Assembly (NCBI RefSeq): GCF_000719955.1
Contig: NZ_JOII01000002.1
Coordinates: 1 to 64,000 of the forward strand
Length of the DNA stretch: 64,000 nucleotides
Direction of reading: 5' to 3'
DNA from: Streptomyces albidoflavus
GTDB lineage: Bacteria > Actinomycetota > Actinomycetes > Streptomycetales > Streptomycetaceae
Shown here piece by piece: positions 1 to 64,000 of the stretch (position 1 is the first letter of the stretch; each line of letters begins with the position of its first letter). The notes under the pieces were generated by a model, which made no database searches, was not told the origin of the DNA, and was given only the letters and a program-made list of their open reading frames with translations. Position numbers and translations under genes: made by a program.

Positions 1-91
1 GGGTGGCGCGGGCCGGGGTGCGGGGTGATCTGGCGAGGGCGAGGGCGTGGCCGAGGGTGGCGTCAGGGGTCATGGGGGAGCCGGGGGTCAC
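1..91 (-). CDS. Partial CDS at window edge, RiPP operon
   Basis: This is the first 30 or so codons of a gene that runs off the left edge. A GTG at 89-91 overlaps the TGA of the YcaO gene in the four-base GTGA arrangement, and an in-frame ATG at 71-73 is an alternative start. The visible peptide (VTPGSPMTPDATLGHALALA) is too short to assign to a family. The overlap implies that it is translated together with the RiPP maturation genes. Confidence 0.45.
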   Translation of the reverse strand, partial: MTPGSPMTPDATLGHALALARSPRTPARAT

Positions 92-1455
92 ATGTGCGGG
101 GCGGGGGCGAGGGTGAAGTCGGCGGGGTCGCGCGGGGGTTCGGTGCGCCAGCCCCGGGCGAGGGCGGCGGTGGCGAAGCGGGGGCAGCCGTAGTAGCCGA
201 AGGCGGCGGGGGCGTTGGGGACGAGGCCGCCGACCAGGACGCGGGCGACGCGCAGGGCGGTCTCGGCGACGTCCTCGGTGGTCAGGTCGAAGGTGAGGAC
301 GCGGTGGCCGCCCGCGGCGAGGGCGGCGTCGAGCCGCTCCCGGCTTCCGGGCGCGAGCTCGGCGACGGGGACGGTCCCGAGGGCGGGTGCGGTGAAGCGG
401 CGGGCGAGGGGGGCGAGGCGCGGGTCGAGCCATGCCTGGACGTGGGCGCCGAGGTCCCGTACGGCGGCGAACTCCTCGCCGCAGTCGTCGAGGTAGCGGC
501 GGTCGGCCCGGTGGTCCAGGTAGAGGCCGCGGGCCAGGACGCCGGCCTCGACGGCCTGGTGCACCCAGCCGTCGGCGGCTTCGGCGCCCAGGGTGAAGAC
601 CCAGGTGTGGACGGCTTCCAGGACGGCCTTGCGGGCGGCTTCGGCCGGGTCGAAGCGGCAGGCGAAACCGGCCGCGTGGACACCCCGCCGGGCGTCGTGG
701 ACCAGGGCGGCCACGCAGGGCGCGAACTCCGAGGGCATCTCGACGATGCTCACCTCCAGGCCGGACCCGGCGAGGTCGGCGTCGAGCCCGGGGACGCTGC
801 CGGGGTCGACGCCCCGGGTGGGCCCGTCCAGGTGCCACCACAGTTCGAGGGCGTCCCGCTCGACCACTTCGAGGAGGGCGCGTTCGGCGGCGTCGGCGAG
901 TCCCTGTCCGGTGGCGATGCCCGCGTAGTTGAGGTGGTGGGTGCGCGGCAGTGCACGCAGTTCTCCCTGGCGCCAGTTGAGGTGGGTGAGGGCGACCGGC
1001 GCCCAGCAGTCGCGGCCGTTCTCCGTGCCGCGCGCCCAGAGGGCGGGGGTGCCGGGCGTGAGCGGGGCGTAGGGGAAGGCGGGGCGGCGGTACTGCCAGG
1101 GCGCGTAGGCGGGCACGTCGTCCGGGCCGTACACCTGGTGTCCCTCGGCGGTGAGCTGGGCGGCGGTGGCGCGGCGGGGTGCGTCGGGGTGGCCGGGCGG
1201 CGGGAGCCGGTTGCCGCAGTACCGTTCGACGGCCTCGGCGACGGCGGCGGTCCAGGCACCGGCCGGGTCGCCGAAGGTGGTGCCGAGCGAGACCCGGTCG
1301 GCGGGCCAGGCGCCGAACCGGCGGGCGTCGGCGACGTGCGCGGTCATGGCGGTGTAGCGGGGTGGCGCGCCCTCGGGGTGCGGGACGGGCGCGACGTCGC
1401 GGACGAGTCCGCAGTGGGGGTCGACGAGGGCGTCGAGGGGCAGGGCGGCGGTCAT
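88..1455 (-). CDS. YcaO-domain RiPP maturation enzyme
   Basis: A 455-residue YcaO protein. YcaO enzymes use ATP to phosphorylate a backbone amide, leading to azoline, thioamide or amidine formation in a peptide. The family ATP-binding pattern is visible: SLGTTFGDPAGAW near 56-68, AEAVERYCGNR near 73-83, and AERALLEVVERDALELWWH near 190-208. The C-terminus ends APAPHM and lacks the PxPxP tail of many azoline-forming YcaOs, so other backbone chemistry, such as amidine formation, is possible. The start overlaps the CocE-like gene by four bases (ATGA). It is the third maturation gene after the precursor at 3962-4096. The family call is firm; the chemistry is inferred. Confidence 0.88.
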   Translation of the reverse strand: MTAALPLDALVDPHCGLVRDVAPVPHPEGAPPRYTAMTAHVADARRFGAWPADRVSLGTTFGDPAGAWTAAVAEAVERYCGNRLPPPGHPDAPRRATAAQLTAEGHQVYGPDDVPAYAPWQYRRPAFPYAPLTPGTPALWARGTENGRDCWAPVALTHLNWRQGELRALPRTHHLNYAGIATGQGLADAAERALLEVVERDALELWWHLDGPTRGVDPGSVPGLDADLAGSGLEVSIVEMPSEFAPCVAALVHDARRGVHAAGFACRFDPAEAARKAVLEAVHTWVFTLGAEAADGWVHQAVEAGVLARGLYLDHRADRRYLDDCGEEFAAVRDLGAHVQAWLDPRLAPLARRFTAPALGTVPVAELAPGSRERLDAALAAGGHRVLTFDLTTEDVAETALRVARVLVGGLVPNAPAAFGYYGCPRFATAALARGWRTEPPRDPADFTLAPAPHM

Positions 1456-2978
1456 CGGCAGGTCTCCGGTACGGGGTCGACGGGGCGGGGGCGGCCGGCC
1501 ACGGGCAGGTGGAGGGCGCTGCCCTCGCTGCGGACGGTGCGGCGGGAGGCGGCCAGGCGGGTGGCGGTGACGGGGTCCTCGCCGGTGTGCGGGTTGCGGG
1601 CGTGCGCGGGGAAGTGGTGGCCGGCGATCTCGACGCGCAGCCTGGTCCCGGCGGCCAGGGTCCGCCCGAGGGTCCCGAGCGGCACGGTGACGGGGTGCGG
1701 GATGCCGGGCGGGGCGTCGCGCCGGACGATGCCGAAGGCGAGGGGATCGGCGCGTCCGGCCGGGTCGAGGGCGACGACGCGGACCGCCCAGTCGGCGCGG
1801 GGCGTGTCCGCGACGACGGTCAGCCGGGCCTCGGCGGGGCCCGCCAGGTCGAGGGGGCGGGGCAGCGGCGGGGTGGCGAGCAGGCAGCGGTCGACGGGGG
1901 CCCCGCGCGGGACGGTGAGGTCGTCGGAGCGTACGGGGCGGTCCGGGTCGGCGGTGAACTCGGCGCCGGCGAGCAGACGCAGGCCGTTGGCGGCGCCGAA
2001 CTGCCACACACAGCCCGCCACTTCGGGCCCTTCGGGCCGGGTCGGGGTGTCCGTGAGGTGGTGCCAGCGTCCGCTCTCCGCGAGGCCGATGACGCCGCGC
2101 CGCCCGGGACCGAGTTCTCCGTCGAGCGCGGCCCGGGCCCAGCGGGCGCAGAGGGCGCCGAGGTCGACGCGGCCCGGGGTGCCGGGGCGGGTCTCCGCCG
2201 TGAGGGTGTGGCCCCACGGGCCGAGCAGCAGCCGGGCGGGGCCGCCCCAGCCGCGCCAGAGGGCGACGGTGTCCTCGGCGAAGGGGTCGCGGGTGCCGCC
2301 GACGGCGAGCAGCGGGAGCCGGGCGGCGGAGCCGTGGGCGACCAGGCGCCCACGCCGGCAGTCCGCCCACAGCGCGGGCCAGGACGGGAGTTGGCGGTCG
2401 AGCCGGTCCGCGATCCGGGTCAGCGGCAGGTGTGCGGGCAGGCTCGGGTCCCGGGCGAGGGCGCGGTCGAGGGCGTCGGGCGCGGAGTCGCGCCGGTCGC
2501 CGTGGGCCGCCCACCAGCCGAGGCGGGCCCAGAGGCGTTCGGGTCCGGTGGGTTCGCGGGCCGTCTCGGTGAGGCCGAGGGCGGGGACGGCGGCGATCAC
2601 CGCGTCCGGGCCTCGGGCGCCGGGGCAGAGGGCGGCGGCGAGGGCGCAGTACGCGGCGTACGAGGCCCCGGCGGCGACCACGCGGCCGTCGCTCCACGGC
2701 TGGGCGCGTATCCAGTCCAGCGTGGCCACGCCGTCCTCGGCCTCGTGGTCGCGGTACGGGTGCCACTCCCCCGCCGAGCCGTGCCGGCCGCGCACGTCCT
2801 GCGCGACGGCGGCGAAGCCGCGCTCCGCCCAGCCGCGCAACTCGGCCCGGTGGGCGCGGCGGTCGTACGGGGTGCGGATCAGCACCGCGGGGTGGGGGCC
2901 CGGCGTGGCGGGGAGGTGGAGGTCGGTGGCGAGGGTGGTGCCGTCGGCGGTGGTGAGGCGGGTGGTCGCGGGCGTCAT
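1452..2978 (-). CDS. CocE/NonD-type alpha/beta hydrolase
   Basis: A 508-residue hydrolase of the X-Pro dipeptidyl-peptidase/CocE family. The N-terminal alpha/beta hydrolase domain has the nucleophile elbow AAGASYAAY (Ser near 106), an acidic segment GGTRDPFAED and a histidine segment LLGPWGHTL. The second half (from about 330) is the beta-rich XPP C-terminal domain. Such enzymes cleave acyl or peptidyl bonds. In this operon it probably trims the leader or hydrolyses a modified bond in the peptide. The ATG overlaps the stop of the E1-like gene, and its own stop overlaps the YcaO start, so the three genes appear translationally coupled. Confidence 0.85.
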   Translation of the reverse strand: MTPATTRLTTADGTTLATDLHLPATPGPHPAVLIRTPYDRRAHRAELRGWAERGFAAVAQDVRGRHGSAGEWHPYRDHEAEDGVATLDWIRAQPWSDGRVVAAGASYAAYCALAAALCPGARGPDAVIAAVPALGLTETAREPTGPERLWARLGWWAAHGDRRDSAPDALDRALARDPSLPAHLPLTRIADRLDRQLPSWPALWADCRRGRLVAHGSAARLPLLAVGGTRDPFAEDTVALWRGWGGPARLLLGPWGHTLTAETRPGTPGRVDLGALCARWARAALDGELGPGRRGVIGLAESGRWHHLTDTPTRPEGPEVAGCVWQFGAANGLRLLAGAEFTADPDRPVRSDDLTVPRGAPVDRCLLATPPLPRPLDLAGPAEARLTVVADTPRADWAVRVVALDPAGRADPLAFGIVRRDAPPGIPHPVTVPLGTLGRTLAAGTRLRVEIAGHHFPAHARNPHTGEDPVTATRLAASRRTVRSEGSALHLPVAGRPRPVDPVPETCR

Positions 2979-3820
2979 GCCGGGCCGCTCCCCCTTGCGG
3001 GCAGCGGGGCCACCGGCGGTACGGGCAGTACGGGGTGTTCGGTGACGGTGAGGTCGCGCAGGTCGACGCGGCGGAGCCTGCGGCGCGCGGGGAGCCCGGA
3101 GCCGGGGCCCGGCGCGGCCCAGGCGAGGAGGTCGGCGGTGAGGAGGGCGGCGACCAGGGCGGCGGCGGCCTCGCCGGGGTGCGGGCCGTTGTCGGGGGTG
3201 CGGTGTCCGGCCCAGTAGGCGGCGAGCTGGCGGTGGGCGGAGGTGGCGGCGAGGCGGCGGAGACGGACGTGGGCGGAGGTCACGTCGCCGGGGGCGGCGG
3301 CGAGCGGTTCGGTCCACAGGTGGGCGCCCTCGCGGTGGCAGCGCAGCCAGGCCGTGCCGTGTGCGGGCAGCCGGTCGGCGGCGTCCCAGAGCGCGGGCGG
3401 CGCCGGCTCGTCGAGGCACCAGACGACGACGGTGGACGCGTCCGCCCCTTCACCGTCGGCGAGCCGGCCGACGTGCTCGGGGGTGGCGTGCCGGGTGCGG
3501 GCGCCTTCGGCGGCCGCGTACCGGGCGAGCGGGCCGGTGAGCCGTGCGTCACCCAGCACCAGGACGGTACGGCCGGTGAGCGCGCCGCCCTCTTCAGGGC
3601 CCGGCCGGACCGCGTGGCCCTCGCGCTCGAACGCCGCCGCGACGCGGGCCACTTCGGCGTCGGAGGCGGCTTCGCCAGCGACCAGGTGGCGGGTGAGCGC
3701 GGCGAGGTCGGCGGTGCCGGTGTCGAGGTGCAGGAACTCGCCCTCGGCGGTGCGTACGGCGGGCCGGCCGCCGGGGACGGTGACGATCCCGGCGCCCGGG
3801 GCGAGTCGGCTGCTGGTCAC
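2975..3820 (-). CDS. E1-like/TOMM leader-binding partner protein
   Basis: A 281-residue protein resembling the E1-ubiquitin-activating-like (ThiF-fold, 'ocin') partners that bind the RiPP leader and activate the YcaO enzyme. The N-terminal third has the winged-helix-like RiPP recognition layout (basic and acidic strands GIVTVPGGRPAV, EFLHLDTGTADLAALTRHL). The middle has a Rossmann-like strand GRTVLVLGDARLTGPLARY but no clear ATP-binding residues, as expected for a catalytically inactive partner. The GTG start at 3818-3820 is chosen because GGAGG stands seven bases before it. The longer reading frame upstream crosses a terminator-like hairpin and is rejected. The assignment rests on context plus weak sequence resemblance. 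Confidence 0.65.
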   Translation of the reverse strand: MTSSRLAPGAGIVTVPGGRPAVRTAEGEFLHLDTGTADLAALTRHLVAGEAASDAEVARVAAAFEREGHAVRPGPEEGGALTGRTVLVLGDARLTGPLARYAAAEGARTRHATPEHVGRLADGEGADASTVVVWCLDEPAPPALWDAADRLPAHGTAWLRCHREGAHLWTEPLAAAPGDVTSAHVRLRRLAATSAHRQLAAYWAGHRTPDNGPHPGEAAAALVAALLTADLLAWAAPGPGSGLPARRRLRRVDLRDLTVTEHPVLPVPPVAPLPARGSGPA

Positions 3821-3884
3821 GGAAACCTCCGTCGGATGAAGTGCGAGGGGATGAGCGGCGCCGCGCTGCGGGGCGCCGAACGCA

Positions 3885-3919
3885 ACGGGCCCGCCCGGGG
3901 GTTCGCCGGGCGGGCCCGT
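3885..3919 (-). terminator. Strong hairpin between precursor and maturation genes
   Basis: A perfect 14-bp stem (3885-3898 with 3906-3919) around a seven-base loop. It lies between the precursor peptide stop and the E1-like gene. Attenuating hairpins in this place are common in RiPP operons and would give more precursor than enzyme transcript. There is no T-tract, as is usual in Streptomyces. Confidence 0.75.
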
Positions 3920-3931
3920 CACGGGTGTCAG

Positions 3932-3955
3932 CCGGCCGCCGTCACCGGCGGCCGG
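3932..3955 (-). terminator. Second tandem hairpin after precursor gene
   Basis: A 10-bp perfect stem (3932-3941 with 3946-3955) with a TCAC loop, directly downstream of the precursor stop codon at 3962. With the hairpin at 3885-3919 it forms a tandem pair that probably stabilises or partly terminates the short precursor transcript. Confidence 0.6.
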
Positions 3956-3961
3956 GGCCGA

Positions 3962-4096
3962 CTACTTGTCGTCCGCGGCACCGGCCTCGTCGGCGTCGTC
4001 GAAGGGGTTCTCGACGAGGGCGTTGGAGTGGGTGGCGGAGAGGTGGGCCAGCTGGCCCGGGTCGGCGATCGGGGCGAACACCTTGTCGTGCTCCAT
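3962..4096 (-). CDS. RiPP precursor peptide (44 aa)
   Basis: A small gene encoding 44 residues that begins MEHDKVFAPIADPGQLAHLS and continues ATHSNALVENPFDDADEAGA to an acidic end ADDK. A GGAGCTC ribosome site precedes the ATG. The peptide has no cysteine. Ser and Thr lie only in the LSATHSN segment, so the modified core probably lies in or after that segment. It is followed by two hairpins and then by E1-like, hydrolase and YcaO genes, the expected layout of a YcaO-dependent RiPP operon. It may belong to the streptamidine-like precursor family, but I cannot confirm this from memory alone. A longer in-frame reading from 4165 would lack a ribosome site. Confidence 0.8.
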   Translation of the reverse strand: MEHDKVFAPIADPGQLAHLSATHSNALVENPFDDADEAGAADDK

Positions 4097-4164
4097 GAGT
4101 TGAGCTCCATTCGGTTCGATGCGTGGTGGACGTGAACGGCGTGGCGCCTGCCGCACCACGGACA

Positions 4165-5001
4165 TTAATGAATATGATTTTCATTCCGCAAGTGGCTTGC
4201 GACCCCCAGAGGGTGATCTGGGTAACAGACCGGCCAGCCGCCCCGCTCGTCCGGCGCCACCCGCCCCTCGACACCCAGCACTTCGGCGAGGAGCGCGGGG
4301 GTGACGATGGCGGCGGGCTTGCCGTCGGCGGCCACCCGGCCGTCCCGGAGGGCGACGATCCGGTCGGCGAACCGGGCGGCGTGGTTGAGGTCGTGCACCA
4401 CCATCACCACCGTCAGACCGCGTTCCGCGCGCAGCCGGACCACGGTCTGGAGCACTTCCAGCTGGTGCCTGAGGTCCAGGTAGGTGGTCGGTTCGTCGAG
4501 GAGGAGAATCCGGGTGTCCTGGGCCAGCGCCATGGCCAGCCGTACGCGCTGCCGCTCCCCGCCGGAGAGCGCGTCGACCGGCCGCCCGGCCCAGTCGGCG
4601 ACCCCGGCGTCGGCCAGCGCCCGCGCGCTCACCGCGTCGTCCCCGTCGCGGAGCATCCCGAGCGGCCCCCGGGCCGCGTACCGTCCCTGCCGGACCAGCT
4701 GGCGCACGGTCAGCCCCGGTACGGGCGGAGCCGACTGGTGGAGCAGGGCCACCCGGCGGGCGGCGCCCCGGCGGGAGAGCCGCGCCACCTCCTCCCCGTC
4801 CAGCAGGACGCGCCCGGCGTCCGGACGGAGCAGCCCGGCGGCGAGCCGCAGGAAGGTGCTCTTCCCGCAGCCGTTGAGGCCGACCAGGGCGACCAGTTCC
4901 CCCGCGCCGATCCGCAGGTCGACCCCGCGCAGCACCTCGCGTCCCGGATAGCCGAACCGCAGCCCTTCCGCGACCACGGCACCCGGTTCCCGATGGTCCA
5001 T
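4165..5001 (-). CDS. FecE-type metallophore ABC transporter ATPase
   Basis: A 278-residue ATPase of iron-chelate/cobalamin-type importers. Walker A is GLNGCGKST (41-49), the signature is LSGGERQR, Walker B is ILLLDEPT and the H-loop is VVMVVHDLNHAA. It follows two FecCD-type permease genes on the same strand and would energise uptake of a metal chelate delivered by the binding protein at 7207-8196. The final residues, NENHIH, are encoded by the Zur-like palindrome that precedes the RiPP precursor gene. Confidence 0.92.
   Translation of the reverse strand: MDHREPGAVVAEGLRFGYPGREVLRGVDLRIGAGELVALVGLNGCGKSTFLRLAAGLLRPDAGRVLLDGEEVARLSRRGAARRVALLHQSAPPVPGLTVRQLVRQGRYAARGPLGMLRDGDDAVSARALADAGVADWAGRPVDALSGGERQRVRLAMALAQDTRILLLDEPTTYLDLRHQLEVLQTVVRLRAERGLTVVMVVHDLNHAARFADRIVALRDGRVAADGKPAAIVTPALLAEVLGVEGRVAPDERGGWPVCYPDHPLGVASHLRNENHIH
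4167..4185. promoter_or_regulatory. Zur-like box upstream of RiPP precursor
   Basis: A 9-1-9 palindrome centred on 4176 with only one mismatched pair, containing TGAATAT-G-ATTTTCA. This matches the actinobacterial Zur pattern TGAAAAT-N-ATTTTCA except at one position. It lies about 70 bases before the precursor ATG and overlaps the last codons of the ABC ATPase gene (the C-terminal NENHIH). The inferred role is zinc-dependent repression of the RiPP operon. Confidence 0.7.
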
Positions 5002-5123
5002 CACTTCTCCTTCCGGCCCCGCCCGTGCTCGCCGGGCGGGGCCGTCACTCGTCGGTACCGGCGGCGCGGACGCCCGCACGGCCGTGGTTCGGTACGCCTC
5101 GGGGGCGTGCGGTGTCGGCCGGC

Positions 5124-6179
5124 TCATCGCAGGTCGGCGCGGCGCCGGGCCACGATCAGCAGCAGGGCGGCGCCCGCGCAGGTGGTCAGGGCACCCACGG
5201 GGACGGTGAGCCGGTCGGCGTCCAGGGCCTGGGCCAGGGCGCGGGAGAGCAGTTGGGCCCCCGCGTCGGCGCCGCCCACCACGACCGCGCCGAGCAGGGC
5301 GGCGCCGGGCAGAGTGGCCCGCAGGTCGGCGCCGAACACGGCGAGGGCGACGTGCGGGACCAGCAGCCCCACGAAGCCGAGCGCGCCCACCGCCGAGACC
5401 GCCCCGGCGGTGAGTGCCACCGCGCAGGCCAGGGCGGCGGCGCGGGCCCGCCCGATGTCGAGGCCCAGCGCGGCGGCCTGTTCGTCGCCGCACCGCAGCA
5501 GCGTCAGCGGCCCGGCCAGCAGCCAGGCGGCGGCCCCCCAGCACAGGGCCCACGGCCACAGGAGTTCCCAGTGCCGCCAGACGCGTCCCTCGGTGGAGCC
5601 GACCAGCCACTGCACGACGCTGCCGAGTTCGCCGGGGGCGATCAGCAGCACCACGGCGGTGGCACCGGTCAGCACGGCGGAGACCAGGACGCCGTGCACG
5701 GCGGTCTGTTCGGGGTCGCCCCGCTCCCGCCCGGCGAGCAGCCAGAGCAGCCCGGCCCCGGCGCAGCCACCGAGGCAGGCGGCCACCACCACGGCGGTCG
5801 GCGACTGCCAGCCGGCCAGGCCGAGCCCGGTCGCGGTGACCGCCCCGAGCACCGCCCCCGGGGTGACCCCGGTGACCTCGGGACCGGCCAACGGGTTGCG
5901 CAGGGCCGACTGGAGGACCAGCCCGGCCAGGGCGAGGCAGGCCCCGGCGGTGAGGGCGACCAGGGCGCGCGGCAGACGGAGGTTGAGCACGATGTGCCGG
6001 GCGAGCGGGTCCCCGCCGCCCGCGAAGACCTCGGCGACGTCGGCCGTGGTCACGGCGGGCCCGGCGACGAGCCCCGCCACCCCGGCCGCGAGGGCGAGGA
6101 CCACCAGGACGGCCGCCTTGACCCGGGTACCGGTCCGGCCTCTCCGGAGCACCGGCGCGGCGGTCCGCGCGGCGCTCAC
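5124..6179 (-). CDS. FecCD-type metallophore permease (second)
   Basis: A 351-residue integral membrane permease of the FecCD/BtuC family with about nine or ten hydrophobic helices. Family segments include RLPRALVALTAGACLALAG, LRNPLAGPEVTGVTPGA, and GFVGLLVPHVALAVFGAD near the C-terminus, which forms the ATPase contact loop. The GTG start at 6177-6179 overlaps the stop of the preceding permease in GTGA form. It forms the transmembrane pore with the protein at 6176-7210. Confidence 0.9.
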   Translation of the reverse strand: MSAARTAAPVLRRGRTGTRVKAAVLVVLALAAGVAGLVAGPAVTTADVAEVFAGGGDPLARHIVLNLRLPRALVALTAGACLALAGLVLQSALRNPLAGPEVTGVTPGAVLGAVTATGLGLAGWQSPTAVVVAACLGGCAGAGLLWLLAGRERGDPEQTAVHGVLVSAVLTGATAVVLLIAPGELGSVVQWLVGSTEGRVWRHWELLWPWALCWGAAAWLLAGPLTLLRCGDEQAAALGLDIGRARAAALACAVALTAGAVSAVGALGFVGLLVPHVALAVFGADLRATLPGAALLGAVVVGGADAGAQLLSRALAQALDADRLTVPVGALTTCAGAALLLIVARRRADLR

Positions 6180-7210
6180 CGCTCGGCCTTCCGCAGGGCG
6201 GCCCGGTCGCCGGGCGCGGGGGCCGGTGAACTGCGTTCGGGCGTGCGCCATTTGAGCAGGGCCACACCGACCGGCACCCCGAACAGGGCGGTCCAGGCGC
6301 CGACCGGGGTCTCGACGGGGGCGAGCAGGAGCCGGGCGGGCAGGTCGGCGCAGACCACGACGACGGCGCCGCAGGCGGCCGCGTACCCGAGCAGCCCCGC
6401 CGCGTCGGCGCCGGGCCGCAGCCGCCGGGCCAGGTGCGGGGCGAGGAAGCCGACCCAGGCCACCGGGCCGCACACCGCGACGACGGGGGCGATGAGCAGC
6501 ACGGTGACGCCGAGCGCGGCCACCCGGGCGCGGCCCACCCGCACCCCGAGGGCCCGCGCGTCGTCGTCGCCCAGGCGCAGCACACCGAGGACGGGGACGC
6601 AGAGGACCAGGGCGGGCAGCGCCACGGCCAGCCACGGCCAGAGCCCGGTGACGTCGTCCCAGGTGCGGGCGGAGAGGCTGCCGAGCAGATAGCGGTAGAT
6701 GAGCTGGAGGTCGAGCTGGTCGGCGAGGACCATCAGTACCAGCAGCGCGGCCTGGAGGGCTGCGGCGACGGCGGCGCCGGTGAGCAGGACCGCCGAGGGG
6801 CTGCGGCCCAGTCCGGCGGCGGCCAGCGTCAGCAGCCCGCCGAGCGCCGCCCCGGCCAGCGCGAGGAAGGGCTGTACGGCGAGCGGCACGGACAGGGAGA
6901 GGACCAGCGGCGCCGCCACTCCCAGGGCGGCCCCGCTGGAGACACCGAGCATCTCGGGCACGGCGAGCGGGTTGCGCAGCGCCTCCTGGAGGACCAGCCC
7001 CGCCGCGCCGAGACAGGCCCCGGCGACCAGCGCCAGCACCAGCCGGGGCAGCCGCAGTTCACCGACGACGACGGAGGCGAGGCCGTCCCCGCCCAGCACC
7101 TGCGGCAGCCGGTGCGCGGGGACGTACGGCGTCCCGAGGCTCAGGGCGGCCACCGCGCAGGGCAGGGCGACGGCGAGCAGCCAGAGCCAGGGAGCGGGCG
7201 GCCGCCTCAC
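6176..7210 (-). CDS. FecCD-type metallophore permease (first)
   Basis: A 344-residue FecCD/BtuC-family permease. Typical segments are RLPRLVLALVAGACLGAAG, QEALRNPLAVPEMLGVSSG, and a C-terminal GFLAPHLARRL coupling loop. The GTG start at 7208-7210 overlaps the TGA of the binding-protein gene by four bases. Long readings extending through the binding-protein gene in this frame are shadows. Together with the next gene it forms a heterodimeric channel for a chelated metal. Confidence 0.9.
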   Translation of the reverse strand: MRRPPAPWLWLLAVALPCAVAALSLGTPYVPAHRLPQVLGGDGLASVVVGELRLPRLVLALVAGACLGAAGLVLQEALRNPLAVPEMLGVSSGAALGVAAPLVLSLSVPLAVQPFLALAGAALGGLLTLAAAGLGRSPSAVLLTGAAVAAALQAALLVLMVLADQLDLQLIYRYLLGSLSARTWDDVTGLWPWLAVALPALVLCVPVLGVLRLGDDDARALGVRVGRARVAALGVTVLLIAPVVAVCGPVAWVGFLAPHLARRLRPGADAAGLLGYAAACGAVVVVCADLPARLLLAPVETPVGAWTALFGVPVGVALLKWRTPERSSPAPAPGDRAALRKAER

Positions 7211-8196
7211 CGCAGTGCGGCCGTGGCCTCGTCGAGCACGATCCCCAGCGACCGGGTGCCGCGCCCCTTGGCCCAGACCTCGGGGTCGACCTCGACGACC
7301 TTGCCCTGCTCGACGGCGGGGATGCGGGCCCAGAGCGGGTTGTCCGCGAGCTTCTCGGAGAGCTTGCCGTCCTCGCCGCCGAAGGAGAGCGTCTCCACGA
7401 AGAGCACGTCGACATCGCGGGCGAGGATCTCCTCCAGGCTGTACGAGCCGTCCACGCCCCGGCTCTTCCACGGGTAGGCGGAGAGCTTGGGGAAGAGCCC
7501 GGCGGCCACGTCGGTCTCGGGCGTCGCGACGCCGAAGTTCTCGTCGCTGCCGAAGATGATGAGCGAGGTCTTCTCGCTCCGGTTCCGCTCGGCCTCGGCG
7601 AGCCGGGTGCGGAAGGTCTTCTCGGCGCGTTCGCCCTGTTCGGTCCGGCCGGTGAGGGCGGCGAGGTCGCGCAGGTAGGCCACGCTGTCCTGCCAGGAGC
7701 CGGGCTGGACGGGCCAGAAGGTGGTGGCGCCTTCGAGGGCGGGGGCGAGCTTGCCGTGGGTGTCCTCCAGACCGATCACCAGGTCGGGCCGGTGGGAGAG
7801 GATCGCCTCGGCCTCGGGGCTCAGGAAGCCGCCGGGGACCACGGGTATCGCGGCGGCCTTCTCCTTGCCGAGGAACTCGGGGTGGGCGAGCAGGCCGGAG
7901 TTGGTGGCGGCCGGGGTCATCCCCAGCTCCGTCAGCATGTCGTCGCAGAGGGCGACCAGGCAGACGATCTTCTCCGGCGGCTTCTCCAGGGAGACGGTGA
8001 CGCCCTTGGCGTCGGTGACGCGGGTGGCGGCCTCGATCGGCCGCACGTCGGTGCCGGTCCGCGCACCGCCGCCCTTCCCCGTTCCCTGGCCGTCGGCCGC
8101 GTCCGGCGCGGGGCCGCCGGTTCCGCAACCGGCCAGCAGTGTTCCCAGGACCGCTGTCGCGGCCCACCGGCGGAGCCTCATCGCTGTGCGTGGCAT
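7207..8196 (-). CDS. FecB-type metallophore-binding lipoprotein
   Basis: A 329-residue substrate-binding protein. It has a signal peptide with lipobox LLAGC (Cys24), then a Gly/Asp-rich linker and a periplasmic-binding-protein fold of the FecB/BtuF class (EKIVCLVALCDDMLTELG, RPDLVIGLEDTHGKL, GKVVEVDPEVWAKGRG). The ATG at 8194-8196 follows a purine-rich GAGGGATGAAG. A Zur-like box lies about 90 bases upstream, so the importer is probably derepressed under zinc limitation. The substrate is unknown. Placement before the RiPP operon makes a peptide metallophore a reasonable guess. Confidence 0.88.
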   Translation of the reverse strand: MPRTAMRLRRWAATAVLGTLLAGCGTGGPAPDAADGQGTGKGGGARTGTDVRPIEAATRVTDAKGVTVSLEKPPEKIVCLVALCDDMLTELGMTPAATNSGLLAHPEFLGKEKAAAIPVVPGGFLSPEAEAILSHRPDLVIGLEDTHGKLAPALEGATTFWPVQPGSWQDSVAYLRDLAALTGRTEQGERAEKTFRTRLAEAERNRSEKTSLIIFGSDENFGVATPETDVAAGLFPKLSAYPWKSRGVDGSYSLEEILARDVDVLFVETLSFGGEDGKLSEKLADNPLWARIPAVEQGKVVEVDPEVWAKGRGTRSLGIVLDEATAALR

Positions 8197-8285
8197 GGCT
8201 TCATCCCTCGGTTCCGTCCTGCGGGGACGCGTGGGACGCCTCTGCGGCCCCGGCGTTCGCCCGTCTTCCGCCGAGAGAATACACA

Positions 8286-8300
8286 TGATAATCATTGCCA
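8286..8300. promoter_or_regulatory. Zur-like box, divergent promoter
   Basis: TGATAAT-C-ATTGCCA is a 7-1-7 arrangement with five of seven pairs matching, typical of Fur-family sites. It lies between the binding-protein gene (minus, start 8196) and the propeller gene (plus, start 8365), so it could control both. Related sites occur at 4167-4185 and 47110-47124. Confidence 0.6.
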
Positions 8301-8364
8301 ATAGAATGCGGTGCGGTTCCGCGCCCTGCGCCCGGCCCCCGCACCCCCTACCGAGGAGTTCCCC

Positions 8365-9618
8365 GTGCCCCTGCCCCCGCGTCTGCTGGCGGCGGACCAA
8401 GTAGCCGGTCGTATCGCCCTGTTGGACCTGCCGTCCGGAGCGGAAGTGGCCGTGCTGGCCGGTCGCCATCTGGCCGAGCACGCCGGTTTCCTCGCACTGC
8501 CCGGGGATCTGGCCGCCTGCGTGGACGACCGGGCCGGCGAGCTGCTGGTACTCGATCCGTACGGTCCGGACGCGGGGCGCCCGCTGCTGCGCGCGTCGGT
8601 GCCGGTGGCGGTGCCGGCCGAGCACCTGGCCGCCGCGCCCGGCGGGCGTCACCTCGCCGTCACCACCGGACTCGGCCGGAACGAGGCAGCGTGGAGCGAC
8701 CTGTTGACCGCCGTCGACCTGGCGGCGCCGGAGGGTGCCCGTACGGTCCGGGTCCGCACCCGCGTCGGCGAACCGGGGGTGACCGTCCTCGGCGGTGGGC
8801 GTCCGCTGGTCGTCCTGCGCCACCGGGAGCCCGGCGAACTGGCCGCCTACCACCACGACACGCTCCTCACCGCCGCGCCCGCCTGCCCGCCGCTCCCGCC
8901 CCACCAGCGGCTCCCGCTGCCCGACGCCGACGGCCACGGCGACGCCCACGACCCGGTCACGGAGCGGCTGTTCGCGGCGGCGGGCTCAGGCGTCCACCGG
9001 GCCCGCCGGGAGGGCGACACCCTCGTCGCCGAAGCCCCGCTGCCCTGGGCGGCGGACGGCCGGAGCGGCGGGCGGGGCTACTACCTGCGGCTGGACCCGG
9101 TGCGCCGGATGCTGTGGTCGTGCGTACGCGGCGGCCTCGGCGATCCGGGGCGGTGGCCGGAGTGGTCCAACGACGCCTGGTGGCACCAGCTCGACTCGGG
9201 GCTGACCGGGCGGGTGCCGCTCGGCCCCGGGCTGGTCTTCCGGCTCGCGGTGGCCGTCCGGCACGTCGCGTTCGCCCGGGTCCACCCGGACGGCGACGAA
9301 CTGGTCCTGCTCGCCGCGCCGACCGGACGCGGCGAACGGCCGTACGTGGCGGCGCGGCTCCCCCTCCCCGCGATGGCGGGCGCGCCCCGGCCTGGCGGCA
9401 CCCCGTGGGACGGCGTCCAGCGCCGGGCGGTCGCGGCCTCCCCGGGCGGCCCGCTGGTCGCGGTGAGCCGGGGCGGCCACGGCGAGGTGCACCTGGTCGA
9501 CGCCGACCACGCCGAGGAGGTCGCCACGCTGACGCTGCCGACCCCGATGGACGACGGCGGCCATCTCGCCCTGGTCACCCCGGGGGACGGCGCGGAGGCG
9601 GACCCGGTGGGGCGGTGA
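8365..9618 (+). CDS. Cytosolic beta-propeller protein, His-rich loop
   Basis: A 417-residue protein with repeated short beta-blade segments (GRIALLDLPSGAEVAVLAG, GELLVLDPYGPD, GEVHLVDADHAEEVATLTL), consistent with a WD40/YVTN-like propeller. It lacks a signal peptide. A metal-ligand-rich stretch, DADGHGDAHDP, lies near residue 195. The GTG start at 8365 is set by GAGGAG six bases upstream. Its promoter shares a Zur-like box with the metallophore importer, and the zinc metallochaperone AztD (also in this window) is a propeller, so a metal-handling role is conceivable. No closer family was recognised. Confidence 0.7.
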   Translation: MPLPPRLLAADQVAGRIALLDLPSGAEVAVLAGRHLAEHAGFLALPGDLAACVDDRAGELLVLDPYGPDAGRPLLRASVPVAVPAEHLAAAPGGRHLAVTTGLGRNEAAWSDLLTAVDLAAPEGARTVRVRTRVGEPGVTVLGGGRPLVVLRHREPGELAAYHHDTLLTAAPACPPLPPHQRLPLPDADGHGDAHDPVTERLFAAAGSGVHRARREGDTLVAEAPLPWAADGRSGGRGYYLRLDPVRRMLWSCVRGGLGDPGRWPEWSNDAWWHQLDSGLTGRVPLGPGLVFRLAVAVRHVAFARVHPDGDELVLLAAPTGRGERPYVAARLPLPAMAGAPRPGGTPWDGVQRRAVAASPGGPLVAVSRGGHGEVHLVDADHAEEVATLTLPTPMDDGGHLALVTPGDGAEADPVGR

Positions 9619-9622
9619 CTCC

Positions 9623-10063
9623 TCAGCTCGGCCAGGCGCGGGCCAGGGTGTCGCGCAGCCCGGCCACCACCTCGGGCCCGAGCCGCTTTCCGAGTTCCTC
9701 CTCCAGGTCACGAAGGATGCCGAGGGCGATGTCGCGACGCCGACAGCCCGCGTCGGTCAGCCGGATCAGGGTGCTGCGCGGGAAGCCGGGCCCCGGCTCG
9801 CTCGTCAGCAGCCCTTCACCGACGAGCTGGGTGACGGCGCGGTGCATCGTCTGGCGGGTGACGCCGGCCCGGCGGGCCAGCTCCGCGACGCTCAGCGCCG
9901 ATTCGTGACGCAGATGGGCGAGCACGGTGGTGTGCGCCGGTGTCACGGGGGGCGTCCCCGCGGCCTCCAGGCGCTCCGCCAGCTCGTCGGAGAACCACCG
10001 GGAGCCTCGTTGCAGGAGTACGGGCAGCGGCAGTTGCCCCTCCGGGCGGTCCTCAGCCGTCAT
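9623..10063 (-). CDS. MarR-family transcriptional regulator
   Basis: A 146-residue winged-helix regulator. The helix-turn-helix is ALSVAELARRAGVTRQTMHRAV, followed by a wing segment GEGLLTSEPGPGFPRSTLIRLT, as in MarR proteins. It is divergent from the FAD monooxygenase gene, with 70 bases between the starts that contain a TCAGCTAAGCTAACGC near-repeat. It probably senses a phenolic or lipophilic ligand and controls the monooxygenase-cyclase pair. Confidence 0.85.
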   Translation of the reverse strand: MTAEDRPEGQLPLPVLLQRGSRWFSDELAERLEAAGTPPVTPAHTTVLAHLRHESALSVAELARRAGVTRQTMHRAVTQLVGEGLLTSEPGPGFPRSTLIRLTDAGCRRRDIALGILRDLEEELGKRLGPEVVAGLRDTLARAWPS

Positions 10064-10133
10064 GGTCGCGGGTCTCCTCGCTCGTCGTGTAGCGTCCCTG
10101 TGTCAGCTAAGCTAACGCAGGGAGCGTGGTCGC

Positions 10134-11734
10134 ATGACAGGCTATGACGTCGACGTACTCGTGGCGGGTGCCGGACCGGTCGGGCTGACGGCGGCGGCAC
10201 TGCTGGCGCGGTCGGGCGTGTCGGTGCGCCTGGTGGACGCCGCGGCCGCTCCGGCGACCACCAGCCGTGCGCTCGGTTCCCACGCCCGGAGCCTGGAGAT
10301 CTACGACCAGCTCGGCATTCTCGGCGAGATCGCGCCGCACGGAACACGGATCAACACGTTCGTCATGCACCGGGGCGGCCACCCGAACCGGCTCGATTTC
10401 GACTTCGGCGGGCTGCCGACGCGCTTTCCGTACATGTTCAACGTCGATCAGGTGATCATCGAGCGCGTACTGCGGGGACAGGGCGCGGCGGCCGGGGTCG
10501 CGGTGGAGGGGAACACCGGGCTGGAGTCCTTCCGGCAGGACGCGGACGCCGTCACGGCCGTGCTGCGCGGCCCCGACGGCACCGAGGAGACCGTGCGCGC
10601 ACGGTACTTGTGGGGCTGCGACGGCGGGCACTCGACCGTCCGCAAGACTCTCGGGCTGCCCCTGGCCGGGGAACCGGCCCACACCTGGCTGATCGCCGAC
10701 GCGCTCGTCCACACCGACGTGGACATCGACGGCGTGCACTGGCTGTTCGCGCGGGGCGGCACCCTGATGCTGTTCCCGTCCCGGAGCCGGGCAAGTGGCG
10801 ACTGCTGGACACGACCGGCGAAGGGCAGCCTGACGACCCCGAGCAGATCGCCCGGCAGTTCAGCGCCAAGCTGTCGCGGGCCCTGGGGCGCGACACGGTC
10901 GTCGAAAGGCCCAGCTGGGCGTCGAAGTTCACCATCCAGCAGCGCGCGGTTCCCGCGATGCGCCTCGGGCGGTGCTTCGTCTCGGGGGACGCGGCCCACG
11001 TCCACTCCCCCGCCTCCGGGCAGGGCCTCAACACCGGCATCCAGGACGCGTACAACCTGGCGTGGAAACTGGCCATGGTGGTGCACGGCCACGCCGACGC
11101 CACGCTGCTCGACACCTACGACGCCGAGCGCGTCCCCATCGGCCAGGCCCTGCTCGCCTCCACCGGCGAGGTCATGGACACCATCATGGTCGACAAGGCC
11201 GACGGCACCGGCGGCCCCGCGCACTCTCCCCGTGACTTCCAGCGCCAGCTCATCCGGAACATGTCGGGACTGGCCATCGCCTACCCCGACAGCCCACTGA
11301 CGGTGCCCGGCGGCGGTACGGGCGGGGGCCCGCGTCCCGGCGAGCGCCTCACGCAGATCCGGGCCGCCGACGCCCAGTCACCGGGCTGGACGATCCTGCG
11401 CGAGAAACTCAGGTCTCCTGCCTGGCACCTGCTCGTCTTCGCCGGGAGCGAGGAGCCGGGCGGACAGGATCACCCCGCCGCCGGGGCCGGACCGCTGCCG
11501 GTCTGGGTGGAGATCCTGACGATCAGCCGGCACCGGCACCGGTACGACGGCGGCGATCGCCGCGTGTGGGACCCGGACGGCACGGTCCACGACACCCTGG
11601 CCGCGACGGACGGGGAGTGGCTCCTCGTCCGTCCCGACGGTCATCTCAGCGCCCGGGGCACCGGAGACGCCGGCCTCCGCGCCGCCCTGGACCGGCTGAC
11701 GAGCCTTCACACGGCGGAGCCGGCCCGCGCGTGA
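10134..11734 (+). pseudogene. FAD-dependent aromatic monooxygenase, frameshifted
   Basis: Two overlapping reading frames together encode one approximately 533-residue flavin monooxygenase of the PheA/TfdB polyketide-hydroxylase type. The first frame holds the FAD-binding VAGAGPVGLTAA motif and the CDGGHSTVRK motif. The second holds the GDAAHVHSPASGQGLNTGIQDA motif and the thioredoxin-like C-terminal domain. The frame changes near 10778, where TTCCCGTCCCG should read with one more G to give LFPVPEPGKW. Total length is one base short of a multiple of three. It is either an inactivating one-base deletion or a sequencing error in a G/C run. It is followed by the cyclase gene in an apparent operon. 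Confidence 0.85.
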
Positions 11735-11757
11735 ACGAGCCGAGGAAGGAGACGCGC

Positions 11758-12633
11758 ATGAGCGAGAACGATCCGCCCCTCAACTGGGGGCGCTGGGGCG
11801 ACTCCGACGAGATAGGGGCGCTCAATCTCATCGACGACGCGGCACGGTCGCGCGCCGCCGCCGAGGTGCGCGACGGTACCTCCGTCAGCCTCGCGCGGCC
11901 GACCACCCCCGTACCGCTCACCACCGGCCTCGCGCCGGTCGGGACCCCCGCGACGGTGCCCGCACCGGTCATGCAGGTCGTGAACTTCAACGGCGTCCGG
12001 CCCGTGGCCGTCACGGACTCCCTGCTCATCAACACCCACAACGCCGGACTGACCCACTTCGATGCCCTCGCCCACATCCCCGTCGGCGACCAGGTCTACC
12101 CGGGTGTCCCGCTCCAGGAGGCGCTCACCCCCACCGGGGTCCGCCACGCCTCCGCCGACCATGCCGGCAAGGGCATCGTCACGCGGGGCGTCCTCCTCGA
12201 CCTGGTCCCTAGCGGCGGCCGTCTCGACGCGGGCCACCGCGTCTGCGGAGCGGAGCTCGACGCGGCGCTCGACCGGGCCGGGACGTCGGTGCACCCGGGC
12301 GACGCGGTCGTGGTCCGGGGTGGCTGGGACGTGGACCGGCCCATGACGCAGCCCGTGCCGGGGCTGGACCTCAGCGCCGTCGCATGGCTGGACGAGCACG
12401 GCGCGGCCCTCTACATCGGGGACATCAGCGACGCCCGTCCCGCGAGTCTTCCGATGCCGATGCATCAGGTCGCCCTGGCACGGCTCGGGCTGCCGCTGGT
12501 GGACGCCGCCGCCCTCGACGACCTCGCCGACCGGTGCGCCGCCCTGCGCCGGTGGAGCTTCATGCTCGTCCTCGCGCCGCCGCGCATCACGGGCACCACG
12601 GGGCTCGCGGTCAATCCGCTCGCGGTCTTCTGA
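11758..12633 (+). CDS. Cyclase-family metal-dependent hydrolase
   Basis: A 291-residue protein of the 'putative cyclase' family (kynurenine formamidase-like). The metal-binding signature appears as THNAGLTHFDALAHI near residue 85, with later family segments GIVTRGVLLDL and GDAVVVRGGW. AAGGAGA precedes the ATG at 11758 and the gene starts 23 bases after the monooxygenase stop, so the pair is likely cotranscribed. These enzymes hydrolyse amides or lactones in aromatic degradation. The exact substrate is unknown. Confidence 0.85.
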   Translation: MSENDPPLNWGRWGDSDEIGALNLIDDAARSRAAAEVRDGTSVSLARPTTPVPLTTGLAPVGTPATVPAPVMQVVNFNGVRPVAVTDSLLINTHNAGLTHFDALAHIPVGDQVYPGVPLQEALTPTGVRHASADHAGKGIVTRGVLLDLVPSGGRLDAGHRVCGAELDAALDRAGTSVHPGDAVVVRGGWDVDRPMTQPVPGLDLSAVAWLDEHGAALYIGDISDARPASLPMPMHQVALARLGLPLVDAAALDDLADRCAALRRWSFMLVLAPPRITGTTGLAVNPLAVF

Positions 12634-12671
12634 GCGCGGGCGGACGGCCGCGGACCGGGTCGCCCGCCGGC

Positions 12672-13529
12672 TCAGCCCCGCGCCACCCGGAACCGCAGGG
12701 TCTGCCCCGGCCGGGCCTGGGCGGCGAGGTCCAGGTCGGCACGGAGGACGCAGGCGACGACCGGGTAGCCGCCGGTCACCGGGTGGTCGGCCAGGAAGAG
12801 GACGGGGCGGCCGCCGGGCGGCACCTGGAGGGCGCCGGGGACCATGCCCTCGCTGGGGAGTTCGCCGCCGACGGCGCGTTCCAGTGCGGGGCCTTCGAGG
12901 CGCATGCCGACCCGGTCGCTGGCCGCGCCGACCGTCCACGGCTCGGCCAGGAGGCGGCGTACGGCCTCGGGGGTGAACCAGTCGTCGCGCGGCCCCAGTG
13001 CCACGCGCAGCTCCGGCTCGCCGCCGAAAGCGGTGCGTACGGGTGCCAGGTCGACGCAGGGGAAGGCGGCGGGGGCCGGACCGGCCGGGAGTACGTCGCC
13101 GGGGGCGAGCGGGGGCGGGCCCAGGGCGGCGAGGAGGTCGCGGGAGCGCGAGCCGAGTACCTCGGGGACGGTGAGCCCGCCGCGCACCGCGAGGTAACTC
13201 CGCAGTCCCGCCGGGGGTGTTCCCAGTTCCAGGCGCTCCCCCTCGGCGAGCTGGATCACCGACCGGGCCGCTCCGGTGCTGAGCGGTGCCGGGGCTCCAG
13301 TCACCGCCACGGTCAGCGGGCGCAGGGCGCGTACGGCGAGTCCGCCGAGGGTGGCCTCGACGGCGGCGGCGCCTTCCGGGTTGCCGACGAGGCGGTTGGC
13401 GAGGCGCAGGGCCGAGCGGTCGGCGGCGCCCGACGCGCCGACCCCGATGGCGGCCAGCCCGGGCCGGCCGAGGTCCTGCACGGTGGCCAGCGGCCCGGTG
13501 GCCACGATCTCCAGGGCGTCCCCGCTCAT
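12672..13529 (-). CDS. pxpC: 5-oxoprolinase subunit C (PxpC)
   Basis: A 285-residue protein of the biotin-dependent carboxyltransferase/KipA family. The start LEIVATGPLATVQDLGRPGL and the conserved GVGASGAADRSALRLANRLVGN are diagnostic, as is the late HPVTGGYPVVACV. PxpABC converts 5-oxoproline to glutamate with ATP. It is the last gene of a minus-strand pxpA-pxpB-pxpC operon, and its ATG overlaps the pxpB stop by four bases. Confidence 0.93.
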   Translation of the reverse strand: MSGDALEIVATGPLATVQDLGRPGLAAIGVGASGAADRSALRLANRLVGNPEGAAAVEATLGGLAVRALRPLTVAVTGAPAPLSTGAARSVIQLAEGERLELGTPPAGLRSYLAVRGGLTVPEVLGSRSRDLLAALGPPPLAPGDVLPAGPAPAAFPCVDLAPVRTAFGGEPELRVALGPRDDWFTPEAVRRLLAEPWTVGAASDRVGMRLEGPALERAVGGELPSEGMVPGALQVPPGGRPVLFLADHPVTGGYPVVACVLRADLDLAAQARPGQTLRFRVARG

Positions 13530-14140
13530 GGCTGTCCCGCCTCCTCGAAGCGGACCCGGACGCCGGGCCGCAGCAGGGCGGGGGGTGTGCGGTCCTCGCG
13601 CCACAGCTCCAGCTCCGTACGGCCGATGAGCTGCCAGCCGCCCGGGGAGGGGCGCGGGTAGACGCCGCTGTACTCGCCGGCCAGGCCGACCGCTCCGGCC
13701 GGGACGCGGGTGCGGGACTCGGCGCGCCGGGGCACGGTCAGTTCCGGTGGGCCGCCGGTGAGGTAGCCGAAGCCGGGGGCGAAACCGCCGAAGGCGACCG
13801 TCCAGATGGGCGAGATGTGCAGCCGGACGACCTCGCGGACCGGCAGGCCGGTCAGCTCCGCGACGCCGGGCAGGTCCTCCCCGTCGTACACCACGGGAAT
13901 CCGCACCAGCTCGCCCGTGCCGGTCCGGGCCTCGCCCGGCTCCAGGCCGCGCACGGCCTGTTCGACCCGGGCCGGGTCGGCGCCGGGCGCCAGTCGCAGC
14001 AGGACCGTGCGGGCCGCCGGGACCAGGTCCTCGACGCCCGTCGGCGGGCTCTCCTCCAGCGCGCGGTAGAGGGCCAGGGCCTCGTCGAGCGAGCCGGTGT
14101 CGACCAGCAGCCCCTGGTCGGCGCAGGGCAGGAACCTCAC
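13526..14140 (-). CDS. pxpB: 5-oxoprolinase subunit B (PxpB)
   Basis: A 204-residue protein of the allophanate hydrolase subunit 1/KipI family. Signature segments are the IPVVYDGEDLPGVAELTGL stretch, VAFGGFAPGFGYLTG and the Arg/Ala-rich PAGAVGLAGEYSGVYP stretch. The GTG start at 14138-14140 follows the pxpA stop almost without a gap. With PxpC it activates the carboxyl group in ATP-driven ring opening of 5-oxoproline. Confidence 0.92.
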   Translation of the reverse strand: MRFLPCADQGLLVDTGSLDEALALYRALEESPPTGVEDLVPAARTVLLRLAPGADPARVEQAVRGLEPGEARTGTGELVRIPVVYDGEDLPGVAELTGLPVREVVRLHISPIWTVAFGGFAPGFGYLTGGPPELTVPRRAESRTRVPAGAVGLAGEYSGVYPRPSPGGWQLIGRTELELWREDRTPPALLRPGVRVRFEEAGQP

Positions 14141-14141
14141 G

Positions 14142-14918
14142 TCAGCCCTCCTCCCCGGTGAAGGCGCGCAGGGTGATCCCCTCGGCCTCCAGCCGCTCAC
14201 GGACGGCGAGGGCGACGACCACGGCGCCCGGGGTGTCGCCGTGCACGCAGAGCGAGTCGGCGTGGACGACGAGCGGGGTGCCGTCGATCGCGGTGATGGG
14301 CTCGCCACGGGCGAGGCGGACGCACCGTTCGGCGATCTCCTCGGCATCGTGCAGCACCGCGCCGCGCTCCCGGCGCGGGACCAGCGTGCCGAAGGGCGTG
14401 TAGGCGCGGTCGGCGAACGCCTCGCGGTAGACCGGGAGTCCGGCCGCCTCGGCCAGCGCCAGCCAGCGCGACCCGGGCAGACCGAGCACCGGCGTCCCCG
14501 GGTCCCAGGCGCGGACGGCCGCGACCACGGCCCCGGCCTGCTCCTCGTGGTGGACGATCGCGTTGTAGAGCGCGCCGTGCGGCTTGACGTACCGCACCCG
14601 GGTGCCGGAGGCGCGGGCCAGTCCGTCGAGGGCGCCGATCTGGTAGAGCACGTCGTCGGCGAGTTCGCCGGGCGGTACGTCGATGAAGCGGCGCCCGAAT
14701 CCGGCGAGGTCGCGGTAGCCGACCTGGGCGCCGACCGCGACGCGTCCGGCGGCTGCCTGGCGGCAGGCGCCCCGGATGACGGTGGGGTCGCCCGCGTGGA
14801 AGCCGCAGGCCACGTTGGCGCTGGTCACCACCGTCAGGAGGGCGTCGTCGTCGCCGAGTTCCCAGCGTCCGAAGCCTTCGGCGAGGTCGGCGTTGAGGTC
14901 GATGCGGATGGAGATCAC
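14142..14918 (-). CDS. pxpA: 5-oxoprolinase subunit A (PxpA, LamB/YcsF)
   Basis: A 258-residue LamB/YcsF protein. It begins [20 protein letters not shown] and contains [13 protein letters not shown] and [12 protein letters not shown], all diagnostic of the family. Two adjacent GTG codons at 14919-14921 and 14916-14918 are possible starts; the inner one is used here. It is the first gene of pxpABC. The roughly 200 bases upstream, between it and the plus-strand membrane protein, would hold the promoter. Confidence 0.92.
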
Positions 14919-15116
14919 CACTTCCGGTCCAGGGCGTCGCGCCGGGGTGCCCCCAGTCCACCACAGGTGATCGCCGCCGCCCCCGCACCGTCCGCCCGCG
15001 TACCGCCGTCCGCGGCCGGGTGCCGGAATCCCGCGATGCCGGGGCGTGCGCGGCGACACCCCGGCCGCACGAAAGGGAGGTTTCAGACAAGGCGGTGACC
15101 GGGAACCCCCTCGGGC

Positions 15117-15608
15117 ATGCTGCGAAACCTTGTCCGAGGCCTGATCGCCGGCGCCGCCGGCACCACCGTGCTGGACGCCGTGACCTACGGGGACATGGCC
15201 TACCGGGGAAGAGGCTCCAGCGGAGCCCCCGGCGAGGTCGTCGAGCGGCTCGCCGAGGACACCGGGCACCCGGTCCCCGGCGAGGGCCCCACCCGGACCA
15301 ACCGGCTCACCGGCCTCGGCGCCCTGGCGGGCATCGCCGCGGGCTGCGGCACCGGGGCCGCCGTCGCCGTCCTGCACGGCGCGGGCCTGCGCCTGCCGTG
15401 GTGGGTGGGCGGTCCCCTCACCGGCGCGCTGGCCATGGCCGCCGCCGACCTCCCGATGGCGGGGACGAAGGTCAGCGATCCACGGACCTGGTCGGGCAAG
15501 GACTGGGCCTCGGACATCGTCCCGCACCTCGCGTACGGGCTGGTGACCTACGCCGTGGCGACGTGCGGGCAGGACCGGGCCCCGGAACGGTGCCGCTCCG
15601 GGGCCTGA
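15117..15608 (+). CDS. Small hydrophobic membrane protein, unknown
   Basis: A 163-residue protein with three to four hydrophobic segments (near 5-20, 67-92, 98-112, and a weaker one near 140). It carries charged Gly-rich loops between them, and residues such as [19 protein letters not shown] suggest helical packing. A leading Met-Leu-Arg and no cleavable signal suggest an integral inner-membrane protein. No family function is recognised. The neighbours are unrelated convergent or divergent units, so context does not help. Confidence 0.7.
15578..15605 (+). terminator. Hairpin at end of membrane protein gene
   Basis: A perfect 9-bp stem (15578-15586 with 15597-15605) overlaps the last codons and stop of the 15117-15608 gene, a plausible compact terminator. 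Confidence 0.5.
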
Positions 15609-15852
15609 CGGGCAGGGCCCGGCCTCAGGCGGCCTGGCGGGCGTACGCCCTACAGGTCACGGCGCCGCACAGGACGTGGACCGCGAGGAAAGCGGCGTGG
15701 GCGAGGTCGCCGGAGCGGTCCACGAGCCTGCCCGCCTCATGGCACCGGCGAGGGCTGCGGCCTCTGCGAAGCCGTCGTCTCCTGTCTCGCCGGCCGGGCG
15801 GGCCCGTGACCCCGGATGCCGCGAGCGCGTACGTCACGGGGCAGCGGTGAGG

Positions 15853-16749
15853 TCAGTCCCAGCGCAGCCCGGTGGCCTCGTAGACGACCGTCGAGCTTCG
15901 GGCCAGGCCGCGGCAGGTCAGTTGGCGTGGGGGCGTGCGGTGGGAGCGGACCTCCACGTCGAGGAGGGCCGGGTGCGGGGGATGGCCGGTGAGGTGGACG
16001 TGCCAGTGGTCGTCGAGGCGGGTGGTGGCGGTGACCGTCCAGGCGTGGCGGCCGGCGGGGCCGAAGTGCTGGAGGGCGGCGCCGACCGCCACCTGCTGGG
16101 CGGGGACGAGGTCGGTGTATCCGCGCAGGTGGCCGGCGTGGACGCGGTCGCGCAGGTGTTCCTCGACCGTGGTGACCGCGGTGGCGGCGTCGAGGCCGCC
16201 GTAGTAGACGCCGTCGGGCAGGACGACCACGTTGGCGGCGAAGCGGTCGCCGCCGACGTGGGTCGACTCCCAGACGAGGCCGGGGTGCAGCCGGCTCAGG
16301 GCGCGGGCGGCGGGCCGGCCGCGGACCGCGCAGCAGGTGTCGTGCAGGCCGTGGGCGCAGACGAGGACGACGGGCGGCAGGCCCGGCTCGCCGGGGGCGG
16401 CCAGGGCGGCGACGATCCCGGCCAGTTCCTCGTCGCGGGTCCAGGTCCCCCACTGCTGGTGGTGGGCACCGGAGCCGGCGTACCGCAGGACGGCCCAGCG
16501 GCGCGGGCCGCCGAGCGTGCGGCGGCCGTGGCGGCGGATCAGGAGGATGCGGGCCTTGACCGACTGGGCGGCGGCGAACACCAGGGCCTTGACGCCCGGT
16601 TCGAGGTCGAGGCCGTCGAAGCCGTTGGGGGGCCAGCCGCCCGGGTACTCGATGAGGACCCAGACGAGGCCGAACGGCGCGGTCCCGGCGAGCGGGTCGC
16701 CGCGTCGGCGGGCCGCGTCGGCGCAGAAGAAGCGGGGGAGGTCAGTCAC
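15853..16749 (-). CDS. Sucrase/ferredoxin-like [2Fe-2S] protein
   Basis: A 298-residue protein of the Suc_Fer-like family, a thioredoxin-fold [2Fe-2S] ferredoxin. Diagnostic segments are FFCADAARRRGDPLAGTAP at the start, VCAHGLHDTCCAVRGRPAA in the middle (cluster cysteines) and ESTHVGGDRFAANVVVLPDG. The GTG start at 16747-16749 overlaps the oxygenase stop by eight bases, so it is probably translated together with it. A natural role would be electron supply or a redox partner to the oxygenase in this operon; this is inference. Confidence 0.87.
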   Translation of the reverse strand: MTDLPRFFCADAARRRGDPLAGTAPFGLVWVLIEYPGGWPPNGFDGLDLEPGVKALVFAAAQSVKARILLIRRHGRRTLGGPRRWAVLRYAGSGAHHQQWGTWTRDEELAGIVAALAAPGEPGLPPVVLVCAHGLHDTCCAVRGRPAARALSRLHPGLVWESTHVGGDRFAANVVVLPDGVYYGGLDAATAVTTVEEHLRDRVHAGHLRGYTDLVPAQQVAVGAALQHFGPAGRHAWTVTATTRLDDHWHVHLTGHPPHPALLDVEVRSHRTPPRQLTCRGLARSSTVVYEATGLRWD

Positions 16750-17962
16750 CGTCGGCGGCGCGCTCGTCGTCGGGGACCAGAACGCCCGCCCGCAGCAGCC
16801 GCGCGACGAGGGCGACGCCCAGGTCACCGGCGCGGTGGGGCGCACCGTCGAGCAGGCGGGCCACGGCCGGGAGTTCGGTGTCCGGGAATTCGAGCCAGCC
16901 GGCCCGGGTGGTGAGGCGGTTGCCCTCCAGCCGGGGTGCGAGCGCTCCGCGCAGCCGTACGGGCGTGTCGGGGCCGAGCGTGTCGACGGCCGCGAGCTGG
17001 GCCAGCGGTCCCAGCGGTGCGGGTCGGCCCTGCGCGCGCCGGGCCCGGTGGAAGAGCGGGGCGGGGTCGGCCTGGGCCAGGGCGGCGGTGAGGCTTGCGC
17101 GGACCAGTTCCAGGTCGCCGCCGGGCCCGTCCACGCCGAGCGGGAGCGTGGCGCGCAGCGCGGGGTCCTCGCGCAGGGTGGCCAGCGCGGCCTGGGCGAG
17201 CTGTTCGGCCAGCGTGTACCGGGTCCAGGTGTGGATGCCCAGGGTCAGGTGGACCGAGACGGCGCCCTGCGCCTCGGCGGCGTGCAGCCAGCCGCGCGGG
17301 AGGTACAGGACGTCGCCGGGGGCGAGCACCACGTCGAGGTACGGCTCGCTCGCGGCGGCCTCGGCGACGGCCGGGCGGCGGTCGGTCCAGGGCTGGTCGC
17401 GGAGCGGGTCGGGGTGGACGGGCCGGTGGACGAGCCAGCGCTTGGTGCCCTCGATCTGGAGGACGAAGACGTCGTGGACGTCGTAGTGGTCGTCGAAGCC
17501 GCGGTTCTGCGGCGGGGTGACGTAGGCGTTGGCCTGTACGGGGTGGCCCAGTTCCGTGCCGAGCCCGGCGCAGAACTCCGCGACCGGCTGCCAGGTGCGG
17601 TGCAGCGCCTGCAGGACGAGGGTGGCGCCGTCGGCGAACTCGCGCCACAGGGCCGTGTCGTCGAGCTGGTCGGCGATGGTGGCGCCGACGCCGGCGGGCG
17701 AGGTGTAGGCGGTGTCGGGGAGCGTGGCCCCGTTCCTGGCGACGCGCAGGAAGGGGGTGCGCAGTCCCCGGCGGGCGATCAGTTCGTCGACGGCGGCGGC
17801 GGAGAAGAGGTCGGAGAAGTCACCGGCGCGGCGGTTGAGCAGGGCGGTGCGCGCCCAGAAGTCGCGGGCGAACTCCGCACGGCTCAGCCCCGTCAGACGC
17901 GCTTCGAGGACCCCGGGGCCGGTGGCGCCGGGGTCCTCGTGTGCGGTCCGGAGAGTGGTCAA
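16742..17962 (-). CDS. JmjC/cupin-4 protein hydroxylase
   Basis: A 406-residue Fe(II)/2-oxoglutarate oxygenase of the cupin_4 (ribosomal oxygenase/YcfD-like) family. The iron-binding facial triad is visible as H159-Y-D161 in DDHYDVHDVF and His227 in LPRGWLHAAE. A winged C-terminal region follows. Family members hydroxylate Arg or His side chains of proteins. A TTG codon at 17960-17962 overlaps the stop of the repeat-peptide gene (TTGA), which supports this start; an internal GTG near codon 18 is an alternative. Translation coupling to the repeat peptide suggests that the peptide is its substrate. Confidence 0.87.
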   Translation of the reverse strand: MTTLRTAHEDPGATGPGVLEARLTGLSRAEFARDFWARTALLNRRAGDFSDLFSAAAVDELIARRGLRTPFLRVARNGATLPDTAYTSPAGVGATIADQLDDTALWREFADGATLVLQALHRTWQPVAEFCAGLGTELGHPVQANAYVTPPQNRGFDDHYDVHDVFVLQIEGTKRWLVHRPVHPDPLRDQPWTDRRPAVAEAAASEPYLDVVLAPGDVLYLPRGWLHAAEAQGAVSVHLTLGIHTWTRYTLAEQLAQAALATLREDPALRATLPLGVDGPGGDLELVRASLTAALAQADPAPLFHRARRAQGRPAPLGPLAQLAAVDTLGPDTPVRLRGALAPRLEGNRLTTRAGWLEFPDTELPAVARLLDGAPHRAGDLGVALVARLLRAGVLVPDDERAADGD

Positions 17963-18336
17963 CGGCCCCGGCCGGGCCCATCGGCGCTGCCGTCGGCACC
18001 ACCGTCGTGGACGCCGGGCGTCCCGGCCGCGCCGCCGTCGGCACCACCGTCGTGGACACCGGGCGTGCCCGCCGCGCCGCCGTCCGCGGGTCCTTCCGCG
18101 GCTCCGTCGGCTCCGCCGTCGTGCACGCCGGGCGTACCGGCCGCACCGCCGTCCGCCGGGCCTTCCGCACCGCCGTCGGCACCACCGTCGTGGACACCGG
18201 GGGTACCCGCCGCGCCGCCGTCCGCCGGACCCTCCGCGGCTCCGTCGGCACCACCGTCATGGACACCCGGCGTGCCGGCCGCGCCACCGTCCGCGGGGCC
18301 TTCCTGCTGGTTGGGGTCCTGCTCGGGGTTGCTCAT
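17959..18336 (-). CDS. Tandem-repeat peptide, candidate RiPP substrate
   Basis: A 125-residue acidic, Gly/Ala-rich protein. After MSNPEQDPNQQ come three 23-residue repeats, a 22-residue fourth and a shortened fifth unit. Each contains AAGTPGVHDGGADG, with one His and three to four Asp per unit and no Lys or Cys. There is no signal peptide and no membrane segment. GGGAGGAAAG stands directly before the ATG, a strong ribosome site. The stop overlaps the start of a JmjC-type hydroxylase gene. A leader-like N-terminus followed by identical cores and then an oxygenase fits a multi-core modified peptide. A structural or metal-binding protein is the alternative. Confidence 0.75.
   Translation of the reverse strand: MSNPEQDPNQQEGPADGGAAGTPGVHDGGADGAAEGPADGGAAGTPGVHDGGADGGAEGPADGGAAGTPGVHDGGADGAAEGPADGGAAGTPGVHDGGADGGAAGTPGVHDGGADGSADGPGRGR
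17975..18300 (-). repeat. About 69-bp coding tandem repeat array
   Basis: Four-and-a-half near-identical units of about 69 bases encode the repeats of the 125-residue peptide. Units differ mainly at third codon positions and at one Ala/Gly position, so the protein sequence is conserved more strictly than the DNA. That pattern suggests selection on the peptide rather than recent DNA slippage alone. Confidence 0.85.
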
Positions 18337-18740
18337 CTTTCCTCCCGCGCGTCATAGGGCTGGACGTCCGTGCCGGCGCCCAGGCGTGGAGCAGCGTCAT
18401 CCCCCCGGCACCGCCCGAATCAGCGTACCGCTATGGGAGGAAAGTCACGATTTGGGAGAGAAGGGGGTGCGAGGCGGGAGGCGCGAAGCGTCGGGAGAGG
18501 GGTGCGGGCCTGCCCGGATCACTACATCGGGTGTCCCGATCCATCGATTGCGGCAGCGGTGGGCACGCTTCTACAGTGCACCCTGCAAGTAAGCCTTGCC
18601 TAAGTTGCTCGCTCCGGCTGCGCGCAGCCACTCCACGACGACCGCCCTGTGGCCGGGCGTGGGTGAACCGGCACCTTCGGCCCCAGCACCTCGTGGAGTA
18701 CCGCCATGCCCCCGTCCCGCCCGCGTGAAGGCGGCCGCCC
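18337..18740. other. 404-bp divergent intergenic region
   Basis: This gap lies between the repeat-peptide operon (minus) and the MFS gene (plus). It holds the repeat-peptide ribosome site next to 18337, an iron box at 18587-18606, and a short open frame from 18706 (MPPSRPREGGRP) preceded by GGAG whose stop overlaps the MFS GTG start. I see no other convincing gene. Confidence 0.6.
18587..18606. promoter_or_regulatory. IdeR/DmdR-type iron box
   Basis: AAGTAAGCCTTGCCTAAGTT is an imperfect palindrome that matches the actinobacterial iron-repressor pattern TTAGGTTAGGCTAACCTAA, best seen on the minus strand as ACTTAGGCAAGGCTTACTT. It lies 135 bases before the MFS start, so iron repression of that gene is likely. 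Confidence 0.75.
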
Positions 18741-20042
18741 GTGAAGCCGACGTTCGCGGCCGTCCTGCCCGACCTCTCTCCCTGGCGCTCCTCGCGTGAC
18801 TTCCGGCTGCTGTGGGGGCAGGGCCTCATCACCTTCTTCGGCTCCACCATGGCGCTGGTCGCGCTGCCGCTCCAGATCAAGGAGCTGACCGGGTCGCCGC
18901 TGGCCGTGGGGGCGATGGGCGCGGTCGAGCTGGTCCCGCTGGTCGTCTTCGGGCTGTACGGCGGGGCGCTGGCGGACGCCGTGGACCGGGCGCGGGTCAT
19001 CGTGTCGACCGAGGCGGGGCTCGGGCTGCTGGCGCTGATCCTGCTGGTCAACTCGATGCTGCCGGAGCCGATGCTCTGGCCGCTGTACGTGGTCGCGGCG
19101 GGCGTGGCCGCGCTGGCGGGGCTGCAACGCCCCGCGCTGGACTCCCTGCTGGCCCGGATCGTGCCGCACGAGCAACTGGCCGCGGCGGCCGCCCTCAACG
19201 CGCTGCGCTGGCAGGCCGGGGCCATCGCCGGCCCCGCCGCGGCCGGCCTGGTCGTCGCGTACGCGGGCAACGTCCCCGCGTACGCCACCACGGTGACCTG
19301 CTTCGCCGTGTCGGTGCTGATGTGCCTGCGGCTCTCCCCGGCCCCGCCCTCCGAGAACGCCGCGAAGCCCTCGTTGCGGGGGATCGCGGAAGGGGCGCGC
19401 TACGCCTGGTCGCGGCCGGTGCTGCTGGGGACGTACGCGATCGACCTGGCGGCGATGTTCTTCGCCTTCCCGAACACGATCTTCCCCTTCCTCGCCGACG
19501 AACTGGACGCCGACTGGTCGCTGGGCCTGATGTACGCGGCCGGGTCGGTGGGCTCCCTGTTGGTGAGCCTGACCAGCGGCTGGGCCTCGCGGATGCGGCG
19601 GCACGGGCTGCTGGTCGTCTTCGGCGCCACCGGCTGGGGGCTGGCCATCGCGGCGGCGGGGTGGATGTCGAACGTCTGGCTGGTGCTGGTCTGCCTGGCG
19701 CTGGCCGGGGCGGGCGACATGCTCAGCGGACTGGGCCGCTCCACCATCTGGAACCAGACCATCCCCGACGGACTCCGCGGCCGGCTGGCCGGGATCGAGG
19801 TCCTCTCCTACAGCATCGGCCCGCAGCTCGGCCAGGTGCGGGCGGGCGCGATGGCCGGCTGGACCGGCGCCCGCCCGGCCATCTGGACCGGCGGCCTCGC
19901 CTGCGTCGTCTCGGTGGGCCTGCTGACCGCCGCCCTGCCCAAGCTCGTCACGTACGACGCGCACACCGACGAGGACGCCCGGCGCCGGCGCGAGGCGCAC
20001 ACCCCGAAGGCCGCCGGCGAGGAGGTGCCGGACGCCACCTGA
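18741..20042 (+). CDS. EntS-like MFS exporter, iron-regulated
   Basis: A 433-residue major facilitator protein with about 12 hydrophobic segments, of the EntS/enterobactin-exporter type (RDFRLLWGQGLITFFGSTMA at the start, GLQRPALDSLLARIVP in the middle, GRLAGIEVLSYSIGPQLGQ late). A GTG start follows the short upstream frame in a GTGA overlap. The iron box upstream suggests export of a siderophore during iron starvation. No siderophore synthesis genes are visible in this window, so the substrate must come from elsewhere. Confidence 0.88.
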   Translation: MKPTFAAVLPDLSPWRSSRDFRLLWGQGLITFFGSTMALVALPLQIKELTGSPLAVGAMGAVELVPLVVFGLYGGALADAVDRARVIVSTEAGLGLLALILLVNSMLPEPMLWPLYVVAAGVAALAGLQRPALDSLLARIVPHEQLAAAAALNALRWQAGAIAGPAAAGLVVAYAGNVPAYATTVTCFAVSVLMCLRLSPAPPSENAAKPSLRGIAEGARYAWSRPVLLGTYAIDLAAMFFAFPNTIFPFLADELDADWSLGLMYAAGSVGSLLVSLTSGWASRMRRHGLLVVFGATGWGLAIAAAGWMSNVWLVLVCLALAGAGDMLSGLGRSTIWNQTIPDGLRGRLAGIEVLSYSIGPQLGQVRAGAMAGWTGARPAIWTGGLACVVSVGLLTAALPKLVTYDAHTDEDARRRREAHTPKAAGEEVPDAT

Positions 20043-20087
20043 GGCGGGCGCCGGAGCCGCTCCCGGCCCGCCGAACCACCCGTCTGC

Positions 20088-20110
20088 CACACCTGGTTCG
20101 TCCTGGTGTG
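20088..20110. promoter_or_regulatory. Inverted repeat before glpF
   Basis: CACACC and GGTGTG (20088-20093 with 20105-20110) form a short inverted repeat with a further T-A pair, about 80 bases before the channel gene. It is a possible operator for a GylR-type glycerol repressor. The match is short and could be chance. Confidence 0.3.
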
Positions 20111-20191
20111 CGGTGATCGGTCCGGAACCATAGCCTGCTCGCACTGCTCGGGATGTCGAGTGCCGGCCCCGCCGGCGGAGGGCGAGCTTCG

Positions 20192-21034
20192 ATGGCTGAG
20201 CCACGTGCGAAGTCGGGACTGTTGAAGGAGATGTCGGCGGAGTTCGCCGGCACGATGATCCTCATTCTCTTCGGATGCGGTGTGGTGGCCCAGGTGGCCG
20301 CGGGCGAACTGACCGACCCGCCCGGCGGCCTCGGGGACCACGACAGCATCTCGTGGGCGTGGGGCCTGGGTGTCACCATGGGCGTCTACGTGGCGGCGCG
20401 GCTGAGCGGCGCCCACCTGAACCCCGCGGTGACCGTGGCCCTCGCCGCGTTCCGGGGCTTCTCCTGGGCCAAGGTGCTGCCCTACGCGCTGGCGCAGACG
20501 GCCGGTGCCTTCGTCGCGGCCCTGCTGGTCCGCTGGAACTACAGCGAGGCGCTGGCCAAGATCGACCCCGGCCACACCGTCAAGACGCAGACCGTCTTCT
20601 CCACCCTGCCGGCCAACGGCAACCCGGCGCTGCCGGTGCACGAGTGGGGCGCGTTCCGCGACCAGGTGATCGGCACCGCGATCCTGCTGCTGCTCATCAT
20701 GGCGGTCACCGACATGCTCAACACGGCGCCGGCCGCCAACATGGGCCCGTTCATCACGGGCCTGATCGTGGTCGGCATCGGCATGGCGTGGGGCACCAAC
20801 GCGGGCTACGCGATCAACCCCGCCCGCGACTTCGGCCCGAGGCTCGCCAGCTTCCTCACCGGATACGGCGGGGCATGGCGAGATCAGTACGGGAACTTCT
20901 ACTTCTGGGTGCCCATCCTGGGCCCGCTGGTCGGCGGTCTGCTCGGAGCGGGTCTGTACAAGTTCTTCGTCGGACGGCTCCTGCCCACCGCGCTCCCCGA
21001 GCCCCCCGGGCGCGCCCCGCGTTCCGAGAGCTGA
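20192..21034 (+). CDS. glpF: Glycerol uptake facilitator (aquaglyceroporin)
   Basis: A 280-residue MIP-family channel. Both pore motifs are present: HLNPAVTVA near 80 and INPARDFGPR near 210. The latter has the Asp after NPAR that is typical of glycerol-conducting members. About six hydrophobic helices span the membrane. The ATG at 20192 is preferred because GGAGG lies about 11 bases upstream; an ATG at 20153 has no ribosome site. Glycerol kinase follows 27 bases later, an operon. Confidence 0.9.
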   Translation: MAEPRAKSGLLKEMSAEFAGTMILILFGCGVVAQVAAGELTDPPGGLGDHDSISWAWGLGVTMGVYVAARLSGAHLNPAVTVALAAFRGFSWAKVLPYALAQTAGAFVAALLVRWNYSEALAKIDPGHTVKTQTVFSTLPANGNPALPVHEWGAFRDQVIGTAILLLLIMAVTDMLNTAPAANMGPFITGLIVVGIGMAWGTNAGYAINPARDFGPRLASFLTGYGGAWRDQYGNFYFWVPILGPLVGGLLGAGLYKFFVGRLLPTALPEPPGRAPRSES

Positions 21035-21061
21035 CGGCACCAGCCGGAGAGGCAGCACATC

Positions 21062-22579
21062 ATGGCGGACTTCATCGGTGCGGTGGACCAAGGCACCACC
21101 AGCACACGATTCATGATCTTCGACCACGGCGGCAACGAGGTCGCCAAGCACCAGCTGGAGCACGAGCAGATCCTGCCCCGCTCCGGCTGGGTGGAGCACG
21201 ACCCGGTGGAGATCTGGGAACGCACCAACTCGGTGATGCAGAACGCCCTGCGGTACGGCGGGCTGGCGGCGAGCGACCTGGCGGCCATCGGCATCACCAA
21301 CCAGCGTGAGACGGCGGTGGTCTGGGACCCGCGCAACGGGCGCCCCTACTACAACGCCATCGTCTGGCAGGACACCCGGACCGACGCCATCGCGGCGGCC
21401 CTCGAACGCTCGGGCCGCGGCGACGTCATCCGCCGCAAGGCGGGGCTCCCGCCGGCCACGTACTTCTCGGGCGGCAAGATCCAGTGGATCCTGGAGAACG
21501 TCGAGGGGGTGCGGGAGGCCGCGGAGGCGGGCCACGCGATCTTCGGCAACACCGACGCCTGGGTCCTGTGGAACCTCACGGGCGGTCCGGACGGCGGCAT
21601 CCACGCCACCGACGTGACCAACGCCAGCCGCACCATGCTGATGAACCTGGAGACCCTCGACTGGGACGACGAGCTGCTGGGCTTCTTCGGCATCCCCCGG
21701 TCGATGCTGCCCACCATCAACCCGTCCTCGGACGCGCAGGCGTACGGCACGACGCGCACCTCGCGGCCGCTGCGGGGCGCCGTCCCGATCGGCGGGGTCC
21801 TCGGCGACCAGCAGGCGGCCACCGTCGGCCAGGTCTGCTTCGCGCCCGGCGAGGCGAAGAACACCTACGGCACGGGCAACTTCCTCGTCCTGAACACCGG
21901 CACGGAGCTGGTCCGTTCCGAGAACGGGCTGCTGACCACGGTGGCGTACAAGTTCGGCGACGAGCCGGTGGTGTACGCGCTGGAGGGCTCCATCGCGGTG
22001 ACGGGTTCCGCGGTGCAGTGGCTGCGCGACCAGCTGAAGATCATCAAGTCGGCGCCGGAGAGCGAGGAACTGGCCCGTACCGTCGAGGACAACGGGGGCA
22101 TGTACTTCGTACCCGCCTTCTCCGGTCTGTTCGCCCCCTACTGGCGCTCGGACGCCCGGGGCGCGGTCGTCGGCCTGGCCCGGTACAACAGCGGCGGCCA
22201 CCTGGCGCGGGCGACGCTGGAGGCGATCTGCTACCAGAGCCGCGACGTGGTGGAGGCGATGGAGCAGGACTCCGGCGTCCACCTCGACGTCCTCAAGGTC
22301 GACGGCGGGGTCACCGCCAACGACCTGTGCATGCAGATCCAGGCCGACGTCCTCGGCGTCCCGGTCAGCCGTCCGGTGGTCGCCGAGACCACCGCCCTCG
22401 GCGCCGCCTACGCGGCCGGGCTGGCCGTCGGCTTCTGGCGCGACACCGACGAACTGCGCTCCCAGTGGCACGAGTCGAAGCGCTGGGAGCCGGAGTGGAC
22501 CGAGGAGCAGCGCGCGGCGGGGTACGCGGACTGGAAGCGGGCCGTGGAACGCACCCTGGACTGGGTGCAGGTGCCCTGA
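21062..22579 (+). CDS. glpK: Glycerol kinase
   Basis: A 505-residue FGGY kinase that phosphorylates glycerol to glycerol-3-phosphate in the cytosol. The start [18 protein letters not shown], the [12 protein letters not shown] motif, [13 protein letters not shown] and the late FGGY-like [19 protein letters not shown] are diagnostic. It is preceded by GGAGAGGCAG and follows glpF. The usual third gene, glycerol-3-phosphate dehydrogenase, is missing: a strong hairpin ends the unit here. Confidence 0.96.
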
Positions 22580-22596
22580 GGGCGTAGCGGCAGCCG

Positions 22597-22657
22597 GTAC
22601 GGCGAAGCCCGGCCGTCCGTCCCCGTTCAGGGGCCGGACGGCCGGGCTTCGCCGTAC
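22597..22657. terminator. 23-bp perfect terminator hairpin after glpK
   Basis: The arms 22597-22619 and 22635-22657 pair perfectly over 23 bases around a 15-base loop. This is the longest hairpin seen in the window. It lies 17 bases after the glpK stop and 26 bases before the next gene, so it isolates the two units. Confidence 0.88.
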
Positions 22658-22683
22658 ATGATCATGGTTGTTAGCCTCGATTG

Positions 22684-23130
22684 ATGACTGCGATCTTCGA
22701 CGAAGCCGTCCGTGCCCGCCTCCGCTCTCCCCTCATCTGGTACGTCGGGACCGTCTTCCCCGACGGAGCCCCGCAGGTCAGCCCGATGTGGGTGGACCTG
22801 GAAGGGGAGAACGAGCTGACCTTCAACACCTCGGTGGGGCGGGTGAAGGAGGAGAACCTGCGCCACGACCCCCGCGTCTACCTCTCGCACGCGGACGCCG
22901 AGAACCCCTTCGACCGGGTGCAGATCAGCGGCGAGGTGGCGCGGTTCGTCGAGGGCCCCGAGGCGCACGACCGGATGGACCGGCTGGCGCGCAAGTACCT
23001 GGGCAGCGACCGGTTCGAGTGGATCATGCCCGGGGAGCAGCGGGTCGCCGTGGTCGTCCGCCCGCTGAAGGTCCGGCACATCGTGGGCGTCGAGCGGTTC
23101 CGCCCGGGCGGTCCGGTCCCGGCTCCCTGA
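22684..23130 (+). CDS. PPOX-class F420/FMN-dependent oxidoreductase
   Basis: A 148-residue split-barrel flavin-binding protein (pyridoxamine 5'-phosphate oxidase-like). The typical pattern is present: WYVGTVFPDGAPQVSPMWVD near 18-37 and LRHDPRVYLSHADAENPF near 58-75. In actinobacteria this group commonly uses F420. The ATG comes only 26 bases after the glpK terminator. No clear ribosome site precedes it, so a leaderless transcript is plausible, with TTAGCCT as a possible -10. The substrate is unknown. Confidence 0.85.
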   Translation: MTAIFDEAVRARLRSPLIWYVGTVFPDGAPQVSPMWVDLEGENELTFNTSVGRVKEENLRHDPRVYLSHADAENPFDRVQISGEVARFVEGPEAHDRMDRLARKYLGSDRFEWIMPGEQRVAVVVRPLKVRHIVGVERFRPGGPVPAP

Positions 23131-23255
23131 GCGCCGTTCACCCGGCCGGACCGCTCCACGGGCCTCCCTGGAGCGGCGTGCTTATGGTCGGCTCGGGCCC
23201 GCCTCCGACGGCGGCGCCAGGGTGCACCGACGACGGCGGGAAAGGCGGGACCTCG

Positions 23256-24104
23256 ATGGCGGGGACGATCCTCATCACGGGCGCGGGCAGCGGCTTCGGC
23301 AAGGAGGTCGCCCTGCGGCTCGCCGCCGACGGACACGACGTGATCGCCGGGGTGGAGATCATCGCGCAGGTCTCCGCGGTTCGGGCCGAGGCCCGGGAGC
23401 GGGGCGTGGAGCTGCGCGTCGAGAAGCTCGACGTCACCGACCCGGGCGACCGGGAGCGGGCACTCGACTGGGACGTGGAGGTGCTGCTCAACAACGCCGG
23501 CGTCTCCGAAGGCGGGTCGACCGTGGACATCCCGGCCGAGCGCCTGCGCCGCCAGTTCGAGGTCAACGTCATCGGCCCGATCCTGCTCACCCAGCCGCTC
23601 GCCAGGCGGATGGCCCGGCGGCGCAGCGGACGGATCGTCTTCATGTCCTCGGTCGCGGGCCTCACCGTCGACCCGTTCACCGGTGCGTACGCGGCCTCGA
23701 AGCACGCCGTGGAGGCGTTCGCGGACGCCCTCGACCAGGAGCTGGCCGAGTTCGGCGTCACGGTGGCCACGATCAACCCGGGCCCCTTCCTCACCGGCTT
23801 CAACGACACCATGTTCGAGACGTGGAAGGAGTGGCGCGACGACCCCGCCGAGCGCCTCTTCGACTACTCGGCACTCGCCTTCCCGCACGAGCAGTACGAC
23901 CCGGAGCCGGTGCACGCCGCCACGGTCCGGGTCCTGCTCGGCGAGGACCGGCGCTACCGCCATCTGCTCCCCGGGGAGATGGAGCCGCAGGTCCGCGAAC
24001 AGCTCGCCGCGGAGTGGGACCGCGAACTCAACGACGGGCGCCGCCCCGCCCTCGTGCAGAAGGCGTACGACATCGCGCCCTCGACGCCGGTGCGGGAGAG
24101 CTGA
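23256..24104 (+). CDS. Short-chain dehydrogenase/reductase
   Basis: A 282-residue classical SDR. The nucleotide-binding motif TGAGSGFGK lies at 8-16, NNAG near 90, and the catalytic SS...YAASK (Ser, Tyr, Lys) near 130-155. After the catalytic core, the sequence INPGPFLTGFNDTMFETW suits a hydroxylated or ring-bearing substrate, but none can be named. The ATG at 23256 is the first in frame after a purine-rich GGCGGGA. It is convergent with the response-regulator gene. Confidence 0.9.
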   Translation: MAGTILITGAGSGFGKEVALRLAADGHDVIAGVEIIAQVSAVRAEARERGVELRVEKLDVTDPGDRERALDWDVEVLLNNAGVSEGGSTVDIPAERLRRQFEVNVIGPILLTQPLARRMARRRSGRIVFMSSVAGLTVDPFTGAYAASKHAVEAFADALDQELAEFGVTVATINPGPFLTGFNDTMFETWKEWRDDPAERLFDYSALAFPHEQYDPEPVHAATVRVLLGEDRRYRHLLPGEMEPQVREQLAAEWDRELNDGRRPALVQKAYDIAPSTPVRES

Positions 24105-24116
24105 CCCGCGCCCCGG

Positions 24117-24806
24117 CTACGCCACCCAGGTGTACCGGCGCTCCGGGCGGCCCGTGCCGCCGTACCGCAGGGCGACCTGGACCCGGCCGGTCTCGGCGAA
24201 GAACTCCAGGTAGCGGCGGGCACTGACCCGGGAGAGCGCACCGGCGCCGGCGCACTCGGCGGCGGAGAGTCCCGCCGGGTGGTCCCGCAGGGTCCGCTCG
24301 ACCAGTTCCGCGGTGTGCGCCGCCAGCCCTTTGGGCAGTTCCCGCGAGCCGGGCGGCCGGGTGCCGAAGAGCTGGTCCACGTCCTCCTGCCGGGCGACCT
24401 CCAGGGCGCCGAGCCGGGAGCGCGCCGCCGCCACGTGCCGCAACTGCTCGCGCAGGGCCGCCTGGTGGAAGGGTTTGAGCAGGTAGTGGTGGGCGCCCGC
24501 GCGCAGCGCCGAGCGTACGGTCGCGCCGTCCCGGGCCGCCGTGATGAACAGCGCGTCGGTCCCGGGGCCGGAGTCGAGTGCGCGCTCCTCGGCGGCGCGC
24601 AGTTTGCGCAGGACGCTGATGCCGTCCATGTCGGGCAGGTAGACGTCGAGCAGCAGCAGGTCGGGGCGGAGCCGCTCGGCGGCGCGCAGCGCGTCCGCCC
24701 CGGTGTGGGCGACGCCGACGACCGCGCAGTCCTCCGTCGCGGCCACCTGCCGGCTGTGCAGTTTCGCCACCATGAAGTCGTCGTCGACCACCAGGACCCT
24801 GAGCAT
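24117..24806 (-). CDS. CitB/DcuR-type response regulator
   Basis: A 229-residue response regulator. The receiver domain has the acidic pocket VVDDD (8-10), the phospho-acceptor Asp54 in LLLDVYLPDMDG, and the switch Lys in HHYLLKPFH near 104. A C-terminal helix-turn-helix of the CitT/DcuR class follows (SAAECAGAGALSRVSARRYLEFF). It is divergent from tctC and probably regulates the tctCBA tricarboxylate transporter. The partner sensor kinase, normally adjacent, is not in this window. Confidence 0.88.
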   Translation of the reverse strand: MLRVLVVDDDFMVAKLHSRQVAATEDCAVVGVAHTGADALRAAERLRPDLLLLDVYLPDMDGISVLRKLRAAEERALDSGPGTDALFITAARDGATVRSALRAGAHHYLLKPFHQAALREQLRHVAAARSRLGALEVARQEDVDQLFGTRPPGSRELPKGLAAHTAELVERTLRDHPAGLSAAECAGAGALSRVSARRYLEFFAETGRVQVALRYGGTGRPERRYTWVA

Positions 24807-24823
24807 CGCGCCAGCGTAGGCCG

Positions 24824-24841
24824 CGACCACAACGACCACAA
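24824..24841. promoter_or_regulatory. Tandem 9-bp repeats, response-regulator site
   Basis: CGACCACAA occurs twice in direct head-to-tail succession (24824-24832 and 24833-24841), 18 bases from the response-regulator start in the divergent region before tctC. Tandem repeats of this kind fit a dimeric response-regulator binding site. This is inferred from position only. Confidence 0.4.
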
Positions 24842-25014
24842 CGTCCGTTGATTGCGGAAGGGCGACAGCCCGTTAACACGCGGGCAACATGTGGGCCACC
24901 TCGCCGCTTCGTCCGTCACGAAGCGGGCCAGAGCCTCCTCACGAACAGAACCCGCACCGGACCCGTGGGCCGCGCCCCGGGTCCCCCGTACTCGACCGAC
25001 AGGTGGTGGCACAC

Positions 25015-25998
25015 GTGCGTCTGCGCACTCCCCTCGCCCTGTTCGGGGCCGCACTGCTGGTGCTCGCGGGGCCGCCGCTGCTCACCCAGGGCAGCGGCGC
25101 CGACACCGGCACCCACATCCCCGGACTCCGCGTCATGGTTCCCAACACCCCCGGCGGGGGGTACGACATCACCGCCCGCACCCTGGTCAAGGACGCCGAG
25201 GACGCGGAACTCATCCGCAACGTCGAGGTGTTCAACCTCCCCGGAGCCGGCGGCACCGTGGGCCTCAGCCGGCTCGTCTCCGAGCGCGGCAACGGCAAGC
25301 TCGCCATGTCCATGGGGCTGGGCGTGGTGGGCGCGGCCCGCTCCAACCACTCCCCCAGCACGCTCGCCGACACCACGCCCATCGCCCGGCTCACCGAGGA
25401 GCCGGACGTCGTGGTGGTCGCCAAGAACTCCCCGTACAAGACGATCGACCAGCTCATCGACGCCTGGAAGGAGAACCCGGGGAAGGTCTCGGTCGGCGGC
25501 GGCTCGGCGCCCGGCGGCCCCGACCACCTCGCGCCGATGCAGATGGCGCAGGCCGCGGGCATCCCGCCGAAGGAGGTCAACTACGTGCCCTTCGACGGCG
25601 GCGGCGAACTGCTCGCCTCCATCCTGGGCAACAAGATCGGCTTCGGGGTCTCCGGAGTCGGCGAGTACCTCGACCAGATCGAGTCCGGCGAACTGCGGCT
25701 GCTGGCCGTCACCGGACCCGAACGCGCCAAGGGCCTGGACGCGCCGACGCTCCAGGAGGCCGGGTACGACGTCGAGTTCACCAACTGGCGCGGCGTGGTG
25801 GCGCCGCCCGGGATCACCGACGGCGAACGGGACCGGCTGGTCGCGCTGATGGAGGAGCTGCACGACTCCCCCGAGTGGCGCGACTCGATGAAGCGGAACG
25901 GCTGGGACGACGCCTTCCTGACCGGTGACGCCTTCGGCGACTTCCTGGCCGCCGAGGACAAGCGGGTCGTCGACGTACTGAAGGAGCTGGGACTGTGA
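25015..25998 (+). CDS. tctC: Tripartite tricarboxylate transporter binding protein TctC
   Basis: A 327-residue extracytoplasmic binding protein with a hydrophobic export signal (LALFGAALLVLAGPPLL) without a lipobox. The Bug/TctC fold shows in VMVPNTPGGGYDITART near 45-60, GAGGTVGLSRL and GGGSAPGGPDHLAPMQM. The GTG at 25015 is preferred because AGGTGG lies eight bases upstream. It captures citrate-like tricarboxylates for TctAB. Its stop overlaps the tctB start. Confidence 0.92.
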   Translation: MRLRTPLALFGAALLVLAGPPLLTQGSGADTGTHIPGLRVMVPNTPGGGYDITARTLVKDAEDAELIRNVEVFNLPGAGGTVGLSRLVSERGNGKLAMSMGLGVVGAARSNHSPSTLADTTPIARLTEEPDVVVVAKNSPYKTIDQLIDAWKENPGKVSVGGGSAPGGPDHLAPMQMAQAAGIPPKEVNYVPFDGGGELLASILGNKIGFGVSGVGEYLDQIESGELRLLAVTGPERAKGLDAPTLQEAGYDVEFTNWRGVVAPPGITDGERDRLVALMEELHDSPEWRDSMKRNGWDDAFLTGDAFGDFLAAEDKRVVDVLKELGL

Positions 25999-26546
25999 CC
26001 GCCGGACCCACCCCCGAGCCCGTGCCCGAGGAGCGGCCGGCCCCGTCCGGCCGCCGGGCCTGGCTGCGCGAGCACTCCGAACTCGGCGTCAGCGTCCTGC
26101 TGCTGGCGCTCGGCGTCCTCGTCCTCACCGACGCCCTCACCATGGACGTCGACATCTCCCAGCGCGGCCCGGTCGGCCCGCGGACCGTCCCGCTGGTGAT
26201 CGGCGCGGGCCTGCTGCTCGTCGCGGTGCTGCTCGCCGTGGACGTGCTGCGCGGCGGCCGCGGCGAGGCCGAGGGCGGCGAGGACGTCGACCTGGACGAA
26301 CCGGCCGACCTGCGCACCGTCCTGCTGCTGGTCGGGGTCTTCCTGGCCACCGCCGTCCTGATCGAGCCGGTGGGCTTCCCCGTCGCCGGCGCGCTCCTCT
26401 TCTGGGGTACCGCCTACGCGCTGGGCAGCCGCCGGATCGACCGGGACCCGCTGATCGCGGCCGTCCTCGCGCTCTTCACCTACGTCGTCTTCAACAACCT
26501 GCTCGGTGTGCCGCTGCCCGGCGGACCACTGATGGGAGTGCTGTGA
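25995..26546 (+). CDS. tctB: Tripartite tricarboxylate transporter small subunit TctB
   Basis: A 183-residue membrane protein with four hydrophobic helices, the small subunit of the tripartite tricarboxylate transporter. The start GTG overlaps the tctC stop (GTGA). A long acidic segment ([15 protein letters not shown]) lies between helices two and three. The [19 protein letters not shown]-terminus is typical of TctB. Confidence 0.9.
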
Positions 26547-26547
26547 C

Positions 26548-28053
26548 ATGGATGCCTTCAACTCCCTGATCGACGGGTTCGGCACCGCCCTCACCCCGCT
26601 CAACCTGCTCTGGGCCGCCGTCGGCGTCCTGCTCGGCACCGCCATCGGCGTCCTGCCGGGCATCGGCCCCGCGATGGCGGTGGCCCTGCTGCTGCCCGTC
26701 ACCTACGGCCTCGACCCGACCGGCGCCTTCATCATGTTCGCCGGGATCTACTACGGCGCGATGTTCGGCGGCTCGACCACCTCCATCCTGCTCAACACCC
26801 CCGGCGAGTCCGCCGCCGTGGTCGCCGCCATGGAGGGCAACCCCATGGCCAAGGCCGGCCGGGGTTCCCAGGCTCTCGCGGCCGCCGCCATCGGCCACTT
26901 CGCCGGTGGCATGATCGGCACGCTCCTGCTGGTCGCGCTCGCCCCGACCGTGGCGAGCCTGGCCGTCGACATCGGCGCCCCCGACTACCTGGCGATCATG
27001 GTGCTGGCCTTCATCGCCGTCACCTCCGTCCTCGGCTCCTCCCGGGTACGCGGCCTGGCCTCGCTCCTCATCGGCCTCACCATCGGCCTGGTCGGCCTCG
27101 ACCAGATGACGGGCCAGCAGCGCCTGACCTTCGGCTCGCTCCAGCTGGCCGACGGCGTGGACGTGGTCATCGTCGCGGTCGGGCTCTTCGCCATCGGCGA
27201 GGCCCTGTGGGTCGCCGCCCACCTGCGCCGCACCAGCGCCGAGGCCATCCCGGTCGGCCGCCCCTGGCTCGGCCGCGAGGACCTCAAGCGCACCTGGAAG
27301 CCGTGGCTGCGCGGGCCGTTCATCGGTTTCCCGTTCGGCGCGATCCCGGCCGGCGGCGCGGAGATCCCGACCTTCCTGTCGTACGTGGGCGAGAAGCGGC
27401 TCTCCAAGCACAAGGAGGAGTGGGGCAAGGGCGCCATCGAGGGCGTGGCGGGCCCCGAGTCGGCCGCCTCCGCCTCGGCCGCCGGCACCCTCGTCTCGAT
27501 GCTGACCCTGGGGCTGCCGACCACCGCCGTCGCCGCCGTCATGCTCGCCGCCTTCCAGCAGTACGGCATCCAGCCGGGCCCGCTGCTCTTCGAACGCGAA
27601 CCCGAGCTGGTGTGGGGCCTGATCGCCTCGCTCTTCGTCGGCATGGTGCTGCTGCTCGCCCTCAACCTGCCGCTCGCCCCGGTCTGGGCCAAGCTGCTGC
27701 GCATCCCCCGCCCCTACCTCTACGCCGGCATCCTCTTCTTCGCGGCGGTCGGCGCCTACGCGGTCGGCGGCGAGTCGGTCGACCTGGTGATCCTGCTGGT
27801 CATCGGCCTGATCGGGTTCGGCATGCGGCGGTACGGGCTGCCGGTGCTGCCCGCCGTCATCGGCGTCATCCTCGGCCCGGCCGCCGAGCAGCAGCTGCGC
27901 CGCGCCCTGCAGATCAGCGACGGCAGCGTCTCCGGCCTGGTCAACACCCCGTTCTCCGTGACCGTCTACGCCCTGATCCTGCTGATCCTGGCCTGGCCCC
28001 TGCTCCGCAAGCTGCTCCCCGCCCGCTCGCGCCCCCCGGTCCGCCAGGACTGA
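26548..28053 (+). CDS. tctA: Tripartite tricarboxylate transporter large subunit TctA
   Basis: A 501-residue polytopic protein with about 12 membrane helices. Family motifs are [20 protein letters not shown] near 35, [18 protein letters not shown] near 70-85 and a mirrored [18 protein letters not shown] near 265. It uses the ion gradient to drive tricarboxylate uptake. It starts one base after tctB. A strong hairpin ends the operon at 28067-28110. Confidence 0.94.
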
Positions 28054-28066
28054 CGCGCACCACCCC

Positions 28067-28110
28067 GCAGCGGCCCGCCCGGTGACCTCGCGCACCGGGC
28101 GGGCCGCTGC
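28067..28110 (+). terminator. 18-bp terminator hairpin after tctA
   Basis: The arms 28067-28084 and 28093-28110 form a perfect 18-bp stem with an eight-base loop, 14 bases after the tctA stop. Confidence 0.85.
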
Positions 28111-28201
28111 GTGCGCGGGGCAGGGGCGGTCCCGCGCGGCCACGTTGCGCAAGCGTGACCCGACGCCCTCTCGCCTTGCGGTCAGCCCTGCCCCAGGGTG
28201 A

Positions 28202-28228
28202 TGTATGCGCTTCCTGTAAGCGCATACA
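28202..28228. promoter_or_regulatory. Perfect inverted repeat operator
   Basis: TGTATGCGCTT and AAGCGCATACA (28202-28212 with 28218-28228) form a perfect 11-bp inverted repeat with a five-base spacer. It is the only relatively AT-rich site in the gap and lies about 130 bases before the glycoamylase-like gene. It probably binds a dimeric repressor of the LacI or GntR class. No such regulator gene is adjacent. Confidence 0.6.
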
Positions 28229-28354
28229 AAGGGATGGCAGCTCCCTGCGGCGCGGGGGCCACCGCTACCTGACGGACGGTGGCACCCGCACCGCCCCCTC
28301 CTGCCCGAGCGCTCCCCCCACCGCCACCGACGCCCCTTCCCCGAGAGGTTTCCG

Positions 28355-29812
28355 ATGGACCGCCGCACCTTTCTCACCGCCGCCGGAACCGGCGCCGCCG
28401 CCCTCACCTGCGGGGGTCTCGCCGCCCCTGCCGCCGCCGCTCCGGCCGGCGGCGACCTCCGGCTCCTGGGCTGGTTCCGCGACACCTACCGGTCGCTGGA
28501 GGCGATGACGACCGAGTTCGGCCTGACCGCCGACAAGGCCGACCTCAGCGGGGCGGCGCCGGTCGTCTCCCGCCAGACCTCGCCGACCAACATCGGCTGC
28601 GGGCTGTGGTCGGCGGTGGCGGCCGCGGGGCTCGGCGTGACCGGCGAGAGCGCGATGATCCGCTCGCTGGAACGCACCGTGCGGGCGGTCGAGCGGCTGG
28701 AGCGCCACCACGGCTTCTGGCTCAACTGGTACGACGCCCACGACGGTTCGGTCCTCACCGAGTGGCCCGGCACCGGGGAGCCGGTCCGCCCGTTCCTCTC
28801 CTCCGTCGACAACGCCTGGCTCGTCACCGGCCTGCGGATCGCCGCCGACGCCGCCCCCGCGCTGCGGCCCCGGATCGCCCGCATCCTGGAGGCCGCCGAC
28901 TGGTCGTACTTCTACACGCCCTACGACCCCGCCGACCCCGTGGCCGGCCCCGGCCAGCTGCGCGGCGGCGCCTGGACCGACACCGGGGAGTTCACCGAGC
29001 ACCACTACGGCGCCCTCAACACCGAGACGCGCATGGCCAGTTACCTCGGCATCGCGGACGGCTCCCTGCCCGCCGAGCACTACTGGCGCCTGCTGCGCAC
29101 CATGCTGCCCGAGCACGAGCAGGAGCAGCCGCCCGGCGGCGCGTACGTCACGATGGACGGCGTCCGCGTCTGGCAGGGGCACTACACCCACCGCGGCCGG
29201 AAGGTGGTCCCGAGCTGGGGCGGCTCCCTGTTCGAGGCGCTGATGGTGCCGCTCTTCGTCCCCGAGGCCCGCTGGTCGCCCCGCTCCTGGGGCCTCAACC
29301 ACCGGCGGTACGTGCGCGGCCACATCGACCACGGCCTGCGCGAGGCCCGGTACGGCTACTGGGGCTTCTCGCCCGCCAACGTGCCCGAGGGCGGCTACCA
29401 GGAGTACGGCGTCGACGCGCTCGGCATGCAGGTGGACGGCTACGCCTCCAACACCGACCGCACCCACACCACCCACGGCGCGCCCCTCCCGCCGCCCTCG
29501 GCCTTCACCAACGGCGTGGTCACCCCGCACGCCTCCTTCCTCGCCCTGCCCTACGCCCCGCGCGAGGCCGTCGCCAACCTGCGCGGTCTCGCCCGCGACT
29601 TCGGCGCGTACCACGAGGGGTACGGCTTCCGGGACTCGGTCAACGTGGACACCGGCCGGGTCAGCGACTTCGTCCTCGCCCTCGACCAGGGCATGATCGC
29701 GGCCTCCCTGGCCCAGGCCCTGCGCCCCGGCCTGCTCCAGCGCCCGTTCCGCAGCGGAGGTTTCCACTCCCGGCTGCGCCCGCTCCTGGCGGCGGAGCGC
29801 TTCAGCCTCTGA
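28355..29812 (+). CDS. Tat-exported glycoamylase-like hydrolase
   Basis: A 485-residue secreted protein. It has a twin-arginine signal MDRRTFLTAAG followed by a hydrophobic Ala-rich stretch. The mature part resembles the glycoamylase (PF10091-type) alpha/alpha-barrel: GFWLNWYDAHDG, SSVDNAWLVTGL, RMASYLGIADG, PSWGGSLFEALMVPL and a late HASFLALPYAPREAVANL. These enzymes act on glucans, including beta-1,2-glucan. A regulatory palindrome lies upstream. The exact substrate is unknown. Confidence 0.83.
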   Translation: MDRRTFLTAAGTGAAALTCGGLAAPAAAAPAGGDLRLLGWFRDTYRSLEAMTTEFGLTADKADLSGAAPVVSRQTSPTNIGCGLWSAVAAAGLGVTGESAMIRSLERTVRAVERLERHHGFWLNWYDAHDGSVLTEWPGTGEPVRPFLSSVDNAWLVTGLRIAADAAPALRPRIARILEAADWSYFYTPYDPADPVAGPGQLRGGAWTDTGEFTEHHYGALNTETRMASYLGIADGSLPAEHYWRLLRTMLPEHEQEQPPGGAYVTMDGVRVWQGHYTHRGRKVVPSWGGSLFEALMVPLFVPEARWSPRSWGLNHRRYVRGHIDHGLREARYGYWGFSPANVPEGGYQEYGVDALGMQVDGYASNTDRTHTTHGAPLPPPSAFTNGVVTPHASFLALPYAPREAVANLRGLARDFGAYHEGYGFRDSVNVDTGRVSDFVLALDQGMIAASLAQALRPGLLQRPFRSGGFHSRLRPLLAAERFSL

Positions 29813-29820
29813 GCGGCACC

Positions 29821-29853
29821 CCGCCCCGGACGCGGCGCTGGCGTCCGGGGCGG
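29821..29853 (+). terminator. Hairpin after glycoamylase-like gene
   Basis: A 13-bp perfect stem (29821-29833 with 29841-29853) starts eight bases after the preceding stop and ends before the VOC gene's ribosome site. Confidence 0.7.
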
Positions 29854-29874
29854 GGAGAGGGAAAGATCACCGGC

Positions 29875-30252
29875 ATGGTCTCAGTGGTGCAGAACGTGGC
29901 GATCAACTGTGCGGACGCGTACGCGCTGGCGCGGTTCTGGAGCGAGGTGACCGGGCGTCCGCTGGACGCGGCGGACCGGCCGGGTGACCCGGAGGTGCAG
30001 GTGACCCTGGCGGAGGGCAGCCCGGCCCTCTACTTCCACCAGGTGCCCGAGCCCAAGACGGTCAAGAACCGGCTCCACCTGTGCCTGCGTCCCGAGACCA
30101 CGCGCGAGCAGGAGGTGGAGCGGCTGCTGGGGATCGGCGCGACGCTCGTCGCCGACCGCCGCGAGGCCGACGGCGCGGGCTGGGCGGTCCTCGCCGACCC
30201 CGAGGGCAACGAGTTCTGCGTGCTGCGCAGCGCCTCCGACCGGGCCGCTTAG
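29875..30252 (+). CDS. VOC-superfamily (glyoxalase-like) protein
   Basis: A 125-residue vicinal-oxygen-chelate fold protein. It has the paired beta-alpha-beta pattern QNVAINCADAYALARFWSEVTG and GAGWAVLADPEGNEFCVL, the second being the typical metal-ligand Glu segment. GAGAGGGAAAG precedes the ATG at 29875. The group includes dioxygenases, glyoxalases and drug-binding proteins. Nothing here defines the substrate. Confidence 0.85.
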   Translation: MVSVVQNVAINCADAYALARFWSEVTGRPLDAADRPGDPEVQVTLAEGSPALYFHQVPEPKTVKNRLHLCLRPETTREQEVERLLGIGATLVADRREADGAGWAVLADPEGNEFCVLRSASDRAA

Positions 30253-30484
30253 GCATTTCCTCAGGCCGCGCGGCCGGACCCCGCCTGTAGGAAGCGACGA
30301 AGATCGTGTGGCGTCCGGGGCGCGGTTTCAGGTCTTCCACGCCTGGTTGTCCGTGGTCCCCGGGCTGTCTACTCCTGGTACGCGGTACGACGGCGCCCGG
30401 CGCGTCGCAGTGCCCCTCCCCCGGGCGCAGGGAGGCGGCACCTCGTGCCCGGCCCTGCCTCGTCACCAGGACGGAGACCTCCCG

Positions 30485-32800
30485 ATGTCCCACCCGACCT
30501 CCCCCGCCCGCACCTCCCAGCGACTCGACGAAGCCGTCACCGGGGGGATCGGGGACAGCCCGCTGCGCCCGGACAGCACTCTGAAGGTCACCGGGGAGTA
30601 CGCCTACTCCTCCGACCTGTGGGCCGAGGACATGCTCTGGGGCTCCACCCTGCGCAGCCCCCATCCCTACGCCCGGATCAGCTCCCTGGACATCTCGGAG
30701 GCGCTGAAGCAGCCCGGTGTGCACGCGGTCCTGACCCACCAGGACGTGCCGGGCGAGAACGTCTACGGCCTGAAGGTCTCCGACACCCCGGTCCTCGCCG
30801 AGGACATCGTCCGCTACCAGGGTGAGCCCGTGGCCCTGGTCGCCGCCGACCACCCCGAGACCGCGCGCCGGGCGCTGGCCAAGATCGTCGTGGAGTACGA
30901 GGTCCTGGAGCCGGTCACCGACCCCGAGCGGGCCGCGCACGACGACACCCTCCCGAAGCTGCACCCCGAGGGCAACATCGTCCGCTACCAGCCGGTCGTC
31001 AAGGGCGACCCGGAGGCCGAGGCGGAGGTCGTGGTCTCCGACGTGTACACCATGGGCATGCAGGACCAGGCGTTCCTGGGGCCGGAGTCCGGGCTGGCGA
31101 TCCCCGACGAGGACGGCGGCGTCGACCTCTTCCTCGCCACCCAGTGGCTCCACGTCGACCAGCGGCAGACGGCCCACGCCCTCGGCCTCCCGCTGGAGAA
31201 GGTCCGCTTCACCATGTCCGGCGTGGGCGGCGCCTTCGGCGGCCGCGAGGACCTCTCCATGCAGATCCACTGCTGCATGCTGGCCCTGCACACCGGCCGG
31301 CCCGTGAAGATGGTCTACAACCGGCTGGAGTCCTTCTACGGCCACGTCCACCGCCACCCCGCGAAGATGTACTACGAGCACGGCGCCACCAAGGACGGCA
31401 AGCTCGTCTACGTGAAGGCGCGGATGTACTTCGACGGCGGCGCGTACGCCTCGAAGACCCCCGTCGTCGTCTCCAACGCCACCTCGCTCGGCACCGGCCC
31501 CTACGTGGTGCCCAACGTCAGGATCGAGGGCTGGGGGCTGTACACCAACAACCCGCCCTGCGGCGCGATGCGCGGCCTCGGCGCGGTGCAGCCCGCCTTC
31601 GCCTACGAACTCCAGATGGACAAGCTGGCGGCCGCCCTGGAGATGGACCCGGTCCGGCTGCGCCGGCTCAACGCCGTCGAGGAGGGGGACTCCCTGCACA
31701 CCGGGCAGGTGCTCGACTCCCCCGCCCCCGTCGCCGAACTCCTCGCCCGTCTGGAGCGGATGCCGCTGCCGCCCGAGTCCACCGACCTCCCCCGGGACGT
31801 CCGCACGCTGCCCGGCGGGCTCTCCAACACCTCGCACGGCGAGGGCGTGGTCCGGGGCGTCGGCTACAGCGTGATCATCAAGAACGTCTCCTACGCGGAG
31901 GGGGTGGACGACTACTCCACCGCGCGGGTGCGCCTGGAGGTGATCGGGGGTGCGCCGGTCGCGCTGGTCCACACCGCCGCGGCCGAGGTCGGCCAGGGGC
32001 TGATCACCGTGCACCAGCAGATCGCCCGCACCGAACTGGGCGTGGAGCGGGTGACGATCCACCCGGCGGACACCAACATCGGTGACGCCGGGTCGAGTTC
32101 GGCCTCGCGCCAGACGTACATCACCGGCGGCGCCGTCCGCGAGGCGTGCACGGCCGTGCGGGAGGCGGTCTTCGAGCGGGTGGCGCGGCGTTTCGGCGAG
32201 GACCCGGCCGGGCTCTCCCTGGCCGGCGGCAAGGTGGTGTGCGCCTCCGGCGCCGTCCTCGACCTCGTGGAGGTCCTGGGCGAGGAGCCGGTCGAGGAGA
32301 CCCGCGAGTACCACCACCTGCAGACGTACAAGATGGACCCGGTCACCGGGCAGAGCCGGCGCGTCCACGTCCAGCACGCCTACGCCGCGCACCGCGCCGT
32401 CGTGGAGGTCGACACCGAACTGGGCCTGGTCAAGGTCATTCAGCTCGACTGCGCCCAGGACGTCGGCAAGGCGGTCAACCCGGACGCAGTCGTCGGGCAG
32501 ATCCAGGGCGGGTCGACCCAGGGGCTCGGACTGGCCGTCATGGAGGAGATCAAGGTCAAGGACGGCAAGATCCGCAACCCCTCCTTCACCGACTACCTGA
32601 TCCCGACCATCCTCGACACCCCGCCCATGCGCATCGAGGTCCTGGAGCGTGCCGACCCGCACTCCCCCTACGGCGTACGCGGGGTCGGCGAGCCGCCCAC
32701 CATCTCGGCCACGCCCGCCGTCGTCAACGCCATCCGCAACGCCACCGGGCTGAACCTCACCCACACCCCGGTCTCCCCCGAGCAGCTCTGCGGCTCCTGA
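30485..32800 (+). CDS. Xanthine dehydrogenase molybdopterin-binding subunit
   Basis: A 771-residue molybdenum hydroxylase large subunit. The layout matches the family: ald_xan_dh a/b hammerhead near the start (KVTGEYAYSSDL, LRSPHPYARI), cofactor-binding GVGGAFGGRED near 240, GAMRGLGAVQ near 360, and the catalytic Glu in YGVRGVGEPPTIS at the end. GGAG precedes the ATG at 30485. The FAD and [2Fe-2S] subunits that normally stand beside it are absent in this window. With the adjacent guanine deaminase it suggests purine (xanthine) catabolism. Confidence 0.9.
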   Translation: MSHPTSPARTSQRLDEAVTGGIGDSPLRPDSTLKVTGEYAYSSDLWAEDMLWGSTLRSPHPYARISSLDISEALKQPGVHAVLTHQDVPGENVYGLKVSDTPVLAEDIVRYQGEPVALVAADHPETARRALAKIVVEYEVLEPVTDPERAAHDDTLPKLHPEGNIVRYQPVVKGDPEAEAEVVVSDVYTMGMQDQAFLGPESGLAIPDEDGGVDLFLATQWLHVDQRQTAHALGLPLEKVRFTMSGVGGAFGGREDLSMQIHCCMLALHTGRPVKMVYNRLESFYGHVHRHPAKMYYEHGATKDGKLVYVKARMYFDGGAYASKTPVVVSNATSLGTGPYVVPNVRIEGWGLYTNNPPCGAMRGLGAVQPAFAYELQMDKLAAALEMDPVRLRRLNAVEEGDSLHTGQVLDSPAPVAELLARLERMPLPPESTDLPRDVRTLPGGLSNTSHGEGVVRGVGYSVIIKNVSYAEGVDDYSTARVRLEVIGGAPVALVHTAAAEVGQGLITVHQQIARTELGVERVTIHPADTNIGDAGSSSASRQTYITGGAVREACTAVREAVFERVARRFGEDPAGLSLAGGKVVCASGAVLDLVEVLGEEPVEETREYHHLQTYKMDPVTGQSRRVHVQHAYAAHRAVVEVDTELGLVKVIQLDCAQDVGKAVNPDAVVGQIQGGSTQGLGLAVMEEIKVKDGKIRNPSFTDYLIPTILDTPPMRIEVLERADPHSPYGVRGVGEPPTISATPAVVNAIRNATGLNLTHTPVSPEQLCGS

Positions 32801-32832
32801 CCGCGTCGGCCCCCTCTCCCGAAGGAAGAACG

Positions 32833-33339
32833 ATGACCCTCACCCACGCCCAGGAAGACGGCGTCCGCGCCCTGGAACGCGCCTGGATGGAGCAGGCGAT
32901 ATCCCTGGCCACCGACAGCGCGCGCAGCGGCGGCGGCCCGTTCGGCGCCCTGATCGCCAAGGACGGCCAGGTCGTCGCCACCGGCCACAACCAGGTCACC
33001 GCCACCCTGGACCCCTCCGCGCACGCCGAGGTCAGCGCGATCCGCGCCGCCTGCAAGGAGCTGAACACCTTCTCCCTCGCGGGCTGCGTCCTCATCACCT
33101 CCTGCGAGCCGTGCCCGATGTGCCTCTCGACCGCCCTGTGGGCCCGCGTCGACCGCCTCGTCTACGCGGCCGACCGGCACGACGCCGCCGTGGCCGGCTT
33201 CGACGACCGCGCCTTCTACGACCTGTTCGACAAGAAGCCGCAGGCCGACTGGCCCCTGGAGGTCGCCCACCTGGACCTCCCCGACCGGACCCGGCCGTTC
33301 GACACGTGGGTGGCGAAGGGGGACCGGGTGGAGTACTGA
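32833..33339 (+). CDS. Guanine deaminase-like nucleoside deaminase
   Basis: A 168-residue zinc deaminase of the cytidine/deoxycytidylate fold. The catalytic HAEVSAIR lies near 56-63 and PCPMC near 84-88. The YDLFDKKPQADW segment matches bacterial GuaD more than TadA. It would convert guanine to xanthine, the substrate of the preceding xanthine dehydrogenase-like subunit, and follows that gene by 32 bases with GAAGGAAG as ribosome site. Confidence 0.88.
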   Translation: MTLTHAQEDGVRALERAWMEQAISLATDSARSGGGPFGALIAKDGQVVATGHNQVTATLDPSAHAEVSAIRAACKELNTFSLAGCVLITSCEPCPMCLSTALWARVDRLVYAADRHDAAVAGFDDRAFYDLFDKKPQADWPLEVAHLDLPDRTRPFDTWVAKGDRVEY

Positions 33340-33356
33340 CGGGGCGTCCGCCGGGT

Positions 33357-33387
33357 GGGCCGGGCCCGGCTCAGGCCGGGCCGGCCC
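33357..33387. terminator. Hairpin between convergent guaD-like and nagB
   Basis: The arms 33357-33370 and 33375-33387 form a GC-rich stem with one bulge around a TCAG loop, placed between the convergent genes. Confidence 0.65.
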
Positions 33388-33392
33388 GTCCG

Positions 33393-34178
33393 TCAGATGC
33401 CCTGCCAGGCCGGCTTGGCCGCGAAGGCGGAGCGGAAGTAGGCGGCCAGTTCCAGGCGCGAGGCCGCTGCCTCGTCGGCGACGACGGTGGCGTGCGGGTG
33501 GAGTTGGAGGGCGGAGGACGGGCATCTCGCGGTGAGCGGTCCTTCGACCGTCGCCGCCACCGCCTCGGCCTTGGCCTCGCCGGTGGCTAGGAGGACCAGG
33601 TGGCGCGCGTCCAGGATGGTGCCGACGCCCTGGGTGAGGACGTGGCGCGGCACCCGGCCGGGGTCGCCGCCGAAGAAGCGGGCGTTGTCGGCGCGGGTCC
33701 GCTCGGTGAGCGTCTTGAGCCGGGTCCGCGAGGAGAGCGACGAACAGGGCTCGTTGAAGCCGATGTGGCCGTCGGTGCCAATCCCCAGGAGTTGCAGGTC
33801 CACTCCGCCGGCGGCGGCGAGCGCCCGCTCGTACGCGGCGCAGGCCGCGGCGGGGTCGTCGGCGCTCCCGTCGGGTCCGAGGAAGGAGTCCGCCGCTATG
33901 CCCAGGGGCTCCAGCACCTGGCGGGCGAGGACCGAGCGGTAGGACTCGGGGTGCCCGGGCGGGAGTCCGGCGTACTCGTCCAGCTGGGCGATCCGGGCGC
34001 GGGAGAGGTCCGCCTCGCCGCGCCGGGCCATGGCCGCGAGCGCCTCGTAGACCGGGAGCGGGGTCGAGCCGGTGGCGACGCCGATCAGGGCGTCGGGTCT
34101 GCGGGCGAGCAGCCGGGCGACGGCCTCGGCCACGAGGGCGCCGCCCGCCTCGGCGTCCTCGACGATGACAACTTCCAT
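33393..34178 (-). CDS. nagB: Glucosamine-6-phosphate deaminase
   Basis: A 261-residue deaminase that converts glucosamine-6-phosphate to fructose-6-phosphate and ammonia. Family segments are GVATGSTPLPVYEAL near 33-47, ARIAQLDEYAGLPPGH and the catalytic GIGTDGHIGFNEP near 130-142. It is the last gene of a minus-strand unit nanA-like, ROK, nanE, nagB, the final step of sialic acid breakdown. NagA, which should act before it, is not in this window. Confidence 0.95.
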   Translation of the reverse strand: MEVVIVEDAEAGGALVAEAVARLLARRPDALIGVATGSTPLPVYEALAAMARRGEADLSRARIAQLDEYAGLPPGHPESYRSVLARQVLEPLGIAADSFLGPDGSADDPAAACAAYERALAAAGGVDLQLLGIGTDGHIGFNEPCSSLSSRTRLKTLTERTRADNARFFGGDPGRVPRHVLTQGVGTILDARHLVLLATGEAKAEAVAATVEGPLTARCPSSALQLHPHATVVADEAAASRLELAAYFRSAFAAKPAWQGI

Positions 34179-34221
34179 GCTGGTTCCACCGGTTCGTGAG
34201 TCGGTCGGGTGTGCCGGGCGG

Positions 34222-34908
34222 TCAGGGCGTGAGACCCGCCGCGAACAGCCGGGTCAGGGCGGTGGGGGCGGTGATCGCGGTACCCACCACCACGCTGGTG
34301 GCGCCCGCCGCCAGCGCCGCGGCGGCCTGCTCCGGGGTGGCGATCCGTCCCTCCGCGACGACGGGGACCTCGACGGACCGGGCCAGTGCGGCGACCAGTT
34401 CCAGGTCGGGCAGGGTCTGCCGGGGAGAGCCCGGTGCGTAGCCGGAGAGGGTCGTGGAGACGAGGTCGGCGCCCTGGGCGGCGGCCTCGCGTCCCTCGTC
34501 GGCCGTCGCGACGTCGGCCATGACGAGCCCGCCGCCCGCGTGGACGGCGGCGACCAGGTCGGCGAAGGTACTGCCGTCGGGGCGCGGGCGGGCGGTGGCG
34601 TCGGCCGCGACGATCGCCGCCCCGGCGTCCACGAGGGCGAGGGCGTGGCGGACGGTCGGGGTGATGTAGACGCCCGTGTCGCCGTCCTTCCAGAGGCCGA
34701 TCACGGGGAGGTCCACGGCGGCGGCGGTGGCCGCGACGACCTCCGGTTCGTTGACCCGGACCGCCGCCGCGCCGCCCGCCTGCGCGGAGCGGGCCATGCG
34801 GACCAGCGTGCCGGTGTCGCGCATCGGGTCGCCGGGCGGGGCCTGGCAGGAGACGATCAGGCGGCCGGTCAGGGCGGTGAGCGGGGAGGCGGGCCGGCGG
34901 GGTGTCAT
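34222..34908 (-). CDS. nanE: N-acetylmannosamine-6-phosphate 2-epimerase
   Basis: A 228-residue (beta/alpha)8 NanE enzyme. Motifs are LIVSCQAPPGDPMRDT near 18-31, PVIGLWKDGDTGVYITPT and VMADVATADEGREAAAQGAD. It converts ManNAc-6-P to GlcNAc-6-P. The ATG overlaps the ROK kinase stop by four bases. Presence between kinase and lyase genes confirms the sialic acid context. Confidence 0.94.
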   Translation of the reverse strand: MTPRRPASPLTALTGRLIVSCQAPPGDPMRDTGTLVRMARSAQAGGAAAVRVNEPEVVAATAAAVDLPVIGLWKDGDTGVYITPTVRHALALVDAGAAIVAADATARPRPDGSTFADLVAAVHAGGGLVMADVATADEGREAAAQGADLVSTTLSGYAPGSPRQTLPDLELVAALARSVEVPVVAEGRIATPEQAAAALAAGATSVVVGTAITAPTALTRLFAAGLTP

Positions 34909-35852
34909 GACGGGGCTCCGGTGGTGGCGGCGTGGGTCGGGGGCAGGGCGCGGGCCAGGGCTGCCGCGCCGAGGACGGCGGCGTCGGCCCCGGCGAGCGG
35001 CGGGGCGGGGCGCAGTCCGCGCAGGGGTGGCATGAGTTCGGCGGTGAAGGCGTCGCGGAGGGCGTCCTGGTAGAGCGGGCCGATGTGCGGTACGCCGCCG
35101 GCGACGACGACGCGGTGCGGGGCGAGCAGGTTGGCGAGGCCGCCCAGGGCGCGGCCGGCGGCCCGGGCGCCGTGGGTGATCGCCGAGGTGGCGTGCGGGT
35201 CGCCGTGGGCCGCGCGTGCGGCGACGGTGTGCAGGGACGGGGCGGGTTCGCCGCTGGTGCGCCGGTAGTGCGCGGTGATGGCGGGCCCGGCCGCGACGGC
35301 CTCCAGGTGGCCGGTCGCGCCGCAGGTGCAGGGCAGTCCGGCCGCCTCGGGGCTGGGGAGGTGGCCGAGGTGCCCGGCGACGCCGGCGGTGCCGTGGAGC
35401 AGCCGGCCCGAGGTGGCGACGGCGCCGCCCACCCCGGTGCCGACGGCGGCGTACAGCAGGACGGCCTCGCCGGGCAGCGTCGCCAGTTCGGTCGCGGCGG
35501 CGGCACGGACGTCGTTGTCGCAGGCGACGGGGAGCCCGGTACGGGCGGTGAGGCCCGGCCCGAGCGCGGTGCCGGCCCAGCCGTGGATGGTGTCGGTGGC
35601 GCTGACCACGGTCCCGGTGGCCGGGTCGATCACTCCGGCGGCGGCCACCCCGATCGCGGTGGCCCCGGCCGCCCCGACGGCGCGGGCGGCGAACGCGAGG
35701 GCGTCGAGGACGGCTGCCGGGCCGCGTGTCGCCGGGGTGGGGTCGGTGCGCCGGGTGAGGACGGTGCCGTCGGGCGCGACCAGGGCGGCGGCGATCTTGG
35801 TGCCGCCCAGGTCGAGGCCGACCACCGGGCCCGGGTGGTGCGGGGCCGTCAT
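34905..35852 (-). CDS. nanK: ROK-family kinase, likely N-acetylmannosamine kinase
   Basis: A 315-residue ROK kinase. The ATP-binding GLDLGGTKIAAALV lies near 12-25 and the sugar-binding CDNDVRAAA near 118. The zinc-binding ROK motif is altered: CTCGATGHLEA has His where most family members have the third Cys (CxCGxxGC). The role as ManNAc kinase is inferred from position between nanE and a sialate lyase-like gene. Start and stop overlap both neighbours by four bases. Confidence 0.85.
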   Translation of the reverse strand: MTAPHHPGPVVGLDLGGTKIAAALVAPDGTVLTRRTDPTPATRGPAAVLDALAFAARAVGAAGATAIGVAAAGVIDPATGTVVSATDTIHGWAGTALGPGLTARTGLPVACDNDVRAAAATELATLPGEAVLLYAAVGTGVGGAVATSGRLLHGTAGVAGHLGHLPSPEAAGLPCTCGATGHLEAVAAGPAITAHYRRTSGEPAPSLHTVAARAAHGDPHATSAITHGARAAGRALGGLANLLAPHRVVVAGGVPHIGPLYQDALRDAFTAELMPPLRGLRPAPPLAGADAAVLGAAALARALPPTHAATTGAPS

Positions 35853-36808
35853 CGGACGGGGAGCAGGCCGGCCGCGCGCAGCCGCGCCTCGACGTGGGCG
35901 ACCGCCGTCCCGTCCAGCGGGATCTGGGGTGCGGCGGTGGTGCCGTGCGCGACGACGCCGAGCAGGCGCAGGGCGTGCTTGAACGCGCCGATCGCGGAGG
36001 AGTTGCGGCCCATCTCGCCCTCGGGCCCCGCGTCGACCAGGTCGAAGAGGGCGACCAGCCGCTCTTGCTCGGCCACGGCGCGGTCCAGGTCCCCGGCGCG
36101 TACGGCGTCGTAGAGGCGGACGTAGCCGGCGGGGTCGACGTTGCCGAGGCCGGGGACGACGCCGTCGGCGCCGGCGAGCAGGGCGGCGTCCACGGTGAGT
36201 TCGGAGCCGGTGAGGATGCTGAAGGCGGGGGCGGGTCCCTCGGCGCGGCCGTCCCGGCCGCCGAGGGCGACGAGGAGCCGGCGCAGGGAGCCTTCGTCGC
36301 CGCTGCTGTCCTTGAGGCCGGCGAGCGTGCCGTCCTCGGCGAGTTCGCGGACCAGGGCCGGGGAGAGCTTGCTGTGGACCGAGACGGGGAGGTCGTAGGC
36401 GTAGAGCGGCAGGCCGGAGCGGTCGCGGACGGTGCGGAAGTGGCGGGCGGTCTCCCGGGGGTGGGTGCGGGCGTAGAAGGGGGCGGTGGCGACCAGGGCG
36501 TCGGCGCCGGCCGCGCGGGCGGCCTCGGCGTGGGCGAGGACGCGCGGGGTGGTCATGTCGATGACGCCGGCGAGGACGGGGACGCGCCCGGCGGCGGCCT
36601 CGACCACCGTCCGCAGGGCCACCTCCCGTTGCGGGTCGGTGAGGAAGGCGACCTCGCTGCTGGAGCCCAGGGCGAACAGCCCGTGCACTCCCCCGCCGAC
36701 GAGGTGCTCGACGAGCCGGGCGAGCGAGGCGGTGTCGACCTCGCCGGCCGCGTCGAGCGGGGTGCAGACGGGCGGGACGACGCCGCGGAGGGGCTGGGAC
36801 GGGGACAT
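35849..36808 (-). CDS. nanA: N-acetylneuraminate lyase-like (DHDPS family)
   Basis: A 319-residue class I aldolase of the dihydrodipicolinate synthase/N-acetylneuraminate lyase family. GSSSEVAFLTDPQRE replaces the usual GTTGE motif near 48-62, YAYDLPVSVH carries the catalytic Tyr and GLKDSSGDEG the Schiff-base Lys. It probably splits N-acetylneuraminate into ManNAc and pyruvate. It heads the catabolic operon and is followed by the kinase with a four-base overlap. The symbol is by context; other 2-keto acids are possible. Confidence 0.82.
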   Translation of the reverse strand: MSPSQPLRGVVPPVCTPLDAAGEVDTASLARLVEHLVGGGVHGLFALGSSSEVAFLTDPQREVALRTVVEAAAGRVPVLAGVIDMTTPRVLAHAEAARAAGADALVATAPFYARTHPRETARHFRTVRDRSGLPLYAYDLPVSVHSKLSPALVRELAEDGTLAGLKDSSGDEGSLRRLLVALGGRDGRAEGPAPAFSILTGSELTVDAALLAGADGVVPGLGNVDPAGYVRLYDAVRAGDLDRAVAEQERLVALFDLVDAGPEGEMGRNSSAIGAFKHALRLLGVVAHGTTAAPQIPLDGTAVAHVEARLRAAGLLPVR

Positions 36809-36899
36809 GAGGACTCCTGGGCTGTGCGAGAGGGTGGTACGTGGTACGGAAAGGCTGCCCGCCCGCCGCACGCGGGGGCGGGCGGGCCGGGGGGGGGGT

Positions 36900-38357
36900 T
36901 CAGGGGGTGGTGACGGTGAGGGTGGTGTCGCCGTAGGCGTGCTGGGAGCCGCGCACCTGGTAGGTGGCGGTGGCCCGGACCTCGCCGGCGGTGGTGCCGG
37001 CGGGGACGGTGACGGGGATCTTGACGTTGGCGCCCTGGCCGGGCTTGAGCGCGGGGAGGGTGACGGCGGGGGCGGTCCAGCCCTGCGGGAGGGAGAGCGA
37101 GACGGTGCCGGCGGGAAGGTCCACGTCGTTCTGGCTGACGACGCGGATGGTGACCTCGGTGGTGGTCCCGGCGGGCAGGGCGGCGGGCGGGGTGACGGTG
37201 ACCGGGGCGCAGACGCCGCCGAGCCAGCGCAGGTCGAAGGAGGAGTAGGTGATGTGCCGGTAGTCCGCGCGCTCCCAGGCCATGCCGACGCGGGGGTTTG
37301 CCCCGGTGCCGTCGCTGAGCGGGGTGAGGGTCGAGTAGCCGGCCGAGCCTGCCTCGGCGGTCCTGCGGACGGGCCAGGTCTCCCCGTTGTCGCAGGAGAG
37401 GCGGACGGTGAGGTTGCTGCGGCTGCCGGTGGTCGCCGTGTTGCTGAAGAGCAGCCAGGAGGCGCGCGGGTGGGAGGCGGGGACGTCCGGTGCGAAGCGG
37501 GTGAGGGAGCCGTTGTTGGCGGGGTCGGGGAGTTCGGTGTCCTGCTGGAAGGGCGTGTAGGTGACGCCGCCATCGGTGGAGTACGCCACCGTGCGGTAGG
37601 GCGCGGAGCGGTTGTTGAGCAGGACGCGGCCGTCGGACAGCTCCACGGTCTTGTTCTCGTCGCCGCCGGGTCCGACCGGTGTGCCCATCCGCCAGGTGGC
37701 GCCGTGGTCGTCGCTGTAGGCGCTGACGGCGTAGTTGGCCCCGTTGTTCCGGATGGCGTACTGCTGGATCAGGCGGCCCTTGTGGGTGCCGTGGCGCAGC
37801 TGGATGCCTTCGCCGGAGGCGGCGAACATGCCGGCCCAGGCGGGGTTCTTGATGTCGGCGGTGATCCGTTCGTGGTGCCAGGTGAGGCCGTCGTCGTCGG
37901 AGTAGCTGTAGTCGGCCTGGAGGACGTCGGGGTCGTTCTCGTCGTTGCCGGTGGCGGAGCCGAAGAAGCCCTGGTTCACGGAGGCCGCGTAGAAGACGAA
38001 GATGCGCCCGGTCTCCCGGTCGACGAGGAGGCTGGGGTCGCCGTACCCCTGGGGCGCGGGGTCCTTGCGGACGATCTGCTGGGGCTGCCAGGTGGCGCCG
38101 CCGTCGGTGCTGCGCCGCAGGACGATCCCGAGGTTGCCGGGCAGGTCGGCGAGGGTGGGCCGGGCGTCGTAGGCGGCGAGCAGGGTGCCCTTGGTGGTCC
38201 TGGTGAGGGCGGGGATGCGGTAGTGGGGGGAGCCGGTGCCGGCGGTGGCGATGTCCTGCGAGGTGAAGTCGGCGGTGGCGCCCTGGGCGGTGGGGACGGT
38301 GGCGGTGAGCAGGGCGAAGGTCGCGGGGAGTACGGCCAGGAGGGTGCGGCGCTGCAT
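36900..38357 (-). CDS. Secreted sialidase (GH33, BNR repeats)
   Basis: A 485-residue exo-sialidase. A signal peptide (RRTLLAVLPATFALLTATVPTAQGA) is followed by a six-bladed propeller with the arginine motif YRIPAL and at least four Asp boxes (STDGGATW, SDDDGLTW, SDDHGATW, SCDNGETW) and a Glu-bearing FAASGEGIQL. From about 385 comes a Pro/Val-rich beta-sandwich (an alpha-galactosidase NEW3-like domain). It releases sialic acid from glycans outside the cell, feeding the adjacent importer. A G-run of about ten lies next to its stop. Confidence 0.92.
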   Translation of the reverse strand: MQRRTLLAVLPATFALLTATVPTAQGATADFTSQDIATAGTGSPHYRIPALTRTTKGTLLAAYDARPTLADLPGNLGIVLRRSTDGGATWQPQQIVRKDPAPQGYGDPSLLVDRETGRIFVFYAASVNQGFFGSATGNDENDPDVLQADYSYSDDDGLTWHHERITADIKNPAWAGMFAASGEGIQLRHGTHKGRLIQQYAIRNNGANYAVSAYSDDHGATWRMGTPVGPGGDENKTVELSDGRVLLNNRSAPYRTVAYSTDGGVTYTPFQQDTELPDPANNGSLTRFAPDVPASHPRASWLLFSNTATTGSRSNLTVRLSCDNGETWPVRRTAEAGSAGYSTLTPLSDGTGANPRVGMAWERADYRHITYSSFDLRWLGGVCAPVTVTPPAALPAGTTTEVTIRVVSQNDVDLPAGTVSLSLPQGWTAPAVTLPALKPGQGANVKIPVTVPAGTTAGEVRATATYQVRGSQHAYGDTTLTVTTP

Positions 38358-38383
38358 GGACGGACCTCTTCTCGGTGGGCGGA

Positions 38384-39406
38384 TCAGGCGAGCTGGGCGT
38401 CGTGCGGGGCGTCGGGAGCGCCGGCGGTCGCCGGTCCGGGAGCGGTCAGCAGCTCCCGGACCCAGGTGAGTTGTGCGCGCCGGTGGTGGGCGCCGCCGCC
38501 CTCGTGTCCGTTGAACTCGTAGACACGCAGGTCCTTGGGGCCGCCGTACCGGTGGTAGGCGGCGAAGCAGGTGGAGGGCGGGCAGACCTCGTCCATCATG
38601 GCGATGGAGAAGAGGGCGGGAGCGGTGGCGCGGGAGGCGAGGAGGGCCGCGTCGATGTGGGAGAGGGTGTCGAGGACGGTCGCGGCCCGGTCGCGGTGCA
38701 GGCGGAGGTAGTCCGCCACCTCGGTGTAGGGCGGCCGGTCCGCGAGGCGCACGGCGCGCCGGATGTCGCACAGGAAGGGGACGTCGGGCATGACGCCGGC
38801 GAGGCCGGGGACGAGCGCGGCCGTGGCGAGGGCAATGCCGCCGCCCTGGCTGACACCGGTCACCACGACCTTGGCCGGGTCGACGGCGGGATGGGCGCGG
38901 ACGGCCTCCACGCAGCGCACGGCGTCGGTGAAGACCCGCCGGTAGTAGTGGTCCTGGGGGCTCTCGACGCCCCGGGTGAGGAAGCCGGGCACGCTGCCGG
39001 AGAGCGAGGCGGTGTCGGGGGTCTCCCCGGCGGCGGTGGACCAGCCCTGGCCCCGGGTGTCCATGAGGAAGTGGGCGTACCCGGCGGCCGCCCAGAGCAG
39101 TTGCTCGTGCGGCAGGCCGCGCCCACGTCCGTAGCCGAGGAACTCCACCACGCAGCCGAGCGGTTCACGGGCGCCGGCGGGGAGATGGAGCCAGCCCCGG
39201 ACGGGTTCTCCGGCGAAGCCCGGGACGACGGCGTCGTAGGTGGTGACCTGGGTCAGTCCGGTGTCCACGGGGGTGAAGCGCGGGGGCGTGGGGTGGGCGG
39301 GCGCCGTGTCCAGGGTCCGCTGCCAGAAGGCGTCCAGGCCGGCGGGTTCGTCGAGGTCGGGGCGGAGCGCGAGGCACTCGGCGAGGGTGAGGTCCGTGAG
39401 TGGCAT
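38384..39406 (-). CDS. Acetyl xylan esterase/cephalosporin deacetylase family
   Basis: A 340-residue alpha/beta hydrolase of the AXE1 family. The nucleophile motif is VVVTGVSQGGGIALA, with an acidic residue in MMDEVCPPSTCFAAYHRYGG and the histidine in FNGHEGGGAHH. No signal peptide is present, so it acts in the cytosol. In this locus it is likely to remove O-acetyl groups from imported sialic acids. It lies 27 bases from the sialidase start and carries the upstream operator of the whole minus-strand unit. Confidence 0.88.
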   Translation of the reverse strand: MPLTDLTLAECLALRPDLDEPAGLDAFWQRTLDTAPAHPTPPRFTPVDTGLTQVTTYDAVVPGFAGEPVRGWLHLPAGAREPLGCVVEFLGYGRGRGLPHEQLLWAAAGYAHFLMDTRGQGWSTAAGETPDTASLSGSVPGFLTRGVESPQDHYYRRVFTDAVRCVEAVRAHPAVDPAKVVVTGVSQGGGIALATAALVPGLAGVMPDVPFLCDIRRAVRLADRPPYTEVADYLRLHRDRAATVLDTLSHIDAALLASRATAPALFSIAMMDEVCPPSTCFAAYHRYGGPKDLRVYEFNGHEGGGAHHRRAQLTWVRELLTAPGPATAGAPDAPHDAQLA

Positions 39407-39502
39407 GAGGGGCCCGTTGGGTGAGGCGGGCGCGTGACGCGCCGCTGCGAGCGGAGGCGTGGGGAGGGGGGAACCGGCGAGGCCGACTCCCACACCAGGA
39501 AG

Positions 39503-39514
39503 TCAGACGTCTGA
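39503..39514. promoter_or_regulatory. GntR operator half of nan locus (left)
   Basis: TCAGACGTCTGA is a perfect palindrome that continues to TGATGTCC. It shares its core with the 18-bp palindrome at 40473-40490. It stands upstream of the acetyl esterase and sialidase genes on the minus strand, so the adjacent FadR-type regulator probably controls both promoters. Confidence 0.8.
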
Positions 39515-39613
39515 TGTCCTTGATTCCGGGACACTAGAGACCCGGACGCCGACCGTCAAGTGCCCCCACTCGCCCGGCCGTCCGGCATCGGCTCCCGACG
39601 GCCGCCCCACAGC

Positions 39614-39654
39614 ACGACGAAGGCACCCCTCGGACGGAGGGGTGCCTTCGTCGT
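39614..39654. terminator. 18-bp hairpin after regulator gene
   Basis: The arms 39614-39631 and 39637-39654 pair perfectly around the loop GGACG, 14 bases downstream (minus strand) of the regulator stop. A bidirectional terminator is likely. Confidence 0.85.
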
Positions 39655-39667
39655 CCGTACGGGCCGG

Positions 39668-40420
39668 TCAGCGGCGGGCGCGAGCCTCCGCGATCCGCTG
39701 CTTCACCGGCGCGTAGTGCTCGGTCAGGGCCGTCGCGAACTCGACCGGGTCGCGGTCACGGATGGCGTCGACGATGCGCTGGTGGTTGGCGATGGTCGCC
39801 TCCTCGTGCTCGTGCGTGAAGACGTCGAGATGGGGGGCGACGATCACGTAGACGTCCCAGAACGCCATCGACAGCTGGCCGATGAGGTCGTTGCCGAGCG
39901 GGGCGACCAGCAGGGCGTGGAAGGCGCGGTCGGCCTCCACGAAGCCGTCACCCTTGCCGCCGCCGGCCTTGCGCATCTCCTCGACCAGCGCGGCGAGGCG
40001 GTCGATCTGCTCCTGGTCGGGGGCGGCGACGAGCCGCTCGGCCATGCCCCGCTCGAACAGCTCGCGCACCTCGACCAGGTCGGACATCACCTGGAAGTCG
40101 TCGTCGGGGCTGAGCAGTCCACGGAAGGTCAGGCTCTCCACGAGGGCGGAGAGGCTGAGCCTGCCGACGTAGGTGCCGTGGCCGTGGCGCACCTCGACGA
40201 TGTCGAGCGCGGCCAGGATCTTGATCGCCTCGCGCACGCTGGACCGGCTGGCTCCGAGCGCCTCGCACAGGGCGGGCTCGCTCGGCAGGGGGTCACCGGG
40301 GCGCAGCTGGTTGCGCAGGATGTAGCCCTTGATGCCGTCCACGACCTCCTGCCGCAGCGACTGTCGTGCCGGTTTGGGCCCAGGCACCGTATGCCCCGCC
40401 GCCTCCTGTCCCACCGCCAC
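39668..40420 (-). CDS. FadR-type GntR regulator of sialic acid locus
   Basis: A 250-residue regulator with an N-terminal GntR winged helix (GDPLPSEPALCEALGASRSS VREAIKIL near 50-75) and an FCD ligand-binding C-terminal domain rich in His and Asp (HVAAARS-like helices, DFQVMSDLVEVRELFE). The GTG at 40418-40420 is preferred to a TTG upstream because AAAGGGG lies seven bases before it. Matching palindromes at 39503 and 40473 are its probable operators. The inducer is presumably sialic acid or a phosphorylated intermediate. Confidence 0.88.
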   Translation of the reverse strand: MAVGQEAAGHTVPGPKPARQSLRQEVVDGIKGYILRNQLRPGDPLPSEPALCEALGASRSSVREAIKILAALDIVEVRHGHGTYVGRLSLSALVESLTFRGLLSPDDDFQVMSDLVEVRELFERGMAERLVAAPDQEQIDRLAALVEEMRKAGGGKGDGFVEADRAFHALLVAPLGNDLIGQLSMAFWDVYVIVAPHLDVFTHEHEEATIANHQRIVDAIRDRDPVEFATALTEHYAPVKQRIAEARARR

Positions 40421-40472
40421 CTCTTGACCCCTTTCATTCGGCAAGCTACGTTCCCCTGTTATTGAGCATCAT

Positions 40473-40490
40473 ACATCAGACGTCTGATGT
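40473..40490. promoter_or_regulatory. 18-bp perfect palindromic operator
   Basis: ACATCAGACGTCTGATGT is a perfect palindrome in the divergent region between the regulator (start 40420) and the ABC binding-protein gene (start 40562). It shares its core with the site at 39503-39514. Confidence 0.88.
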
Positions 40491-40561
40491 GCCTGGTGGA
40501 GCGCCGACCGTCTCGCCTCCTCTCCGTTCGACCATCCCTCATCTTCCTTCTGGAGGACCCC

Positions 40562-42157
40562 TTGCCCTCGCGCAACGCAGTTGGCGTCGACCGCCGCACC
40601 TTCATGAGATACACCGGTGCCATCGGTGTGGCCACCGCGGTCACCGCCGGCCTCACGGCCTGCGGCGGTCCGGCCTCCAGCCAAGGGGCCTCCGGCGGGT
40701 CGGACGCCGGCGGTGACACTATCGAAGCCGGTCTCTCGTACCCGCTCTCCACGGGCTTCGACCCGATGATCACCTCCGGCGCCACCCCGTACGCCGCCAA
40801 CATGCACATCTTCGAGGGGCTGGTGGACCTCGACCCGGCCACGCTCACCGCGCGGCCCGCGCTGGCCACCAAGATGCCCCAGAAGATCAACGCCACCACC
40901 TACCGGGCCACCCTCCGCAAGGGCGCGACCTTCCACGACGGTTCCCCGGTCCGCGCCGAGGACGTGGTCTTCAGCTTCGAACGCGTCCTGGACCCGGAGA
41001 ACGCCTCCCTGATGGCGCAGTTCGTGCCCTTCATCGACCAGGTCACCGCCGTCGACGCCTCGACGGTCGAGTTCAAGCTCAAGCACCCCTTCGCCCTCTT
41101 CCCCTCGCGCATATCGGTGGTGCGGGTGGTGCCGGAGAAGATCGCGGGCGCCGACCCGAAGGGCTTCGACGCCGCGCCCGTCGGCTCGGGCCCCTACCGC
41201 TTCGTCCAGGCGGTCCGCGAGGACAAGATCGTCATGGAGGCGTACGACCGGTACAACGGGCCGCACCCCGCCAAGGCCGGGAAGATGGTGTGGCGGTTGA
41301 TGTCCGACCCGTCCGCCCGGGTCAGCGCCCTGGAGTCCGGGCGGGTCCAGGCCATCGAGGACGTCCCCTACATCGACGTCAAGGGGATCACCGGCGAGAA
41401 CACGGTGGAGTCGGTCCAGTCCTTCGGGCTGCTCTTCCTCATGTTCAACTGCGCGGACGAGCGGTTCGCGGACAAGCGGGTGCGCCAGGCCCTGCACTAC
41501 GCCCTCGACACCGAGAAGATCATCTCGACCGCGCTGCTGGGCAACGCCGAGGCCGCCAGCGGCTACGTACCGCCCACCCACCCCGACTACCACAAGGCCG
41601 CCACCGTCTACCGGCACGACGTGGCCAAGGCGAAAAAGCTCCTCGCCGAGGCGGGAGCCGGGAAGCTCTCCTTCACCCTGCTGGTCACCGATACCGGCTG
41701 GGTCAAGGACATCGCCCCGCTGCTCAAGGAGAGCTGGGCGGAGGCCGGCATCGAGGCCCGTCTCGACATCGCCCAGTCCCCCGCCCAGTACGCCAAGGTC
41801 GACAAGGGCACCTTCGACGTGCTGGCCGCCCCGGGCGACCCCTCCGTCTTCGGCAACGACGCGGACCTGCTGCTGCGCTGGTTCTACTACGGGTTCTGGC
41901 CGGAGAAGCGGTACGGGTGGGCCGGCTCTCCCGTCTACAAGAAGACCAGGTCGCTCCTGGACCGCGCCGCCCGGGAGGCGGACGCCGGCCGGCGCAAGGA
42001 GCTGTGGGGCGAGGTGACCGACCTGGTCGCCGAGGAGGCCGCCCTCTATCCGGTCCTCCACCGCAAGCTGCCCACCGCCTGGCACTCCGGCGCGCTGAGC
42101 GGGTTCAAGCCGCTGCCCACCACCGGGCTCTCCTTCGTCGGCGTCGGCCGCGCCTGA
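40562..42157 (+). CDS. Oligopeptide-type ABC binding lipoprotein
   Basis: A 531-residue family 5 solute-binding protein. It has a twin-arginine, lipobox-type signal (DRRTFMRYTGAIG...LTAC). The class core is visible in FEGLVDLDPATLTARPALA, KGATFHDGSPVRAEDVVFSFE and VGSGPYRFVQAVRED. The TTG at 40562 is the likely start because TGGAGGA precedes it by seven bases. Most such proteins bind peptides, but SatA-type members bind sialic acid, which fits this locus. Confidence 0.88.
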   Translation: MPSRNAVGVDRRTFMRYTGAIGVATAVTAGLTACGGPASSQGASGGSDAGGDTIEAGLSYPLSTGFDPMITSGATPYAANMHIFEGLVDLDPATLTARPALATKMPQKINATTYRATLRKGATFHDGSPVRAEDVVFSFERVLDPENASLMAQFVPFIDQVTAVDASTVEFKLKHPFALFPSRISVVRVVPEKIAGADPKGFDAAPVGSGPYRFVQAVREDKIVMEAYDRYNGPHPAKAGKMVWRLMSDPSARVSALESGRVQAIEDVPYIDVKGITGENTVESVQSFGLLFLMFNCADERFADKRVRQALHYALDTEKIISTALLGNAEAASGYVPPTHPDYHKAATVYRHDVAKAKKLLAEAGAGKLSFTLLVTDTGWVKDIAPLLKESWAEAGIEARLDIAQSPAQYAKVDKGTFDVLAAPGDPSVFGNDADLLLRWFYYGFWPEKRYGWAGSPVYKKTRSLLDRAAREADAGRRKELWGEVTDLVAEEAALYPVLHRKLPTAWHSGALSGFKPLPTTGLSFVGVGRA

Positions 42158-42235
42158 GCCCCACCGCCCCGGCCCGTCGGCCGCCGCCGCCTCACCACGG
42201 CGGCGGCCCTCGCCCCAATCCCTAGGAAACCCAGG

Positions 42236-43186
42236 ATGGTTGCTTTCCTCCGGCTCGCGCTGCGCCGCGTCGCGATCATGCCGGTGATGGTCCTCGGCAT
42301 CACGCTGCTGGTCTTCGTCGTCCTCCAGTTCTCGCCGGCCGACCCCGCGTACAACGCGCTCGGCGACTCCGCCGGCCCGGCTGCCCGCGCCGCCTTCGCC
42401 GAGGCGCACGGCCTCAACGACCCGCTCTTCGTGCGGTACTTCGCCTTCCTCGGTGATCTGCTGCGGGGCGACCTCGGGGTCACCGTGCCGCCCAGCCAGC
42501 CCGTCGCCGACCGCATCGCCACCGCGTTCCCGCTGACCCTCCAGCTCACCCTGCTCGGCCTCGCGCTCGCCGTCGCCCTGGCGCTGACCGCGGGCGTCCT
42601 CAGCGCGATGTACCGGGACCGCTGGCCCGACCAGGTCTTCCGCGTCCTGTCGATGGCCGGGGTGGCGCTGCCCTCGTTCTGGCTCGGCGTGCTGCTCATC
42701 CAGCAGTTCGCCCTCGCCATGGGCCTCTTTCCGACCGGCGGCTACGTCAACCCGGCGGACTCCTTCCCCGGCTGGCTGGAGAGCATGACGCTCCCGGCGG
42801 TCGCCCTGGCGCTCCCGGTCGCCGCCTCGCTGGCCCGGCTGGTGCGCACCTCGATGGTCTCCGAACTCGACCGGGACTACGTGCGCACCGCACGCGGCAG
42901 CGGCCTGCCGCCCTTCCTCATCATCCGGTCGGTGCTGCGCAACGCCCTGGTCACGCCGTTGACCGTGCTCGGCGTCAAGGTCGGCTACATGCTCAGCGGC
43001 GCCGTCGTCATCGAGGCCATCTTCGACCTGCCCGGCATGGGCAAGCTGATCCTCGAAGGGGTCACCGGGGGCGACGTGGGGCTCGTGCAGGGCACGGTGC
43101 TCACCATCGCGGTCGCCTTCCTCGTGGTCAACGTCGTCGTCGATCTGCTCTACCTGCTCGTCAACCCGCGCATCAGGACGGTGTGA
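42236..43186 (+). CDS. Oligopeptide-type ABC permease (DppB-like)
   Basis: A 316-residue inner-membrane permease with about six helices. The start LALRRVAIMPVMVLGITLLVF and the coupling loop ELDRDYVRTARGSGLPPFLI near 210 are typical of DppB/OppB. It is followed by a fused permease-ATPase whose start overlaps its stop (TGATG). Confidence 0.92.
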   Translation: MVAFLRLALRRVAIMPVMVLGITLLVFVVLQFSPADPAYNALGDSAGPAARAAFAEAHGLNDPLFVRYFAFLGDLLRGDLGVTVPPSQPVADRIATAFPLTLQLTLLGLALAVALALTAGVLSAMYRDRWPDQVFRVLSMAGVALPSFWLGVLLIQQFALAMGLFPTGGYVNPADSFPGWLESMTLPAVALALPVAASLARLVRTSMVSELDRDYVRTARGSGLPPFLIIRSVLRNALVTPLTVLGVKVGYMLSGAVVIEAIFDLPGMGKLILEGVTGGDVGLVQGTVLTIAVAFLVVNVVVDLLYLLVNPRIRTV

Positions 43187-45162
43187 TGTTCGCCCCCACT
43201 TCCCTCGCCAAGCGGCTGGCGCGGCCCGGCGTCCGCCTGCGCCGCCTGCCCGTGCCCTCCCGCGTCGCCCTCGGCGTGCTCGTGGTGGTCGTGCTGGGCG
43301 CGGTCCTCGCCCCGCTCCTGACCCAGGACCCGCTCGCCACCGGCGTCCCCGCCCAGCCGCCCGGCGCCGACCACTGGTTCGGCACCGACCGGGCCGGCCG
43401 TGACGTCTTCGCCCGGGTGGTGCACGGCGCCCGGTACTCCCTCGTCATCGGCCTCGGCGCGACGCTGCTCGCCCTGATTCTCGGCTCGCTGCTCGGCGCG
43501 CTGGCCGCGACCTCCCGCAGACTCGCCGACGAGGGCGTCATGCGCACCCTCGACATCGTCATGTCGTTCCCGCCGATCGCGCTGGCCGCCGTCCTGGTCG
43601 CCGTCTTCGGCCCCAGCGTGCCGGTCATCATCTTCACCATCGCCTTCGTCTACACGCCCTCCCTGGCCCGCGTCGTCCGGGCCAACGTGCTGGAGCAGTA
43701 CGGCGAGGACTACGTGGCCGCCGAGCAGGTCATCGGCGCCCGGCGCGGCCACATCGTCGCCCGGCACGTCGCCGTCAACTGCGCCGCCCCGGTCCTGGTG
43801 TTCGCCACCGTGATGGTCGCCGACTCCATCATCTTCGAGGCGAGCCTCTCCTTCATCGGCGCCGGCGTGCAGGACCCCGACCCCAGCTGGGGCAGCGTCC
43901 TGGCGTACGGCCGGCAGTTGCTGCTCTCGGGCGGCTGGTGGGCCACGCTCTTCCCCGGCCTCTGCCTGCTCCTGACGGTGCTCGCGCTCAACGTCCTCTC
44001 CGAGGGGATGACGGACGCCGCCGCCTCCCCGGACAGGTCCCGCACCGGCGGCGACGACACCGGGCAGGAGCCGGCCGCCGCGACTCCCGCCGCCGACGCC
44101 GACGAGGTGGACGCGGCCCTGGCGGCGCTCGCCACCCGCCTGTCCGCCACCGACCCGGCCGTCACCCCGCTCCCCGAGGACGCCCCCGCGCTCCTCACCG
44201 TACGGAATCTCACCATCCGCTTCCCGGACCGGTACGGCGACACCCGCGTCGTGGACGGCATCGACTTCACCGTCCGCGAGGGCGAGACGCTGGGCCTGGT
44301 CGGCGAGTCGGGGTGCGGCAAGTCGGTCACCAGCCTCGCCGTCATGGGCCTGCTGGCCCGCAACGCGCGGGTCGAGGGGGAGATCCTCTACCGGGGCCGC
44401 GACCTCCTGACGCTGACCGCCAAGGAGCGGCGCGCCCTGATGGGGCCGGAGATCGCGATGGTCTACCAGGACGCCATGTCCTCCCTCAACCCGTCCGTCC
44501 TCATCGGCACCCAGCTGAAGCGGCTCACCTCCCGGGGCGGCACCCGCACCCCCGCCGAACTGCTGGAACTGGTCGGCCTCTCCCCCGCCCGCACCCTGCG
44601 CAGCTACCCGCACGAGCTCTCCGGCGGCCAGCGCCAGCGCGTCCTGATCGCCATGGCCCTCTCGCGCGGCCCGCGCCTGCTCATCGCCGACGAGCCGACC
44701 ACCGCGCTCGACGTCACCGTGCAGGCCCAGGTCGTCGAACTGCTGGTCAGGCTCCGCGACGAACTGGGCTTCGCGATGGTCCTCGTCTCCCACGACCTGG
44801 CCCTGGTCGGCGACCTCGCCCACCGCGTCGCGGTGATGTACGCCGGTCAGGTCGCCGAGGCCGGCGGCACCCGCTCCCTGCTGACCGACCCCGCCCACCA
44901 CTACAGCCGGGGCCTGCTCGGCTCGGTCGTCTCACTGGAGTCCGGCGCCGAGCGGCTCCACCAGATCCGTGGCGTGGTGCCCGCGCCCAAGGCGTTCGGG
45001 CCCGGCTGCCGCTTCGCCTCGCGCTGCGCCGCCGCCACCGAGCTGTGCGCCACCACCCCGCCCGCCCCGGCCGCACGCGCGGGGGCGCGGGACCACCACG
45101 TCGCCTGCCACCACCCGGCGACCGCCCACCCGCAGACCGAGCGACTGGAGAGCGCCCGATGA
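43186..45162 (+). CDS. Fused DppC-type permease and DppD-type ATPase
   Basis: A 658-residue fusion. Residues about 1-280 form a DppC permease (HWFGTDRAGRDVFARVVHGAR, coupling loop NVLEQYGEDYVAAEQVIGAR). After a linker of acidic and Ala-rich sequence comes an ATPase with Walker A GESGCGKS near 375, signature LSGGQRQRVLIAMAL and Walker B LLIADEPT. The C-terminal oligopeptide domain carries CRFASRCAAATELC. Such fusions are common in actinobacteria. The ATG at 43186 overlaps the previous stop. Confidence 0.93.
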   Translation: MFAPTSLAKRLARPGVRLRRLPVPSRVALGVLVVVVLGAVLAPLLTQDPLATGVPAQPPGADHWFGTDRAGRDVFARVVHGARYSLVIGLGATLLALILGSLLGALAATSRRLADEGVMRTLDIVMSFPPIALAAVLVAVFGPSVPVIIFTIAFVYTPSLARVVRANVLEQYGEDYVAAEQVIGARRGHIVARHVAVNCAAPVLVFATVMVADSIIFEASLSFIGAGVQDPDPSWGSVLAYGRQLLLSGGWWATLFPGLCLLLTVLALNVLSEGMTDAAASPDRSRTGGDDTGQEPAAATPAADADEVDAALAALATRLSATDPAVTPLPEDAPALLTVRNLTIRFPDRYGDTRVVDGIDFTVREGETLGLVGESGCGKSVTSLAVMGLLARNARVEGEILYRGRDLLTLTAKERRALMGPEIAMVYQDAMSSLNPSVLIGTQLKRLTSRGGTRTPAELLELVGLSPARTLRSYPHELSGGQRQRVLIAMALSRGPRLLIADEPTTALDVTVQAQVVELLVRLRDELGFAMVLVSHDLALVGDLAHRVAVMYAGQVAEAGGTRSLLTDPAHHYSRGLLGSVVSLESGAERLHQIRGVVPAPKAFGPGCRFASRCAAATELCATTPPAPAARAGARDHHVACHHPATAHPQTERLESAR

Positions 45163-46175
45163 CCGCACCGCAGGACCCCGCGACCGCTCCCCTGGTCCGG
45201 CTGGACGGTGTCCACGTACGCCACCGGGCGCGCGGCGGCGGCCTGTTCCGCAAGGACGCGGTGCACGCGCTGACCGACGTCTCGCTGGAGATCCGGCGGG
45301 GCGAGATCCTCGGCCTGGTCGGCGAGTCGGGGTGCGGCAAGTCGACCCTGGCCCGGGTCGTCACCGGCCTCCAGCGGCCGACCGAGGGCACGGTCTCCTT
45401 CCAGGGCACGGACCTGTGGAGCATGAGCCCGGCCGCGCGGCGCGAGCGGTTCGGCCCGGCGGTCGGCGTGGTCTTCCAGGACCCCGCCACGGCGCTCAAC
45501 CCGCGCCTCTCGGTCCGCCGCATCGTCCGCGACCCGCTGGACGTGCACCGGCGGGGCACCCCGGAGCAGCGCGAGGCGCGGGTGAGGGAACTCCTCGACC
45601 TGGTGGGCCTGCCGGGCCACACGCTGGAGGCGCTGCCCGGGCAGCTCTCCGGCGGCCAGCGCCAGCGGGTGGCCATCGCCCGCGCCCTGGCGCTGGACCC
45701 GGAACTGATCGTCGCCGACGAGCCCACCAGCGCCCTCGACGTGTCGGTACGCGCCCAGATCCTCAATCTCCTGGTGGACCTGCGCGCCCGCCTCGGCCTG
45801 GGCATGGTCTTCATCTCCCACGACGTCCAGACCGTCCGTTACCTCGCCGATCGCATCGCCGTGCTCTACCTGGGCCGCGTCGTCGAGGAGGGAGCCGCCT
45901 CCCAGGTCTCCGGCGAGTCCCGCCACCCGTACACGGAGGCCCTGCTCTCCGCCACCCCGAGCCTGCTGGAGCGGCCCGAACGGATCGTGCTGCACGGTCC
46001 GGTGCCGTCCGCGACCAACCCGCCCTCGGGCTGCCCGTTCCGGACGCGGTGCTGGAAGGCGGACGAGACCTGCGCCACCGCCTTCCCCCCGGCGACCGAG
46101 GACGCGGCGGGACACCGGTGGCACTGCGTGCACCCGCAGCCGGCCACCGCGACGGCGACGGCCGTCGAGTCCTGA
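45159..46175 (+). CDS. Oligopeptide-type ABC ATPase (DppF-like)
   Basis: A 338-residue ATPase. Walker A is GESGCGKST near 57-65, the signature LSGGQRQRVAIARAL, and Walker B LIVADEPTSALD. A C-terminal oligo_HPY-like domain carries CPFRTRCWKADETC. Its ATG overlaps the fused gene's stop. It completes the importer. Confidence 0.93.
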   Translation: MTAPQDPATAPLVRLDGVHVRHRARGGGLFRKDAVHALTDVSLEIRRGEILGLVGESGCGKSTLARVVTGLQRPTEGTVSFQGTDLWSMSPAARRERFGPAVGVVFQDPATALNPRLSVRRIVRDPLDVHRRGTPEQREARVRELLDLVGLPGHTLEALPGQLSGGQRQRVAIARALALDPELIVADEPTSALDVSVRAQILNLLVDLRARLGLGMVFISHDVQTVRYLADRIAVLYLGRVVEEGAASQVSGESRHPYTEALLSATPSLLERPERIVLHGPVPSATNPPSGCPFRTRCWKADETCATAFPPATEDAAGHRWHCVHPQPATATATAVES

Positions 46176-46179
46176 CAGA

Positions 46180-46235
46180 GGTCGCCTCTCTCCCCCCCCC
46201 ACCACCGGTCGACCGGGTCGGGTGGGGGGAGGTGA
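46180..46235. terminator. Imperfect hairpin between convergent units
   Basis: GTCGCCTCTCTCCCCC near 46181 can pair with GGTGGGGGGAGGTGAC near 46221 on either side of a CCGGTCGACCGG core. It lies between the ABC operon and the zinc ATPase gene. A C-run of about nine at 46192-46200 makes the exact length uncertain. Confidence 0.5.
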
Positions 46236-46348
46236 CTTTCCGGCACCCCTCGTCGCCTTGTCGTCCTTGGCGCCGGGGTGCCGAGCAGGCGGGCCGGCTC
46301 ACACGCGTACCGGTACCGCCGTTGGCTCGACCCTCACTTCCGCACCCC

Positions 46349-47080
46349 TCACACGGGCCGCTCCGCCGGGACGAAAGTGCCCGCCGGGCGGGGTGAGTGC
46401 CAGATGCGCTCGACGGTGTCGCCGGTCAGGACGGTGGCCGGGGCCCCGGACGCGACCAGCCGTCCTTCCTGGAGCAGCAGGACGCACTCCGCCTCCCTCG
46501 CCGCGTCGAGGTCGTGGGTCGCCTGCACGACGGTGACTCCGTCCGCGACCGCCTCGGCGAGCACGTCGGTGATCAACTGCCGTGCGGCCATGTCGAGCCC
46601 GGTGGTCGGCTCGTCCAGCAGCAGCAACTCCGCCTCCTGGGCGAGCCCTTGGGCGACCAGGGCGCGCTGGCGCTGCCCGCCGGAGACTTCGCCCAGCTGC
46701 CGTCCGGCGAGGTCGGCGATGCCGAGGCGCTCCATGCTCGTCTCCACAACCCGCCGGTCGGAGCGGGACAGCCTGCGCCAGGGCCCGCGCCGCGCCCACC
46801 TGCCCATCGCCACCGCGTCGCGCACGGTGAGCGGCAGCACGTCGGCCACCCTGCTCCGCTGGACGACGAAGGCGGGGCGCCCGTCGGTGCGGTGCGCCAC
46901 CTCACCCGCCGCGACCGGGATCACCCCGGCGATCACGCCGAGCAGCGTCGACTTGCCCGAACCGTTGGGGCCGACCAGCGCGGTCGTCGCGAACGCCGGT
47001 ATGTGCGCGCTCAGTCGGCGCAGCACGGGCCGTCCCGCGTAACCGGCCGAGACCTCGTCGAGTGCCACCTGCCACCGCAT
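46349..47080 (-). CDS. aztA: Zinc ABC transporter ATPase AztA
   Basis: A 243-residue manganese/zinc-type ATPase. Walker A VGPNGSGKST lies near 38-47, the signature is VSGGQRQRALV, and Walker B LLLLDEPTTGLD. GGGAGG eight bases before the ATG at 47078-47080 supports this start; a longer frame would include the Zur-like box. It is divergent from aztB, with the box between them. With AztB and AztC it forms a zinc importer. Confidence 0.9.
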   Translation of the reverse strand: MRWQVALDEVSAGYAGRPVLRRLSAHIPAFATTALVGPNGSGKSTLLGVIAGVIPVAAGEVAHRTDGRPAFVVQRSRVADVLPLTVRDAVAMGRWARRGPWRRLSRSDRRVVETSMERLGIADLAGRQLGEVSGGQRQRALVAQGLAQEAELLLLDEPTTGLDMAARQLITDVLAEAVADGVTVVQATHDLDAAREAECVLLLQEGRLVASGAPATVLTGDTVERIWHSPRPAGTFVPAERPV

Positions 47081-47109
47081 CCGCAGGGCCTCCCTCTCGT
47101 TGATTGTGA

Positions 47110-47124
47110 TGATAATCGTTTTCA
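47110..47124. promoter_or_regulatory. Zur-like box, aztA/aztB divergent promoter
   Basis: TGATAAT-C-GTTTTCA is a 7-1-7 palindrome with five of seven pairs matching, in the 61-base divergent gap between aztA and aztB. It resembles the boxes at 4167-4185 and 8286-8300. Zinc-dependent repression by Zur is inferred. Confidence 0.75.
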
Positions 47125-47141
47125 TTGTAGGGTCCCGCTCC

Positions 47142-48023
47142 ATGGAATGGTTGACGGCCCCCTTCGAGGTGGCCTTCGTGCAACGGGCCTTGTGGGGCGG
47201 GGTGCTCGTCTCGCTGGTCTGCGCCCTGGCCGGGACCTGGGTGGTGCTGCGCGGCATGGCGTTCTTCGGGGACGCGATGTCGCACGGGCTGCTGCCCGGC
47301 ATCGCGCTCGCCTCGCTGGCGGGCGGCAGCCTGGTGGTCGGCGCCTGCGTCAGTGCCGCGGTGATGACCCTGGGCGTCCACGCGCTGCGGCGCTCACCGA
47401 GGCTCTCCCAGGACACCGGGATCGGCGTGCTCTTCGTCGGCATGCTCGCGCTGGGCGTGATCATCGTCTCGCGGTCGCAGTCGTTCGCCGTCGACCTGAC
47501 GGGGTTCCTCTTCGGGGACGTGCTCGCCGTACGGCCGGCGGACCTGGCCTACCTCGGGGTGGCGCTGGGCGTCGCCCTGGCCGTCTCCGTGCTCGGGTAC
47601 CGGCCTTTCGTCGCCCTCGCCTTCGACGAGCGCAAGGCGGCCACGCTGGGGCTGCGGCCGCGCCTGGCCCATGCCGTGCTGCTCGGCCTGCTCGCGCTTG
47701 CCGTCGTGGCCTCGTTCCACGTCGTGGGGACCCTGCTCGTCTTCGGGCTGCTCATCGCGCCGCCCGCCGCCGTCCTCCCCTGGGCGCGCGGGATTCCGGT
47801 GATCATGGCCGGCGCCGCCTGCCTGGGCGCGCTCGCCACCTTCCTGGGCCTCCTCCTCTCCTGGCACCTGCACACCGCCGCCGGGGCGACCATCGCGGCC
47901 ACCGCGGTCCTCCAGTTCCTCGTCTCCGTCCTGGCCTCCGGCGCCGTGGCCCGGTGGCGCGGACGGACCGCCCACCGGCTCGACGCCCCCGGCCCGCACA
48001 CGGAATACGGACATCCGGCATGA
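47142..48023 (+). CDS. aztB: Zinc ABC transporter permease AztB
   Basis: A 293-residue ABC-3 family permease with eight hydrophobic helices. Typical segments are GMAFFGDAMSHGLLPGIALA near 37-56 and HVVGTLLVFGLLIAPPAA near 195. The ATG at 47142 lies only 18 bases after the Zur-like box, so the transcript is short-leadered. Its stop overlaps aztD. Confidence 0.92.
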   Translation: MEWLTAPFEVAFVQRALWGGVLVSLVCALAGTWVVLRGMAFFGDAMSHGLLPGIALASLAGGSLVVGACVSAAVMTLGVHALRRSPRLSQDTGIGVLFVGMLALGVIIVSRSQSFAVDLTGFLFGDVLAVRPADLAYLGVALGVALAVSVLGYRPFVALAFDERKAATLGLRPRLAHAVLLGLLALAVVASFHVVGTLLVFGLLIAPPAAVLPWARGIPVIMAGAACLGALATFLGLLLSWHLHTAAGATIAATAVLQFLVSVLASGAVARWRGRTAHRLDAPGPHTEYGHPA

Positions 48024-49234
48024 CACGTACGAAGACCAGAACCACCGCGGCCGTCTGCGCCGCGCTCGTCGGCTCCGCCCTGCTCTCGGCCTGCGGGTCC
48101 GGCGACGGCGAGCGGCCCGACGCGGCGCCGAGCAGTTCCGGCGTCCCGCACGGCTACGTCGAAGGGGCCGAGGAACAGGCCGAGCAGCAGTCCCGCCTGG
48201 TGCTGGCCGACGCCGGCAGCGGCGCGGTCCACGTCCTCGACCTGATCACCGGCGAGGTCACGAAGCTGAAGCGCGGCGCCGGACCACGGGCGCTCCACAC
48301 CGACGGCCGCTTCGCCTACCTGGACACCCCGGACGGCACCCGCGTCCTGGACAGCGGCTCCTGGACGGTGGACCACGGCGACCACGTCCACTACTACCGG
48401 GCCGACATCCGCGACCTCGGGACGATCGGCGGCAAGGCGCCCGAGCACGTCCACGCCGATCAGGCGCTCACCGCCCTCTCCCCCGCCGAGGGCCCCACCC
48501 GGCTGTTCGACCGCGAGAAGCTCGAAGGCGGCTCCGTCGGCCGCGCCCGCACCCTGGACGGCGACGCCACGGGGCCCGTCGTCCCGTACGCGGAGCATCT
48601 GCTGGCGGCGGGAGCGGGGACGGACCGCGACCGGGTACGGGTGCTCGACCGCGAGGGCGCCGAGGTCGCCTCGCTCGACGAGCCGTGCGCGGAGGTGCGC
48701 GGCGAGGCCGTCACGCGCCGGGGCGTCGTCCTCGGCTGCGCCGACGGCGCGCTCCTCGTGCGCGAGGAGAAGGGGAAGTTCAGCGCCGAGAAGATCGCCT
48801 ACGACGGGGAGGTGGACGCCCGGGACCGCGCGGCCGGCTTCCGCCACCGGGCGGGCAGCACCACCCTCGTCAGCCCGTCCGGTGCGGATGCGGTCTGGGT
48901 GCTCGACGTCACCGACCGCTCCTGGACCCGGATCGAGACCGGCCCGCTCACCGCCGCCAACACCGCCGGCGAGGGCGCCGACCTGCTGGCCCTGGGCAAG
49001 GACGGGGCCCTCACCTCCTGGGACATCGACTCCGGGAAGCAGACCGCCCGCAAGAAGCTGCTGGCCGGCCGGGCGGCGGACTCCGCGACGATCGAGGTCG
49101 ACACCGGCCGCGCCTACGTCAACGATCCCGGCGCCCGGAAGGTCTACGAGATCGACTACAACGACCGCCTCCGGCTGGCCCGCGCCTTCCCGCTCTCCCT
49201 CACCCCCACGCACATGGTGGAGACCGGCCGATGA
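48020..49234 (+). CDS. aztD: Zinc metallochaperone lipoprotein AztD (first)
   Basis: A 404-residue lipoprotein with lipobox LLSAC (Cys25). The mature part is a beta-propeller with blades such as RLVLADAGSGAVHVLDLITG and DGTRVLDSGSWTVDHGDHVH. The His-rich DHGDHVHYYR and APEHVHADQ fit the zinc sites known from AztD. It sits inside the azt operon with four-base overlaps on both sides. AztD delivers zinc to AztC outside the membrane. Confidence 0.85.
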   Translation: MTRTKTRTTAAVCAALVGSALLSACGSGDGERPDAAPSSSGVPHGYVEGAEEQAEQQSRLVLADAGSGAVHVLDLITGEVTKLKRGAGPRALHTDGRFAYLDTPDGTRVLDSGSWTVDHGDHVHYYRADIRDLGTIGGKAPEHVHADQALTALSPAEGPTRLFDREKLEGGSVGRARTLDGDATGPVVPYAEHLLAAGAGTDRDRVRVLDREGAEVASLDEPCAEVRGEAVTRRGVVLGCADGALLVREEKGKFSAEKIAYDGEVDARDRAAGFRHRAGSTTLVSPSGADAVWVLDVTDRSWTRIETGPLTAANTAGEGADLLALGKDGALTSWDIDSGKQTARKKLLAGRAADSATIEVDTGRAYVNDPGARKVYEIDYNDRLRLARAFPLSLTPTHMVETGR

Positions 49235-50163
49235 CCGCCACCCGCCGGGCCGGAAACGTGTCCCTGCTCCTCCTTCTCCTCTGCCTCCTCGCCACGGCGA
49301 CCGGCTGCGCCACGGAGCAGCGGCACCGGCCGAGCGTGGTCGTCACCACCAACATCCTCGGCGACCTCACCCGCAACGTCGTCGGCGACGAGGCGGAGGT
49401 GACGGTCCTGATGCAGCCCGGCGCCGACCCGCACTCCTTCGGCGTCTCGGCGCCCCAGGCCGCCGCCATGGAACAGGCCGACCTCGTCGTCCACAACGGC
49501 CTGGGGCTGGAGGAGAACGTCCTGCGCCACGTGGAGGCCGCCCGCGTCTCCGGCGTACCCACCCTGGCCGTCGGGGAGTCGGTCGACCCGATGACCTACA
49601 GCGGAGGCGAGTCGGCCGGCCGGCCCGACCCGCACTTCTGGACCGATCCCGTACGCGTCCGCAAGGCCGTACGCCTCATCGGCGACCGCGTCGTCCGGCA
49701 CGTGGAGGGCGTCGACGCCGCCGCCGTGCGGAAGAACGCCGAGCGGTACGGCGCGGAGCTGGCCGGGTTGCACACCTCGATGCGGGACGCCTTCGCGTCC
49801 GTACCCGCCGACCGGCGGCGCCTGGTGACCAACCATCACGTCTTCGGGTACCTGGCGGACCGTTACGGCTTCCGCGTCGTCGGCGCCGTCATCCCGAGCG
49901 GGACGACGCTCGCCTCCCCCAGCGCCTCGGACCTCGACTCGCTCGCCACCGCCGTCAGGAAGGCCGGGGTCCCGGCGATCTTCGCCGACTCCTCCCAGCC
50001 GGACCGCCTGGCGCAGGTGCTGAAGCGCGAGAGCGGGATCGACGTGGACGTGGTGCCGCTCTTCTCCGAATCCCTGACGCCGAAGGGCCAGGGCGCCGCC
50101 ACCTACCTGCAGATGATGCGCGCCAACACCGAGGCGATCACCAAGGGCCTGACCTCCCGCTGA
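49231..50163 (+). CDS. aztC: Zinc-binding lipoprotein AztC
   Basis: A 310-residue cluster A-I solute-binding protein. The lipobox is ATGC (Cys27). Metal ligands appear in QPGADPHSFGVS, RPDPHFWTDP, VTNHHVFGYLADRYGF and FADSSQP. The His-rich loop usual in ZnuA is replaced by only a short one, consistent with AztC. It delivers Zn(II) to AztB. Confidence 0.9.
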   Translation: MTATRRAGNVSLLLLLLCLLATATGCATEQRHRPSVVVTTNILGDLTRNVVGDEAEVTVLMQPGADPHSFGVSAPQAAAMEQADLVVHNGLGLEENVLRHVEAARVSGVPTLAVGESVDPMTYSGGESAGRPDPHFWTDPVRVRKAVRLIGDRVVRHVEGVDAAAVRKNAERYGAELAGLHTSMRDAFASVPADRRRLVTNHHVFGYLADRYGFRVVGAVIPSGTTLASPSASDLDSLATAVRKAGVPAIFADSSQPDRLAQVLKRESGIDVDVVPLFSESLTPKGQGAATYLQMMRANTEAITKGLTSR

Positions 50164-50219
50164 ACCCCGCTGTCGCCGCACCTGGCGACAGCTCCCGGAA
50201 AAGGAAACCAAGGAACCCC

Positions 50220-51413
50220 ATGAAGAACGCAGTACGCCCCCGCGCGGCCGCCGCTGCCGCCGCCCTGCTCACCGCCTCCGCCCTGCTCACCGCGTGCGGC
50301 GGCGACAGCACGGAGCCCGCGGCAGGAAAGGCGCGGGACACGACGGACGCCTCGGCCGGCCCGGTCAAGGACCCGGTCGTGGCCACGTACGACGGCGGCC
50401 TCTACCTCCTGGACGGCGCCACGCTGAAGGTCGCCGAGGACATACCCCTGAAGGGCTTCAACCGCGTCAACCCGGCCGGCGACGACCGTCACGTGATGGT
50501 CTCCACGTCGACCGGCTTCCGCGTGATGGACGCGGTGGGCGGAAAGCTGACCGACGTCGAGTTCGAGGGCAGCAAGCCCGGCCACGTCGTCCGGCACGCG
50601 GGCAGGACCATCCTCTTCTCCGACGGCACCGGCGAGGTCACGATCTTCGACCCGGCCCAGCTCGGCGACGGGAAGCCGAAGAGCGAGACGTACGACTCCG
50701 ACGCGCCGCACCACGGGGTCGCGATCCAGCTGGCCGGCGGCGAACTGGTGACGACCCTCGGCACGGAGGAGAAGCGCACCGGCATCAAGGTCCTGGACAA
50801 GGACCGTAAGGAGATCACGCGCAACGAGAAGTGCCCCGAGGTGCACGGGGAGGCCGCCGCGAAGGACGAGACGGTCGTCGTCGGCTGCGAGGACGGCGTC
50901 CTCGTCTACAAGGACGGCTCAATCAAGAAGGTCCAGAGCCCGACCGAGTACGGGCGGATCGGCAACCAGGCCGGTTCCGAGGAATCGGCCGTCGTCCTCG
51001 GCGACTACAAGCAGGACCCCGACGCCGAACTGGAACGCCCCGAGCAGGTCTCGCTGATCGACACGGAGACCGGCACGATGCGCCTGGTCGACCTGGGGAC
51101 CAGCTACACCTTCCGCTCGCTGGCCCGCGGCCCGCACGGTGAGGCCCTCGTCCTCGGGACGGACGGCAAGATCCACGTCATCGACCCCGAGACCGGCAAG
51201 GTCGAGCGGAAGATCTCCGTACTCGACGCGTGGCAGGAGCCGCTGGACTGGCAGCAGCCCCGCCCGGCGCTCTTCGTCCGCGACCACACGGCGTACGTCT
51301 CGGACCCGGCGAACAAGAAGCTGACGGCCGTCGACATCGAGAGCGGGAAGAAGCTGGCCTCCACCGAACTGGAGCAGGCCCCCAACGAGGTGAGCGGCGT
51401 CGACGCGCACTGA
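50220..51413 (+). CDS. Zinc metallochaperone lipoprotein AztD (second)
   Basis: A 397-residue lipoprotein with lipobox LLTAC (Cys26). It is a beta-propeller paralogous to the product of 48020-49234: VVATYDGGLYLLDGATLKVA, SDAPHHGVAIQLAGGELV, KCPEVHGEAAA and a closing KLTAVDIESGKKLAS. The His sites differ (APHHG instead of HGDHVH). AAAAGGAAACCAAGG precedes the ATG. Two AztD-type genes in one operon is unusual; division of labour is unknown. Confidence 0.83.
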   Translation: MKNAVRPRAAAAAAALLTASALLTACGGDSTEPAAGKARDTTDASAGPVKDPVVATYDGGLYLLDGATLKVAEDIPLKGFNRVNPAGDDRHVMVSTSTGFRVMDAVGGKLTDVEFEGSKPGHVVRHAGRTILFSDGTGEVTIFDPAQLGDGKPKSETYDSDAPHHGVAIQLAGGELVTTLGTEEKRTGIKVLDKDRKEITRNEKCPEVHGEAAAKDETVVVGCEDGVLVYKDGSIKKVQSPTEYGRIGNQAGSEESAVVLGDYKQDPDAELERPEQVSLIDTETGTMRLVDLGTSYTFRSLARGPHGEALVLGTDGKIHVIDPETGKVERKISVLDAWQEPLDWQQPRPALFVRDHTAYVSDPANKKLTAVDIESGKKLASTELEQAPNEVSGVDAH

Positions 51414-51428
51414 CCGTGGGTGAACGGC

Positions 51429-51470
51429 CGGAAGGGGCGCTCCGCCCGGGATGCGGGGGCGCCCCTTCCG
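51429..51470. terminator. Hairpin between azt operon and lyase gene
   Basis: A 12-bp perfect stem (51429-51440 with 51459-51470) lies between the convergent azt operon and the lyase-like gene, serving both. Confidence 0.75.
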
Positions 51471-51494
51471 CGTCCGGGGAGGCCGGGGCTTCGG

Positions 51495-52394
51495 TCACGG
51501 CACGATCCGCGCGACCCCTCCCGTCTCCAGGGCCGCCCAGAGCGCGCCGTCGGGCCCCGAGGTGATGCCGTGCGGCTCGGACGCCGGTGTGGGCAGGTCG
51601 TACTCGGTGATCTCGCCGTCGCCGGTGAGGCGGCCGACCCGGTTGGCGCCCCACTCGGTGAACCAGCACTCGCCGGGGGCGGGGGCCACGACGGCGTGGG
51701 GGCGCGCAGCGGGGTCCGGCAGCGGGAACTCCTCGATCGCGCCGTCCACCGAGATCCTGACGATCCGGCCCGCCCCGATCTCGACGAACCACAGGGCGGT
51801 GCCGTCGCTGGTGATGCCCACGGGTGCGGCACCGGAGGTGGGCAGGGGGTAGGTGGTGACCTCGCCGTCCACCGTGACGCGGCCGATGGCGTCGGCCTGG
51901 TTGAGGGTGCACCACAGGGCTCCGTCCGGTCCGGCGGTGATCGCCGAGGGGAAGGCGCCGGGGGCGGTCCCGGGGAGGCCGAACTCGGTGACCTCTCCCG
52001 CCACGGTGATACGGCCGACGCGGTCGGTCCGCGTCTCGGTGAACCAGAGCGCGCCGTCGGGTCCCGCGGTGATACCGAACGGCCCGCTGTCCGGCGTCGG
52101 CAGGGGGAAGGAGGTGCTGTCCCCGTCGACGGTGACGCGGCCGATCCGGTGGTCCCCGTGACGCGTGAACCAGAGGGCGCCGTCGGGCCCGGGGGTGATC
52201 ACCGTGGGCCGGCACCCGGGTGCGTCGAGGGCGTACGTACGGAGTCCGCCGCCCGGTGCGAGGCGGGCGATGCGGCCACTGCCCGCGAAGGTGAGCCACA
52301 GCGCGCCGTCGGCTCCGGAGGCGATGCCGTACGGCCCGTCCTTCTCGTCCCCCAAGGGGATCTCTTCGACGGACGGGGGGTCAGGAAGGTGCAT
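51495..52394 (-). CDS. Virginiamycin B lyase-like beta-propeller
   Basis: A 299-residue seven-bladed propeller with repeating GPDGALWFT blades. The sequence follows streptogramin B lyases: repeated PHxI-type turns (RPHAVVAP, EPHGITSG) and the WFTEWGANRVGRL motif with a Glu at the predicted active-site edge. Vgb linearises streptogramin B antibiotics by C-O bond elimination. No signal peptide is seen. Many chromosomal homologues are unproven for resistance, so activity is uncertain. Confidence 0.82.
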   Translation of the reverse strand: MHLPDPPSVEEIPLGDEKDGPYGIASGADGALWLTFAGSGRIARLAPGGGLRTYALDAPGCRPTVITPGPDGALWFTRHGDHRIGRVTVDGDSTSFPLPTPDSGPFGITAGPDGALWFTETRTDRVGRITVAGEVTEFGLPGTAPGAFPSAITAGPDGALWCTLNQADAIGRVTVDGEVTTYPLPTSGAAPVGITSDGTALWFVEIGAGRIVRISVDGAIEEFPLPDPAARPHAVVAPAPGECWFTEWGANRVGRLTGDGEITEYDLPTPASEPHGITSGPDGALWAALETGGVARIVP

Positions 52395-52494
52395 GGCGAC
52401 TCCTCGTGATCGGAACCCGTCCCACTCTCCCCGAGCCGGCCGCCCGCCGCACCTGTGTTCCCCGGCTTCCTCGCCGATGCCGGCGACCTATTGA

Positions 52495-52523
52495 CCATCG
52501 ATAGAAAACCATCGATTATCGAT
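52495..52523. promoter_or_regulatory. ATCGAT repeat operator before DUF2975 gene
   Basis: CCATCGAT occurs at 52495-52502 and 52509-52516, and ATCGAT-T-ATCGAT at 52511-52523 is a perfect palindrome ending two bases before the ATG at 52526. It is locally AT-rich. Autoregulation by the downstream XRE protein is a reasonable guess, and the transcript may be leaderless. Confidence 0.6.
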
Positions 52524-52525
52524 AC

Positions 52526-53023
52526 ATGCATCCGATCCTCACCACCCTGCTCCGGGCCGCCGTCGTCGTGGTCCTCGCCGTCGGACTCTTCGGCCAGGTC
52601 GTGGTCATCCCCACGACGGCGGCCGACGAGGCGGAACTGTTCCCCCCGTACGCCCCGTACGCCGTGCCGTACGCGGTGCTGGCCGTCCTCGGGGTGGCCT
52701 GTGTCCAGGTCGCTCTGGTCGCGGTGTGGCGGCTGCTCGGCATGGCGCGGCACGGGGCGCTCTTCGCACCCCGTGCCTTCCGGTGGGTCGACGTGGTCAT
52801 CGTCAGCTCGGTGGCGGCGACCGTGCTCGCGACGGGGGTGGCCACGCATCTCCTGCTGGCCGAGATCCCGTCGCCGGACGGCGGCATGGGCCTGGAGAGC
52901 GCCCTGGCGGCCGCCGTCACGGCCGCCGGTGCCGGTGCCTCCTTCGCCATGGTCACCGTGATCATGCGCAGCCTGCTGCGCAAGGCGACCGAGCTCCAGC
53001 AGGAGATGGCCGAGGTCATCTGA
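52526..53023 (+). CDS. DUF2975 membrane protein
   Basis: A 165-residue protein with four hydrophobic helices (near 8-28, 48-70, 85-108, 120-145). It resembles DUF2975 proteins, which are usually paired with a small XRE regulator, as here. Its stop overlaps the next ATG (TGATG). Function is unknown; a membrane-signal partner of the XRE protein has been proposed for the family. Confidence 0.82.
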   Translation: MHPILTTLLRAAVVVVLAVGLFGQVVVIPTTAADEAELFPPYAPYAVPYAVLAVLGVACVQVALVAVWRLLGMARHGALFAPRAFRWVDVVIVSSVAATVLATGVATHLLLAEIPSPDGGMGLESALAAAVTAAGAGASFAMVTVIMRSLLRKATELQQEMAEVI

Positions 53024-53256
53024 TGGCGATCGTGGTCGACATCGACCGCCGCCTGGCCGAACTGGGCATGTCGGTCGGCGAGTTCGCCGAGGCGGTCGGG
53101 ATCACCCCGGCGAACATCGCGGTCCTCAAGAACGGCCGCGCGAAGGCCGTCCGGTTCAGCACGCTGGACGCGATCTGCCGCGTCCTCGACTGCCAGCCCG
53201 GCGACCTGTTGCGCCGGGTTCCGGACGACGCGGAGGCGGCCCGGCCGTCCGGCTGA
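53023..53256 (+). CDS. Small XRE-family regulator
   Basis: A 77-residue helix-turn-helix protein of the YozG/Cro type: SVGEFAEAVGITPANIAVLK near 16-35, then LDAICRVLDCQPGDLLRR near 49-66. It is coupled to the DUF2975 gene and probably binds the ATCGAT repeats upstream. Confidence 0.9.
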   Translation: MAIVVDIDRRLAELGMSVGEFAEAVGITPANIAVLKNGRAKAVRFSTLDAICRVLDCQPGDLLRRVPDDAEAARPSG

Positions 53257-53263
53257 CCGGGCC

Positions 53264-55225
53264 TCAGCCCACCAGCTCCGGCGCCCGCAGCAGCTCCGGC
53301 GGGACGCCCCAGGCGTCGACCAGGTCCAGGGCGAGGGGGCGGATCTTGCGGCAGAGGTCGTTCACCTCGCGGGTGATGGCCTTGGAGCGCTGGACGGTGA
53401 GGCGGCCGTGTTCCATGAACCAGGCACGGTCCGCCTCGATCGTGGACAGGGCGAAGAGGTCGCAGAGCAGCCCCAGCGCGACCTTCTCGCCGCCCTCGGG
53501 CAGCTCGCGCACCTTCGCCACGAACGCCTCCAGCACCAGCCGCTCGACATGGGCGTGGGCGAGAGCGATGACGTGGTCCTGCACCTGGGAGAAGACGGCG
53601 CCCGGATCGCGCTTCTGGTCGACGCCGCTCTTGAGGCGCCGGGCCACGCCGGCGAGCATGTGCTCCTCGCGGTAGCGGACCATGGCGAGCTGGTACTCGG
53701 AGTCGAGCAGCCCGGCCTCCTGGTCCCACTCGTCGCCGCCGGGGAGCAGGTCGCGGACGCGCTCCAGCAGCTTGTGGGCGGAGGTCTTCTCCAGGAGCGT
53801 CTCGACGGCGAGGCCGGTGACGTGGCGGACCGTGCCGAGCTGGTCCAGGTCCTCGAACTCGCTGGCGTAGTCGGTGAGCAGGCCCTTGGCGACGAGTTGC
53901 AGCAGGACGTGGTTGTCGCCCTCGAAGGTGGTGAAGATGTCGCTGTCGCTCTTGAGGGCGGCGAACCGGTTGACGCTGAGGTACCCGGCGCCGCCGCACG
54001 CCTCGCGGCACTCCTGGATCGTGCGGGTGGCGTGCCAGGTGGTGAGCGCCTTGGTGCCCGCGGCCCGCGCCTCCAGCTCGCGCCGCGCCTGGGCGTCGGT
54101 CTCGATGCCGGAGAAGACCTCGTGGAGCCGGGTGCGCACCACGTCCTGCGCGAAGTGCAGCGCGTACGTCCGGGCGATGAGCGGCAGCAGCCGGCGCTGG
54201 TGCAGGCCGTAGTCGAGCAGGAGCTGCTCCCGCTCGCCCGGGGCCGGCTCGAACTGGCGGCGCCTGGTCGCGTACCGGGTGGCCACGGTGAGGGCGACCT
54301 TGGCGGCGTTGACGGCGGCGCCGCCGACGCTGACCCGGCCCTGGACCAGGGTGCCGAGCATGGTGAAGAAGCGGCGGTTGGGGTTGTCGATCGGGCTCTC
54401 GTAGACGCCTTCGGGGGTGACGTCGGCGAAGCGGTTGAGCAGGGCCTCGCGCGGGATGCGGACGCCGTCGAAGTGGAGGCGGCCGTTGTCGACGCCGTTG
54501 AGCCCCATCTTGCGGCCGTCGTCCTCGATCCGGACGCCGGGCGCGGGCTCGCCCCCGGCCCGGATGGGCACCACGAAGGCGTGCACGCCCTCGGAGGTGC
54601 CGTCCACCTCCAGCTGGGCGAAGACCACGGCCACCTCACCGTGGCGGGCCGCGTTGCCGATGTAGTCCTTACGGGCCTCCTCACCGGGGGTGGTGAGGAC
54701 GAACTCCTGGCTCCGGGCGTCGTACCGCGCGACGGTGCCCAGTGCCTGGACGTTGGAGCCGTGCCCGGTCTCCGTCATCGCGAAGCAGCCCATCAGCTTC
54801 CCGGTGATCAGGTCGGGGAGGTAGGCGTCGTGGTGGCGTTCGGTGCCCAGTTGCAGGATCGCCCCGCCGAAGAGCCCGAACTGCACGCCGACCTTCACCA
54901 GTACCGAGAGGTCGCCGAAGGCCAGGGTCTCGAAGGCGGCGATCGAGGCCCCGACGTCCCCTCCCCCGCCGTACTCGCGCGGGAAGCCCATACCGGTCTG
55001 GCCCGTCGCCGCCATCTCGACCACCAGCTCGCGCACCCGCTCGCGGTAGGCGTCGAGGCTCAGCTCGTCGGCCTCCTCCAGGATCGAGGCGTACGTCTTC
55101 AGGTTGCTGCGGACGAGCTCGCGGATCTCGGCGTACTCGCCGTCGAGCAGGGCCGCGAGGGCGGGGACGTCGATCTCGGGCTGCACGTACCCGCTCGCCT
55201 CGGTGGGCGCTTCGTCGGTGACCAT
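53264..55225 (-). CDS. Acyl-CoA oxidase/dehydrogenase-like protein
   Basis: A 653-residue flavoprotein of the long acyl-CoA oxidase type. GKLMGCFAMTETGHGSNVQA near 140-160 binds FAD and substrate, GYLSVNRFAALKSDSDIFTTFEGDNHVL near 400 carries the EGDN motif, and a C-terminal helical ACOX domain follows. The length fits acyl-CoA oxidases rather than about 400-residue dehydrogenases. It would oxidise acyl-CoA in the cytosol. No operon partner is seen. Confidence 0.9.
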   Translation of the reverse strand: MVTDEAPTEASGYVQPEIDVPALAALLDGEYAEIRELVRSNLKTYASILEEADELSLDAYRERVRELVVEMAATGQTGMGFPREYGGGGDVGASIAAFETLAFGDLSVLVKVGVQFGLFGGAILQLGTERHHDAYLPDLITGKLMGCFAMTETGHGSNVQALGTVARYDARSQEFVLTTPGEEARKDYIGNAARHGEVAVVFAQLEVDGTSEGVHAFVVPIRAGGEPAPGVRIEDDGRKMGLNGVDNGRLHFDGVRIPREALLNRFADVTPEGVYESPIDNPNRRFFTMLGTLVQGRVSVGGAAVNAAKVALTVATRYATRRRQFEPAPGEREQLLLDYGLHQRRLLPLIARTYALHFAQDVVRTRLHEVFSGIETDAQARRELEARAAGTKALTTWHATRTIQECREACGGAGYLSVNRFAALKSDSDIFTTFEGDNHVLLQLVAKGLLTDYASEFEDLDQLGTVRHVTGLAVETLLEKTSAHKLLERVRDLLPGGDEWDQEAGLLDSEYQLAMVRYREEHMLAGVARRLKSGVDQKRDPGAVFSQVQDHVIALAHAHVERLVLEAFVAKVRELPEGGEKVALGLLCDLFALSTIEADRAWFMEHGRLTVQRSKAITREVNDLCRKIRPLALDLVDAWGVPPELLRAPELVG

Positions 55226-55253
55226 GACACTCCGCTACCCCGCGCGGGCCCGG

Positions 55254-58200
55254 TCAAGCGAGGCTGATCGGGCGACCGGGCGCCGGGTTGCCCTGGTGGG
55301 TGAAGGCCGCCCAGTGGCAGAGCTGGTGCAGGTCGGGCCGGGCGGCCTCGGCGCGCAGGGGGCCGGTGAGGGTGGGCGGGGGCTCGCGGTGCGGGTCGAG
55401 CATCCAGAGCTGGGTGGCGCGCAGGGCGTCGGGCGGGGCGAGGCGTCCGTCGGTGAGGTGGTGGTGGAGGACGGCCGTCAGCGCGGAGGTGGGCCCGTCG
55501 CGGACCGCCCAGCGTGAACCGACGACATCGGCGGCGCCGGCCGCGACCAGGGCGGTGGCCAGGGTCAGCGCCTCGTCGTGGTGTCCCCCGCTCAGGTCGG
55601 TCTCACAGGCGCTGAGGACGACCAGGGGCCCCGCCGGGCCGGGCCGCTGGTCGGCGGAGGCGTCGAGGATGCCCGCGACGGTGAGCCGCCCGGCCCCGGC
55701 CGGGGCACCGGGCGGGACCGCGAGCCGCAGGGCCGACTCGGTGGGCCGGGACGCGGCGACGGCGTGGCAGGACAGGTGGACGAGGGAGGCGCGGACCGTG
55801 CCGCCGGGCAGGGCGGCGAGGACGTCCTCGGGGGTGCCGGCCGCGTCCCGCTCGCCGTCGGCGGTAAGGAACTCGCCGTACCGGAGCGCTTCGGGGTAGC
55901 AGGTGGCGCGCAGGGTGGCCGTCTCCAGTTCCGCCCAGGGCAGGGAGAGTTCGGGGTCGGCGAGGAGGACCTGCGGCCCGGCGGCGAGGGGGAGGCGGCG
56001 CCGGGCGGCGGCTGCCAGGAACTGGGCGCCGGAGGAGGCGTGGCTGAGGACCGCTTCGTGGACGGCGTACCGGGGCCCGGGGCCGCCGGGGGGCGCCGGG
56101 AGACGGGCGGCGTGCCAGGGGACGACGCCGAGGGGGCCGCACGGGACGAGGACGACACGGAGCGGCCGTGCCGGGTCGCCGCCGTCCGGCCGCATCTGGC
56201 GGACGGCGGCGAGGAGCGGGGCCATCACCGCCTCCCCGGCCCAGTCGTACAGCTCGGTGAGGGCCGACTGCCAGCGGGCTTCGCAGGCGGCCGCCGCCTG
56301 CCGGCCGGGGCGCGGACCGGTGAGGAGACGGGAGCGTTCGGCGGCCGCCTCCAGATACCGGTCGAGTGCTGCGCTGCCCGGGCGGAAGAGGCCGGGCAGG
56401 GCGAGCGCGACGGGCTCGGCGCAGGGGGTCACGATCAGCGCGCGGCCGGGGAAGTCACGGGCGGGCGTCGGCACTCCGGCCATGAGGTAGACCAGCGCGT
56501 CGGTGCCGGTGGCGGCGAGCCCGGCGGAGAGTTCCTCCACCGTCGCGCCGCCGAGGAGCCGTGGGGCGCCCGGACCCTGCGGGTCTCCCCGCCGGACTCC
56601 GAGGGCGGCCAGGGCCTGGCGGCGCAGGCCGCTGGGGACGGGCGGGGCGTCGTCGGCGGTGCGGGCCCGCCACTGCCGGGCGAGGGCGGGATGTCCGGCG
56701 GCGTCGAGCAGGGCGGGGATGCCCCGTGCGGCGGAGGCGGAGCGGAGCACCAGGGCCCGGCCCCGCTCCAGGTCCCGCACGGCCTCCGCGGGGCGCCCGG
56801 CGCGGAAGGCGATGGAGGCGAGGCGCGAGGAGAGCACGGTCCCCTGGAGGGCCGCCGACAGGCCGTGGCCCGCGCCCTCCTGGAGCAGGACGTCGGCGGC
56901 CAGTTCACCGAGCGCCTCGCGGAGGACCGCCACGCACGCCTCCAGGTCGGCGCGGGTGCCGGGGGCGCCGGGCGTGGCGGCACGCCTGGCGTGGGCCTCC
57001 GCCAGCTTCGTCAAAACCTCCACGCGGCGGGCCTGGCCGTGTCCCCGGGCGATCAGCCGGCGGACCCGGGTCAGTTCGCCGATGGCCTCGTCCAGCTGTG
57101 CGGCGGAGCCCGTCCCGCGTACCACCTCGAACATCAGCCGGAGGCCGAGGGCGCCCCGGCGGTCGTACTCCTGGTCGCGGTACTGGTGGGGTTCGGCGAG
57201 CGCGGCGCGGAGTTCGGCGAGCGGGAGCCGGAAGATCTCGGCCTCGTCCGGTGGCGGGGCGGCGTGGAACGACTCCGGCTGCCGCCCGTCCTGCCCGGCC
57301 GGCGCCACGAGTTCCTCCACCGCGGCCAGCCGCTTCTCCAGCCGCCCGCGCCACTCGCTCTCCGGGGGCAGGGCGCCGTGCCGGCTCCGCAGTTCGGCGT
57401 GGAGCCGTGGCAGGTGCGCGTGGTCCTCGGTGCGCCGGGCGTGGTCCAGTTCGCAGTCGGCGGCGGAGAGCGTGAGGGTGAGGGCGAACGGGGCGTCGGG
57501 CGGCACCGAGCCGTCCCGGTCCAGCCCGGCGCGCAGTTCCCGCAGCCCGGCCAGGGCGGCATCCGCGTCGTGGAAGTTGCCGCCGTAATGGGCGGCCTGC
57601 TCCAGGACGCGGACCAGGTCGGCCTGGAGAGCGACGGCCCACCAGGAGCCCGCGGGGCTCGCCTCGACGCCCTCCCTGAGGAGCCCGGCGGCGTCGTCCA
57701 GGTAACCGGGGTCGCCGGTGCGCAGGGCGAGGAGCACGTCGCGGCCCGCGACCACGCGCCGCTCGCGCAGGCCGGTGTGCGCGACGAAGTCCCGCAGATG
57801 GCTGTCGAGATACGGCAGGAGGCCGGGGTCGGTCTCCGTGGCGACCGGCCACTGGGCGAGGCGGGTGGCGCGGTCGCCGTCCGGCGGCGGCGTGGGCCGT
57901 TCCACGTCGCTGTAGTCGGCGGGCTCGCCGGTCAGTGTCTCCCAGTCCGCCAGCAGGTAGGCGTGGAGCCGCGCCACCCTGGCCCGGTGCGGCGTGTCCG
58001 GCGGCAGCGCGCGCAGGCTCGCCAGCGCCAGGCCGGCGGCGCGGCGGACGCCCTCGGCGCCGGCCGCGGGCATCGCGCCGCCCGCCTGCTCCAGCAGCCG
58101 GGTCTCCCGGGCGCTGAAGGAGCCGCTGGGATCGCCGTGCCACCCGGAGGTCAACGCCGTACCGAGCCAGAGGAGGGTCCGGGTGAACCGGGCCGTGCCG

Positions 58201-58871
58201 GAGGTGTCGGCCAGCTCCACCAGGCCGCGCACCGCGTCCAGGAGCCGGTCGGCGGCGCTCGGGTCCGCTCCGTCCGTGCGGTGCGGCGCGGCGGTCTCGG
58301 CCCGCTTCCGCGAGCCGGCGGCGAGCATCCGCTCGATGTCCTCCAGGTTGCTCTCGCACTGCCGGCGGAACTCCTCGCCGGCCGGGGTCCTGATCAGGCG
58401 GCCGGTCACCTCGCCGGCCTCGGTGAGGTCGCGGCGGAGGGCATCGGTGAGCACCTCGCCGTCGGCCGCGCGGAGCAGGGCGTGCTGGAGGGCGGTCCGG
58501 GTGCCGTCCGGGCGGGGCAGGGCCCAGGGCACGAGCAGGAAGACGCACATCATGCGGGCCTGGGCCGGCAGTCCGGGAGTGAGGGGGGCGTGGCGGTCGA
58601 TCCGGCGCAGCCGTCCGAGCGCCGCGGCGCGCTCCGCCGGGTCGAGCCGGCCGCCCTGGTACCGCAGGTGGCAGCGGGTGCCGAGGAGAAGGGCCAGGTG
58701 GACGCCGACCTCGGCGGCTTCCTCACCCACGCTCGTCAACTCCTCCTCCGCCGCCGTGAGTCGCCGGACGAGTGCGTCCAGCCGCGCCTCGTCGCACCAG
58801 TCCTCGCCCGCCATCAGCCGGATCGCGGCCTGGACCGCCTCCGCGCCCCGTTCCCGTGGTCCGTCCGTCAT
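55254..58871 (-). CDS. CHAT-domain protease with TPR-like N-terminus
   Basis: A 1205-residue protein. The first roughly 850 residues are Ala/Leu/Arg-rich helical repeats of TPR type. The C-terminal CHAT (caspase-HetF-associated) domain has the catalytic His in VHLSCHAVAAS and the catalytic Cys in VVLSACETDLSGGH, with GVVPWHAARLP upstream. Both catalytic residues are intact. CHAT proteases act as effectors in bacterial death and defence pathways. The gene is divergent from a coiled-coil gene and beside a tandem AAA+ ATPase gene. Confidence 0.9.
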   Translation of the reverse strand: MTDGPRERGAEAVQAAIRLMAGEDWCDEARLDALVRRLTAAEEELTSVGEEAAEVGVHLALLLGTRCHLRYQGGRLDPAERAAALGRLRRIDRHAPLTPGLPAQARMMCVFLLVPWALPRPDGTRTALQHALLRAADGEVLTDALRRDLTEAGEVTGRLIRTPAGEEFRRQCESNLEDIERMLAAGSRKRAETAAPHRTDGADPSAADRLLDAVRGLVELADTSGTARFTRTLLWLGTALTSGWHGDPSGSFSARETRLLEQAGGAMPAAGAEGVRRAAGLALASLRALPPDTPHRARVARLHAYLLADWETLTGEPADYSDVERPTPPPDGDRATRLAQWPVATETDPGLLPYLDSHLRDFVAHTGLRERRVVAGRDVLLALRTGDPGYLDDAAGLLREGVEASPAGSWWAVALQADLVRVLEQAAHYGGNFHDADAALAGLRELRAGLDRDGSVPPDAPFALTLTLSAADCELDHARRTEDHAHLPRLHAELRSRHGALPPESEWRGRLEKRLAAVEELVAPAGQDGRQPESFHAAPPPDEAEIFRLPLAELRAALAEPHQYRDQEYDRRGALGLRLMFEVVRGTGSAAQLDEAIGELTRVRRLIARGHGQARRVEVLTKLAEAHARRAATPGAPGTRADLEACVAVLREALGELAADVLLQEGAGHGLSAALQGTVLSSRLASIAFRAGRPAEAVRDLERGRALVLRSASAARGIPALLDAAGHPALARQWRARTADDAPPVPSGLRRQALAALGVRRGDPQGPGAPRLLGGATVEELSAGLAATGTDALVYLMAGVPTPARDFPGRALIVTPCAEPVALALPGLFRPGSAALDRYLEAAAERSRLLTGPRPGRQAAAACEARWQSALTELYDWAGEAVMAPLLAAVRQMRPDGGDPARPLRVVLVPCGPLGVVPWHAARLPAPPGGPGPRYAVHEAVLSHASSGAQFLAAAARRRLPLAAGPQVLLADPELSLPWAELETATLRATCYPEALRYGEFLTADGERDAAGTPEDVLAALPGGTVRASLVHLSCHAVAASRPTESALRLAVPPGAPAGAGRLTVAGILDASADQRPGPAGPLVVLSACETDLSGGHHDEALTLATALVAAGAADVVGSRWAVRDGPTSALTAVLHHHLTDGRLAPPDALRATQLWMLDPHREPPPTLTGPLRAEAARPDLHQLCHWAAFTHQGNPAPGRPISLA

Positions 58872-58963
58872 CGTCTCCCCCTCCTCGGCCCCGCTCCCGG
58901 CGCTACCCTGACGGTCCATACGGCCCGGAGCCGCCGGTCCGCCGAGTATGCCGAGGAGGGGCC

Positions 58964-59941
58964 GTGGCGAGTGGGGCCGGGCAGCGGATCGCGGAGGCGC
59001 TGGCGGAGACCGGGAGGGACGACCGGGAGACGGCGCTGCTGGTCCTGGAGCTGGCGGTGGGCTGGGCCGCGGGCGCGCTCGTGGGCGGTACGCCGGAGAG
59101 CGGCGACGACGGGGCCGAGGCCCTGGCCGTGCTGTCGGCGCTGGACGACGCGCTGGCCGAGGTTCCCGCGCTCGCCGGGGCGCTGCCCGTACTGCTGGAG
59201 TCGGCGCGGGCGGGCGGGCAGTTGCGCCGGAGCGCCGAGGAGCTGACGGCCGGACTCGCCGCGCTGGCGGAGCGGGTGACCGTCGAGCGCGAGCGGCTGG
59301 ACGGGCTGCGGGCGGGCGAGGCCGCACTGCGGGCCCGTGTCGCCGAGCACGAGGAGCTGCGCCGCGAGGCGGCCGAGCTGGAGCGCCTGACGCGGCTCGC
59401 GGCACAGGCGGAGGCGCTGGGGGCGCAACGCGCCGAGATCGGCGCCCACCTGGACGCGCTGCGCGCCCAGGACCCCGAGGCGGCGGACCGCGCCCTGCGC
59501 ACCGACGCCGAGTCGCTGCTGCGGCTCACCGGGGAGCAGCTCGCTCTCCTCGCCCCCCGGACCCGCGAGGCCCTGGAGGAGGTGGCCGCCACCCAGCGGG
59601 AGCTGGCCGACACCGAGCAGCGGCTGCGCGAGAGCGAGCGCGAACTCGACGCACTGCACAGCAAGTTGACGGAGGTCCGGACGGCTTACGAGCCGTCGTT
59701 CGGCGCGCTGGCGCGTCATGCCCGGGCCGACCGTGAGCTGGCCGCAGCCCTGCGGGAGGCCGCGGACGCCGGGGGCGAGGAGGCGGACGGGGGCCTGACC
59801 CTGGCGGAGGTCGCGGCGCTGACCGCCACGGTCGAGCGGCGGCTCGCCGACGCGGACCGCGTCCTGAGCCGCGCCCTCGCGGAGCGGAGCGGCCCGGAGG
59901 CCGACGGCGCGAAGAAGATCACCGGCAGCCCGGCCGCCTGA
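58964..59941 (+). CDS. Long coiled-coil protein, unknown
   Basis: A 325-residue protein, mostly heptad-like helix from about 85 to 245 (VERERLDGLRAGEAALRARV, QRELADTEQRLRESERELD). GAGGAGGGG precedes the GTG at 58964. It faces the CHAT gene across a 92-base gap and converges with the AAA+ gene. No family is recognised. A scaffold or sensor role with its neighbours is conceivable. Confidence 0.75.
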   Translation: MASGAGQRIAEALAETGRDDRETALLVLELAVGWAAGALVGGTPESGDDGAEALAVLSALDDALAEVPALAGALPVLLESARAGGQLRRSAEELTAGLAALAERVTVERERLDGLRAGEAALRARVAEHEELRREAAELERLTRLAAQAEALGAQRAEIGAHLDALRAQDPEAADRALRTDAESLLRLTGEQLALLAPRTREALEEVAATQRELADTEQRLRESERELDALHSKLTEVRTAYEPSFGALARHARADRELAAALREAADAGGEEADGGLTLAEVAALTATVERRLADADRVLSRALAERSGPEADGAKKITGSPAA

Positions 59942-59960
59942 GCGGGGACCGGCCCGGGGG

Positions 59961-62591
59961 TCACCGCTCACCCGGCCGCCCCGACGGTGCCCGGACGCCT
60001 CCGGTCTCCAGCTCCTCCGGTACGTCCTCGGGCAGGAGCTCCGGCCCCCTGTCCCCCTCGGCCCAGCGGGCGCCCTTGAGCCCCTCCATGGCCTCCAGCA
60101 GGCGCCGTACGTCGCGGGCGTTGCCGAAGGCGGTGGGGCGGGCCCGGCGGGTCTCCTCCAGGAGCCGGCGGGCGCGTTCCTCGGTCCCGGGGGCGAGGAC
60201 GTAGCCGTCGGCGGTGGCCGAGCGGCGCAGGATCTCGCCGAGGTCCTCCGGGGAGAACGCGGGGAACGGCACCGTGAGGGTGAACCGCGAGCGCAGTCCC
60301 GCGTTGGAGTCGAGCAGCCGCTCCAGGTCGGCGGGGTACCCGGCCGCGACGACGACGAGACGGCCGCGCCGGCTCTCCATCTCCCGGAGCAGGGCCTCCA
60401 CCGCCTCCTTGCCGAAGCCGGCGCCGCTTCCGCCCGCGTCGGCGACCAGGCTGTACGCCTCGTCGATGAAAAGCACGCCGTCCATGGCCTGTTCGCACGC
60501 GCCCACCACCTTGGGCGCGGTCTGCCCGAGGTACTCGCCGACGAGGTCGACGCGGGTCACCTCCACGACGTGCCCGCCGCGCAGCAGGCCGAGGGAGCGG
60601 AAAAGTGCGCCGACCAGCCGCGCGACGGTGGTCTTCCCCGTCCCGGGCGGCCCGGTGAACAGCAGGTGCGGCGGGTCGAAGTTCCCCGCCCCCCGCTCCT
60701 GGCGCATCCGCAGCCGCCAGGCGAGGGCGGTGAGCGCCGCGCGGGCCGGTGCGAGGCCGACGTAGGCGTCGAGGCCCGCGAGGAGTTCGGCGGGGTCCGG
60801 GGCGGGGCGGGGAAGGTGACCGCGGTAGGTCTCCGGGATGTCCTCGCCGGTGACGGGCTCGTCCACCTCCGGCCCGATCCGTACCGACCAGCGGGAGCGG
60901 ACCGCGTCGGCGAGGGTGCGCATCTCCCGGACGTTGCCGAAGGTCGCGCTCCGGGTGCGGTGCAGGTTCTCCACGATCTGCCGCAGCTCCTCCGCCACCT
61001 CGGCGCCGGCGGTCATGCCACGCTGGGCCAGGCGGTTCATGAGGATGGTGTGCAGGGTGCCGGGGTCGTGGTCGGGGAACGGGACGACGTTGGTGACGGG
61101 AAAGCGGCTGCGGAGCCCGGGGTTGGCGTCCAGGAACTCCTCCATCTTGCCCGGGTATCCGGCCACGACGACGACGAGGCGGTCCCGGTCGTCCTCCATG
61201 CGCTTGAGCAGTGTCTCGATCGCCTGGTCCCCGAAGCCTTCCCGCTGGTCGCTCAGCCCGTACGCCTCGTCGATGAAGAGCACGCCGTCCAGGGCCCGGT
61301 CGATGACGGCGGCCGTCCGTTGCGCGGTCTGCCCCACGAATCCGGCGATGAGGTCGCCCGGTCCGGCCTCCACGCAGTGGCCCCGGGTCAGCACGCCCGC
61401 GTCCCGGTACATCTCGCCGAGGAGGCGGGCCACGGTGGTCTTGCCGGTCCCGGGGTTGCCGGTGAACACGAGGTGCCGTGAGGGTGGTTCGCCTTCGGAG
61501 GGGCGGCCCCGGGCGCGCAGGGCGGCCTCCGTCTCCATCTCGGCGCGCAGCCCCTCGAAGCGGCGGACGAGTGCTTCCGTGCCGGGCATGGCGGCCAGCC
61601 GCTCCCAGGGGGTGCGTTCCTCGGCGGCGGCCGCGCCCAGCCAGGGGCGGACCGTCTCGCGATCCAACCGCGCTCCTTTCGCGTGAAGTTGATGAAGACG
61701 GGACCGCCACACCCGGGCGGTCTCGGGCTGCCCGGCCATGGCGCGGACCACCCGGTCCAGGTCGCGCCAGGCGACCCGCAGCCCCTTGCGCAGCCGGGCC
61801 GCGTGCACCAGCCGTTCCAGTTCCCGCTCGCCGGGGAGGCCGACGCGGTGGGTGCCGCCGCGGGCGGGCTCGTCGCGGCGTTCGGTGACGAAGGTCTCCA
61901 GGCCCGGGCAGCGTCCCAGTCCGGTGAGGAAGGCGGCCACCTCGTGCAGGGAGGTCCGGTTGAAGACGAGGACCCACTGGTTGCCCTCGACCCCGTCACA
62001 GGCCCAGGTGGCGAGGGCCTGGGCGAGTTGCCGCGACGCCTGGTTGTGCAGCAGGAACTCGTCCGCGTGCGGGAAGACCACGGCCGTACGGTGCCCGGTG
62101 CCGCGCAGGTACGCGGTGAGCGTCATCACGCCGAACGGGTCGGCCATGCCCGAGGCGCGGGCGGCCCCGGCGTCCGGGGCGGCGGGCCGCCCGGCTCCCG
62201 GGGCCGGCTCCGCCCTCAGGAGCCGTGTCGCGCCGAGCGGGCCGCGCAGCCCGGCATGGCGCATACGGGGCGGGCCCGCCCTGCCGTCCGTGCCCGGCGT
62301 ACGGCGGACGGGCCGGCGGGACCGGCGCCAGGAGGCGTCGTCGCGGAAGTACACCGGGTCCTGCAAGGTGCTGAAGACGATCCGCTCGAACCCCGCCGCG
62401 CGCAGCATGTGCCAGAGCGCCTGCTCCATGGTGCGGACCTCGCCGGTGGCGTCGACGAAGACGTCGCCGACGCCGGGCCCGTAGAGGACGGTGAAGGGCT
62501 CGCCGGTGCGCACGGCGTCCGGGGGGAGCCGTTCGGTGCCGGGCGGCGGGGCGGCGGGGGCGGGGGTCTCCTTCGCCAGGGTCGCGTTCAC
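59961..62591 (-). CDS. Tandem CbbX-type AAA+ ATPase
   Basis: A 876-residue protein. An N-terminal region of about 400 residues has a P-loop-like strand but no full motif (FTVLYGPGVGDVFVD, VVFPHADEFLL, WVLVFNRTSL), resembling an inactive AAA+ domain. Two CbbX/SpoVK-like AAA+ domains follow, each with Walker A (GNPGTGKTTVARLLG, then GPPGTGKTTVARLVG) and Walker B (GVLFIDEAYGL, then GVLFIDEAYSL). The GTG at 62591 overlaps the upstream coiled-coil gene stop. Such ATPases remodel proteins; EccA of type VII secretion is a relative. Confidence 0.88.
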   Translation of the reverse strand: MNATLAKETPAPAAPPPGTERLPPDAVRTGEPFTVLYGPGVGDVFVDATGEVRTMEQALWHMLRAAGFERIVFSTLQDPVYFRDDASWRRSRRPVRRTPGTDGRAGPPRMRHAGLRGPLGATRLLRAEPAPGAGRPAAPDAGAARASGMADPFGVMTLTAYLRGTGHRTAVVFPHADEFLLHNQASRQLAQALATWACDGVEGNQWVLVFNRTSLHEVAAFLTGLGRCPGLETFVTERRDEPARGGTHRVGLPGERELERLVHAARLRKGLRVAWRDLDRVVRAMAGQPETARVWRSRLHQLHAKGARLDRETVRPWLGAAAAEERTPWERLAAMPGTEALVRRFEGLRAEMETEAALRARGRPSEGEPPSRHLVFTGNPGTGKTTVARLLGEMYRDAGVLTRGHCVEAGPGDLIAGFVGQTAQRTAAVIDRALDGVLFIDEAYGLSDQREGFGDQAIETLLKRMEDDRDRLVVVVAGYPGKMEEFLDANPGLRSRFPVTNVVPFPDHDPGTLHTILMNRLAQRGMTAGAEVAEELRQIVENLHRTRSATFGNVREMRTLADAVRSRWSVRIGPEVDEPVTGEDIPETYRGHLPRPAPDPAELLAGLDAYVGLAPARAALTALAWRLRMRQERGAGNFDPPHLLFTGPPGTGKTTVARLVGALFRSLGLLRGGHVVEVTRVDLVGEYLGQTAPKVVGACEQAMDGVLFIDEAYSLVADAGGSGAGFGKEAVEALLREMESRRGRLVVVAAGYPADLERLLDSNAGLRSRFTLTVPFPAFSPEDLGEILRRSATADGYVLAPGTEERARRLLEETRRARPTAFGNARDVRRLLEAMEGLKGARWAEGDRGPELLPEDVPEELETGGVRAPSGRPGER

Positions 62592-63967
62592 GTGGTGGTA
62601 CCGGCCGCCTCGTCCCGGCTCCCCCGGACGGAAGCGGGCGCGGGCAGGACCGTCTCCTCGACCGGTGCGGACGGCTCCAGGCCCATCGGCCCGCCCTCCT
62701 GCCGCAGGGCCTGGTACACCGCGTCGGCGCGGTCGCGGAGTTCGGCCTCGGCGGTGACGTCGTGGTCGGTGGTCTCCACGTGGATCACGCACTGGTCGGA
62801 GTCCGGGTGGGCCTGGGCGATACGGACCCTGATCTCGTTGCCGGTGGCCTCGTGGCGCAGCACGGCGTGGAAGTCTCCCCGCTCGTCCTCCCCCGCGTAG
62901 TGGCACTCCTCCTCCACCAGGTCGTAGAAGGCGACCTCGGCCAGGGTCTGGGCCACCACGTCGGCGAGGTTGACCCGTAGCTGGGAGGTGAGCTGGCGCA
63001 GCCCGGCCCGCTCCACCGTCTCGCCGAGGCGCCGCTCCAGCGCGGGTGCCTCCTCGTCGCGCAGGGCGAGCAGGGCGTCGGTGCCGGTCTGCGGGTCGCG
63101 GGCGCGGGTGAGGGCGGCGGCGGTGTCCTGCCGCACCTGGTCGTACTCACCGCCGGACCAGTGCGCGACGTCCAGGGAGTACCCGGTGACAGGGGTGCCG
63201 TCGGTGTCGACGACGGGCCGTCGCCGGTTCTCCTCCGCCAGCGCCTCCACCTGGACGAGGGCTTCCACCGCCTCCTTCCGGGCCAGGCAGCGGGCCAGTT
63301 CCCGCTGTTCGATGTCGACCCGCAGGTCGCTCAGTTCGTGGAAGGTCTCCTGCCCGAGGGCGAGCGCGGCGTCGAAGCGGTGCTCGGCCGCGTTTTGCCC
63401 GGCCGTCGCCAGGCGCTGGACCAGCCGGTCCAGGCGCCCGGGTGCGTACCGCTCGTGGGGCAGTTCGCGCTCGATGAGCCCGGCCATGGTGCGGGCGTCG
63501 GCGAGCCAGGTCTGCGCGGTCTCCTCGGCGCGGGCCCGGTCGGCCTTGACGGCGTCGATCTCCTGCGCGAGGCGGGCGGTCTCGGCCCGGCGTTCGGCGC
63601 GCTCGGCCGCGAGGGCCCGCTCGGCCTCGCGGCGCAGCCCGTCGAGGCGCTGCCGGGTCTGTTCCTCGATGCGGCCCGCCGTCTCGTGCAGCTCCTGGTG
63701 GAGGCGTTCGGCCTGTTCGCGGAGGCGGCGGCCGGTCTCGGCCTCGATGTGCCGGGTCCGGTCGCTGAGCTGCCGGACGGCTTCGTCCTGGCGGCGCTGC
63801 CGGGCGTCGACGCTGGCGAACGCCCGGTCGACGTCGGCCCTGGTCTGCGCCCGTACGTCGTCGAGCAGCCGGGGGACGTCCCGCTGGAGTCCCTGGAGCT
63901 GGCGCGCCCTGCGCTGGACGCGCCGCCACTGTGCCTCGTCGACCTGAATGGTCTTCCTGCCGCTCAT
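62588..63967 (-). CDS. Coiled-coil protein coupled to AAA+ ATPase
   Basis: A 459-residue protein. Residues about 15-165 are a long coiled coil (RRVQRRARQLQGLQRDVPRL, RRLREQAERLHQELHETAGR). The C-terminal third is a compact alpha/beta domain (DLVEEECHYAGEDERGDFHAV, NEIRVRIAQAHPDSDQCV). It is strongly charged, with no signal peptide. The stop overlaps the ATPase GTG start. A substrate or adaptor for the ATPase is likely. No family name can be given. Confidence 0.8.
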   Translation of the reverse strand: MSGRKTIQVDEAQWRRVQRRARQLQGLQRDVPRLLDDVRAQTRADVDRAFASVDARQRRQDEAVRQLSDRTRHIEAETGRRLREQAERLHQELHETAGRIEEQTRQRLDGLRREAERALAAERAERRAETARLAQEIDAVKADRARAEETAQTWLADARTMAGLIERELPHERYAPGRLDRLVQRLATAGQNAAEHRFDAALALGQETFHELSDLRVDIEQRELARCLARKEAVEALVQVEALAEENRRRPVVDTDGTPVTGYSLDVAHWSGGEYDQVRQDTAAALTRARDPQTGTDALLALRDEEAPALERRLGETVERAGLRQLTSQLRVNLADVVAQTLAEVAFYDLVEEECHYAGEDERGDFHAVLRHEATGNEIRVRIAQAHPDSDQCVIHVETTDHDVTAEAELRDRADAVYQALRQEGGPMGLEPSAPVEETVLPAPASVRGSRDEAAGTTT

Positions 63968-64000
63968 GACCGTCCTTCCTGCTCCGGGACGCCCCCGGAG

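Follow-up and report, generated by a model that had tools for sequence, protein, structure and literature searches.

Organization of the locus

The window, i.e., the whole 64,000-nucleotide stretch of Streptomyces albidoflavus DNA that was analyzed, contains an overlapping three-gene operon on the minus strand: a repeat peptide gene (18336-17959), a JmjC_2/cupin_4 oxygenase gene (17962-16742) and a gene for a Suc_Fer-like protein (16749-15853). The original prediction had placed the three genes at these positions, which was confirmed. The peptide gene encodes 125 aa with five AAGTPGVHDGGADG units that lie within EGPADGG... blocks, and homologues of it are located upstream of relatives of the oxygenase. 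Its N-terminal leader-like segment MSNPEQDPNQQE (18301..18336), assigned on the basis of leader motif counts in relatives, is followed by the repeat or core region (17989..18300), in which the units start at 18282, 18213, 18144, 18075 and 18030 (high ends) and which includes a tandem repeat with a period of 69. The predicted ribosome-binding site, GGAGGAAAG (18337..18345), was found immediately 5' of the peptide ATG. The oxygenase has 406 aa and starts at a TTG, which is the sole start codon in its first 40 codons. This TTG overlaps the TGA stop of the peptide gene in the string TTGA, and the TGA of the oxygenase falls within the start of the Suc_Fer gene (GTGACTGA); both overlaps had been predicted and both are present in the sequence. 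The Suc_Fer-like protein, a putative [2Fe-2S] protein of 298 aa, contains C131-X8-C140 and H164-X3-D168.

The five units of the window peptide are identical at the protein level, as had been claimed for them. In the unit DNA 10 of the 42 columns vary, all of them at codon position 3, and the ten unit pairs have 50 synonymous and 0 nonsynonymous pairwise differences. Because the differences between the units are exclusively synonymous, the repeat peptide most probably represents a genuine gene on which purifying selection acts. None of 11 GAD-type peptides, including the one from the window, matched a Pfam or NCBIfam family. Charge complementarity was also examined and was unsupported.

The oxygenase

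A Pfam scan assigned the oxygenase to PF08007 (JmjC_2) with an E-value of 1.5e-28, and the match covers residues 141-249 (17216..17542). It contains H159, D161, K174 and H227, which showed no variation in a 32-row alignment; K174 presumably occupies the position of the Lys that binds 2-oxoglutarate (2OG). The intact H159-x-D161...H227 triad of a cupin-4/JmjC oxygenase, as described in the original prediction, was therefore confirmed by the Pfam match, the alignment and the fold. The solved structures nearest to the oxygenase by both sequence and fold are NO66, MINA53 and YcfD. The C-terminal domain (residues 310-406; 16742..17035) was modeled with a pLDDT of 81 as strands followed by three helices, and fold matches indicated a winged helix with a weak likeness, at low Z, to RiPP recognition elements (RREs). 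With PF08007 above the cut-off, the HxD...H triad and a ROX-type fold plus winged helix, the protein has the features of the JmjC_2/ribosomal-oxygenase fold, and sequence and fold together support the view that it is an intact peptidyl-hydroxylase-type JmjC_2 enzyme, which would depend on Fe(II) and 2-oxoglutarate.

The closest named oxygenases are from S. albidoflavus and are 93-95 % identical. Relatives are publicly named 'cupin', and in several records 'histidyl-hydroxylase NO66'. To our knowledge, the substrate is known for only a few of the bacterial relatives.

Association of the peptide with the oxygenase

A contig scan with the window oxygenase as query yielded 127 relatives, the best 80 of which were kept as a first set. 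In 79 of these 80 loci a repeat peptide of the same kind was located immediately upstream. At the lone miss (L011) the contig begins 89 bases before the oxygenase match, and among the 79 peptides two are truncated at a contig end (L010, L047) and one is frame-shifted (L067). The second set was a class sample of 296 genomes, of which 97 had some oxygenase relative and 50 (window included) had one at E < 1e-60. When the window was left out, an Asp-rich peptide was found directly upstream in 47 of the 49 near loci. Two of the 49 (L082, L083) apparently duplicate first-set genomes, namely those of L037 and L059. The peptide was of the GAD type in 45 of the 47 and another Asp-rich ORF in the remaining two (L160, L158). 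Only a non-repetitive acidic ORF was present upstream at L098 and L102, which belong to one genus. Peptide lengths range over 43-324 aa, with start codons chosen by script.

At least two copies of DGGAD occurred in the upstream kilobase of 125 of the 130 near loci, and the control counts were above zero at 0/130 for the opposite strand and 1/130 for a downstream stretch. The peptide stop was at most 20 bases from the projected oxygenase start in 102 of the 126 near loci in which the distance could be measured. The pairing of peptide and oxygenase is not due to chance.

The reverse searches gave the same picture. The window peptide as query matched in 29 of the 296 class-sample genomes, 28 of them next to an oxygenase; the apparent orphan in the 29th (G104) was an artefact, as no such ORF exists there. 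A second GAD-type query matched in 22 genomes, all among the 50 with a near oxygenase. A query of type 3 (described below) matched in 16 genomes. Fifteen of these matches adjoin an oxygenase; in G037, the 16th genome, the contig stops 15 bases past the peptide match and an oxygenase match begins 187 bases into another contig. No orphan peptide was thus found in the class sample with these three queries. Additional weak matches with 31-32 % identity were observed on one contig (G285:C9).

Peptide types and the oxygenase tree

From the weaker oxygenase matches of the class sample 40 further, distant places were taken. Other Asp-rich peptides were present at 25 of them: type 2 at 8 places, with cores such as DADGTDGDATDTTDGDAS; type 3 at 15 places, with ∼35-40 residues containing MDPIEVEVEDLAEVTSRDITAGGDSDGTDSSSDFI and variants, and lying at least ∼100 bases away from the oxygenase match; and type 4 at 2 places, with a C-terminal DSDGSDG or DPDGSDG. 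No NCBIfam match was obtained for three type 3 peptides. No peptide was recognized at the remaining 15 places, where L192 and L194 have a different small acidic ORF upstream and some others have unlikely ORFs. To look beyond the class, 149 genomes sampled from the phylum were searched, and 11 oxygenase places belonging to other classes were found at E < 1e-40. One of these (L234) has only 100 bases of upstream sequence, and all 10 that could be assessed have both an Asp-rich repeat peptide (e.g., DADGTDADDAQDADGTDGDAADGTDGDATDGTDGDAGD) and, within the retrieved sequence, a Suc_Fer match. The acidity of these out-of-class peptides is partly by construction, because the search targeted small acidic ORFs; their repeats and leader motif are not.

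The original prediction had asked whether repeat peptide and oxygenase always occur together, and had named oxygenase operons that have no repeat peptide as a finding that would count against it. The two genes were linked, as is expected of a RiPP precursor gene and its candidate modifying enzyme, in 79/80 loci of the first set, 47/49 near class-sample loci and 10/10 assessable out-of-class loci, and in this part the claim stood. It did not hold without exception, as an oxygenase without a repeat peptide occurs at 2 of the 49 near loci (L098 and L102), and no peptide was recognized at 15 of the 40 distant places.

When the eight peptide labels were placed on a maximum-likelihood tree built from 109 oxygenases, seven changes sufficed, which is the minimum possible. 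Shuffling the labels, with relatedness ignored, gave a mean of 41.0 changes and none of 200 shuffles was as low. Types 2 and 3 each occupy one side of a branch, with SH-aLRT values of 100 and 99, respectively. The tree is a quick one with some long branches and was used only for the grouping of peptide-bearing clades; L158 carries the label 'unk' in it, yet was counted as Asp-rich above as it has an Asp-rich ORF. The repeat type of the peptide thus tracks the oxygenase tree, and an Asp/Gly/Ala-rich repeat peptide is genetically tied to one JmjC_2 oxygenase lineage throughout the actinobacterial phylum.

The N-terminal segments were compared using patterns composed after inspection of the sequences. 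The motif [DE][DESA][DEQ][IM]x[TR] was present in 18/18 of the type 2 and out-of-class peptides and in 21 of 46 class-sample peptides next to near-clade oxygenases, where a looser DDD[IM]xT-like form matched 29. It was found in 0/80 of the window peptide and the 79 peptides of the first set, 63 of which have xQDPx-like leaders.

The Suc_Fer-like protein and the genomic surroundings

The third gene had been described as Suc_Fer-like, and PF06999 matched the protein with an E-value of 1.1e-14 and 55.3 bits against a cut-off of 34.9. No PDB sequence matched it at E 0.1. A Suc_Fer gene was located on the same strand in 118 of the 130 near loci, in 116 at most 350 bases past the end of the oxygenase match; at L081 the contig ends inside the oxygenase, so that its presence could not be judged, and in the 11 other near loci no match was detectable downstream. 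In place of Suc_Fer, three of the 11 (L091-L093, all from one family) carry a conserved ∼60-aa ORF with LICDLTD and SRDILExEGRPExAWW, 110-200 bases past the oxygenase. Suc_Fer is also present at all 8 loci of type 2 and all 10 loci from outside the class, and at none of the 15 type 3 loci. The predicted three-gene set is therefore frequent, but the Suc_Fer gene is inessential to it. Among the 118 relatives C9, C131, C139, C140, C279 and H164 are invariant. Measured against the Aim32-type CX8C...HX3H motif, the CX8C and the first His are retained throughout, and the second His is replaced by Asp (D168) in 117 of 118.

In flanks of up to 3 kb at the 80 loci of the first set, no ORF of at least 110 aa, whether transporter, protease or other, recurred across distant genera. 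Because of this, a divergent EntS-like MFS gene was not counted as part of the system. Shared flanking genes were seen only among close relatives (Arthrobacter with Paenarthrobacter, and Streptomyces among themselves), apart from a single group of ORFs from three loci of Flexivirga and Streptomyces. Genes for leader removal and export are usual near RiPP operons, but they are not obligatory. An IdeR/DmdR-like box at 18585-18603, which fits the consensus at 13/19 positions, was the best match among 121 upstream regions. Iron regulation was discarded as a feature of the system, since the best matches averaged 9.93, equal to the 9.93 of 605 block-shuffled controls. A plasmid search gave no match among 72,556 records at E 1e-40.

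Target residue

The original prediction regarded the His and Asp of each unit as strictly conserved and as plausible hydroxylation targets. For His, the conservation holds inside the window peptide, where all five units have it, but not among the relatives. Across 125 GAD-type peptides 373 units were collected, defined as DGGxD preceded by a residue other than Ala, so that the invariance of D, G, G and D is by construction. The preceding residue was His in 288, Gln in 41, Gly in 16 and Ser in 14. The unit His is absent from 20 of the 125 peptides, of which 17 have units without His and three have no such unit; Arthrobacter crusticola (L033), Flexivirga (L067, L069) and Brachybacterium epidermidis (L072) are examples. 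Beyond residue 10, of 11 residue types tested, D, G and A were never absent from the 125 peptides, H was absent from 11 and P from 3. Types 1, 2 and 3 have only Asp between small residues in common, and no repeated His was found in types 2 and 3, the partners of related oxygenases.

That the oxygenase converts the His of each unit to 3-hydroxyhistidine, in the manner of NO66 and MINA53 with ribosomal proteins, would agree with histidine hydroxylases being its nearest solved relatives and with the frequency of His in the units. The 20 peptides that lack the unit His, together with the type 2 and type 3 partners, make this unlikely and speak against His as a general target. As Asp among small residues is the only shared element, Asp beta-hydroxylation is favored over His hydroxylation, and Asp is probably the main target. 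JmjC hydroxylases can act on Asp, as FIH does on ankyrin repeats. Extra His hydroxylation alongside Asp is possible in the lineage of the window's peptide and oxygenase.

Proposed function and alternatives

Judged from these sequences, the repeat peptide is likely to be the substrate of the oxygenase. We propose that the peptide is made first and that its N-terminal segment docks on the RRE-like winged-helix domain of the oxygenase. With Fe(II), 2-oxoglutarate and O2 the enzyme would then hydroxylate repeat Asp residues flanked by small residues, in contexts such as HDGGADGG in the window peptide and the DGTDGDATD of its relatives. Hydroxylation would proceed sequentially along the array, with the beta carbon as the most likely position. 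Where present, the Suc_Fer-like protein would donate electrons, whose most likely use is the maintenance or restoration of ferrous iron in the oxygenase. The outcome would be a disordered and polyanionic peptide, rich in hydroxyaspartate and fit for metal-ion binding, and it may act inside the cell, as no dedicated protease or exporter was seen conserved nearby. A metal-binding role, guessed from the Asp-rich and possibly hydroxylated make-up, is conceivable but doubtful when taken by itself. The whole scheme of a RiPP-like operon with Asp hydroxylation, electron supply by Suc_Fer and a metal-binding product appears reasonably likely to us. Only tentatively do we extend it to a hitherto unrecognized, phylum-wide class of poly(beta-hydroxyaspartate) repeat peptides, made by just one RRE-bearing JmjC enzyme together with an Asp-ligated non-Rieske [2Fe-2S] protein and serving as intracellular metal-binding polymers, not as secreted antibiotics.

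The peptide could instead be a partner of the oxygenase, serving it as a disordered acidic chaperone or scaffold that binds iron or calcium, with another protein as the real substrate. The Asp-rich low-complexity composition, the absence of a conserved protease or exporter nearby and a Suc_Fer protein suggestive of iron or redox handling fit such a role, but the amplification of the motif, the variation at third positions only and the tracking of the oxygenase tree suit a substrate at least equally well, and the peptide gene is placed upstream, as RiPP precursors are; we regard this as rather improbable. The stop-start overlap in the window and the tight spacing in 102/126 loci might also suggest a translated leader that regulates an ordinary ribosomal-protein hydroxylase by translational coupling. 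Such spacing is, however, expected in any operon, and it is the amino acid sequence that has been preserved and not mere translation; in addition, the repeat types follow the oxygenase tree, peptides of 43-324 aa are long for a leader, and those of type 3 are separated from the oxygenase match by at least ∼100 bases, all of which renders this explanation very improbable. Spurious open frames are common where high GC and repeats coincide, but low-complexity noise of a high-GC genome is refuted as the origin of the peptide by the purely synonymous differences, by the DGGAD controls and by the recurrence throughout the phylum.

For the preferred reading of the peptide as substrate, gene order supplies a substrate candidate for whole bacterial JmjC_2 families at once, and candidate target residues are told apart by the variants that occur in nature (His-free, GAD-only, TDGD and SDGTD types). 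Should Asp prove to be the hydroxylated residue, the operon would be a simple route, of three genes, to polymers rich in hydroxyaspartate, and Suc_Fer proteins would gain a new role.

Comparison with known systems

HDGGADG, GGADGGA and DGGADGG occurred in no paper of the open-access literature searched, and no description of an Asp-rich repeat peptide combined with a single JmjC enzyme and Suc_Fer was found there (papers without supplements). Within that literature the claim that no described RiPP class has this set was borne out, and the peptide modification system seems to be undescribed. JmjC enzymes acting on RiPP precursors and beta-hydroxyaspartate made in RiPPs by other enzymes are already known from the papers cited here. 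BipG and PbsQ of biphenomycin are JmjC/cupin-like hydroxylases that modify a RiPP precursor (PMC12707348, PMC12257519); they act late, hydroxylating ornithine in a precursor already processed by other enzymes, whereas the window operon has a repeat peptide and no other recognized modifying enzyme. No MNIO, B12-rSAM or arginase of the biphenomycin type was present among six Pfam-scanned window proteins or as a recurrent neighbor. The Asp beta-hydroxylation of ribosomal peptides has been described for PesHI and SmaO (PMC13060819, PMC13097080), but PesHI is an MNIO and not a JmjC enzyme, SmaO is not named as JmjC in the excerpts, and these describe long Asp repeats for neither.

An update of RRE-Finder reports PF08007 proteins with RRE-like folds and bacterial homologues in 'RiPP-like genomic contexts' (PMC12710340). 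The combination of JmjC_2 and an RRE-like domain is the same as here; a peptide, repeat or Suc_Fer partner is not given in the excerpted part of that report. The Suc_Fer-like protein resembles Aim32/Apd1 in its CX8C spacing, the following His and PF06999 (PMC8482512). As the Aim32 cluster motif is quoted there as CX8CXnHX3H, the last ligand position in the Suc_Fer relatives would be Asp, with HX3D in 117/118 in place of HX3H.

The oxygenase itself is like NO66, MINA53 and YcfD in domain order, facial triad, position of the 2OG-binding Lys and C-terminal winged helix. Those enzymes act on ribosomal proteins; the window oxygenase instead has a dedicated peptide gene upstream, and its tree follows the peptide type.

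Gene neighborhood of the operon in the window

The gene upstream of the operon and divergent from it (18741-20042) belongs to the MFS; its best NCBIfam match was the enterobactin exporter EntS, under the cut-off. It is preceded by an IdeR/DmdR-like box at 18585-18603, in which 13 of 19 positions agree with the consensus. The gene is possibly a siderophore exporter under iron regulation, and together with its box it lies outside the oxygenase operon. Elsewhere in the window, what resembles a single FAD-dependent hydroxylase (10134-11734), recognized by eye only, was split across the overlapping frames 10134-11300 and 10610-11734; the gene carries a frameshift or the sequence is in error.

Variation at related loci

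Within the operon, residue 162 of the Suc_Fer-like protein (15853-16749) is Ser; Cys occupied this position in 111 of the 118 same-strand Suc_Fer relatives (the protein of the window counted) among the 130 near loci. Three oxygenase loci from one family (L091, L092 and L093) were without a detectable Suc_Fer match, and at its place downstream of the oxygenase they carried a conserved ORF of ~60 aa containing LICDLTD and SRDILE...EGRPE.AWW. The start of an Asp/Gly/Ala-rich (GAD-type) repeat peptide was also found in P0007, a short metagenomic protein, joined to a PF00708 (acylphosphatase) domain; this fusion is possibly an assembly join.

In two loci of the GAD-type clade, both from one genus (L098 and L102), the repeat peptide was replaced by an acidic, non-repetitive ORF upstream of the oxygenase with the C-terminal end GPT[VI]EPGA, and the substrate of this oxygenase has perhaps changed. 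At L194, where the JmjC_2 oxygenase is a distant relative, an acidic 35-aa ORF ending in ELEALSGGLEVI was located about 780 to 672 bases upstream of the oxygenase match. It resembles a different type of RiPP leader.

A family of peptides of 35-40 aa, with the C-terminal end DSDGTDSSSDFI or close variants, adjoined a JmjC_2 oxygenase at L173, L175-L177, L180, L182-L185, L187, L189, L191, L193, L195 and L196; its member at L209 lay at a contig end. These loci belong to one family of the class, and none of three members matched in NCBIfam. The peptides look like RiPP precursors in which leader and core are separate.
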